Origin: Bacillota bacterium
GTDB taxonomy: Bacteria > Bacillota > Sulfobacillia > JAJZYS01 > JAJZLH01
Direction: 5' to 3'
DNA: 34,636 nucleotides
Assembly (NCBI GenBank): GCA_021803575.1
Contig: JAJZLH010000018.1
Span: forward strand, 1-34,636
Shown here: positions 1-34,636 of the stretch, piece by piece
How the letters are laid out: the number at the start of each line of letters is the position of its first letter
How positions within the stretch are numbered: position 1 is the stretch's first letter
The notes under the pieces: generated by a model
Databases searched by the model: none
What the model saw: only the letters and a program-made list of their open reading frames with translations
Told to the model about the DNA's origin: nothing
Position numbers and translations under genes: made by a program

Positions 1-1
1 C

Positions 2-1171
2 CTATACGCCGAAGCGGCCGACAAGAACATCATCGACAAGGACGAATACCCGCAGACCGCGGCCATAGAAGATCGCTGTGTGCACATGCTGGCCGATCTG
101 TGGCATGCGCCAGACCCCCATCAGGTGCTGGGGGTGTCAACCACTGGATCCTCGGAAGCCTGCATGTTGGGTGGACTGGCCCTAAAACGCCGCTGGCAGA
201 ATGCACGAAAGGCCAAGGGGCAAGCGGCTGACCGGCCCAATATCGTCTTCAGTTCAGCGGTTCAGGTGGTTTGGGAGAAGTTCGCAAACTACTGGGACGT
301 GGAGCCCCGCTATGTCCCCATTGAGCCCGAACGGCCATGTCTGACGCCCGAAGGGGTGCTCGGCGCCGTGGATGAGAACACCATCGGCGTTGTCTGCGTG
401 TTGGGCGTCACCTATACGGGTTGCTACGAACCGGTGGCCGCCATTGCCCAGGCCCTGGATCAGCTCCAAGAGAGGACCGGGCTGGACCTTCCGATCCACG
501 TCGACGCTGCCTCAGGAGGCTTCATCGCGCCATTTCTGCAACCAGAATTGATCTGGGATTTTAAGCTTGCCCGAGTGCGGTCGATCAACGCATCGGGCCA
601 CAAGTACGGTCTCGTGTACCCCGGACTCGGCTGGATCGTGTGGCGAGAGGCGGCCGATCTTCCGGACGACCTGATCTTCCGGGTCTCCTACCTGGGCGGC
701 GACATGCCGACGTTCGCCTTGAACTTCTCCCGCCCCGGCGCACAAGTGCTTCTCCAGTACTACAACTTCCTCCGCTTGGGCCGACAGGGGTATTACCGCG
801 TGCAGCACACCGCCCAGCAGGTGGCCACTTTTCTCAGCCGCGAGATCGGCGCCCTTGGCATGTTCGAACTGCTCTCTGCCGGCACCGATATCCCGGTTCT
901 GGCCTGGCGTCTGCGTCCGGATAGCGCAAAGAACTGGAGCCTGCACGATCTGTCACGCCAGCTGCGCCAGCACGGCTGGCAGGTGCCGGCCTATCCACTG
1001 CCGGCCGACATGACCGATGTCACGGTGATGCGGGTGGTGGTGCGAAACGGTTTCTCCATGGACTTGGCGCATCTGTTCCTGGCCGAGTTCGAGGATGCTG
1101 TGCGGTTTCTTGATGGCCTGGATGGGCCAATGCCGCAAGGAGCCGAGCCGAGTACCGTCTTCCACCACTGA
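2..1171 (+). CDS. gad: Glutamate decarboxylase (5' end outside window)
   Basis: PLP-dependent decarboxylase converting L-glutamate to GABA and CO2 while consuming a proton, a cytoplasmic acid-stress enzyme. The frame is open from base 2 and already reads residues matching the GadA/B segment DKDEYPQTAAIEDRC, so roughly the first 65-70 residues of a protein of about 460 aa lie upstream of the window. The PLP-binding motif SGHKYG is present, with the Schiff-base lysine codon at 602-604; the preceding HVDAASGGF block is the usual cofactor-binding stretch. The frame stays open and colinear with the family to the stop, ending in a normal C-terminal domain. No glutamate/GABA antiporter is visible downstream, so if one exists it is upstream. 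Family assignment is firm; the acid-resistance role is inferred from the family. Confidence 0.93.
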   Translation, partial: LYAEAADKNIIDKDEYPQTAAIEDRCVHMLADLWHAPDPHQVLGVSTTGSSEACMLGGLALKRRWQNARKAKGQAADRPNIVFSSAVQVVWEKFANYWDVEPRYVPIEPERPCLTPEGVLGAVDENTIGVVCVLGVTYTGCYEPVAAIAQALDQLQERTGLDLPIHVDAASGGFIAPFLQPELIWDFKLARVRSINASGHKYGLVYPGLGWIVWREAADLPDDLIFRVSYLGGDMPTFALNFSRPGAQVLLQYYNFLRLGRQGYYRVQHTAQQVATFLSREIGALGMFELLSAGTDIPVLAWRLRPDSAKNWSLHDLSRQLRQHGWQVPAYPLPADMTDVTVMRVVVRNGFSMDLAHLFLAEFEDAVRFLDGLDGPMPQGAEPSTVFHH

Positions 1172-1496
1172 CCGCAACACGCGGCTACGCTGAGATGTCC
1201 CGCCGTAGCAGCCGTAAGCCGGTATCAGCAGGCTCAGCATATTTCACTAAGCGACTACAGCCGGAACAAGTCAGCCACCCCACGCGGCCTACGATGTTGC
1301 GCGACCCAGTGCAGGCGGTCAATCCCATCTCAGCACTTCGTACCCGGACGAGGAGGCACTTGGGGCTGGGCCCGCGCCGCGGGAGTGTCACTTATGTTGC
1401 CAGGTAGGGCCATGACGCTGCCCGGAGGCACGGCGTCGGAGGCGGCAAGCGCAAGCGCGCAGCTACCATCCTGCTCCGCGAGCGTGCTCAGGCTGA
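1172..1496. other. Non-coding stretch after gad
   Basis: About 325 bases between the gad stop and the stop of the RelE-like gene, which points towards it. Open frames on both strands are short and resemble no protein I recognise. I see no clear rho-independent terminator. Nothing further can be supported. Confidence 0.4.
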
Positions 1497-1754
1497 CTAT
1501 CTATACACGTGGCTACGATGGCCGATCTTCACAACGAGGACGACGACTTCGTCGTCAGAGATCTCATAGATGATGCGGTATGAGGCGTGGCGCAGCCGAT
1601 ATCGAGCGAGGCCGGACAGCTTCTCGCAGCCACGGGGTCTGGGGTCTTGGGCCAGCGATTGGATGCGTTCGAGAATGAGCAGCACCTGTGGGCGCGGTAT
1701 CCTGGACAGGTCCTTGGCGACAGACCTCTTGAACAGAATTCTATAGGGTGCCAT
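1497..1754 (-). CDS. RelE/ParE-family toxin
   Basis: An 85-aa toxin of the RelE/ParE fold, expected to be an mRNA interferase or gyrase inhibitor neutralised by the upstream antitoxin. The sequence shows the family pattern: an N-terminal MAPYRILFKRSVAKDL strand/helix, the central YRLRHASYRIIYEI segment and the C-terminal VVKIGHRSHVYR, with basic residues typical of the RNA-contacting face. The longer open frame begins at 1868, but homology starts only at the ATG at 1754, which lies inside the end of the antitoxin gene. The two genes overlap by 14 nt in antitoxin-toxin order, so translation is probably coupled. The RelE and ParE subtypes cannot be told apart by eye. Confidence 0.85.
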   Translation of the reverse strand: MAPYRILFKRSVAKDLSRIPRPQVLLILERIQSLAQDPRPRGCEKLSGLARYRLRHASYRIIYEISDDEVVVLVVKIGHRSHVYR

Positions 1755-1983
1755 TCGCCTTGAGTTCGGCGAGTAGGCTCTCGTAGGAAACCACGGGCTC
1801 GGAAGCGCGCTCGTCGAAGGCAGCAAGGTCCTCCTCGTCTTCGCGCAACAGACCCCGCACCGCAACATTGATGATCTCCGACACCGGCCTGTGCGTGTAA
1901 GCGGCCTTCAGGCGGAGCGCCTTGTGCAGCTCTGCATCCAGGTAGACGGTGACGCGTTCGGTAGTTCTCGGCACAGTCATCAC
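1741..1983 (-). CDS. Ribbon-helix-helix antitoxin (CopG/RelB-like)
   Basis: An 80-aa antitoxin. The N-terminal ERVTVYLDAELHKAL stretch (about residues 9-23) is a typical ribbon-helix-helix DNA-binding strand followed by a helix. The acidic second half (REDEEDLAAFDERASEP) is the expected disordered toxin-wrapping tail. Start codons are in tandem, GTG at 1983 and ATG at 1980, with AGGGG directly in front, so the exact start is uncertain by one codon. It precedes and overlaps the toxin gene by 14 nt. A sigma70-like promoter with an internal palindrome lies immediately upstream, consistent with autorepression, the usual behaviour of this family. Confidence 0.85.
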   Translation of the reverse strand: MMTVPRTTERVTVYLDAELHKALRLKAAYTHRPVSEIINVAVRGLLREDEEDLAAFDERASEPVVSYESLLAELKANGTL

Positions 1984-1994
1984 CCCTGACCAGA

Positions 1995-2023
1995 AACATA
2001 ACGTTGTAACGATATAGCGTCAA
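1995..2023 (-). promoter_or_regulatory. Promoter of the RelBE-like module
   Basis: On the minus strand, TTGACG (2018-2023), a 17-nt spacer and TATGTT (1995-2000) form a near-consensus sigma70 promoter. Transcription would begin near 1988, only about 5 nt before the first start codon, giving an almost leaderless message. Confidence 0.65.
1998..2015. promoter_or_regulatory. Operator-like palindrome in the antitoxin promoter
   Basis: An imperfect dyad of pattern ATA-N-CGTT-NN-AACG-N-TAT fills most of the spacer and abuts the -10 box of the promoter at 1995-2023. Its position suits a binding site for the ribbon-helix-helix antitoxin. The dyad is visible; its use as operator is inferred. Confidence 0.5.
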
Positions 2024-2488
2024 GCGGGACGTAGCGTCGTGTCTGCGCGCCATGGAGTCCGGAGAGCGGTGCGAGATCTCGGCTGCCGCACCCTGGTGGC
2101 ATGGGGTGGCGGCCAGTACCCATCTCGACGTGTCAGCACCAGTTAAGAGTGACTCACTGGCGCCGTCTGGAGACTGACCCAACCCAGACCCGGGTGCAAG
2201 TGGCGCGTCCTATGGAGAGCGAGATCGCGTTCGAGCAGGATGCGGACGCTCAACCCGGAACCCAGCTCGGGCATCGGATGCCGGGCTGTTGCCCAGGAGC
2301 CACGGATCAGGTGGCTGGGTTCACCGCCGACCCCCAGCGCACCCAGGATGTCGACGCAGCGTGAGCAGGGAACCGGTTGCCCTGAGCGATGGACGTGCAG
2401 AGCAGCCCGTCCAGTTGACAGTAGCTTCTGGACTCGACTCACCTCGGCTGCCGCGGCCTCACGGCAGGTCACCAGTTGCTTAAGACCC
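2024..2488. other. Gene-free stretch between the TA module and ctaA
   Basis: About 465 bases between the antitoxin promoter and the ctaA promoter. Reading frames of 60-110 codons exist on both strands, but none has a ribosome-binding site or a recognisable domain, and they overlap one another. I see no repeat or mobile-element ends. Confidence 0.4.
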
Positions 2489-2518
2489 TTGACTGTCCAA
2501 GAAATTGGGCGCTATACC
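2489..2518 (+). promoter_or_regulatory. Promoter of ctaA
   Basis: TTGACT (2489-2494), an 18-nt spacer and TATACC (2513-2518). Transcription would start near 2525, between this promoter and the ctaA ribosome-binding site at 2535-2541. The site argues against the longer ctaA frame that opens at 2505, since that codon would lie inside the promoter. Confidence 0.6.
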
Positions 2519-2546
2519 GGGACATTCACGGACCGGAGGGGATTGC

Positions 2547-3440
2547 GTGCCTACCCGTACCTCGGCATGGCCGTTCTGGTTCGCCGCCTGCCTGACCTAT
2601 GGTCTCATCATCTTGGGAGGCACCGTCACCGGGTCTCAATCCGGTCTCGGCTGCGGCGCGCACTGGCCGGTCTGCCATGGCCAGCTGCTGCCGGCGGCCA
2701 ACATCCACTCTGTGATCGAGTGGAGCCACCGTGCCCTGGCCGCCATCGTCGGCCTAGTGGTGGCGGTGATGGCCGTGTGGACTTTTTATCGCACCCGGGA
2801 CTCACGGCTGCGCTATCTCGCGGTGGCGGCGGTGGCCTTACTCCTGGTGCAGGTGGCCCTAGGCGCCGTGATCGTACTGACCAGGCTGCCGGCCTTGGTG
2901 GTCGCCTTCCACGACGCGACGGCGACACTGCTCCTGGCGGTGTTGATGACCCAGGCGCTGGTGGCCACGCGACTTGGCCGCCCCCTGGGACGGGGGGGCG
3001 CCTCGCAACTCCTCTGGACCGCCGCAGCCGCTGCACTCGTGGCGGTGTTTCTTGGCAGCTACCTCGCCCATTTGAACCTCTCCGCATCGGGTTTTCTGAA
3101 TGGCATTCGGGTTCTGGGCACCGACCAGGGACGGCTGGCAGTGGGACCGGGATGGTGGCACTGGATGGCGGCTGGCCTGGTCCTAGTGCTGGCCGCCTTC
3201 AGCATGAGGAGCTATCGCACCATGCCGGCGTCGGCCCGGCGCTGGGTCTCTCTGGCCTGGCTGGCGCTGGGTCTCCAGGCGGGCCTGGGGCTTGTCCTCC
3301 TGGCGACCGAACTGGATGGGCTGGCACTGGTGGCGCACGAGGCGCTGGGTGTGGCGACAGTCGTCTTCTTCGTGGCCGCCGCTGTGCGTGCATCCACCGA
3401 CGCCGCCACGCCCAGTCGCATTCCCGAGATGAGCTCGTAG
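2547..3440 (+). CDS. ctaA: Heme A synthase (COX15/CtaA family)
   Basis: Integral membrane enzyme that oxidises the C8 methyl of heme O to the formyl group of heme A for cytochrome oxidases. The start is GTG 2547, preceded by GGAGGGG at 2535-2541; the protein is 297 aa with about eight hydrophobic segments in two four-helix halves. Residues matching the B. subtilis enzyme are visible: the cysteine pair C36 and C43 in the first extracellular loop (LGCGAHWPVC), E58 and H61 in IEWSHR, H122 in VAFHD, and second-half heme-ligand candidates H205 (WWHW) and H264 (VAHEALG). No ctaB or cytochrome oxidase genes are in the window, so it is an orphan here. Its own promoter lies just upstream. Confidence 0.92.
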   Translation: MPTRTSAWPFWFAACLTYGLIILGGTVTGSQSGLGCGAHWPVCHGQLLPAANIHSVIEWSHRALAAIVGLVVAVMAVWTFYRTRDSRLRYLAVAAVALLLVQVALGAVIVLTRLPALVVAFHDATATLLLAVLMTQALVATRLGRPLGRGGASQLLWTAAAAALVAVFLGSYLAHLNLSASGFLNGIRVLGTDQGRLAVGPGWWHWMAAGLVLVLAAFSMRSYRTMPASARRWVSLAWLALGLQAGLGLVLLATELDGLALVAHEALGVATVVFFVAAAVRASTDAATPSRIPEMSS

Positions 3441-3698
3441 CCTGCGGCAACCTGGGCGGATCATCGGGCCACCCCTGCCCGCGAGGGGAGGGACGGAGAG
3501 GACACAATGATCCCATCCATGAGCACGCCCTCAGGGCGACGCCACATCGGCCGACTCTCTAACGGCCTACGAGGTACGGCCAGGGCCCCAGCTCCGCGGC
3601 ACACCATGGCGGCCCCGCCTGTACGCCTTGTGAGTAGGGCCTGTCCCGAGTGGGTGGCGAACTTGGGCGCTCAGCGTAACGATCGAGGGGGACACCCG

Positions 3699-4067
3699 GT
3701 GCGGGTCCGGATGACCAGTCCTCATGAGCCGCCAGAGCGGCCGGCGATTGCTGTCCAGCGAGGCCAGGTCGTCGCGGTGGGCGCCCTCGATGCGACCTGG
3801 CCCGCCTTCCGCTGGTGCATTACCGCCAGTGGGACTGGTGGCTGGGTGCCCGATCGTCTTCTCGAGAGGATCTCCGAGGGCCGAGCCCGCGTGCGGAGCT
3901 CGTACAACACGCGAGAGCTGGCCGCTACGGCGGGAGAGATCCTCGATGTGCTGGAGGAGGACCGGGAGAGCGGGTGGCTGCGGTGCCAGAGCGCGGCGGG
4001 AGAGATGGGCTGGGTGCCGGTCACCTCGACCGAGACGGTGGGCGGAGCTCAGCACACCGATTCCTAG
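3699..4067 (+). CDS. Small SH3-like domain protein
   Basis: A protein of about 122 aa with two SH3-type segments. The first runs through AIAVQRGQVVAVGALD to GGWVPDRLL; the second through ARVRSSYNTREL, a LDVLEEDRESGWLRC stretch and GEMGWVP. The repeated GWVP strand is the hallmark of bacterial and variant SH3 folds. I chose GTG 3699, preceded by GAGGGGG with 7-nt spacing. The frame is also open back to an ATG at 3507, which has a good GGAGAGG site, but that extra 64-residue segment has no domain and weaker third-position GC bias. No signal peptide is evident, so a wall-binding role is not supported. Function unknown. Confidence 0.65.
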   Translation: MRVRMTSPHEPPERPAIAVQRGQVVAVGALDATWPAFRWCITASGTGGWVPDRLLERISEGRARVRSSYNTRELAATAGEILDVLEEDRESGWLRCQSAAGEMGWVPVTSTETVGGAQHTDS

Positions 4068-4238
4068 GCAGCGGAGGGGTCTGGAGGGCGCACCCCGCCC
4101 TCATCTTCCGCATGTTGCACTCGGCCGGCGCTGTTCCAGGGCTCCTGTCCAGCTCGCTGATGCCCCTGTGCCGAGTTCGTGCAGGCAGACCGACTTAACG
4201 CCCTGCTTGTCGCACCTGGCAAGGGATCGACGCGCCGG

Positions 4239-4535
4239 TCAGAGTAGGCGATAGACCTCATAGTGGACCGATCCGGCGACCAGGGCCATCTGCTGAGCGA
4301 TCTCCGCATAGGCCCGGTCGGTGAGGGTGCGCACCTCGTGCGCCTCATAGCCGTTCAAGTCGTCGTAACTGTACACGAGCCGGACCGTGTTCATGGCACC
4401 CGCCAGCCCAAACAGGACCTTAGCCACCGCGTAGCCGTGAGACCGCGCATAGTCCTGGTATCGCTTCACGGCCTCATTGAAGTCGGCGAGCCGCCCCGGC
4501 TCGACCCGGCCGCTGACATGCACCTCAACCGCCAT
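4239..4535 (-). CDS. Small ferredoxin-like alpha/beta-barrel protein (NIPSNAP-like)
   Basis: A 98-aa protein starting at ATG 4535, preceded by GGAGAGGG with 5-nt spacing; a longer frame exists upstream but lacks similarity. The layout is a beta strand (AVEVHVSGRVEP), a helix with FNEAVKRYQDYARSHGY, a strand region with VRLVYSYDDLNGYEAHE, a second helix rich in acidic and alanine residues, and a final strand HYEVYRLL. This is the pattern of dimeric alpha/beta-barrel proteins such as NIPSNAP and ABM domains, many of which bind small hydrophobic ligands or have no assigned chemistry. It is transcribed against its neighbours. Fold assignment is by pattern only. Confidence 0.7.
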   Translation of the reverse strand: MAVEVHVSGRVEPGRLADFNEAVKRYQDYARSHGYAVAKVLFGLAGAMNTVRLVYSYDDLNGYEAHEVRTLTDRAYAEIAQQMALVAGSVHYEVYRLL

Positions 4536-4796
4536 TACGACCCTCTCCAGTCTTGAACCGTAGCACCCTGGCACGGGCAACTGCTCCGAACCTAGTGTCT
4601 CATCGCGTCTTTGCTCTTGCATCGCCAGACGCCCACGCCGCTCCTTATGGCAGGATGGGCCAAGCGTTCGTGGAAGCCTCACGCAGTTCCTGGCCGGAGC
4701 CGCCCAGGGCGAGGGCCACCCTCAACCGAGGACCTGACGGTGCCTGAAGAGGCGCCGCTGACCGGCAGCGGGCTGACAGGGGTGCGGAGGTGCGAG

Positions 4797-5039
4797 ATGC
4801 GGGACGAGCAGGCAGAGTCAAAGCGGATTCAAGAGCTGCTGCACCAGGCGATCGAGGCGGCCAATGCCCGGGGACATCAGATGATGGGCCATGCCGCTGC
4901 CAGGTCAGCCCATGCCCGCTGCGTGCGGCCGGGCTGCGACGCCGCCATCGTGATCGACCATCCGCCCGAGCAACCAGAGGGGAATCCCACGGTGCTCTTG
5001 TCCGTCACCCACCCCTGCCGGGGTCGAGGCAGTCCCTAG
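4797..5039 (+). CDS. Small Cys/His protein, function unknown
   Basis: An 80-aa protein starting at ATG 4797 with GGAGG 6 nt upstream. The N-terminal half is a charged helix (DEQAESKRIQELLHQAIEAA). The second half has a histidine-rich patch, a CVRPGCDAAIVID segment and a C-terminal THPC, spacing that could form a degenerate zinc-ribbon or knuckle. Small proteins with a CxxPGC-x-IVID core followed by a terminal PC are familiar as conserved hypotheticals in GC-rich bacteria. No function is known to me. The frame closes at 5039 and then reopens without a start codon into the next gene. Confidence 0.6.
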   Translation: MRDEQAESKRIQELLHQAIEAANARGHQMMGHAAARSAHARCVRPGCDAAIVIDHPPEQPEGNPTVLLSVTHPCRGRGSP

Positions 5040-5192
5040 CGCTGCGGAGGACCGGACCGGACAGCCGAGCCCTGCGCTTGGTGTGCTCCAGGCACGCTGA
5101 GCCTCGACTGGACTGCCGGATCTCACCTGGGCCAGGAGGCGACGGAGGGCGTCTTCGAGTTCTGGAGCCATGAGCAGATTCTGAGCGCGGCG

Positions 5193-5846
5193 ATGGATGG
5201 CTGGGTCGTGTCACCCGGCCACTTCAGAAGCGATGAGGGTGAGCCGCCAGGCATCGGCGCCATCGCCATGAGTCTGGAGAAGGCTGACTTCCGGTTCGAC
5301 CAGGTGTACGACGTCCTCGATTCGCACTGCGGCACTGGGACACTGTTGGACTGGATCCGAGTGAAACTCTGGCGCCCGTGGCTGGGCGGTATGCCCATGG
5401 CCGGCATCCATCCCGAGACGCCCGAGAATCTGGACTGGATCTCGGGCGAATGGGTTAATCTTCTGGGCGTCGATCCGGATCCCACTATGGTGGCCACGGC
5501 CGACTGGCTCGTTCAGGATGGCACCTTCTGGACCGGTGACGGCCGGGTGCTGGGCGACTGGCGCTGCCCGCAGTTCACGTGCCAGCTGATCATCGCCTAC
5601 CCGGGTCTGACCGGCGGCATCAAGAGGACGCTCCGCATGCTGGCCAGGGTCTCGGAGCTCTTCGCCGAGCCGAAGTCGGCACTGGTTCTGGTCTGCCTGT
5701 CCGGCCAGCCCGTCTTCGGCTCGGGCGAGCTGGAGAAGCTGCATGGGCCCACCTTTGCCAGGGTGGAGTCGGAGCGCTCGGCAGGAGAGGTGGTCACCCT
5801 GCGCGCGGACCAGATCCGGGACTGCCTGCGGGCACTCCGCGTCTAG
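5193..5846 (+). CDS. Uncharacterised protein, 217 aa
   Basis: I do not recognise this protein. The composition is rich in Trp, Gly and Asp (WIRVKLWRPWLGG, ENLDWISGEWVNLLGVDPD, DWLVQDGTFWTGDGRVLGDW), and the C-terminal third looks like alternating strands and helices. It has no membrane segment or signal peptide. The ATG at 5193 has no visible ribosome-binding site. The same frame is open back to 5040 and reads plausible protein (SLDWTAG, GVFEFWSHEQILSAAMDGW), yet contains no ATG, GTG or TTG. The true N-terminus may therefore have been lost, or a rarer start may be used. It is a probable accessory gene with unsettled 5' end. Confidence 0.5.
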   Translation: MDGWVVSPGHFRSDEGEPPGIGAIAMSLEKADFRFDQVYDVLDSHCGTGTLLDWIRVKLWRPWLGGMPMAGIHPETPENLDWISGEWVNLLGVDPDPTMVATADWLVQDGTFWTGDGRVLGDWRCPQFTCQLIIAYPGLTGGIKRTLRMLARVSELFAEPKSALVLVCLSGQPVFGSGELEKLHGPTFARVESERSAGEVVTLRADQIRDCLRALRV

Positions 5847-5915
5847 TGGGAGGAGGAGCCGGGAAGCGGCAGACCACCCGTGCAGCCCGCACCACCCATG
5901 GCCCAGAGGCGAGCG

Positions 5916-6209
5916 TCACTCACTGTCTGGTCGCGTCTCCGATGGCCGGGCGGACTTGTACGGATGGCCGATCATCATGCCGTTCGACCGCTCCCAGACC
6001 ATCGGTCTGGGATTCGGGGCGAGTGTCACGAGCCGCACTTCGGCGGCGGTGATGCAGGCGTCAACGGTGGTGTCCTCGCCCATCCCCGGGTGCACCGGAT
6101 GGCCGGCCCGGAAGCCGACGACCTGCCACTCCCAGTGGTCGTCTTTGCGCGTGACGGCCGCCAGCCAGTCGTCCCTGATCAGCTGAATCTCGCTGTCGGA
6201 CGTCTGCAT
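5916..6209 (-). CDS. Uncharacterised small protein, 97 aa
   Basis: The ATG at 6209 is preceded by GAGGGTGA at a normal distance, and the frame then encodes 97 aa with a compact mixed composition (DWLAAVTRKDDHWEWQVVGF, HPGMGEDTTVDACITAAEV, LVTLAPNPRPMVWE). The frame extends upstream to 6446, but that part is arginine- and proline-rich and lacks a ribosome-binding site. I recognise no domain. It converges on the gene at 5193-5846 and is divergent from the YcaQ-like gene. Confidence 0.5.
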   Translation of the reverse strand: MQTSDSEIQLIRDDWLAAVTRKDDHWEWQVVGFRAGHPVHPGMGEDTTVDACITAAEVRLVTLAPNPRPMVWERSNGMMIGHPYKSARPSETRPDSE

Positions 6210-6424
6210 CCACTCACCCTCTTGGGGAGAGAGGGTCGTCTCTTCAGCCGTGGGGAAGCCGCATCCGTCTGTCCGGGTGATCCTTCTCCAAGCTGCCTGT
6301 CCGTCCATGTCCGCACCACCACCCTTCCGTTGCCCAGGTCGTAACAAGGCTGCTCGGGGGAGGGAATGAGCGGCGCCCCATGAAGCACACGGAGGCAGGC
6401 GCCGGTGAGGAGGGTTAATCCCGG

Positions 6425-7669
6425 ATGCCACCCCCAGATGCACCACTACCGGTCAGCCAGCGAGACGCCAGGCGCCTGGTTGTGGCGTGCCAGCACCTGG
6501 ACACGCCCCGGCCAAAGGCCGACCAGGCGCAGCTTTTGGCGGTGCTGCGTGCGCTCCGCTTCGTGCAGCTGGATCCGATCAGCGCCGTCGCCCCCAGCCA
6601 TGAACTGGTGCTGTGGAGCCGGCTGAGACCTGGCGCCCTGCCGCTGCTCGACGACCTCCTCTTTCGGCAAAGGCGGCTCTTCGAGTACTCCTTGGCTGCG
6701 GCGGCGATCGTCCTGATGGAGGACTATCCGCTCTACCGCGCCTTCATGGACGCCTTCCCCTCCTACCCGCAGATCACGGCCTGGATGGAAGCCAACCACG
6801 CCCTCCGCCAGCACATCCTGGACCGCCTCGCCGACGGCGCCGCACTGCCGACCAGCGCCTTCGAGGATATGGCGGCAGTGGCCTGGCAGTCCAGCGGGTG
6901 GACCCGCGGCCGGAATGTGGAGCGCATGCTGCGGTACCTCTGGACGGGCGGCCACCTAATGGTCTCAGGACGCTCCGGTCGGGAGCGGCTGTGGTCCCTG
7001 ACGGCCCGCTACCTGCCGGAGGGAGCCGTGCGGACGGCTCTTCCCATGGACGAGGCCATCGTGAGGGCAGTTGAGCATGCGCTGAGGGCGCTCGGCGTTG
7101 CCCGGGAGCGGGAGATCAGCCGCTACTTCTTCGGCCTCTACCCCAGTTCGGCGCCGCCGCTCGGTCCGGCCCTTGTTCGACTGCGCCGTGAGAAGCGGCT
7201 CCTCGAGGTGGCCATCGAGGGCGAGCAGGACGGGGACGTCTCGTATGTCCACGTCGACAGCCTGCCCAGGCTAGAGGCGATCCAGGCCGGCGACTGGCAG
7301 GGCCGGACGGCGCTCCTCTCGCCCTTCGACAACCTGGTCATCGACCGCGACCGCCTGCTGCGCCTGTGGGACTTCTCATTCAAGAACGAGATGTACGTGC
7401 CCCAGGCCAAGCGCCAGTACGGCTACTACGTGATGCCCATCCTCCACGGGGACGCCCTGATCGGCCGCATCGCGCCGAGGCTCGATCGACGACGCCGGGT
7501 GCTCTGCGTGGAGGGCCTCTATCTGGAAGGAGCGGTCCGTCCCACCGCCGAGCTCTGCCAGGCGGTGACGGATGAGGTGAGCGACCTGGCCAGTCTCGTT
7601 GGCGCCACGGGCATCGAGTATTGCAGCACCGTGCCGGACGCCTGGCGGGACAGGCTCGCCCGTCTGTAA
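6425..7669 (+). CDS. YcaQ/AlkZ-family winged-helix DNA glycosylase
   Basis: A 414-aa protein of the HTH_42 family (E. coli YcaQ, Streptomyces AlkZ), monofunctional glycosylases that unhook interstrand crosslinks and excise bulky N7-alkylpurines. The catalytic Q-x-D motif of the YcaQ branch is visible as VQLDPISAV, Gln48 and Asp50. Other family landmarks are HELVLWSRL, RRLFEYSLAAAA at residues 75-95, and the C-terminal LLSPFDNLVIDRDRLLRLWDF block. The ATG at 6425 follows GAGGAGGG. It stands alone, between a small gene and a VapBC module. Self-protection against an alkylating natural product is known for AlkZ, but no biosynthetic genes are nearby, so general repair is the safer reading. Confidence 0.85.
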   Translation: MPPPDAPLPVSQRDARRLVVACQHLDTPRPKADQAQLLAVLRALRFVQLDPISAVAPSHELVLWSRLRPGALPLLDDLLFRQRRLFEYSLAAAAIVLMEDYPLYRAFMDAFPSYPQITAWMEANHALRQHILDRLADGAALPTSAFEDMAAVAWQSSGWTRGRNVERMLRYLWTGGHLMVSGRSGRERLWSLTARYLPEGAVRTALPMDEAIVRAVEHALRALGVAREREISRYFFGLYPSSAPPLGPALVRLRREKRLLEVAIEGEQDGDVSYVHVDSLPRLEAIQAGDWQGRTALLSPFDNLVIDRDRLLRLWDFSFKNEMYVPQAKRQYGYYVMPILHGDALIGRIAPRLDRRRRVLCVEGLYLEGAVRPTAELCQAVTDEVSDLASLVGATGIEYCSTVPDAWRDRLARL

Positions 7670-7695
7670 CGGCACCCAATGGGGTGCCGCCGAAC

Positions 7696-8115
7696 TCAAG
7701 GAACCGTCAGCCCTTCGCCGGCGGCGGCCTGGGCCAGTGCCTGGTCGAAGGTGGCGAAGCACAGTTCGGGAAGATCCTCATGTAGTGTGATGGCCAGTGC
7801 CAGATGCCAGAGGTCAGCACCGCGGAGCGGCCACCGCAGTGAGACGGATCGCACCACCGCCCGTGAGGGTGCTGCACCGAGATATGTCCACGGCCCGAAC
7901 TGAAGCGCAGACTCGGCGTCGTCGAGGATAGCGCTGGTCACCACCGTTTCCCTCCGGGCGCGGGCAAACACGGCATGCACCTCAGTCCAGGCCAGGCTGG
8001 ATATGAGGTGCGTGGCAGCACTGCGAGCCAGGGCGCGTGCCCGGTCTGTGTTCGTTTCGTTGAAAAGTGCCGCCACCAGGGCCGAAGAGTCCCAGTAGAC
8101 GACTCTAGAGTCCAC
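7696..8115 (-). CDS. vapC: VapC-like PIN-domain ribonuclease toxin
   Basis: A 139-aa PIN-domain protein starting at GTG 8115. The acidic metal-binding residues of PIN nucleases are present: Asp9 in VYWDSSALVA, Glu45 in LAWTEVHA, Asp101 in LRGADLWHLA and Asp124 in CFATFDQ. VapC toxins cleave specific RNAs, commonly initiator tRNA or 23S rRNA. The start overlaps the end of the antitoxin gene by 11 nt. The catalytic set is complete, so it should be active when freed from its antitoxin. The particular RNA target cannot be read from sequence. Confidence 0.9.
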   Translation of the reverse strand: MDSRVVYWDSSALVAALFNETNTDRARALARSAATHLISSLAWTEVHAVFARARRETVVTSAILDDAESALQFGPWTYLGAAPSRAVVRSVSLRWPLRGADLWHLALAITLHEDLPELCFATFDQALAQAAAGEGLTVP

Positions 8116-8392
8116 TATCCCGATCCTCCCGCAACCACCGCGATGCCAGACCTGGCGCTAGAGGCACGGTCGGCGGCAGTGGTCGAGGCGAGTGGTTGGG
8201 CGGTTCGAGCCAACCGCGATCCTCCAGCTCCTTCAGCCGCTGGACGAGAGGAAGGCGAGCCATCTCTGGCGGTGCCAGGGATGCGACCGGGCGACCGTGG
8301 TGGGTGATGGTCCACTGCCCGCCGCGCTGGACGTCTCTGAGAATTTCGCTGAGACGGGCTTTGGCGTCACGGATGCCTATGACTCTATCCAC
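8105..8392 (-). CDS. vapB: VapB-like antitoxin (Phd/YefM fold)
   Basis: A 95-aa antitoxin. The N-terminal VDRVIGIRDAKARLSEILR and the following WTITHHGRPVASLAP are the Phd/YefM DNA-binding fold; the proline-rich C-terminal tail is the toxin-binding region. The frame is open to a GTG at 8446, but that codon forms part of the -35 element. GTG 8392 is favoured because seven G residues (8401-8407) lie 8 nt upstream of it and downstream of the promoter. Gene order is antitoxin then toxin with an 11-nt overlap. Confidence 0.85.
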   Translation of the reverse strand: MDRVIGIRDAKARLSEILRDVQRGGQWTITHHGRPVASLAPPEMARLPLVQRLKELEDRGWLEPPNHSPRPLPPTVPLAPGLASRWLREDRDSGL

Positions 8393-8410
8393 AACTGCGA
8401 CCCCCCCAAA

Positions 8411-8425
8411 TGTAGTCAGTGTAGT
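8411..8425. repeat. Direct repeat over the vapBC -10 region
   Basis: TGTAGT occurs twice, at 8411-8416 and 8420-8425, separated by CAG, so the two copies repeat at 9-bp spacing across the -10 box and start point. This could be the binding site of the Phd-fold antitoxin. The repeat is visible; the function is inferred. Confidence 0.4.
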
Positions 8426-8446
8426 TCTAAATTGCTCGGATGTCAC
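8418..8446 (-). promoter_or_regulatory. Promoter of vapBC
   Basis: Minus-strand GTGACA (8441-8446), a 17-nt spacer and TACACT (8418-8423). Transcription would begin near 8411, giving a leader of about 19 nt that contains the poly-G ribosome-binding site of vapB. Confidence 0.6.
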
Positions 8447-8714
8447 GGGCCGAAGGCCGCGCGCGAACCCAGCCGGGCCCCGTGACCGCGGGCAGCACCT
8501 GTAGATCGCCGGTGGCCGCGCCGCCCTTGGCTGCTCACACTTGGGTCACCGGGTGCGGCCACGGGGACTGTCCTACCCGATCTAGGGAGCGAGGACTGGG
8601 CGAACGAGATCGGCGGCGCGCTCCTTAACGTGGACAGAGAGCGTGTTTGGGCAGGCCTGCGCCGGAGCGCCGAGAAGACATCCCGAAACGAGAGTCGAGA
8701 GGCGGGGTCCTCGG

Positions 8715-9623
8715 GTGATCGATCTGCCATACGAGCGGATGGTCCGAACAGCGGCCCTCGATTGGCTAAATGTCCAGGACCCAGGCTGGTCTCGGCCGTT
8801 TCGTCATGAGGACCTGGCGGCATTCACCTTCCTGGGGCGGAGCATCCCCCTGATGGACCTGCAAAAGGGCATCCGTAAGCCAAGGCACATGGCTGCCGCG
8901 CTCTCGATCCGCACCCGCTACACGCCGCCGGGCGAGATGCGGCCGTACGACGACCAGATTGGATCAGAAGGACTCCATCGCTACAAGTATCGAGGCACAG
9001 ACCCTCAGCACCCGGACAACGTGGCGCTGCGGGTCGCACTCAGGTACGGCCTTCCCCTCATCTGGTTCTACGGCGCCTTGCCGGGCGTCTACGTGGCGAT
9101 TCGGCCAGTCTGGATCGTCGGCGAGGAGCCGGGTCAGCTTCAGTTCGTCGTGGCGGCCGATGCGGTTGAAAAGCTCGTTCAGCCGGGGGCCGGTACGGAC
9201 GACGACCAGCGCGCCTACTTTGAGCGGCTGACCAAGCAGCGCATCCACCAGCCGGTGTTCCGGGTCCAGGTGCTGGCCGCCTACCAGCACCAGTGCGCCA
9301 TCTGCCGGCTGCGCTACGACTCCTTGCTCGACGCCGCCCACATCTTGCCCGATGGGCACCCCCGAGGCACCCCAGAGGTGGTGAACGGTCTGTCGCTGTG
9401 CAAGATCCACCACGCCGCCTATGATCAGAACCTGCTCGGCATCCGGCCGGACCTCAAGGTGGAGGTGCGGCGCGACGTGCAGGTGGAGCACGACGGCCCC
9501 ATGCTCCTGCACGGGCTGCAGGAGATGAATCAAGTCGACTTGTGGGTGCCGCTCTCGCCAGCCGCTCGACCAGATCCCAGCCGCCTGGAGGAGCGCTATG
9601 AGCAGTTCCGGCGGGCCGGCTAG
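8715..9623 (+). CDS. HNH endonuclease (putative restriction-type)
   Basis: A 302-aa protein with an N-terminal domain of unknown specificity and a C-terminal HNH nuclease of the HNH_2 type. The nuclease runs from about residue 190: FRVQVLAAYQHQCAICRLR, LLDAAHILPDGHP, then NGLSLCKIHHAAYD. The cysteine pair CAIC, the DAAHI histidine, the central Asn and the KIHHAAYD end are intact, so metal binding and catalysis are expected. I chose GTG 8715 with GCGGGG upstream; the frame opens at 8643 and another ATG lies at 8739. Such proteins are often solitary endonucleases of restriction or defence loci. No methyltransferase is adjacent, so it may cut modified or foreign DNA. Confidence 0.82.
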   Translation: MIDLPYERMVRTAALDWLNVQDPGWSRPFRHEDLAAFTFLGRSIPLMDLQKGIRKPRHMAAALSIRTRYTPPGEMRPYDDQIGSEGLHRYKYRGTDPQHPDNVALRVALRYGLPLIWFYGALPGVYVAIRPVWIVGEEPGQLQFVVAADAVEKLVQPGAGTDDDQRAYFERLTKQRIHQPVFRVQVLAAYQHQCAICRLRYDSLLDAAHILPDGHPRGTPEVVNGLSLCKIHHAAYDQNLLGIRPDLKVEVRRDVQVEHDGPMLLHGLQEMNQVDLWVPLSPAARPDPSRLEERYEQFRRAG

Positions 9624-9809
9624 CGCGTCTCCGGCCATGGCGCGGACACTTCCAGACTGAGCCGATCTGCCGAGCTCGCCGGCACGGACTCTTGGTCTCA
9701 AGCAGTCAGCGGGTCACAAGTGCATGCCGCGGATCGGGGGCCCGCGGATGTGTGGGCGAGCCGGGCAAGGGTTGGCAAGAGCGAGAGTCCCGCCTCGTGC
9801 TGGCCGGAG

Positions 9810-10220
9810 CTACCTGTCGAGACGCTGCACGAGCTGACGGACTGCGGCGACGACCAGACGCGCCCCATCTCTGGCCTTTTCGGCATCGGTAAGTGCGTAG
9901 TGTTCGTCAGGAATGAAATCGACGTCTCCGTAAAACGCAAGTTCGCGCTCCTTGCGAAGGCTGGTCGACACGGCTGCCACCATCTCCACCGGAAAGCCCG
10001 TCAGTCGGTCTTCGTACTCGCGAAGGAGGGCACTGACATCGTGCACCTTGGGCGGTTCCACACCAACCAGGCGCAGGGCGGCCTTGAGAGTCAGCTCGAC
10101 GATCTCCTGCGCCTCCTGAACCACGTCGGAGAAGGCCTGGGCGCCCATCAGCGTGTCCAGCGCCAGAAGGCGCGCCTCTGCCTTGCGCAGGTAGCTCTCG
10201 GCGAGCGATCTGCCAGTCAC
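9810..10220 (-). CDS. HEPN-domain protein of an MNT/HEPN module
   Basis: A 136-aa HEPN protein. Helical segments ESYLRKAEARLLAL, DVVQEAQEIVELTLKAALRLVGVEPPK and HDVSALL are followed by KERELAFYGDVDFIP and a DAEKARDGARLVVAAVRQL helix, the familiar order for HEPN partners of minimal nucleotidyltransferases. The start is taken as GTG 10220, because its GTGA overlaps the stop codon of the upstream nucleotidyltransferase gene by 4 nt and GGTGGAG lies just before it; the frame is open to 10325. In characterised MNT/HEPN pairs the HEPN protein is an RNase toxin silenced by AMPylation. The strict R-x4-6-H motif is not obvious here, so activity is uncertain. Confidence 0.78.
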   Translation of the reverse strand: MTGRSLAESYLRKAEARLLALDTLMGAQAFSDVVQEAQEIVELTLKAALRLVGVEPPKVHDVSALLREYEDRLTGFPVEMVAAVSTSLRKERELAFYGDVDFIPDEHYALTDAEKARDGARLVVAAVRQLVQRLDR

Positions 10221-10627
10221 AGGCTCCACCTTCCCGGCGTGGCGCTGTCTCCGGCGCGATCCCAGTGCCACGTCTCGCCGGTGCGGATGTAGCGCGCACC
10301 CTGCCTGGCAAGACGCTGGCGCCACCCTTCAAGGATCTCCGTCGCCTGCGACGCACCCCACAGCGGGCGGCCCTCCCGGGCGATGTCAAGGAGGAGAGGG
10401 AATCCCTCTCCCACCTCCGCAGCGGTGCGCAGGACGAGGGAGAGCCTCGGCAGTTCGGTGCGGCCTGCCTGCCACCGCCTCTCGATGGCGTCTGCGCGGC
10501 TTTGTCTTGCCGCCCGCCCGGGCGGAAGGCGCGAGGCAATGCAAAGCAGATCGATGTCAAATTCCTCGTTTGGTGAACGCCGCGCCACTGAGCCGAAGAG
10601 GATGACGGCCACGAGGTCTGGTCCCAC
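10217..10627 (-). CDS. Minimal nucleotidyltransferase (MNT), probably 5'-frameshifted
   Basis: A pol-beta-type nucleotidyltransferase, the expected antitoxin of the HEPN protein. The signature FGSVARRSPNEEFDIDLL gives Gly12-Ser13 and the metal-binding Asp24 and Asp26. The in-frame start at GTG 10627 leaves only 10 residues before the GS motif and has no good ribosome-binding site. In the neighbouring frame, a GTG at 10695 preceded by GGAGG encodes VAGELRARLEALVAEAAAL, the helix normally found before this domain, and it would continue into the nucleotidyltransferase if one base were restored near 10630-10645. The gene is therefore likely a recent frameshift, unless the assembly is wrong. Stop and HEPN start overlap by 4 nt. 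Confidence 0.75.
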   Translation of the reverse strand: MGPDLVAVILFGSVARRSPNEEFDIDLLCIASRLPPGRAARQSRADAIERRWQAGRTELPRLSLVLRTAAEVGEGFPLLLDIAREGRPLWGASQATEILEGWRQRLARQGARYIRTGETWHWDRAGDSATPGRWSL

Positions 10628-10695
10628 CTCTGAGAGGGCAGCGCGGCGGCCTCGGCTACCAGTGCCTCAAGTCTCGCCCTCAGCTCGCCTGCCAC

Positions 10696-11108
10696 ACGCT
10701 CCGCCTCCGATGCTGGCAGATTACCATGTCCCTCTGCCCATTCTCCATGCCGGGAGAGACGGCGTCGGGGCCCCGGGGCGAAGAAGGCGGACAAGCGGGT
10801 AGAGGTTCTCCAAACTCTGTCAGCGCGGTTGCCTAACCGCAGCAGGAGGTGCACCGGCCTACAGACAGGTCACCTCCGCCGCCCGGCCGACATCGCCCAG
10901 GATCGGCCCTGCCCGCTTGGCGACTTCGACCTGCTCGTGGTGAGGCTCGAGGTGGCGCTGCTACAGCTGGTGGGGAAGGCTGGACGCGAGCAGGGGGCGG
11001 CCAAGAACACGCCCCAAAGCATCGACTGAGCGCCCTCTTCCCCGGGCGGTGGTAATCAGGTAAAATTTAGGAAGTTTAACCGTTGCTGCCACGGAGGCGG
11101 TTTCTGCC
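10696..11108. other. Gene-poor stretch before the MFS gene
   Basis: About 410 bases between the 5' end of the MNT gene and the MFS start. No frame has a recognisable protein. Around 11050-11090 the sequence becomes AT-rich, with a TAAAAT that could be the -10 of the downstream MFS gene, but I find no good -35 at the right distance. Confidence 0.35.
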
Positions 11109-12602
11109 GTGCCAGCGGAGAAGCAGTTGTCAGGGACCGTGCGCAGCCTGGTCCCGGCCCGCATGGACCGGCTGCCATGGAGCCGGTTCCACTGGCTGGT
11201 TGTGATCGGGTTGGGCGTGTCGTGGATTCTGGACGGGCTGGAGATCCAGATCGCCTCCAGCGTCAGCCCAGTACTGCAGTTGCATGCAACACTCGGTCTG
11301 AGCGCTGCCCAGGTCGGACTGCTCGGAACCGCCTATCTAGGCGGCGAGGTGGTCGGTGCCCTCGGCTTCGGGCGGCTCACGGACTATCTGGGCCGAAAGA
11401 AGCTGTTCGTGTGGACGCTCGCCATCTACCTGGTGGCCAGCGGCATCTCGGGACTCTCGCCCACGCTGTGGTTCTTGCTCCTCTTCCGGTTCATCGCAGG
11501 GGCGGGCATCGGCGGCGAATACACCGCCATCAACTCTGCCATTGACGAACTGATTCCCTCCTACTACCGAGGTCGGGTCGACATCGCGGTCAACGGCACC
11601 TACTGGGCAGGTGCCCTGATCGGATCGGTCGGCAGCCTGTTCTTGCTCAATCCGCACCTATTGCCGGTCGACCTGGGCTGGCGGATCGGCTTCTTCCTGG
11701 GACCGGTGATCGGCCTGATCATCATCTACATCCGCCGCTACATCCCGGAAAGTCCGCGCTGGCTGATGGTCCACGGCAAAAACGCCGAGGCGGAGCAGAT
11801 CGTCGACCGGATCGAGAAAGAGGTGGTGCGCGGCGGCGGAAAGCTCACACCCGTCGCCGACAGCAGTGCCATCGAGGTGACCGGCCGGCCGGCAGTCTCC
11901 TATTACCAGATCACGATGACCATGCTTAAGACCTACCCCAGACGCTCGTTCTTGGGATTTTCCATGATGGTGACGCAGTCGTTTTTGTACAACGCCATCT
12001 TTTTCTCGTATGCTCTCGTGCTCGCCAATTTCTATCACATTGCGTCTGACCGTATCGGCTACTTCTTTATTCCCTTCGCCATCGGCAACCTGCTGGGACC
12101 GCTTTTGCTGGGCGGGCTGTTCGACACGGTGGGCCGGCGCAAGATGATCACGTTCACCTACTGTCTCTCCGGGCTGTTGCTGGCCATCTCGGGTGCACTC
12201 TTCGACGCCGGGGCGTTGAGCGCGCTGACCCAGACCGTCTTCTGGTGCGTCATCTTCTTCTTCGCCTCGGCCGGGGCGTCCTCGGCCTATCTCACAGTCA
12301 GCGAGATCTTCCCGCTGGAGCTAAGAGGGCAGGCCATCTCCTTCTTCTTCGCCATCGCCCAACTGGTGGGCGGGGTGGGCGCCCCGCTGCTGTTTGCCTC
12401 GCTGGTGGGCAAGGGCGCGAACCCCGGCCCCCTCACGCTCGGCTACTACGTCGGTGCCGCAGTCATGGTGGCGGGCGGCGTGGTCGCCTGGTTCTTCGCA
12501 GTGAACGCGGAGCGCACATCGCTGGAGGACATCGCCAAGCCGCTGTCGGTAGTGGAGGGGAAGAAGCCGGCCGGACCGAGCCAGGAAGAGGCGCCGGCAT
12601 GA
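11109..12602 (+). CDS. MFS transporter, sugar-porter/aromatic-acid type
   Basis: A 497-aa major facilitator with twelve predicted helices. The loop 2-3 motif appears as GRLTDYLGRKK and its second-half copy as GGLFDTVGRRK. RFIAGAGIGGEYTAINSAI in helix 4-5 and PESPRWLM before the central loop are features shared by the sugar-porter and aromatic-acid:H+ symporter branches. The start GTG 11109 has GGAGG 11 nt upstream. Substrate cannot be assigned: GGEYTA is common among carriers for organic acids and sugars. A 6-bp hairpin (12621-12635) and a short ORF separate it from the UspA-like gene, which it may co-transcribe. Confidence 0.88.
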   Translation: MPAEKQLSGTVRSLVPARMDRLPWSRFHWLVVIGLGVSWILDGLEIQIASSVSPVLQLHATLGLSAAQVGLLGTAYLGGEVVGALGFGRLTDYLGRKKLFVWTLAIYLVASGISGLSPTLWFLLLFRFIAGAGIGGEYTAINSAIDELIPSYYRGRVDIAVNGTYWAGALIGSVGSLFLLNPHLLPVDLGWRIGFFLGPVIGLIIIYIRRYIPESPRWLMVHGKNAEAEQIVDRIEKEVVRGGGKLTPVADSSAIEVTGRPAVSYYQITMTMLKTYPRRSFLGFSMMVTQSFLYNAIFFSYALVLANFYHIASDRIGYFFIPFAIGNLLGPLLLGGLFDTVGRRKMITFTYCLSGLLLAISGALFDAGALSALTQTVFWCVIFFFASAGASSAYLTVSEIFPLELRGQAISFFFAIAQLVGGVGAPLLFASLVGKGANPGPLTLGYYVGAAVMVAGGVVAWFFAVNAERTSLEDIAKPLSVVEGKKPAGPSQEEAPA

Positions 12603-12620
12603 GCCGGCGAGCATGTTCTA

Positions 12621-12635
12621 GATGGGACCCCCATC
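12621..12635 (+). terminator. Short hairpin after the MFS gene
   Basis: GATGGG (12621-12626), a 3-nt loop and CCCATC (12630-12635), 19 nt beyond the MFS stop. There is no following U tract. It could be a weak terminator or an RNA end-stabilising hairpin in front of the short ORF at 12659. Confidence 0.35.
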
Positions 12636-12658
12636 CCGACCAGAGGAGTGAGCGAGCC

Positions 12659-12715
12659 ATGACGAGACCGCTGACCAGGCAGATGGCACTGACCGCCGAT
12701 CGGAGCCGACTGTGA
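12659..12715 (+). CDS. Possible 18-aa upstream ORF coupled to the UspA-like gene
   Basis: An 18-codon frame, MTRPLTRQMALTADRSRL, with GAGGAG at 12643-12648 (10-nt spacing) before its ATG. Its TGA (12713-12715) overlaps the GTG start of the UspA-like gene (12712-12714) as GTGA. The overlap and the ribosome-binding site suggest that it is translated and delivers ribosomes to the next start. The peptide has no run of one regulated amino acid, so attenuation is not implied. It could also be a chance ORF. Confidence 0.4.
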   Translation: MTRPLTRQMALTADRSRL

Positions 12716-13191
12716 GCACCGCCGGCTCGCCTGCCCGGAGCGATGGCCGGGTGATCGTGGTCGGTGTGAGCTTGACCAGCGGCTCGCCCACGGCGCTGCG
12801 CTGGGCCTTCAGAGAGGCCAGCGCGCGCCATGCCCCGCTCCAGGCGGTGACGGCCTGGCAGCCGCCGATCTCACCACCCGGACCGGTCCCACGGCCATCG
12901 GTGTTCCCGCCACTGCTGCCGGCCGAAATTCAGGTCCGCACCGAGGCGGCCTTGGCCCAGGCGGTAGAGCAGGCGCTGGGGACCATAAGCGCCGTGACCT
13001 GCATCGCCGTCCGGGGTGGCATCGCTGAGGTGTTGCTGCAGGCGTCAGGCCGAGCCCAGATGCTGGTGATTGGGCCACTGCACCCCAATCTCACTGATAC
13101 CCTGCTGCAGCGGCGCCGGTTCGGCGAGCTGATGCAGCGGGCTTCTTGTCCGGTGGTGATCATGCCGCCAGCTGAGGTTGAGGCTGGGTAA
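12712..13191 (+). CDS. UspA-like universal stress protein
   Basis: A 159-aa single-domain universal stress protein. The N-terminal strand VIVVGVSLTSGSPTALRWAFREA and the helix that follows match the family, as does the C-terminal SCPVVIMPP strand. The ATP-binding segment, usually a glycine motif such as GSRGxGG, reads IGPLHPNLTDTLLQRRRFG, so the glycines are missing and nucleotide binding is doubtful. GTG 12712 has GGAG 6 nt upstream and overlaps the preceding short ORF by 4 nt. USPs are usually induced by stress or starvation; no partner identifies the signal here. Confidence 0.82.
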   Translation: MSTAGSPARSDGRVIVVGVSLTSGSPTALRWAFREASARHAPLQAVTAWQPPISPPGPVPRPSVFPPLLPAEIQVRTEAALAQAVEQALGTISAVTCIAVRGGIAEVLLQASGRAQMLVIGPLHPNLTDTLLQRRRFGELMQRASCPVVIMPPAEVEAG

Positions 13192-13402
13192 CCCGGCCCG
13201 GCAGGATAGGCGGGGCAGACGGGCGGCGGGGAAGCGGCGCTCGTTTTCGCTGGGCGCCGTCGCCACCAGGGACCGGCGGCGATGCAGCCATGCGCCCATC
13301 GCGTCGTCAGCCAGGTGACGTCCCAGGGCATGAGGTCACGGCACACACAGCGATCACTTACCATGCCGTCCCGGCGTGGATGGACAGGGCAAGCGGGTGG
13401 TG

Positions 13403-14629
13403 TCAGGTGGCCCGCCTGGGCGCTTCACGGCCTGCACTCGGCATGGGCACCCGGCGGAAGATGGCGTACAGGGTGAGGTCGTAGAGCGCCTTCAGTGTGC
13501 CGGCGGCGATGAAGGGCAGACCGAACAGGCCGTGCGCCATGGCCAGGCCGCTGAGAGACGGCGACACTGCGGAGGACACACCGCGCACCGAGGCGGTGAG
13601 CCCGGCGGCAGCCGCCTGCTCCTCGGGCTGAACCATGGCCATGGTGTAGGCCTGGCGGGTTGGCACGTCGAGCTGGGAGAGCAGGCTGCGGGCGACCCAC
13701 AATCCGGCCGCCAGCGGGAAGGTAGGGGCGAAGGCGACCAGTAAGAGCAGCAGATTGGACGGCAGGTGGGTAAAGACCATGGTGTTGAGGAGACCGAAGC
13801 GCCTGGCCAGAGGAGCCGCCGCCAGATAGGAGCCGGCCGCCGCCAGGTTGGACAGGAAGAAGAGCGGACCCAGCACGCCGAGGCCGACGCCGAAACGGTT
13901 GTGCAAGAGCACCACCACGATGCCCTGCACCACCAGCCCGCCAGCCAGGGCGTCGACGCCAAACAGGGCGGTCAGCCGGGTGACGATCTTGCGGCTGGGG
14001 CCAAGCGGCGCCGATCGGACGGCTGAACCGCCTCCTTCCACCGCCGGTGTGAGCCGGGTGTACAAGATGGCAAGAGCCAGCCCGAGCAGGCCATAGAGGA
14101 TCAGCGCCAACCGCCAGGCCGGTGGCGAGAGGATACCGCCTGTACCGTGGCCGGCGAAGAGACCAGCGGCCAGGGCGCCCAGCGCTGTGCCGACGGCGGC
14201 GATCAGGTTGTAGATGGCGTACACCGCAGTGCGCCGGTCGGCGGCCACCACCCGGGCCAGCCCGGCCTGCTCCAGCGGCAGCATGCCGCCGATGTCCTTG
14301 CCGGTGGGGCTGAAACTGGCCAGGAGAGCGGCCAGGCCGATCACCCAGGGCGAGAGCGACCATGCCAGCAGGCCGCCGCCGGCCATTATCGCCCCGGCCT
14401 GGACCGTGAGCAGCCGCCTGCGCCCGAAGCGGTTGGCACCGAGGCCGAACAGGGCGCTCTGGGCGCCGCCGGAGAGGAGGGCGAGGGCGAACAGGCCGCC
14501 GATGGCAGCGGCAGAGAGGCCGCGGGCGGCCAGCGTCAGGCCCAGGCTCACCGAGATGAGACCGAATCCCAGGTTGCGGAGGAAGGTGGCGGTGATGATC
14601 GCCCAGACGTCAGGCGGCAGACCCTTCAC
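13403..14629 (-). CDS. MFS transporter next to a ChrB-domain gene
   Basis: A 408-aa major facilitator with twelve hydrophobic segments starting at GTG 14629. The first half has GANRFGRRRLL in loop 2-3 and the unusual SFSPTGKDIGGMLPLEQA segment at helix 4-5; the second half contains RSLLSQLDVPTRQAYTMAMV. MFS proteins with this SPTGKDIG...EQA pattern often sit beside ChrB-type chromate-resistance proteins, and here that gene ends 124 nt upstream on the same strand. Export of an oxyanion or metal complex is therefore a reasonable but unproven guess. It converges with the UspA-like gene. Confidence 0.82.
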   Translation of the reverse strand: MKGLPPDVWAIITATFLRNLGFGLISVSLGLTLAARGLSAAAIGGLFALALLSGGAQSALFGLGANRFGRRRLLTVQAGAIMAGGGLLAWSLSPWVIGLAALLASFSPTGKDIGGMLPLEQAGLARVVAADRRTAVYAIYNLIAAVGTALGALAAGLFAGHGTGGILSPPAWRLALILYGLLGLALAILYTRLTPAVEGGGSAVRSAPLGPSRKIVTRLTALFGVDALAGGLVVQGIVVVLLHNRFGVGLGVLGPLFFLSNLAAAGSYLAAAPLARRFGLLNTMVFTHLPSNLLLLLVAFAPTFPLAAGLWVARSLLSQLDVPTRQAYTMAMVQPEEQAAAAGLTASVRGVSSAVSPSLSGLAMAHGLFGLPFIAAGTLKALYDLTLYAIFRRVPMPSAGREAPRRAT

Positions 14630-14752
14630 CGCTCGCTCACGACGGCCGGCCGCCCGTCACCGGGGCAGGCACCGGCATGGCGGCAGGTCGGGCGAGTGAA
14701 GGGACTGGGCGCCCAACTGAGTGCCGCCGGCCGGCGAAAGAGCGATGCATGA

Positions 14753-15199
14753 TTAGTGCTGGGACTGGCACCAGGCGTAGAGGGCATCGTAGACGGGCGT
14801 CTCGAGGTGGATCTTGGCCTGGTCGTCCTCGCCGTGGATGAGGGCGAAGCCGTGCGCCACCGCTCTCAGCCCGGCCGCCTCCGGGACGATCTGAAGGTCA
14901 GCTGCCACGTCCGCACCGTGCACGATCTTGGCCAGTTTGGCCAACGCCGGGTCGCTCAGCTGGTACTTCAGGATGATCGACTCGAAGCTGCAGCGGCCGC
15001 TCACATGTCCCAGTTCCACTCCCTCCACGTCGAACGGAATGGCTCCGGTCTGGGCGGCGACGGTTGCCACCTCATCCCGTGCCACGAACAGGAAGGTGGC
15101 GTCCTGGTCCACGAAGCGCTTGATCAGCCAGGGGCAGGCGATGCGGTCGACATTGGCGTTCTTGCGGGTCACCCACTGCACGGGCATTCTCCTTTGCAT
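14753..15199 (-). CDS. Stand-alone ChrB C-terminal domain (chromate resistance) protein
   Basis: About 148 aa corresponding to the C-terminal chromate-resistance domain of ChrB: WVTRKNANVDRIACPWLIKRFVD, a FLFVARDEV strand, a GHVSGRCSFESII motif containing a His/Cys pair, and a C-terminal HGADVAADLQIVPEAAGL region. Full ChrB proteins carry an extra N-terminal regulatory domain, absent here. Two starts are possible: ATG 15199, with GAGAGGG 10 nt upstream, and ATG 15187, closer to homology but only 1 nt after AAGGAG. I prefer 15199. It probably forms an operon with the MFS gene. The domain is linked to chromate resistance in experiments on other species; its chemistry is unsettled. Confidence 0.82.
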   Translation of the reverse strand: MQRRMPVQWVTRKNANVDRIACPWLIKRFVDQDATFLFVARDEVATVAAQTGAIPFDVEGVELGHVSGRCSFESIILKYQLSDPALAKLAKIVHGADVAADLQIVPEAAGLRAVAHGFALIHGEDDQAKIHLETPVYDALYAWCQSQH

Positions 15200-15333
15200 C
15201 AGTGATCGGCCCTCTCGCCCAATTTCCAGTCCGGACGCCGACAGCCTGCCACCAAGGGCCAGGGAATCTGCCGGATGGCGACCTGGCGGGGAGGAGGGCG
15301 GCGGTGGAGGGCGAAACGGAACCAGGGAACAGA

Positions 15334-15355
15334 TTGACGTTTGCGTCAACGTAAA
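15334..15355. promoter_or_regulatory. LiuR-like operator, overlapping palindromes
   Basis: Two overlapping dyads sit between the divergent ChrB-like and MerR genes. TTGACGTTTGCGTCAA (15334-15349) is a perfect 6-bp dyad, and TTTGCGTCAACGTAAA (15340-15355) differs at two positions from TTTACGTTAACGTAAA, the form I recall for LiuR sites. The MerR protein encoded 54 bp downstream is LiuR-like. The match is by eye; binding is inferred. Confidence 0.6.
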
Positions 15356-15408
15356 GCCAAACCACCCCGGCGGCAGCGGGCCTGTTTGGTCAGGAGGTGG
15401 AGGAGCCC

Positions 15409-15831
15409 ATGCCAACCCAGCGCACCTACACCATCGGGGAGCTCAGCCGGGAGTTCCGCACCACCACCCGCACCATCCGCTACTACGAGCAGTGCGGGCT
15501 ACTGGCACCCCAGCGCCAGGGCCGAAGCCGCCTCTACTCGGAGCGCGAGCGGGTCCGGCTGGCCCTGGTCATGCGCGGCCGGCGCCTGGGCTTCGGCCTG
15601 GCGGCGATCAAGGAGATGCTCGATCTGTACGAGGTGGACCACAGCCAGCAAGAGCAGCTGGTGCGCACCTTGCAGTACGGCCGGCAGCGGATCGCCCAGC
15701 TGGAGCGCCAGCGGCAAGAGATCGAGGACACGCTGCAAGAGCTGAGGGCATACGAACGGCGCCTGTCCGATCTCTTGGAGAGCCTGCTCCGAGCAGCCCC
15801 AGAGCCGCAGCCGGAGGTGAGGTCCCGATGA
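15409..15831 (+). CDS. MerR-family regulator, LiuR-like
   Basis: A 140-aa MerR protein. The N-terminal winged helix YTIGELSREFRTTTRTIRYYEQCGLLAPQR is followed by RLYSERERVRLALVMRGRRLGFGLAAIKEMLDLYEVD, a sequence typical of LiuR/GnyR regulators of branched-chain amino acid or fatty acid breakdown, and then by a long dimerisation coiled coil (about residues 75-125). There is no C-terminal metal-binding cysteine cluster, so it is not a metal sensor. The ATG at 15409 follows GGAGGAG. Its TGA overlaps the ATG of the acyl-CoA dehydrogenase as ATGA, so it is the first gene of a three-gene operon and probably controls it through the upstream palindrome. Confidence 0.9.
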   Translation: MPTQRTYTIGELSREFRTTTRTIRYYEQCGLLAPQRQGRSRLYSERERVRLALVMRGRRLGFGLAAIKEMLDLYEVDHSQQEQLVRTLQYGRQRIAQLERQRQEIEDTLQELRAYERRLSDLLESLLRAAPEPQPEVRSR

Positions 15832-17582
15832 GCGTCCACGATCCTGGGGTGGAGGGCCGCGGTCAGAACTTCTTCGAGTTGGACAGCAGCCTGAAGAGGC
15901 TGCTCGCGGCGCGGCTGGAGCAGACGCACTGGCAGCGGGCGCTGCCGCTCCTGCAGCGGATGGGGGAGCTGGCCGGCGGCCAGATCGACCGCCAAGCCGA
16001 GTACACCGACCGCCACGGCCGGCCGATCCTGGCCACCTACGACCGCCAGGGCGCGGTCGTGAACACCGTCATCTACAACCCGCTCTACGAGCAGTCGGTG
16101 CGAGAGGTCTACGGGCTGGGCATCGTCGGCTGCACCTATGGGCCGGAACGGCTGCCGCACAGCGTGCACTTCGCCCTGCTCTACCTGCTGAGCCAGGCCG
16201 ACCCCGGACTGGCCTGCCCGGTCACCCTGACCGCCGCCACCGCCTTCGTCCTGGATCGCCACGGCTCCGCCAGCCAGAAGGCAAAGTACCTGCCCGGCCT
16301 CACCGTGTGCCAGCCCGGGCCGTTCCTGGACGGTGCGACCTGGGTCACGGAGCGGGCCGGCGGCTCCGACGCCGGGGCGGCCGAGACGGTGGCCGCGCCC
16401 GTGCCGGAGGAGGGCCCCGGCCTGTTCCGCCTCAGCGGCGAGAAGTGGTTCGCCAGTAACGCCGACGCTGACCTGGCCCTGGTCACGGCCCGGCCCCCGG
16501 GCGCCCCGGGCGGGACCGGCGGCCTGGGCCTCTACCTGCTCAGGCGTCAGCTGGACGGCGGCCAGATCAACCGCTACCGCATCCGGCGGCTCAAGGACAA
16601 GCTCGGCACCACCGGCCTCGCCACCGGCGAGATCGAACTGGACGGCGCCCTGGCGGAAGAGGTGAGCGCGCCGCCGGACGGCTTCCCGCACATGCTGGAG
16701 GCGCTTGAGTACTCACGGGTGGCCAATGCGGCGGCCTCGGCTGGCATCCACCGCCGGGCGTTCCTGGAGGCATCGATCTATGCCGGCCAGCGCACGGCCT
16801 TCGGCGGCCCCCTGGCGCGATACCCGATGATTCAGGAGACGGTGCTGACCATGCTGGCCGAACAGGAGGCATCCTTGCTGCTCGCCTTCGAGGCGGCCGC
16901 AGCCCTCGACCAGGTCGCCTTCTACGGGCACGGGGAAGAGGCTGGCTGGCAGCGCCTCCTCACCGCCCTCGCCAAGTACCGGACCGGTGAGGACGCCGTC
17001 CGCAACACCAGCCGAGCGATCGAGGTATTGGGCGGAAACGGCTACGTCGAGGACTACGTGAGCGCCCGGCTGTACCGGGAGGCGCAGGTGCTGCCGGTGT
17101 GGGAGGGCCCGGCCAATATCCAGGCCCTGGAGGTGTTGCGCCTGATCGGACCCCGCTACCGGGCGGACCAGGTGCTGCTCTCCCGCCTCAGGGGTGCCGC
17201 TCAGGCGGCGGCAGAGACGGCTTCCAGCCGAGAGCTGGGCCGCCGGCTCAGCGCTGAGGTTGGGGCGCTGGAGCGGGCGCTGGCCTGGCTAAGCGCCAAT
17301 CCGGACCAGGGCTATCGCCACGGCCGGCGACTGATGGACTGGATGGCTGACCTCATCGAGACCGCGCTCCTTCTGGAGCGGGCCGAGGCAGAGCTCGGGC
17401 GGGGCGATCACCGCAGCCTGATCCTGGCCTGGTGGCTCTTGGCGAGGGGCGCCTCCGGCCTGCCGGGGCGGGGCCTGGGCGCTGACCTCTCCTGGCTTCA
17501 ATCCGCCTACCAGCCCCTGGTCGATGGCGAACCAGTGCCGGCCGTTATGCTGCCGGAGCTCCCCGAGGAGGTGCAGGTCTGA
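15828..17582 (+). CDS. AidB-like acyl-CoA dehydrogenase
   Basis: A 584-aa FAD-dependent dehydrogenase of the long AidB-like branch, which usually acts on short or branched acyl-CoAs. The start is ATG 15828, overlapping the regulator stop by 4 nt. Visible family blocks are VVNTVIYNPLYEQSVREVYG near residue 80, TWVTERAGGSD near 171-181, GEKWFASNADADLALVTAR, and RRLKDKLGTTGLATGEIELDG. EVLGGNGYVEDY and VWEGPANIQ follow, with Glu426 of WEG where the catalytic base sits in many acyl-CoA dehydrogenases. The C-terminal part beyond residue 440 is helical. The partners (LiuR-like regulator, acyl-CoA synthetase) indicate carboxylic acid catabolism rather than a DNA-damage role. Confidence 0.88.
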   Translation: MSVHDPGVEGRGQNFFELDSSLKRLLAARLEQTHWQRALPLLQRMGELAGGQIDRQAEYTDRHGRPILATYDRQGAVVNTVIYNPLYEQSVREVYGLGIVGCTYGPERLPHSVHFALLYLLSQADPGLACPVTLTAATAFVLDRHGSASQKAKYLPGLTVCQPGPFLDGATWVTERAGGSDAGAAETVAAPVPEEGPGLFRLSGEKWFASNADADLALVTARPPGAPGGTGGLGLYLLRRQLDGGQINRYRIRRLKDKLGTTGLATGEIELDGALAEEVSAPPDGFPHMLEALEYSRVANAAASAGIHRRAFLEASIYAGQRTAFGGPLARYPMIQETVLTMLAEQEASLLLAFEAAAALDQVAFYGHGEEAGWQRLLTALAKYRTGEDAVRNTSRAIEVLGGNGYVEDYVSARLYREAQVLPVWEGPANIQALEVLRLIGPRYRADQVLLSRLRGAAQAAAETASSRELGRRLSAEVGALERALAWLSANPDQGYRHGRRLMDWMADLIETALLLERAEAELGRGDHRSLILAWWLLARGASGLPGRGLGADLSWLQSAYQPLVDGEPVPAVMLPELPEEVQV

Positions 17583-19081
17583 TGGCGGCGATGGCCGACA
17601 TGCTGGAGCGCAGCGCGCTCAACTACCGGGACCGTGCGGCGGTCCGCCAGGCCGGCGGCGGCCCATCCCTCACCTATGGCCAGCTGTGGCAGGGAAGCCA
17701 GGCTGGCGCACGGCAGCTGGCGGCGGCGGGTGTGCGGCCCGGGGAGCGGGTGGCGCTGCTGCTCGGCAACGAGACCGCCTTTGCGCTGGCCTTCTGGTCG
17801 GTGCTGACAGCCGGTGCGGTGGCCGTTCCCATCAGCCCGCGGCTTGGCCAAGCCGAACTGCGGTTCATCCTTGCACACAGCGAGGCCAGGGCGCTGGTGG
17901 CCTCAGACGGGACCAGAGCGGCGGCCGCCCAGGCGGCGGCGGGCCTCACCGTGACAGTCCTGGCGGCGGCGGAGCTGTCCCGGCCCAAGTCAGCGGCCAG
18001 GCGCCGGAAGCTGCCCCGGGTGACGGCCACTCAGTTCGCCGAGATCTTGTACACCTCGGGCACCACCGGCGACCCCAAGGCTGTGGTGATGACCCACGGC
18101 GCCTGCCAGGAGACCGCCGCCATGGCCGCCTATCAGTTCGGCTTCCAGGCTGCGGAGCGGGTGCTGATCATGATGCCGCTCACCCACTCCGCGCCGCTCA
18201 ACCTGTTCCTGGTGGGAGCAGCCTACACCGGTGCCGAGGCGGTGCTGGCCAGCTTCAACCCGCGCCAGCCGGAGGCGCTCCTGGAGGTCGTGCAGGCGGA
18301 GAGGGCCCAGTACCTGTTCTGTGCGCCGGTCGCCTACCTGCTGGGACTGAAGGCGGATCCCGGCCGGTACGACCTCGGCAGCATGAAGCGCTGGATCTAC
18401 GGTGGCGCCCCGATGACCAAAGACCAGGTACAGGCCGTGCGCCGGGCCTACGGCGGCGAATGGATGAGCGTGTACGGGCTGACCGAGAGCGGGCCCAACG
18501 GGATGGCGCTGGCTCCCAGCGAGCATGACGGCCACGAGGGCTCCCTGGGCTGGCACCCGACGGTGAATGCGGCGATCCGCCTCGTCGGTGCGGACGGCCA
18601 GGACGTGGCTCCCGGAGAGCCGGGGGAGATCATCATGCGCACGCCGAGCGCCATGTCAGGCTATCTGAAGAACGACCGAGCTACCGCAGAGACGCTGATC
18701 GACGGCTGGATCCACACTGGTGACATGGCGGTGCGGGACGGCGAGGGCTATTACTGGATGCTCGACCGCAAGAAGGATCTCATCCTGTCCGGCGGCTACA
18801 ACGTGTTCCCAGGCGAGGTGGAAGACGCCATCCTGGCCCATCCCGCCGTGGCCGAGGTGGCCGTGGTGGGCACGCCGCACCCGGAGTGGGGCGAGACGGT
18901 GACGGCAGTGGTGGTGCTGGCGCCAGGCGCCACGCTCACCCTGGCCGAGCTGCGGGCATTTCTGGGCGGGCGCATCGCCAGCCAGAAGCAGCCGAGGCGG
19001 CTGGAGACCGTCTCGACCCTGCCCAGGAACCCGACGGGCAAAGTGCTGAAGCACGTACTGCGGAGCCAGTTCCTGCCCTGA
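17582..19081 (+). CDS. Acyl-CoA synthetase (AMP-forming)
   Basis: A 499-aa ANL-superfamily ligase activating a carboxylic acid to its CoA thioester through an acyl-adenylate. Core motifs are all present: the P-loop-like LYTSGTTGDPKAV near residue 155, YGLTESGPNG near 298, GWIHTGDMA near 378, RKKDLILSGGYNVFPGEVE, and the C-terminal LPRNPTGKVLK containing the catalytic lysine. The ATG is reached by a 1-nt TGATG overlap with the dehydrogenase stop, so the three operon genes are tightly coupled. It supplies the substrate for the upstream dehydrogenase. A short- to medium-chain, branched or aromatic acid is likely, but chain-length specificity cannot be read directly. Confidence 0.93.
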   Translation: MAAMADMLERSALNYRDRAAVRQAGGGPSLTYGQLWQGSQAGARQLAAAGVRPGERVALLLGNETAFALAFWSVLTAGAVAVPISPRLGQAELRFILAHSEARALVASDGTRAAAAQAAAGLTVTVLAAAELSRPKSAARRRKLPRVTATQFAEILYTSGTTGDPKAVVMTHGACQETAAMAAYQFGFQAAERVLIMMPLTHSAPLNLFLVGAAYTGAEAVLASFNPRQPEALLEVVQAERAQYLFCAPVAYLLGLKADPGRYDLGSMKRWIYGGAPMTKDQVQAVRRAYGGEWMSVYGLTESGPNGMALAPSEHDGHEGSLGWHPTVNAAIRLVGADGQDVAPGEPGEIIMRTPSAMSGYLKNDRATAETLIDGWIHTGDMAVRDGEGYYWMLDRKKDLILSGGYNVFPGEVEDAILAHPAVAEVAVVGTPHPEWGETVTAVVVLAPGATLTLAELRAFLGGRIASQKQPRRLETVSTLPRNPTGKVLKHVLRSQFLP

Positions 19082-19150
19082 TCTCTCGGCCACCCTGGCC
19101 CCAGCGGACTGCGGGTGCTGCTCGGGCGAGTGAGCTGAGAGGCCCTAGGC

Positions 19151-19172
19151 CGCCGTCATGGTGGTGACGGCG
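19151..19172. terminator. Hairpin between convergent genes
   Basis: CGCCGTCA (19151-19158), a 6-nt loop and TGACGGCG (19165-19172) form a perfect 8-bp stem 70 nt beyond the acyl-CoA synthetase stop and in front of the convergent nucleotidyltransferase gene. There is no U tract, so this is a candidate bidirectional terminator only. Confidence 0.4.
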
Positions 19173-19320
19173 CCGTGCGGGGGCGCCGACTGACCCTGGC
19201 CTGAAGTGGCCCTCAGGCCGAAGATGGAGGCGCCTTCAGGCGAGGCGCGAAATCCATCCATTCTGGGCACGAACCGGAGTTTCGGTGACGGCAGGCCTGG
19301 CGCCCTCTCGTGGTGGGTGG

Positions 19321-19830
19321 TCACGGCGGCAACTCGCTGAAGATCTCCTCCAGGATGAGGTTCACCTTGGGAGTTAGGACACGAGGCGGAATGTAGCGGG
19401 TGACGATCTCGAGGGCCGACTCCACCGACGTGAGCCCCAGGTGCGCAATCAGCGCCTCTAGGTCGCGCCTGTCCTCGTCGCGACCGGACAGGGCCTTCAT
19501 CGCCAAGAGGTAGTCCGGCTCGACGCTGTAGACAGAGATCCCGGCAGCGTGCCAGAGCAGCCGCTGGGGAGGCTGCGTGTAGAAAAACCCCTTCACTCCG
19601 TCGTTCAGCCAGTCCGCTGGCAGGTCGAACCGCCGAGCCACCTGTTCGGCGGCGGAACGAACCGCTGCCTGCGGCGCGAAATAGGCGTCGATGTCCTTGG
19701 TGACGGGGCGGTTGCCAATCAGGAAGATCATGCTGGCGCCGCCAGCCAGGCAAATCTCAGCGGAGAGACCCTGGGCGGAGAGTACCTCGCCCAGAGCGCT
19801 CAGATAGCGGCGGATCTCCTCCTTGGTCAT
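19321..19830 (-). CDS. DUF6036/AbiEii-like nucleotidyltransferase
   Basis: A 169-aa nucleotidyltransferase-fold protein. The GGAS motif (residues 30-33 within CLAGGASMIF) and the T-x-DID motif with Asp46 and Asp48 (VTKDIDAYF) are the metal and nucleotide site; a downstream GRDEDRRDLEALI block near residue 120 is typical of the DUF6036/AbiEii group. Related proteins act as toxins that modify tRNA or other substrates (AbiEii, MenT). The ATG at 19830 has no clear ribosome-binding site and is buried in the 3' arm of an 11-bp hairpin, so translation probably depends on the upstream partner. The N-terminal MTKEEIRRYLSALGEVL helix is intact and no frameshift is seen. Confidence 0.8.
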   Translation of the reverse strand: MTKEEIRRYLSALGEVLSAQGLSAEICLAGGASMIFLIGNRPVTKDIDAYFAPQAAVRSAAEQVARRFDLPADWLNDGVKGFFYTQPPQRLLWHAAGISVYSVEPDYLLAMKALSGRDEDRRDLEALIAHLGLTSVESALEIVTRYIPPRVLTPKVNLILEEIFSELPP

Positions 19831-19855
19831 GCTGGATCAGATCCGATCCAGCATG
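19828..19855 (-). promoter_or_regulatory. Hairpin covering the stop/start junction of the nucleotidyltransferase module
   Basis: A perfect inverted repeat, CATGCTGGATC and GATCCAGCATG (19845-19855 and 19828-19838), with a 6-nt loop. In the minus-strand mRNA the 3' arm contains the tail of the partner's TGA and ends with the ATG of the nucleotidyltransferase gene. It would occlude initiation unless a ribosome finishing the partner opens it. Confidence 0.7.
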
Positions 19856-20232
19856 TTCTCGCCGCCAAAGATGTTGCGCCGGCGGAAGGGGCCGGGCGTG
19901 GTGGCCAGTACCCAGGGCCGCAGCTTCCAGTAGGGATGCAAGAACCAGGGTTCGGTCAAGAAGAAGCGGTCCTCGCCGACCCAGGGCGGGACCGGGGTCG
20001 CTGTCTCCAGGCAAAGTGCCTCTACGGCGGCTGCCAGGTAGCTGGCCCAGCGCACCAGCTCCGGGCTGTCGGTGGCGGCCACTGGTTCGCGCGCCATCAA
20101 GAGGCGCTGCTCTGGTGTCGCGCGCCGTCGCCAGTCATCGAGAAAGTCTCCCCGCGCCACGTAGGGCTCCTCGCCCTTGAGCATGCGGTCGAAGGTCTGG
20201 CGAGCGCTGAGGGGCTGATATCCCGGTGTCAC
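19837..20232 (-). CDS. Partner of the nucleotidyltransferase, putative antitoxin
   Basis: A 131-aa protein translated just before the nucleotidyltransferase gene, 6 nt apart. The N-terminal half is helical and charged (SARQTFDRML, ARGDFLDDWRRRATPEQRLLMAREP, ELVRWASYLAAAVEALC). The C-terminal half reads WVGEDRFFLTEPWF, KLRPWVL, then PGPFRRRNIFGGENMLDR. A proline-rich segment followed by FRxRNIF near the C-terminus is a feature I recognise from small proteins encoded beside DUF6036-type nucleotidyltransferases. I chose GTG 20232, 9 nt after GGGAGG; the frame also opens at TTG 20268. Role as antitoxin or adaptor is inferred from position only. Confidence 0.7.
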   Translation of the reverse strand: MTPGYQPLSARQTFDRMLKGEEPYVARGDFLDDWRRRATPEQRLLMAREPVAATDSPELVRWASYLAAAVEALCLETATPVPPWVGEDRFFLTEPWFLHPYWKLRPWVLATTPGPFRRRNIFGGENMLDRI

Positions 20233-20594
20233 TGCCCCCACCCTCCCATCGGTGATGCCACCGGGCAACTGTGCGTCGCTGGTGACCGCCGGCGCACCTG
20301 GCCCATGTCATGCACTGAATACGATAGGAAACCGGCAAGTCCTATGCTGGGGCCTCGCCAGATGTGCCAGTAGGAGCGGCAGGCAAGAGGGCCGGCGCGG
20401 CGACCGATGCGACAGCGCTGAAGGGGAGAACTGTGTCGCAGGTAGGGCACCGTAAAGGGCCAGGGAACAGGCTCAGTGCCAGGTCCTGCCACAACCTGAG
20501 GGACCGGTAGGGGGCACGGTCATCGCAGGCAGGTGACAGCCGCCAGCACGTCGCCTGCGGAGCGGCTAGCAGTGCGCAGTGCTGGCGGTGGCGC
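20233..20594. other. Upstream region of the nucleotidyltransferase module
   Basis: About 360 bases without a convincing gene, between the partner's start and the stop of the small membrane protein gene, both on the minus strand. It includes ATAGGA (20324-20329) and TCCTAT (20340-20345) separated by 10 nt, an operator-like dyad about 90 bp from the partner's start. I find no well-matched -35/-10 pair. Confidence 0.35.
20324..20345. repeat. Operator-like inverted repeat
   Basis: ATAGGA and TCCTAT with a 10-nt spacer, in the locally AT-richer part of the region upstream of the putative antitoxin gene. It could be an autoregulatory site for that module. Chance cannot be excluded for a 6-bp dyad. 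Confidence 0.3.
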
Positions 20595-20762
20595 TCATGG
20601 CCGCTTCAGGAACCTCAGATAGAAGGCCCCCCACACCAGGACGATGCCGACGTTCGCCATCAGCCGCGCCCAGAACTGATGCCGGAAGAACAGCACGTCC
20701 ACGCCGACGATGACAGCGATCCCCGCCAGCACGTAAAGCACGGCAGTCGTCTTTGCGGGCAT
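20595..20762 (-). CDS. Small two-helix membrane protein, 55 aa
   Basis: Start ATG 20762, with AAGGAG 9 nt upstream. The protein has a short basic start (MPAKTTA), a first hydrophobic helix VLYVLAGIAVIVGVDVLFF, a polar turn with RHQFWARLMAN, and a second helix VGIVLVWGAFYLRF ending in LKRP. Lysine and arginine at both ends place both termini in the cytoplasm by the positive-inside rule. I recognise no named family. It is a plausible real gene because of the strong ribosome-binding site, the balanced hydrophobicity and the absence of a competing frame. Confidence 0.65.
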   Translation of the reverse strand: MPAKTTAVLYVLAGIAVIVGVDVLFFRHQFWARLMANVGIVLVWGAFYLRFLKRP

Positions 20763-21015
20763 GATCCATGGCTCCTTGCGTCAGGACGTAGGACCGGAGG
20801 CGCCACCGTGGTGTCCGGGGCTCTCCAGCGACGCCTGGCCAGTGTTGCGGCAACGCACGCTCGGCTGTCAACAAATGGAGGAGGCTGGCGGCTTGCCCGT
20901 GAACAGCGGTGCCATGCACTGGGCGGGGCCAGCCGAGAGACCGGGCCTGCCCGTGGGCTAGATAGGCATCGAGCGATCAGTTCGGACAGGTTTCATCGTC
21001 TGCCCTAGTGGGACG

Positions 21016-21159
21016 ATGCGGCTGGCTGGTGCCGACAGCGGCGTCCAGCCGCATCTGGCCCTGTTCGTGGCTGGCGAGCGGCTGGAGCGCGCAGCGGCTG
21101 CAACCCCTCTGCCGGATGGCGCCGACATCTGGGTGATCCGGGCGGTGTCTGGCGGGTAG
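21016..21159 (+). pseudogene. MoaD/ThiS-like sulfur-carrier C-terminal fragment
   Basis: The frame encodes 47 residues resembling the second half of a MoaD/ThiS beta-grasp protein: QPHLALFVAGERLE matches the usual PHxxLFVNGE strand, PLPDGADIWVIRAVSGG matches the terminal strand, and it ends in the diagnostic Gly-Gly. The first half of the fold, about 40 residues with the first two strands and the helix, is missing. In frame, the upstream sequence runs to a TAG at 20959-20961 with unrelated residues and no good start. It lies 1.2 kb from moaA, which may be coincidental or the remnant of a molybdopterin locus. It could also be a very short expressed protein from ATG 21016. Confidence 0.5.
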
Positions 21160-21261
21160 CGGTATGAGCCGATGGCGCGGTGAGAAGTTCTGACCGTGGA
21201 TACGGTACGATCTCCTGAAAAGGCGAGGCGGCAGTCTCGCCATGCGGGGGAGGGACCTCTT

Positions 21262-22239
21262 GTGGCCCGCATCGCCATCAGCTGGCAGGCCGGACGAGAA
21301 CAGATCGAGCGCTGGACCCGCTATTTTGACGGCGAGGCCCTGGTCAGCGACCTCGGCCCGCTCACAGCGGAGGAGAGACTCCAGACCCTGGCCGACAGCG
21401 ACGTGCTGTGGAGCTGGAACCCCGGGCGCGAACTCAAAGACGCCGAGTTCTTAGGGCTCAGCCGGCTGCGCCTCCTCCAGCTCATCTCGGCCGGGGCAGA
21501 CCACGTGCCCTTCGCCAAGCTGGCACCGACCGTGACGGTGGCCAGCAATGTGGGCGCCTACTCGGAGCCGATCGCCGAGCATGCCGTGGCCATGACCTTG
21601 GCGCTGGCCAAGCACCTATTGCCCAACCACCGCCGCCTGATGGAGGGCCACTTCAACCAGGCCGCCATGAACCGCTCCCTCCGCCAGGCCACCGTCGGTA
21701 TCATCGGACTGGGCGGCATCGGCCGGGCCACGGCCGACCTGATGCGAGGGCTGGGTGCCGTGATCTGGGCCATCAACCAAAGCGGCCACACCGATGCCGA
21801 GGTGGACTTCATCGGCACCCTGGCTGACCTGGAGCGCGTGCTCAAGGGATCCGACGTGGTGGTGCTGGCCCTGGCCCTGACCAACAGGACGCGACAACTG
21901 ATCGGCGCCAGGGAGCTCGGCTGGATGAAGGACGACGCCATCCTGATCAACGTGGCCAGGGCGGGCCTGATCGACGAGGCCGCCCTCTACCAGCACCTCA
22001 GGGCGCACCCCAGCTTTCAGGCCGGCATCGACGCCTGGTGGGTGGAGCCCTTCTCCAGCGGCGAGTTCAAGCTGTCCCATCCCTACGGCGACCTCCCCAA
22101 CCTGCTCGGCTCGCCGCACAACGCGCCGATGGTGCCAGGTATCATGCCCCAGGCCACGGAGCGGGCGGCTGAGAACATCCGCCGTTTCCTGCGCGGCGAG
22201 GAGCTCAGCGGGGTGGCAGACCGCCAGGACTATCTCTAG
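21262..22239 (+). CDS. D-2-hydroxyacid dehydrogenase (NAD-dependent)
   Basis: A 325-aa D-isomer-specific 2-hydroxyacid dehydrogenase, reducing 2-oxoacids to D-2-hydroxyacids or the reverse. The NAD-binding Rossmann motif is VGIIGLGGIGRATADLM near residue 150. The catalytic triad is represented by the Arg of NVARAGLID, the Glu of DAWWVEPF and the His of GSPHNAP. The start is GTG 21262, with GGGGGAGGG 7 nt upstream; the frame opens earlier at 21196 without a comparable site. The substrate (glycerate, phosphoglycerate, lactate type) is not evident, and neighbouring genes do not help. It converges on moaA. Confidence 0.88.
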   Translation: MARIAISWQAGREQIERWTRYFDGEALVSDLGPLTAEERLQTLADSDVLWSWNPGRELKDAEFLGLSRLRLLQLISAGADHVPFAKLAPTVTVASNVGAYSEPIAEHAVAMTLALAKHLLPNHRRLMEGHFNQAAMNRSLRQATVGIIGLGGIGRATADLMRGLGAVIWAINQSGHTDAEVDFIGTLADLERVLKGSDVVVLALALTNRTRQLIGARELGWMKDDAILINVARAGLIDEAALYQHLRAHPSFQAGIDAWWVEPFSSGEFKLSHPYGDLPNLLGSPHNAPMVPGIMPQATERAAENIRRFLRGEELSGVADRQDYL

Positions 22240-22337
22240 GCGAGCCCGACTCCCCGCACTGAACCGGGCGGCTGAGTCCGGCCGGACCGAAGCGGCATAA
22301 ACCGCCCTGGGCCGGTTCCTGGGACTATTCGCCTAGG

Positions 22338-23369
22338 CTAGCCGCCGATGTGCGACATCTCAATCTTGGCCAGGGCCGTGGTGTCGGCCGTGCGCAGCTC
22401 GGAGTAGCGGTCGGTGCGCCGGCCCCACACGCCCTCGATGAAGGCGGACAGCTCCTGATCGGTGCTGCCGTCCCGGAGCAGGCGGCGCAGGTCGTGGCCC
22501 TGGCTTGCGAACAGGCAGGTGTAGAGCTGCCCCTCCGCCGACAGACGGGCCCGGGTGCAGCCACCGCAGAAGGGCTGCGTGACCGAGGCGATCAGGCCGA
22601 TCTCGCCCTTGCCGTCCAGGTAGCGGTAGCGGCGCGCCACCTCGCCCGGCCGGGTGGGTGCCACCGGCTCCAGCGGCCAGTTGGCGCCGACCGCATCGAG
22701 GATCTCGCGCGCACTCACCACGTCGACCAGCTGCCAGCCGTTGGAGTTGCCGACATCCATGTACTCGATGAAGCGGAGCGTGACGCCCGTTCCGCGGAAG
22801 TGGGCCGCCATCGGCAGGATGGAGTCCTGGTTGACGCCCCGTTTCACCACCATGTTCACCTTGACCGGCGTGAGGCCGGCCAGCTGGGCGGCCGAGATGG
22901 CGGACAGCACCTTCGCCACCGGGAAGCCGACGTCGTTCATGGCCTGGAAGGTGTGGTCGTCCAAGGAGTCCAGGCTGACCGTCACCCGGCCGAGGCCAGC
23001 CGCCTTGAGCGCCGCTGCCTTGGCGGGCGTCAGGAGCGAGCCGTTGGTGGTGAGCGCCATGTCCTCGATGCCCGGGATCTCGGCCAGAGAGGCCACCAGC
23101 TGCTCCAGGTCCCGCCGGATCAAGGGCTCGCCGCCGGTGAGGCGGAGCTTGCGGGTGCCCAGCGTGGCGAAGACCCGGGCCAGGCGGGTGATCTCCTCGA
23201 AGGAGAGGATCTGCTCCCTGGGCAGGAAGTGGTAGGCCTGGCCGAAGACCTCCTTCGGCATGCAGTAGCGGCAGCGGAAGTTGCAGCGGTCGGTGACCGA
23301 GATGCGCAGGTCCCTGAGGGCGCGGCCAAGCTGATCGAGACGGCTCACGCCGGCCGGCTCCGTCACCAC
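22338..23369 (-). CDS. moaA: GTP 3',8-cyclase MoaA
   Basis: Radical-SAM enzyme of molybdenum-cofactor synthesis, converting GTP to 3',8-cyclo-GTP, later rearranged by MoaC. The 343-aa protein has the first iron-sulfur cluster motif CNFRCRYC (Cys29, Cys33, Cys36), the LRLTGGEPLIRRDL SAM-binding block, the second cluster motif FCGGCTRARLSAEGQLYTC, and the conserved C-terminal double glycine (SHIGG). GTG 23369 follows GGGAGG with 7-nt spacing; an adjacent GTG at 23366 is possible. A TATAAT -10 element sits 34 nt upstream. No other moa genes occur in the window except a possible MoaD fragment 1.2 kb away, so it is isolated from the rest of the pathway. Confidence 0.95.
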   Translation of the reverse strand: MVTEPAGVSRLDQLGRALRDLRISVTDRCNFRCRYCMPKEVFGQAYHFLPREQILSFEEITRLARVFATLGTRKLRLTGGEPLIRRDLEQLVASLAEIPGIEDMALTTNGSLLTPAKAAALKAAGLGRVTVSLDSLDDHTFQAMNDVGFPVAKVLSAISAAQLAGLTPVKVNMVVKRGVNQDSILPMAAHFRGTGVTLRFIEYMDVGNSNGWQLVDVVSAREILDAVGANWPLEPVAPTRPGEVARRYRYLDGKGEIGLIASVTQPFCGGCTRARLSAEGQLYTCLFASQGHDLRRLLRDGSTDQELSAFIEGVWGRRTDRYSELRTADTTALAKIEMSHIGG

Positions 23370-23403
23370 GCTCGAGCCTCCCTTGGATGCGGACTCCCTA
23401 CTG

Positions 23404-23409
23404 ATTATA
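23404..23409 (-). promoter_or_regulatory. -10 element of moaA
   Basis: A perfect TATAAT on the minus strand, placing the start of transcription about 28 nt before the moaA GTG. The -35 region at the right distance is poor, so an activator or a non-standard element may be needed. Confidence 0.45.
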
Positions 23410-23474
23410 GACTGTTCGGAAGAGCCCTTCCGCCGCACAGGTGGGGACGCGCCAGCGGCAGTCGGCAAGCCAGG

Positions 23475-23483
23475 TGCTACAAT
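23475..23483 (+). promoter_or_regulatory. Extended -10 promoter of the MFS gene
   Basis: TGCTACAAT, an extended -10 element (TG-N before a TACAAT hexamer), lies 23 nt before the GTG of the MFS gene. A weak -35 is compatible with extended -10 promoters. With the moaA element it makes a compact divergent promoter region. Confidence 0.45.
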
Positions 23484-23505
23484 CTCGGCCGGGAGGTGGC
23501 GCCCA

Positions 23506-24726
23506 GTGGCCGGTCGGGCGTGGCTGGCCTACTACCTTGGCCTCGGCGTGCTATTCGCGGCGGACGCCATGCTCCTGGCGGCCGTGATCTGGACCGCCTA
23601 TCGGCTGGGCGGATCGGCGGTCTGGATCTCCCTGGGCGCCGTGGCCCTGACCGGGCCCGTGATCGTGGCAGGCGTGGGCGGGGCGGGCCTGGCTGCCCGT
23701 CATGTCAGGCGGCTGTCGGCGTTCGCCTGGGCCGGCGGCCTGGCCGCCCTGGCCATCGCCGTGGTGGTGGGCGCCCTGGGCGGCTCGATCTGGTGGCTCC
23801 TGGCCATGGCGCTGGCCGCCGGAGCGGCCCAGGCCCTCCGCCTGCCGCTCGGCCAGGCCCAGATGATGGAGTCGGCGACCGGCGAGGAGATCGCCCGCCG
23901 GGCCACCTTCTATGAGGCGGCGTCCCGGGGCGGGGTGGTGGCGGGGCCGATCGTGGCCGGTGTTCTGTTGGCCCTGGGCGGGCCGGTGGCGGCCTTCTCG
24001 GCGGTGGCCCTGGCCTACCTGGCCGGCGGCGCCCTCTGGTCGCTGCTCGCCACGGACCGGCTGGCTGTACCGGACCAGGCCGAGCCCTACGCCCTCGCCC
24101 ACGGCATCCGGCTGGTGAAGGCTGACGCCTGGCTCCTGCCCGCCCTTAGCGTGCGGGCGGCCGGCAATCTCCTGTGGCCAGCCTTCACCATCGCCCTGCC
24201 CCTGTTGGTGGCCCTGAACTGGCACGGCGGCGCTGTCGGCTACGGACTCGCCCGTTCGGTGTGGGGCGGCGGCACCGTGCTCGCCACCTCACTCCTGGTC
24301 TGGCTGCCCGTCTCCCGGGAAAGGCGGCAGTGGGCCTTCTTCCTGTGCTGGGTGGGGACCGGGGTCGGCTTCATGCTGATCGGCGCCGCGCCAAGCCTCC
24401 TGCTGGGGCTTCTGGCGGTCGGCCTCACCGCCTTGGGCAGCCCGCTCATGCACATCGCGGTCGACAGCCACATCGCCGAGCGCGTGCCGCGCCACTGGCG
24501 AGGCGACCTGTATGCCCTGCAGCGGCTGGTGGTGAACGGGGTGCAGACCATCGGCCTATTGGCCCTTGTGCCGGTGGCCGACCTGCTCAACCCCGGCCGC
24601 CTGTTGGCTCTCACCGGCGCCGCCATCGTCTTGGTGGCCGTCCTGGGCTGGCGCTGGATGGCAGGCCGGCGCGGCCCCGCCTGGGAGGGAGGCCTCCTGG
24701 CCCGCTCCGGGGAAGAGGAGGGCTAG
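23506..24726 (+). CDS. MFS transporter (drug/metabolite efflux type)
   Basis: A 406-aa membrane protein with about twelve hydrophobic helices, resembling MFS_3-type exporters such as enterobactin- or macrolide-efflux proteins. The segment QALRLPLGQAQMMESATGEEIARRATFYEA, with its alternation of polar and hydrophobic residues after helix 4, is characteristic. A second-half copy reads LGSPLMHIAVDSHIAERVPRHWRGDLYALQ. The start is GTG 23506 with GGGAGG 9 nt upstream; the frame opens upstream at 23383. It is followed 49 nt later on the same strand by the penicillin-acylase-like gene, so the two may be co-transcribed. Substrate unknown. Confidence 0.85.
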   Translation: MAGRAWLAYYLGLGVLFAADAMLLAAVIWTAYRLGGSAVWISLGAVALTGPVIVAGVGGAGLAARHVRRLSAFAWAGGLAALAIAVVVGALGGSIWWLLAMALAAGAAQALRLPLGQAQMMESATGEEIARRATFYEAASRGGVVAGPIVAGVLLALGGPVAAFSAVALAYLAGGALWSLLATDRLAVPDQAEPYALAHGIRLVKADAWLLPALSVRAAGNLLWPAFTIALPLLVALNWHGGAVGYGLARSVWGGGTVLATSLLVWLPVSRERRQWAFFLCWVGTGVGFMLIGAAPSLLLGLLAVGLTALGSPLMHIAVDSHIAERVPRHWRGDLYALQRLVVNGVQTIGLLALVPVADLLNPGRLLALTGAAIVLVAVLGWRWMAGRRGPAWEGGLLARSGEEEG

Positions 24727-24775
24727 ACCCAGGACCCAGCGCGGCTGGGCCTGGCTCACGAGAAGGAGTGACGAG

Positions 24776-27040
24776 ATGGATCCAACGGGCTCCGCACGCC
24801 TCGGCGGCTACCGGCTGGCATCGCTCCTGGCCAGCGCCATCGGCATCGGCCGGCCGCCCAGGCCGGGGGCATCCAGGCTGGAGGGGCTGGAGGCGGCCGT
24901 CACGGTCGAGCTGGACGCCCGGGCCATGCCCCACCTGGTGGCCGGCTCGGCAAGAGACCTCTTTCGCGCCCAGGGCTTCATGCACGGCCAGGATCGCGGC
25001 TTCCAGATGGACCTGGCCCGCCGCTTCGCCGCCGGCAGCCTGGCCGAGCTCGTGGGCGAGGCGGCGCTTCCCTATGACCGCTTCCTGCGCCAGATGGACT
25101 TTCGCCGCCACGCCACGGCTGCCCTCGCCATCTTGCCCGAGCAGCACCGGAGCTGGCTCGCAGCGTACGTGGAGGGCGTCAACCAAGCGTGGCAGACGGC
25201 CCCTCCTGCCCCGGAGTACCGGCTGCTCCGGCAGCGGCCGAAGCCGTGGCGGGAGGTCGACACCCTCCTTGTCAGCTACCAGCTGGCCTGGACCCTGAAC
25301 ACGGTCTGGCAGACCAAGTGGGCCGTCGACCAGCTGACCGGCCAGCCGGAGGCCCTGGCGCTCCTGTTCGGCCAGGGCCCCCTCCGCGAGACCATTCTGC
25401 CCGGCACCGGCCCGGCCCGGAGCCTGGGCTCAGCCGGTGTCGGCTCCAACAACTGGGTGGTGTCCGCCCAGCGCACCAAGACCGGCGGGCCGCTATTGGC
25501 CAACGACCCGCACCTCGCCCCCCAGCTGCCCTCCATCTGGTACCAGATGTGGCTGGAGGGCGGCGGCTTTTCGGTGGCGGGAGCCACCCTGGCCGGAGCG
25601 CCCGGCGTCATCATCGGCCAGAACCAGTCGATCGGCTGGGGGCTGACAAACGTCAACCCGGACGTCCAGGACCTCTACCGCATCCAGACCGAGGCGGATG
25701 GGGAGAGTTACCTGGTGGACGGCGCCGTCCACCGCCTCGGCCGGCGGCAGGAGCATCTGGCCGTGCGCGGCCGCCCAGACGAGACGCTCACCTGCTGGGA
25801 CTCCATCTGGGGTCCGGTCATCTACGAGGAGCCGGCGGCCAAGGTGGCCTTGGCCTGGACCGCCCTCCAGCCGCTGCCGGTGCTCTCGGCGGTGCTGAAG
25901 CTGAATCTGGCCCAGGACTGGACAGCGTGCCAGACCGCCCTTGAGGACTGGTGGGTGCCGGCCCAGAACCTGGTCTACGCCGACCGCTGGGGCCACATCG
26001 GCTATGTGCTGGCCGGCCAGCTCCTGGCCAAGCCCGCCGACTGGCCGGTGGGGGTCCTGGACGGCAACAGCCGGCGCCACGCCTGGCCGGGCCGGGTACC
26101 GATGGCCGAGACGCCGCGCCTCTTCGACCCGCCCTCCGGGCTGATCGTCACCGCCAATAACCCGGTGGTGGGAGCGGACCACCCGGTCCCGGTGCCAGGC
26201 AGCTTCTCAGCCGGAGGCCGCGCCCGGCGCATCCGCCAGCTGCTGGAGGCCAGCGACCGGCACGATGCGGAGAGCTTCGGCCGCATCCAGATGGACGTCC
26301 TCTCCGAGCCGATGCTGGCCGTATCGAGGCGGCTGGCCGAAGAGGAGGCGCTGCCCGCGGGTTGGCACGATGCCCTGATCAACTTTGATGGAATGGTGCG
26401 GGCGGAGGCGGTGGCACCCACCCTCTGCCATCTGTTCGCCCAGCACGCTGTGCCTGAACCCCTCGGTCAGCTCTTGTCCCGGCCCTTCTTCCCGGCGGTG
26501 GAGCCCGGCCCGCCCGATACCCACCCCTTCCCGGAGCGCTGGTGGTCTTTGGCTGGCGAGGAGATGCTGCCCTGGCTACTCGCCCACTGGCCGGCCGACC
26601 CGGGCCGGGTGCTCCAGGCGGCCGACCAGGACGGCCGCCGCTGGTTCGGTGCCGACCATTCGAGCTGGCGGTGGGGCGAGGCCCACCAGGCGGTGGCGTT
26701 TCACCCTCTGGGAGAGGTGGCGCTGACCCGGCCCCTCTTCGGACGGAGGGCGTTGGCCATGCCAGGCGACGAAGCCACCGTGCTGCAGGCCGCCTTCTCC
26801 CTGGACGCATCCCTGCCCTGGCCGAGGCGGGTGCTGGTCATGCCCAGCTACCGGCAGGTGCTGGACCTGGCCGAGCGCTCCCGTTCCACGGCCGTGCACC
26901 TGACCGGCCAGTCCGGCCACTGCCGCTCCGCCCACTACGACGACCTGTTTGCTCCCTGGCGGGAGGGCATCCGCTTCCCGCTGGGTCCGGGCATGGCCGT
27001 AGCCTCCCGCCTCACACTGCTGCCGGCGGCGGAGCGGTGA
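24776..27040 (+). CDS. Penicillin-acylase-family amidohydrolase (Ntn hydrolase)
   Basis: A 754-aa member of the penicillin/cephalosporin/AHL acylase family, which cleaves side-chain amides after self-processing into alpha and beta subunits. The nucleophile is Ser224 in GVGSNNWVV, the residue that becomes the beta-chain N-terminus. The oxyanion-site Asn lies in TANNPVV (residues 461-462), about the right distance from the serine. The alpha-chain family motif FMHGQDRGFQMDLARRF near residue 70 and NDPHLAPQLPSIWYQM after the serine are present. The ATG at 24776 follows GAAGGAG. No signal peptide is visible at the N-terminus (DPTGSARLGGYRL), unusual because many family members are secreted. Substrate unknown. 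Confidence 0.9.
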   Translation: MDPTGSARLGGYRLASLLASAIGIGRPPRPGASRLEGLEAAVTVELDARAMPHLVAGSARDLFRAQGFMHGQDRGFQMDLARRFAAGSLAELVGEAALPYDRFLRQMDFRRHATAALAILPEQHRSWLAAYVEGVNQAWQTAPPAPEYRLLRQRPKPWREVDTLLVSYQLAWTLNTVWQTKWAVDQLTGQPEALALLFGQGPLRETILPGTGPARSLGSAGVGSNNWVVSAQRTKTGGPLLANDPHLAPQLPSIWYQMWLEGGGFSVAGATLAGAPGVIIGQNQSIGWGLTNVNPDVQDLYRIQTEADGESYLVDGAVHRLGRRQEHLAVRGRPDETLTCWDSIWGPVIYEEPAAKVALAWTALQPLPVLSAVLKLNLAQDWTACQTALEDWWVPAQNLVYADRWGHIGYVLAGQLLAKPADWPVGVLDGNSRRHAWPGRVPMAETPRLFDPPSGLIVTANNPVVGADHPVPVPGSFSAGGRARRIRQLLEASDRHDAESFGRIQMDVLSEPMLAVSRRLAEEEALPAGWHDALINFDGMVRAEAVAPTLCHLFAQHAVPEPLGQLLSRPFFPAVEPGPPDTHPFPERWWSLAGEEMLPWLLAHWPADPGRVLQAADQDGRRWFGADHSSWRWGEAHQAVAFHPLGEVALTRPLFGRRALAMPGDEATVLQAAFSLDASLPWPRRVLVMPSYRQVLDLAERSRSTAVHLTGQSGHCRSAHYDDLFAPWREGIRFPLGPGMAVASRLTLLPAAER

Positions 27041-27220
27041 GGGGCGCGGCCCGGCTGCACGCTGGGCCCGATCCTGCCGCTGAGGATTGTGTCGGGAGCG
27101 CCGGTGTCCCGGATCCAGAGCCCGCGGTGACGAGTGGTGAGGCCGGCAAAGCGGGGCGCTCCTGCCCCGTCTGCCCGGGCGAGGGCCGTGGGGAGTGGGT
27201 GAGGAGGTAGCCAGGACGCG

Positions 27221-27249
27221 GTCAGGGCCGGGAGAACCCCGGCCCTGAC
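27221..27249. terminator. Strong hairpin between convergent genes
   Basis: GTCAGGGCCGGG (27221-27232), a 5-nt loop and CCCGGCCCTGAC (27238-27249) form a perfect 12-bp GC-rich stem between the acylase-like gene and the facing solute-binding-protein gene. There is no U tract on either side, but the stem would stop or define RNA ends in both directions. Confidence 0.7.
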
Positions 27250-27272
27250 GGATTGCTGGTCGGATCTCCGCG

Positions 27273-29099
27273 CTAGGGCGTGATCGTCCAGTAGTTGGGG
27301 AAGTTGAGGGCCTGGATGGTGTTGTAGTTGGAGTAGGCGCCGTGCAGGTAGGTGGCGTTCTCGAAGAAGCCGCCCAGGTTCGGCAGCTGGTCGAAGCTGC
27401 CGGTGTAGAGGTCGGGCAGGATGTAGGCGGCCCGGGCGGCGTAGGTGGTCATGCGGGCGTACTCCTGGGCTGGGGAGCCCGGGGCGTAGGTGGCGTTGAT
27501 GTCGGCGGTGAGCTGGGGGTCAGAGAAGTTGCCCAGGTTGAAGTAGGCGCCGGGGGCGAACAGGGCGCCGCCGGTCGGGTAGTAGTCCGGCTCGTAGTAC
27601 CAGCCGCTCCACCAGTTCATCACCCAGCTGGCCGCCACGGTGTTGCCGGAGGCGTCGTTGAGCGTGAGTTGGGTGTCGAAGGGCATCGGCACCGGGGTCA
27701 TCTGGATGCCCTCGGTAGCCCACTGCTGCTGCAGGTAGGTGGCGAAGTTCTGGGCCTCCGGGCTGCCGGTGGAGTAGAAGAACTTGAACTTCAGCTGAAC
27801 GGGCGTGCCGTTGATGGTCTTGGTCATGACGCCGTTCTGCAGGCTCCAGCCGTCAGAGAGGAGCAGCGCCTTGCCCTTGGCCGGGTCGAAGCTGTAGAGG
27901 GTGGGCACGGCCTTGGCGTTGAACACCGAGCTGGTGCCGACCACCGGCATCGGGCTGTACTGCGGCGAACCGTAGCCGCCGCCCATGATCTGGATGAAGG
28001 CCTTCTCGTTGATGCCCAGCTGCAGCGCCTGGCGCACCTTCAGGTCCTGGAGGGCGAGGCCCACGCCGCCAGGGGCGGCCGGTGAGAGGTTGATGGCGAT
28101 GTAGTTGATGGCGAAGGGCGGCGGCGGCACCTCGAACTTGAAGCCGGGGATGTTCTTCTCCGGCAGGTTGTAGCTGCTGATCAGGCCGGCGCTGACCGTG
28201 CCCTTCTTGAGGGCGGCGAACTCGGCGGCGGCGGTGGCGAAGTATTGGTAGGTGAGGTGCTTGATCGTGGCCATGTGGCCGTCGTAGGCCGTGTTGGGCA
28301 CGAACTCCCAGTAGTCCTGGGGCACCATCTTGTAGAACTTGTAGGGGCCGTCCACCACGTTGTAGACGGGGTTGGTGGGCTGGTTCATCACCGTGCTCAT
28401 CAGCTTCAGGACGTCAGCGGTGGCGGTTGAGACGGAGGCGCCGGCCGGCACGCCGGCCGCCTGCTCCCAGACCGTGGCCGGGAACGGGGCGAGCTGGCCC
28501 AGCCCGTTGTGCTCGAACCAGACCGGGTTGACCGGCTTGGTGGTGGTGATGACCACGGTGTCGGGACCGCTGGCGGTGACCGACTGCCAGCCGATGCCGG
28601 CGCTGTCACCGGGCTGGCCGATCGGGCCCAGGCCGCCGATGCCGCAGCCGCCGTAGGTCATGGCCGGCGGCGGCGTGGTGGTGGCGCAGGACGCCGCCTC
28701 GGTCTCAGCGTCGAAGACGACGTCAGCCGAGGTCACCGGCTGGCCGTTCGACCACTTCCACTTCGGGTTGAGCTGGATGGTGTAGGTGGTGTCGTTGTTG
28801 GAGACCGTGATCGAAGACGCCAGGGAGCGGGCGAAGTCGATCACGTTCTGCTGGTTGATGAACACCAGCGGCTTGTACATCAGGAAGTTGTTCTGGCTGT
28901 TGTTGGTGCTGTACACGCTGGTGGACAGGACGGGGGAGAAGCCGTTCAGCACCAGGCCCGGCGGCTCGGCCACCACGGCGGTGCTGGACGCAGCCAAGGG
29001 ATTGGTGGGGGCCTGGGCGGTGGTGGAGCCGCAGCCCGCCACCACGAAGGCCAGAGACGACGCCAGCATGGCGCCCAGGAACCATCGTCGCATGCGCAT
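27273..29099 (-). CDS. ABC-transporter solute-binding lipoprotein, family 5 (peptide/nickel type)
   Basis: A 608-aa extracytoplasmic binding protein of the SBP_bac_5 group, which bind oligopeptides, nickel chelates or small organic ligands. The N-terminus has MRMRRW, a hydrophobic stretch and the lipobox VVAGC with the lipidated Cys23, followed by a Thr/Ala/Pro/Asn-rich linker. Family landmarks include WKWSNGQPVTSADVVF, LKVRQALQLGINEKAFIQ, and a C-terminal tail of Asn, Tyr and Gly. I chose ATG 29099, with GGGAGGTG before it; a second ATG is two codons on. No permease or ATPase gene is adjacent, so its transporter must be encoded elsewhere. Ligand unknown. Confidence 0.9.
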   Translation of the reverse strand: MRMRRWFLGAMLASSLAFVVAGCGSTTAQAPTNPLAASSTAVVAEPPGLVLNGFSPVLSTSVYSTNNSQNNFLMYKPLVFINQQNVIDFARSLASSITVSNNDTTYTIQLNPKWKWSNGQPVTSADVVFDAETEAASCATTTPPPAMTYGGCGIGGLGPIGQPGDSAGIGWQSVTASGPDTVVITTTKPVNPVWFEHNGLGQLAPFPATVWEQAAGVPAGASVSTATADVLKLMSTVMNQPTNPVYNVVDGPYKFYKMVPQDYWEFVPNTAYDGHMATIKHLTYQYFATAAAEFAALKKGTVSAGLISSYNLPEKNIPGFKFEVPPPPFAINYIAINLSPAAPGGVGLALQDLKVRQALQLGINEKAFIQIMGGGYGSPQYSPMPVVGTSSVFNAKAVPTLYSFDPAKGKALLLSDGWSLQNGVMTKTINGTPVQLKFKFFYSTGSPEAQNFATYLQQQWATEGIQMTPVPMPFDTQLTLNDASGNTVAASWVMNWWSGWYYEPDYYPTGGALFAPGAYFNLGNFSDPQLTADINATYAPGSPAQEYARMTTYAARAAYILPDLYTGSFDQLPNLGGFFENATYLHGAYSNYNTIQALNFPNYWTITP

Positions 29100-29479
29100 C
29101 CGGAAAGCCACCTCCCAAAAGACCTGGAGACCCGGGTCACGCGAGCCCGGGGACGGTGTCCGACTCCTCCTTTCCGGATCCGACACACCCTCTGCCCGCA
29201 GGCGGGCCGAGGTGGATCGTCCGACTAGGGCCGCTGCTCGCCCTATGTGCGAGAGAGTTCTAAGAGAATGCGTTCTCGGCTCGCCAATTCCTGCAACCAG
29301 ATCGTCACAGAGAGGGAGAACTTGGCCGTGTGGCCTGGGGCCGCCCGGGCCCGGGCAAGTAACTGGGGAGAGGATTGGCCGAACCGGCGGGGAAGCTCCT
29401 CCTAAGGGCAGCGGCGCCTGGGGTGTGAGGCCGGGTAGATCGAGGCCTGGCGGTCCCCTCGCCGGAAAGGATGGTCCAG
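29100..29479. other. Divergent intergenic region, SBP gene and PPK2 gene
   Basis: About 380 bases between the two start codons. On the minus side a GAGAA/TTCTC dyad (29264-29277) lies upstream of the binding-protein gene, near a weak TTGGCG / TAGAAC promoter pair. A second AGGAGG about 70 nt before the binding-protein start has no start codon at the right distance. Nothing else is evident. Confidence 0.35.
29264..29277. promoter_or_regulatory. Operator-like dyad upstream of the SBP gene
   Basis: GAGAA and TTCTC with a 4-nt loop, flanked by further GAGTTCT/AGAGAAT repeats. It overlaps the weak minus-strand promoter candidate. A role in controlling the binding-protein gene is only an inference. 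Confidence 0.3.
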
Positions 29480-30280
29480 ATGGCCAAGGACAGCCACCTC
29501 CTCTCCCCGGTCGACGGCAAGCTGAAACTGGACAAGATCGACCCCGCCGAGACCCACGGCCTCAGCGAGGCAGGCGCCAAGGCGACCCTGGCCAAGGACG
29601 TCGAGCGCCTGTCCGAGCTGCACGACCTCCTCTACGCCAACCGCCAGCGGGCCCTCCTCATCGTGCTGCAGGGCATGGACTCGGCCGGCAAGGATGGCAC
29701 CATCCGCCACGTCATGCAGGGGCTCTCTCCCCAGGGCACGGTGGTCAGCCCCTTCAAGCAGCCGACCGCCGAGGAGCTCTCGCACGACTTCCTGTGGCGG
29801 GTGCACCAGCGGGTGCCAGCCAAGGGCGGCATCGGCATCTTCAACCGTTCGCACTACGAGGACGTGCTGGTGGTGCGGGTGCACCACCTGATCTCGGACA
29901 AGGTGGCCAAGGAGCGGCTTCGGGCCATCCGCCACTTCGAGCGGGAGCTGGACGAGTCGGGCGTGATCGTGCGCAAGTTCTTCCTGCACCTGTCCAGGCA
30001 GGAGCAGGCCAGGCGGTTCGAGGAGCGGCGCCAGGACCGGCGGAAGAACTGGAAGATGTCGGCCGCCGATTTCAAGGAGGCCGAACTGTGGGACCAGTAC
30101 CAGCAGGCCTATGAACAGGCGATCGAGGCCACCAGCACGGCCGAGTGCCCCTGGTACGTGGTGCCCTCGGACCACCGCTGGTACCGCAATCTGGCCGTGG
30201 CCAAGGTACTGGTGCACACCCTCCAGGAGCTGGAGATGGACTGGCCGAAGCCGCCAAAGGACGCTCTGGCCGCCGACTGA
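29480..30280 (+). CDS. ppk2: PPK2-family polyphosphate:nucleotide phosphotransferase
   Basis: A 266-aa PPK2 protein that transfers phosphate between inorganic polyphosphate and nucleotides. The Walker A loop is GMDSAGKDGTIRHVMQG, followed by SPQGTVVSPFKQPT, the Walker B/lid region IFNRSHYEDVLVVRV, and the C-terminal ECPWYVVPSDHRWYRNLAVAKVL that closes the active site. The ATG at 29480 is preferred over the ATG three codons earlier because AAAGG then has normal spacing. Class (AMP- or ADP-preferring) is not decided by these motifs alone. It converges with the ppx operon 41 nt away, so polyphosphate synthesis/use and hydrolysis genes lie together. Confidence 0.93.
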   Translation: MAKDSHLLSPVDGKLKLDKIDPAETHGLSEAGAKATLAKDVERLSELHDLLYANRQRALLIVLQGMDSAGKDGTIRHVMQGLSPQGTVVSPFKQPTAEELSHDFLWRVHQRVPAKGGIGIFNRSHYEDVLVVRVHHLISDKVAKERLRAIRHFERELDESGVIVRKFFLHLSRQEQARRFEERRQDRRKNWKMSAADFKEAELWDQYQQAYEQAIEATSTAECPWYVVPSDHRWYRNLAVAKVLVHTLQELEMDWPKPPKDALAAD

Positions 30281-30321
30281 GGGCTGGGACCCGCTCCGGG
30301 GCGCCCAGGGACTCCCGGCGC

Positions 30322-31833
30322 TCAGGCCGGCAGGTAGCGGCGGTGGAGCCGGCGGCCGAATACCTTGGCGAAGTGGGCGCTGAGGCGGTCCAGGTCGTCG
30401 TAGGGGATGGCCGGCGGCTCCGGCATGCCCCGGACGGTGAGGGCGATCTCCTTGGCCGACACGAGGGCGGTGAGCTCCACCTGGGCGGGCAGCGCCCGTT
30501 GGAGCAGGGCCTCGGCGTAGGCCACCAGGAGGCCGAGCCGCGCCGCCAGGGCCCCGTCGGCAGGGCCGAGCAGGCGGGCGTAAGGGCGGAGCGACTGGGC
30601 CAGACGGTGGGGGCCCTCGTAGCCGGCGGCAGCTGCCAGCACCACCTGTTCGGGGTGGCTGAGACCGAACAGGCGGGCGTGCGTGATCAGGTAGAACGTC
30701 TCGGGGTGGCGGTCGTAGAAGTTGACCCGCCGGCCCACCCCGCGGAGGTCCGCGGCGGCGAGGAGGAGGGGCCAGGCGGATTCGGGCAGGAGCGGCGCCA
30801 GCGCCCTGGCCAGGGCGCCGGTCAGGGCGGCCAGGGACGGATTCGGCCTCTCTCCGAGCTGAAACAGCAGATTCCGGACGCTGTCCGGCAGGAGCTGGCC
30901 CGGCCCCGGCCGGGCGGCGGCCGGCAGCTGCTCGAGCAAAAGGCCCTCGCGCAGCCCGGCGCCGCTGATCACGATCAGCGAGGGCTCGAGCCAGGCCGAG
31001 ACGGCCCGGGCCAGGGTCAGTGCGCTGAGCACCGTCTCGGCGCGGTGGGCGGCCAGACCGGGGAGGCGGCGGCGCTGGCGGAAGGGCAGCCTGGCCAGGC
31101 GCTGGTAGAGGGCGTCGAGGGCGGCCGGCGCCATCTGGTAGTTGTGCAGCGAGGGAAAGGGGTAGGCGCTGGCCCTCTGCTGGATCTTGGCCAGGGAGCG
31201 GAAGCTGCCGCCGATCGCCACCAGGGGGAGGCCGGGGCGGGGGTCGGGCACCAGCTTCTGCACGGCCTTGCGGGCCGCCCTCTCCGCCGCCTCGAGCTGG
31301 GCGGGCGTGGGCGGGTCGGCCTTGAAGAAGCGGCGGCCCAGGGTCACGGAGCCGAGCGGCAAGCTGATGGCGCGCTCGAGGCTGCGGTCCCTGAAGGTGC
31401 TGATCTCAGTGCTGGCACCGCCCAGGTCGATGAGGTGGCCCTCGCCCAGCTCCAGGCTGCCCAGGGCGCCCAGGAAGCCGAGGCGGGCCTCTTCCTCGCC
31501 GCCGATGATGCGAAGTGGAATGCCGGACGATCGCTCCAGCGCCCTGGCGAAGTCGGCGCCGTCTGGCGCCGTGCGGAGCGCAGCGGTGCCCACCGCCGCC
31601 ACGCCGTCCACGCCCAGCTGGCGGGCCCTGGCCGCCCAGGAGCCGAGCAGCCAGGAGGCGGCGCCAAGGAGCGGCGCCAGGGAGCCGTGCCGGGAGAGGC
31701 ACTCGCCGAGGCGGAGCAGCGCCCGCGCCTCGTCGATCACCCGCCAGCGGCCCTCCTGGTCGGCCTCGACGATCAGCATCCGCACCGAGTTTGAGCCGAG
31801 GTCGATCACGGCCTGGCGGCGGAGCTGGCTCAC
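30322..31833 (-). CDS. ppx: Ppx/GppA exopolyphosphatase with degenerate C-terminal HD domain
   Basis: A 503-aa ASKHA-fold phosphatase hydrolysing polyphosphate or pppGpp. N-terminal motifs are AVIDLGSNSVRMLIVE, EEEARLGFLGA and HLIDLGGASTEIS, the phosphate loops of Ppx/GppA; AIGGSFRSLAKIQ marks the second half of the core. The C-terminal region (about residues 310-500) is placed like the HD domain of larger Ppx proteins, but the HD pair is missing: AAADLRGVG stands where LLHDIG is expected. GTG 31833 overlaps the stop of the upstream HD gene by 4 nt (GTGA). It is the last gene of the four-gene operon and converges on PPK2. Confidence 0.88.
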   Translation of the reverse strand: MSQLRRQAVIDLGSNSVRMLIVEADQEGRWRVIDEARALLRLGECLSRHGSLAPLLGAASWLLGSWAARARQLGVDGVAAVGTAALRTAPDGADFARALERSSGIPLRIIGGEEEARLGFLGALGSLELGEGHLIDLGGASTEISTFRDRSLERAISLPLGSVTLGRRFFKADPPTPAQLEAAERAARKAVQKLVPDPRPGLPLVAIGGSFRSLAKIQQRASAYPFPSLHNYQMAPAALDALYQRLARLPFRQRRRLPGLAAHRAETVLSALTLARAVSAWLEPSLIVISGAGLREGLLLEQLPAAARPGPGQLLPDSVRNLLFQLGERPNPSLAALTGALARALAPLLPESAWPLLLAAADLRGVGRRVNFYDRHPETFYLITHARLFGLSHPEQVVLAAAAGYEGPHRLAQSLRPYARLLGPADGALAARLGLLVAYAEALLQRALPAQVELTALVSAKEIALTVRGMPEPPAIPYDDLDRLSAHFAKVFGRRLHRRYLPA

Positions 31834-32423
31834 GGCGAGGCCACCCGCCAACGCACGGGGCCGCCGGCGAGCTGGCCCAAGAGGGCCGCCTTCTTGGCCA
31901 GCGCCCGATCAAAGCGGCTGGCATCGACGCCGCCGATCACGAGCTCCAGGCCATGGAGCTTCCGCCGCACCGCCACCAGGCTGGCCGCCTGATCGTGCCT
32001 CATGTCCAGCCCATCGGCGGTGCGGAGCAGCGCACTCAGCCAGAGCAAGGTCAGGCGCCGGTCCAGGGGCCAGCTCTTCGGTGCCGGCCTGGGTCGGCGG
32101 CGGTGATTTCGGACCAGGCGGGCCAGAAGCTGGCGGTCGGCTGGGGGGTAGTCGGCGAGCAGGATGTCGTGGCGGACGATGTATGCGCTGTGGCGGTGGT
32201 GGCCGGCCGGGTTCAGCCAGAGCCCGGTGTCGTGGAGCAGGCTGGCATGGACGAGCAGTGTGCGCTCTGGCTCAGCCAGGCCGTGCAGGGGGGTGAGGGC
32301 GTCGAATAGGGCTCCGGCCAGAACGGCCACATGACGGACGTGGGCGAGGTCGCTACCGGTTTTGGCGGCGAGGTGGGCCACCTGCTCCGACTGGGCGGCC
32401 AATAGCTCCTGGCGCCCCGTCAT
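31830..32423 (-). CDS. HD-domain protein resembling the Ppx C-terminal domain
   Basis: A 197-aa stand-alone HD-domain protein. HVRHVAVLAGALFDALTPLHG, the metal-binding LLHDTG (near residue 64), GHHRHSAYIV and LLRTADGLD reproduce, in order, the domain III signature of Ppx/GppA proteins, with every metal ligand present. Its ATG overlaps the preceding kinase-like gene as ATGA, and its TGA overlaps the GTG of ppx. The intact HD site here alongside the degenerate one in ppx suggests that the function was moved into a separate subunit. Phosphohydrolase activity is plausible; substrate unknown. Confidence 0.82.
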   Translation of the reverse strand: MTGRQELLAAQSEQVAHLAAKTGSDLAHVRHVAVLAGALFDALTPLHGLAEPERTLLVHASLLHDTGLWLNPAGHHRHSAYIVRHDILLADYPPADRQLLARLVRNHRRRPRPAPKSWPLDRRLTLLWLSALLRTADGLDMRHDQAASLVAVRRKLHGLELVIGGVDASRFDRALAKKAALLGQLAGGPVRWRVASP

Positions 32424-33085
32424 CCGGCCACCGGTGCCAGCGGGGCCGGCTGGCCGGGCAGGAGGCCGGCGAGGGCGCGGTGGATCTCCCGCTCGGCGGC
32501 CTCGGCCCGACCGGCCGTGCCGATCCGGTGGTGCGGCCAGGCGGCCACCTCCTGCTCATAGCATCGAGCCAGGCGGCGCTGGTAGCGCAGGGCCTGCGCC
32601 AGGAGCTGATCTGCGGGGGCCGCCGGCCAGCCGGTCTCCCGGGGCTGCAGGAAGCGGCGGTGGCCGAAGAGCCGCTCCAGACGGCGGCGGGCCGGGGCGT
32701 GCAGCAACAGCGTGAGGTCGGGCGGCGGCAGGAAGGAGAGGACGCCCAGCGCCCAGTCGCGGTCGATGCCGCGCACCATGGCCCGCACCAGCGGCGTCAG
32801 GAGGTAGCGGTCACAGAGCACGACCTGGCCGAGCTCCAGGGCGGGCGCGATCTGGTGGCGGAAGAGGTCAGCCAGGTCGGCGGCATAGAGCAGGAACAGG
32901 GTCCGGTCCGAGAGGTCGGCCCGGCCCTGCAGCACCTGCAGCGGCCGCCGCATCAGGTCTGACCCCTTGATCCGGCAGGGCACCACCACCAGGCCCTGGG
33001 CACTGAGCCAGGTCTGCACCCGGCCGGCGAGCTCGGTGCAGCCGGCGCCGTCCGCCCCTTCCAGTGCCACCAGCGTGCCCTTCAC
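32420..33085 (-). CDS. Thymidylate-kinase-like protein with a defective P-loop
   Basis: A 221-aa protein with the thymidylate kinase fold but a non-canonical Walker A: EGADGAGCTELAGR has Cys16 (codon 33038-33040) where the family has the phosphate-binding Lys. The change from a Lys codon to TGC needs three base changes, so it is not a simple read error. Other parts look retained: the VLCDRYLLTPLVRAM segment (DRY motif) and the basic lid RRRLERLFGHRRFLQPRETGW. ATP phosphotransfer is expected to be lost or strongly changed. A regulatory or structural role as a partner of the adjacent intact kinase is possible. Its GTG overlaps the preceding gene by 4 nt. Confidence 0.82.
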   Translation of the reverse strand: MKGTLVALEGADGAGCTELAGRVQTWLSAQGLVVVPCRIKGSDLMRRPLQVLQGRADLSDRTLFLLYAADLADLFRHQIAPALELGQVVLCDRYLLTPLVRAMVRGIDRDWALGVLSFLPPPDLTLLLHAPARRRLERLFGHRRFLQPRETGWPAAPADQLLAQALRYQRRLARCYEQEVAAWPHHRIGTAGRAEAAEREIHRALAGLLPGQPAPLAPVAG

Positions 33086-33771
33086 GACCGGCCTCCGGCC
33101 GCCGCGCTCTGGGCGGCCTGGAGCAGGTGCAGGGTCTGTTTGCGGATCTGGAGCTGCTGGCTCCTCAAGCTGGCGGTGCCGTCTACCAGCTGGTAGCCCA
33201 GGCGGTCAGCGAAGCCCAGGTAGTGCTCCAGGACCGCCCCCTGGAAGGCGAGGAAGCTGGTCAGGGGGTCGGCGCTGATCGCCAGGTCCATGCCGGCCTC
33301 GTAGTAGCCGAAGTGGTTGCGCCCCGCCAGGGCCCGCGCCGCAGCCACCGCCGGCGGCAGGTGGAAGAGGAAGGTGAGATCGGCCGGCCGGGCGTAGGCG
33401 TAGAGCGTCTCGGTCCAGGCCGGGTTCAGGCCGCGGGCGCCGTCTCGGGCGAGGGCGGTACCGACGTAGCGGTCACAGAGCACGATCTGGCCGAGCTGGA
33501 GCCGGGGCAGGATCTCCCGCTCGTAGCGGTCGGCGAAGTCAGCGGCGTTGAATAGGGCATAGGAAAGACCGAACAGGCGCTTGGTGCGCTTGCCGCTCTG
33601 GCTGATCGGATGGACGGCCGGACTGGAGTTCCAGGAGCTGAGGTGGACGGGCAGACCGAGCCGGCCGAGGTGGCGGTAGAGCAACCGGAGCTGCGTGCTC
33701 TTGCCGGAGCCGTCGCAGCCCTCGACCGCGATCAGGCAGCCGCCGGGAAACCGAGATTTCTGCTCCGGCAC
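33082..33771 (-). CDS. Thymidylate-kinase-like protein, intact P-loop
   Basis: A 229-aa nucleoside-monophosphate-kinase fold. Walker A is EGCDGSGKSTQLRLL with Lys24; the FADRYEREILP and VLCDRYVGTALARDGARG segments carry the DR(Y) substrate-binding motif of thymidylate kinases. The C-terminal half diverges from housekeeping Tmk, so dTMP may not be the substrate. The GTG at 33771 has GGAGG about 10 nt upstream. It is the first gene of the operon with the P-loop-less paralogue, the HD protein and Ppx. With PPK2 facing the operon, a link to polyphosphate or nucleotide balance is an inference from position. Confidence 0.85.
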   Translation of the reverse strand: MPEQKSRFPGGCLIAVEGCDGSGKSTQLRLLYRHLGRLGLPVHLSSWNSSPAVHPISQSGKRTKRLFGLSYALFNAADFADRYEREILPRLQLGQIVLCDRYVGTALARDGARGLNPAWTETLYAYARPADLTFLFHLPPAVAAARALAGRNHFGYYEAGMDLAISADPLTSFLAFQGAVLEHYLGFADRLGYQLVDGTASLRSQQLQIRKQTLHLLQAAQSAAAGGRS

Positions 33772-33835
33772 CAGACTGCCACCTCCCCGGGCCTACGGAC
33801 CACCAGCATGGTCCACGGCAAGCACTCTCCTCATT

Positions 33836-34636
33836 CTAGCGGAACGGCGCCACCGCCACCGCCTTGGGCCACCAGCGGCGGATGACGGCCCGCTCCGCCG
33901 GCCGGCCCAGCTGCCAGAGCATCGGCCAGATGCACTGCCGGCAGGCCGCCACCCGGGCCGGGTCCTCGGAGCCGAGGCCGCGGTGGGCGAGCAGAGCCTG
34001 GTAGACGGTGGCCGCCTCTGAGGCCGGCAGGCGGGATACGGCCCAGCGCCCGCCATCCTCCTTGGCTAGAAGATTCCCGTCGGTGAGAAACGACCAGGCG
34101 CGGCAGAGGTTCAGGACCTCGTATCCCTCGTGCGGCGGCTCGTCTGCGGCCCAGGCCAGATCGGCCATCACCGCGTCCAAGAAGTGGAGCCGCGGCACCA
34201 TGGGCACGGTGGCGGCCGCCGGCCGGCCGGACAGCGTCACGCCCCCCTGGCGCAGCATGGTGAGGTGCGCGGCCAGGTCGCGGTCGCGGGCGCCACCGTC
34301 CCTGTCCGCACCGGGAGCCGGAGTGCCGCCTTCGATGCGGAGGCGCCAGGCCTCGCTGTAGTGGAAGCGGTATGGCGCCGGATGCTGCCATGGCACCAGA
34401 TCCCGCTGGGTCAGGACATGCAGCTCCAGGTCGGTCGGACGGCCGGAGAGCTGGAGGCAGAGTTCGGAGAGCACCGGGCGGTCGGGCGCCTGCCAGGCAG
34501 ACAGCACCGCCACCAGGTCGAGATCGCTGGCCGCGGCCTGCCAGCCGCCCGTGGCCGCTGATCCATGCAGGTAGAGGCCGAGCAGGCGCTGGCCGAAGTG
34601 GGCCTGGCAGGCGGTGGTCAGCCGCCGGAGCTGGCG
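33836..34636 (-). CDS. AadA-like aminoglycoside adenylyltransferase family protein (5' end outside window)
   Basis: The frame is open from the last base of the window and holds 266 codons. The nucleotidyltransferase motif LYLHGSAATGG followed by SDLDLVAVL matches the GS...DxD site of AadA-type adenylyltransferases. The central YRFHYSEAWRL and the C-terminal EVLNLCRAWSFLTDGNLLAKEDGGRWAVSRLP are the usual DUF4111 block of streptomycin/spectinomycin adenylyltransferases and relatives. Only a small N-terminal piece is missing. Many chromosomal members of this family have no proven resistance role, so the substrate should not be assumed. It lies 64 nt upstream of the kinase operon on the same strand. 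Confidence 0.83.
   Translation of the reverse strand, partial: RQLRRLTTACQAHFGQRLLGLYLHGSAATGGWQAAASDLDLVAVLSAWQAPDRPVLSELCLQLSGRPTDLELHVLTQRDLVPWQHPAPYRFHYSEAWRLRIEGGTPAPGADRDGGARDRDLAAHLTMLRQGGVTLSGRPAAATVPMVPRLHFLDAVMADLAWAADEPPHEGYEVLNLCRAWSFLTDGNLLAKEDGGRWAVSRLPASEAATVYQALLAHRGLGSEDPARVAACRQCIWPMLWQLGRPAERAVIRRWWPKAVAVAPFR

Follow-up and report, generated by a model that had tools for sequence, protein, structure and literature searches.

The window, a stretch of 34,636 nucleotides from a Bacillota genome, carries a four-gene operon that we regard, on balance, as a polyphosphate module. Its first gene encodes K1, a thymidylate-kinase-like protein that, probably together with its paralogue K2, would act as a polyphosphate kinase, an activity suggested by motifs and gene content. 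The two remaining genes encode a separate HD-domain protein (HD) and a Ppx/GppA exopolyphosphatase (PPX). The operon was compared among 39 loci from Bacillota genomes of three classes, namely the window's class and two more, and co-occurrence was counted in 154 genomes of the window's class and in 80 genomes of the two other classes.

All four genes lie on the minus strand. K1 (33082..33771; 229 amino acids, GTG start) and its kinase-like paralogue K2 (32420..33085; 221 amino acids, GTG start) both belong to PF02223. HD (31830..32423; 197 amino acids, ATG start) is a stand-alone homologue of Ppx/GppA domain III (PF21447), and PPX (30322..31833; 503 amino acids, GTG start) is assigned to PF02541 and TIGR03706. 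The positions of the open reading frames bear out the order K1-K2-HD-PPX described in the first-pass annotation, along with its three overlaps of 4 nt between the stop of K1 and the start of K2 (33082..33085), the stop of K2 and the start of HD (32420..32423), and the stop of HD and the GTG start of PPX (31830..31833). An in-frame TTG is found at 31851, beside the PPX start. A PPK2-family polyphosphate kinase gene (PPK2, 29471..30280, plus strand, 269 amino acids) converges on the operon and, as had been claimed, ends 41 nt (30281-30321) from the end of PPX; its product matches PF03976 with 249.6 bits and TIGR03709 with 357.6 bits (cut-off 247.2).

K1 possesses a complete P-loop (GCDGSGKST) with its lysine, K24, in the window, and this lysine is kept in all 39 K1 proteins. 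K1 scores 61.9 bits against PF02223 and 54.1 bits against TIGR00041, and K2 scores 58.7 and 62.1 bits, respectively. Both are under the dTMP-kinase equivalog cut-off of TIGR00041 (83.25 bits), while the other thymidylate kinase of the same genome reaches 140.3 bits. The motifs of the dTMP pocket are swapped in K1, with REPGG/KEPT replaced by WNSS, FxADR by H/N..DF ([HN]AxDF) and AYQ by ARD, and the dTMP-binding motifs deviate in K2 too; because of these replacements both proteins are unlike ordinary dTMP kinases. The K1 motifs (WNSS, ARDGARG, YYEAGMDL) are of the type seen in ST1543, the 'probable thymidylate kinase' of Sulfolobus tokodaii (2plr, 4nzy, 4rzx, 5h70), which is the best solved relative of K1 (2plr, 272 bits with profile A1). 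K1 matches ST1543 over its whole length and has in common with it the WNSS, RDxxRG and EAGxD motifs, and the two form one clade (support 98/87), although ST1543 is archaeal and K1 comes from Bacillota. K1 is proposed to be a catalytic polyphosphate-kinase subunit.

The contrast between K24 in K1 and C16 in K2 is as first described, but K2 had also been called P-loop-less, which is wrong: the loop is there (GADGAGCTE) and its lysine has been swapped. None of the 39 K2 proteins has the P-loop lysine, which is replaced by Arg in 34, Cys in 3 and Gly in 2. The dN/dS values of K2 (0.17-0.37) indicate purifying selection. Its AlphaFold model (pLDDT 81.5) has ST1543 as the nearest fold (TM 0.84), so that the thymidylate-kinase fold is indicated for K2 by the model and for both K1 and K2 by their Pfam match. 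A clade of K2 apart from dTMP kinases is neither rejected (p-AU 0.156) nor established. Recent decay of K2 was ruled out by purifying selection together with the loss of the lysine in all orthologues. The view that loss of the lysine alone makes K2 a dead enzyme was dropped as well, since dTMP kinases of this bacterial lineage with the loop GIDGSG[LIV][ST]T also lack it and are apparently functional, each being apparently the sole such enzyme in its own genome; for the same reason K2 may keep catalysis. K2 is proposed to be a non-catalytic or altered partner of K1. That K2 is instead an active kinase with arginine, or nothing, in the place of the lysine, and that K1 and K2 differ in specificity, seems rather doubtful to us; this concerns K2 only and would leave the main explanation for K1 untouched. 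The lysine-less dTMP kinases, the prevalence of Arg and a DR motif that is mostly kept among the 39 K2 proteins agree with an active enzyme, against which stand the variation of the residue (R, C, G), the further decay of the P-loop in two K2 proteins, with loss of the DR motif in one (L046, L051), and motif positions that are less conserved in K2 than in K1.

Within the window's class, K1 is found in 29 and PPX in 29 of 154 genomes, and both occur together in 28; these counts, like those that follow, ignore the relatedness of the genomes. The mismatches sit at contig ends, in G013 and in G616, whose contig stops after K2. PPX is thus accompanied by the kinase pair in 28 of the 29 genomes of this class that have it, the contig of the remaining one ending after K2. 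PPK2 is present in 22 of the 154 genomes, 20 of which have K1 and one of which is G616, and the only PPK2 carrier found among the 80 genomes of the other classes is a module genome. The link with PPK2 proposed earlier therefore stands in part: PPK2 tracks the operon genome-wide, but it is physically close only in the window's gene order and elsewhere is distant or absent. PPK1 was found in none of the 154 genomes of the window's class and in none of the 80 genomes of the two other classes. Several near-complete module genomes lack both PPK1 and PPK2, so the substrate of PPX should have another maker there. PPX alone demands no polyphosphate synthase, as many genomes of the other classes have PPX but neither K1/K2 nor PPK1 nor PPK2, and in genomes without any PPK it may serve in a GppA role. 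Because the module recurs in about 40 genomes without PPK1, its two kinases together make a good candidate for the polyphosphate synthase missing there.

Such a distribution favours a role in making polyphosphate over one in phosphorylating nucleotides. Together with the replaced dTMP-binding motifs of both kinases, it speaks against the coupling of polyphosphate turnover to nucleotide phosphorylation that the first-pass annotation had put forward. We consider it unlikely that K1, with K2, phosphorylates nucleoside or deoxynucleoside monophosphates and that the operon thereby ties the two processes together: the spread of K1 follows that of PPX and PPK2 and not a general need for nucleotides, and neither protein scores as the genome's other thymidylate kinase does, which has to be set against the membership of both in PF02223, the ADP-bound structure of ST1543 and its deposition under the name of dTMP kinase, and the closeness of PPK2 to the operon in the window's order.

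The best match of HD is Ppx-GppA domain III (PF21447, 62.4 bits; gathering cut-off 27.3), and HD aligns with 75 bits to domain III of PPX 8jgo, which we take to be the Deinococcus enzyme. Its HD residues are intact in the window (H28, H64-D65, H75, H78, H107 and D137), and the motif is whole in all 36 separate HD proteins. The operon PPX (PF02541, 163.8 bits; TIGR03706, 241 bits) aligns over domains I-III with Ppx/GppA proteins that have an HD-type domain III, such as E. coli PPX (1u6z) and 8jgo. Domains I-II are intact, with the catalytic motifs DxGSN and DxGGxSxE and the catalytic Glu region. The HD domain, said before to be missing from PPX, is there as domain III but degenerate as judged by alignment, LRG replacing the HD motif in the window. 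In contrast to 1u6z and 8jgo, the HD function would here reside on its own gene, and in the window's class the HD histidine of PPX has been lost, in 25 of the 25 proteins with the region covered; outside this class, 7 of 8 PPXs retain the motif. Of the two pairs of intact and altered paralogues proposed at the outset, the kinase pair is accordingly universal in the 39 loci and the HD/PPX pair is confined to the window's class. Every PPX with a lost HD motif is accompanied by a separate HD gene (one case lies at a contig end), and the two confirmed modules without HD (L138, L140) have a PPX with an intact motif. The HD motif is not obligatory for Ppx/GppA members, which include short PPXs without domain III. 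Ppx and GppA activity are not separable by sequence here, the GppA model giving 101.8 bits. With the many relatives that have PPX and no PPK, this would suit an alarmone module: PPX would dephosphorylate pppGpp as GppA does, HD would hydrolyse (p)ppGpp or nucleotides, and the two kinases would bind nucleotides in a regulatory role. Such a module is improbable in view of the near confinement of PPK2 to module genomes and of the PhoU gene that adjoins the locus in the genus of G392.

Conservation of gene order had been named as the test on which the proposal would fall, and the order recurs in the window's class and in two further classes. K1 lies immediately upstream of K2 and in the same direction in 39 of 39 loci, HD is third after K1-K2 in 36, and PPX is alongside in nearly all. 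Two orders are seen over the three classes, K1-K2-HD-PPX and PPX-K1-K2-HD; the position of PPX is thus reshuffled among about 40 genomes, that of K1 and K2 never. Exact overlaps of 4 nt are found at 18 of 39 K1-K2, 10 of 36 K2-HD and 13 of 18 HD-PPX junctions, the rest being mostly short gaps or overlaps, and by themselves they are less special than the recurrence of the module. In one genus, the stretch between PPX and xth either holds K1-K2-HD as a whole or lacks all three genes; in another, module genomes carry PPX, and the six module-free genomes checked all lack it. A search of plasmids gave a Streptomyces tmk as its sole match. An ordinary neighbourhood of a compact genome, where 4-nt overlaps are common, with no joint function is hardly credible for a gene set that is shared by so many genomes of three classes, reordered around a constant K1-K2 and gained or lost as a block.

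A literature search for an operon of thymidylate kinase, PPX and HD gave nothing beyond the SixA-PPX-dTMP kinase-CHAD cluster of Sulfolobales (PMC10892726). Sulfolobales are without PPK1 (PMC6355812), and two further papers (PMC13318637, PMC11677633) cite a report of a distinct crenarchaeal polyphosphate kinase family. The hosts of the crenarchaeal system thus resemble the module genomes in their lack of PPK1, and the PPX-dTMP kinase-CHAD arrangement resembles PPX-K1; the bacterial operon differs by the K1/K2 pair and the separate HD protein. Hofmann et al. (2026) reportedly describe this 'distinct family', or family-3 polyphosphate kinase, of Crenarchaeota. We equate it with the thymidylate-kinase-like protein encoded in the ppx cluster, a protein that is likely of the same family as K1. 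PPK2 has a P-loop kinase fold of a class akin to thymidylate kinase, but K1 and K2 give no match to PF03976 and form a separate family, even though the PPK2 gene adjoins the operon here. The deoxyadenosine/deoxyguanosine kinase of Lactobacillus acidophilus is encoded by tandem paralogues and is a heterodimer with both subunits active; K1 and K2 are likewise tandem paralogous kinases, but of a different kinase family.

As a polyphosphate module, the operon may work as follows. K1 would make polyphosphate from ATP, and reversibly use it, and would be for bacteria what the family-3 enzyme is for Crenarchaeota. K2 would be its fixed paralogous partner, with the fold kept and the P-loop lysine lost, probably in a K1:K2 heterodimer in which its part may be structural, regulatory or polyphosphate-binding. 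PPX would break down the polymer. We infer that HD is a detached, intact domain III of PPX that works with the enzyme, having taken over in the window's class once the HD site of PPX itself had decayed. PPK2, where carried, would use polyphosphate to recharge nucleoside diphosphates. A further-reaching version can be offered tentatively, in which K1:K2 would be a heterodimeric polyphosphate kinase of a catalytic and a pseudo-subunit and the sole route of synthesis in PPK1-less Bacillota, with HD acting in trans to give one regulated complex of synthesis and degradation.

To our knowledge, many bacteria use or destroy polyphosphate without a known enzyme that makes it. The operon provides a specific candidate for a polyphosphate synthase in Bacillota, a kinase annotated as thymidylate kinase together with its lysine-less paralogue. 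If this is true, the crenarchaeal polyphosphate kinase family would reach into bacteria and the corresponding 'dTMP kinase' annotations would need correcting; it would also add a conserved pair of kinase and altered kinase, and a domain that split off from its enzyme and now serves as a subunit of its own.

The operon lies on the minus strand of the window, and its genes and their neighbour were assigned to families with Pfam and NCBIfam profiles. K1 (33082-33771) and K2 (32420-33085) are paralogous thymidylate-kinase-like genes that match PF02223, both below the dTMP-kinase equivalog cut-off. They are followed by HD, a stand-alone HD-domain gene (31830-32423) matching PF21447 (Ppx-GppA domain III), and by PPX, a Ppx/GppA exopolyphosphatase gene (30322-31833, PF02541). 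The polyphosphate kinase gene PPK2 (29471-30280, plus strand, PF03976/TIGR03709) is convergent, 41 nt from PPX. The gene order, the 4-nt overlaps at the K1/K2, K2/HD and HD/PPX junctions and the position of PPK2 agree with the first-pass annotation, as do the P-loop lysine K24 of K1 and C16 in its place in K2. That annotation had also called K2 P-loop-less and the HD missing in PPX; K2 has indeed lost the lysine but retains the loop, and the HD motif of PPX reads LRG but domain III is present. Another thymidylate kinase is encoded elsewhere in this genome (1.52 Mb, 97% complete). An AadA-like nucleotidyltransferase (33836-34636), which has the C-terminal domain PF13427 and a weak NTP_transf_2 match and runs past the window end, is directly upstream of K1, as in two genomes of the same genus (L034 and L035). 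A family 5 extracellular solute-binding protein (27273-29186, PF00496) is also encoded here, its neighbourhood with PPK2 being kept at L034.

Conservation of this order, proposed earlier as a check, was assessed at 39 loci, obtained from a K2 search (101 genomes), a K1 search of the phylum and K1-profile searches of three classes, and annotated with profiles built in this analysis. K1 is followed by an adjacent K2 on one strand at all 39 loci, and HD comes directly after K2 at 36. Two confirmed modules (L138 and L140) have no HD gene, and at L150 the contig ends there. In most of the window's class PPX follows the other genes; it precedes them in one family of the class (f10, genus g47) and in the two other classes. 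The overlaps of 4 nt recur at many but not all junctions, so the tight translation coupling suggested at first is frequent rather than strict. The operon is real, and the finding is stronger than first stated.

Of the 154 genomes in the window's class, 29 have K1, 29 have PPX and 28 have both, leaving out two weak K1 matches (G015 and G016) that look like ordinary thymidylate kinases. The mismatches are contig ends: PPX is cut in G013, and the contig of G616 stops just after K2-HD-PPX. PPK2 occurs in 22 of the 154, 20 of them with K1 and one being G616. Fisher tests (2e-28 for K1 with PPX, 3e-16 for K1 with PPK2) ignore relatedness and are descriptive only. No PPK1 occurs in any of the 154 genomes or in 80 from the two other classes, where the sole PPK2 carrier is a module genome. 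Several near-complete module genomes, G030, G581 and G591 among them, lack PPK1 and PPK2 alike. Many genomes of the other classes possess a short PPX without the module, which may be GppA.

In the genus of G298, K1-K2-HD was acquired or lost as one block: G527, G529 and G531 have the VanW-like gene (53-54% identity), PPX (75-79%) and xth (66-74%) in the same order as G298, but K1-K2-HD is missing from between PPX and xth. Within the genus of G392, PPX is present in all three genomes with the module and in none of the six checked without it. The G392 operon adjoins an EAL/CBS/GGDEF gene and PhoU, after which comes an ABC ATPase resembling PstB by eye; the EAL-CBS-GGDEF protein (L080:10330-12117) lies between PhoU and PPX, a hint that cyclic-di-GMP may be tied to phosphate control. 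In G517, a lone K1/K2-like gene (L151:5529-6158; about 103 bits to both profiles, with stop codons in the wider match and no PPX or HD nearby) is a probable relic of the module.

The P-loop lysine is kept in 39 of 39 K1 proteins and in none of the 39 K2 proteins (34 Arg, 3 Cys, 2 Gly), the three with Cys being those of the window's genus. The pairing of a complete with a damaged kinase, first noticed in the window, holds across the whole sample. Purifying selection acts on K2 (dN/dS 0.17-0.37), and the nearest fold to its predicted model (pLDDT 81.5) is ST1543 (TM 0.84), a 'probable thymidylate kinase' of Sulfolobus tokodaii. Loss of the lysine alone is insufficient to call K2 dead, because the other thymidylate kinase of the window's genome, which like those of many relatives reads GIDGSG[LIV][ST]T, scores as dTMP kinase (140 bits), and such lysine-less enzymes seem to be the only ones in class genomes without K1, judging from single matches in the K2 search. 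A K2 that may be non-catalytic is favoured by the R/C/G variability and by the additional decay seen in L046 and L051. The P-loops of these two K2 proteins (L046:2530-3201 and L051:7769-8371) read GGPGSGGAE and GCPGAGGAA; both sit on long branches, and the L051 protein has lost the DR motif as well. Lysine-less dTMP kinases, with Leu, Ile or Val at this position and a KEP[ST] motif, are found at L001:1459-2526 (G000 contig C5, 7927-8472; the one tested against TIGR00041, and over its cut-off), L021, L024, L026, L027, L061-L064 and L067-L071. They seem to be the only thymidylate kinase that several genomes have, and are possibly active without the Walker A lysine.

The HD motif is intact in all 36 HD proteins. 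Every one of the 25 window-class PPX proteins that cover the site has lost the HD histidine; outside the class, 7 of 8 retain the HD pair, among them those of L138 and L140, the modules without an HD gene. The contrast of intact and damaged HD thus holds within the window's class and not beyond it; it is a class-level change, unlike the general kinase asymmetry, and a separate protein seems to have taken over the HD function.

The best solved relative of K1 is ST1543, with 272 bits to the K1 profile; the next thymidylate kinase reaches 87 bits. K1 and ST1543 form one clade (support 98/87), and in both the dTMP-contact motifs of thymidylate kinases from the same lineages are replaced: REPGG/KEPT by WNSS, FxADR by H/N..DF, and AYQ by ARD. 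Among the four listed ST1543 structure entries, one is ADP-bound and no title names bound dTMP. A conserved SixA-PPX-dTMP kinase-CHAD cluster is present in Sulfolobales (PMC10892726), which lack PPK1 (PMC6355812). For Crenarchaeota, Hofmann et al. are cited (PMC13318637, PMC11677633) as having described a polyphosphate kinase of a 'distinct family' or 'family 3'.

The gene order of the module, its motifs, its co-occurrence and the gain or loss of a block of it are observed, and the following activities and complexes are inferred. K1 would most likely make polyphosphate from ATP; the crenarchaeal polyphosphate kinase of Hofmann et al. is reportedly also a thymidylate-kinase-like protein. K2 would be its obligate partner, and since thymidylate kinases are normally dimers, a K1:K2 heterodimer would be natural. 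PPX would degrade polyphosphate, and HD would stand in for the domain III function that PPX has lost. In genomes that have it, PPK2 would give phosphate back to nucleoside diphosphates. A polyphosphate-kinase role is more likely than the coupling of polyphosphate turnover to nucleotide phosphorylation proposed earlier. The polyphosphate-kinase reading itself has a crenarchaeal precedent; for the pairing of K1 with K2 and for a detached HD subunit, no description was found in the literature searched.
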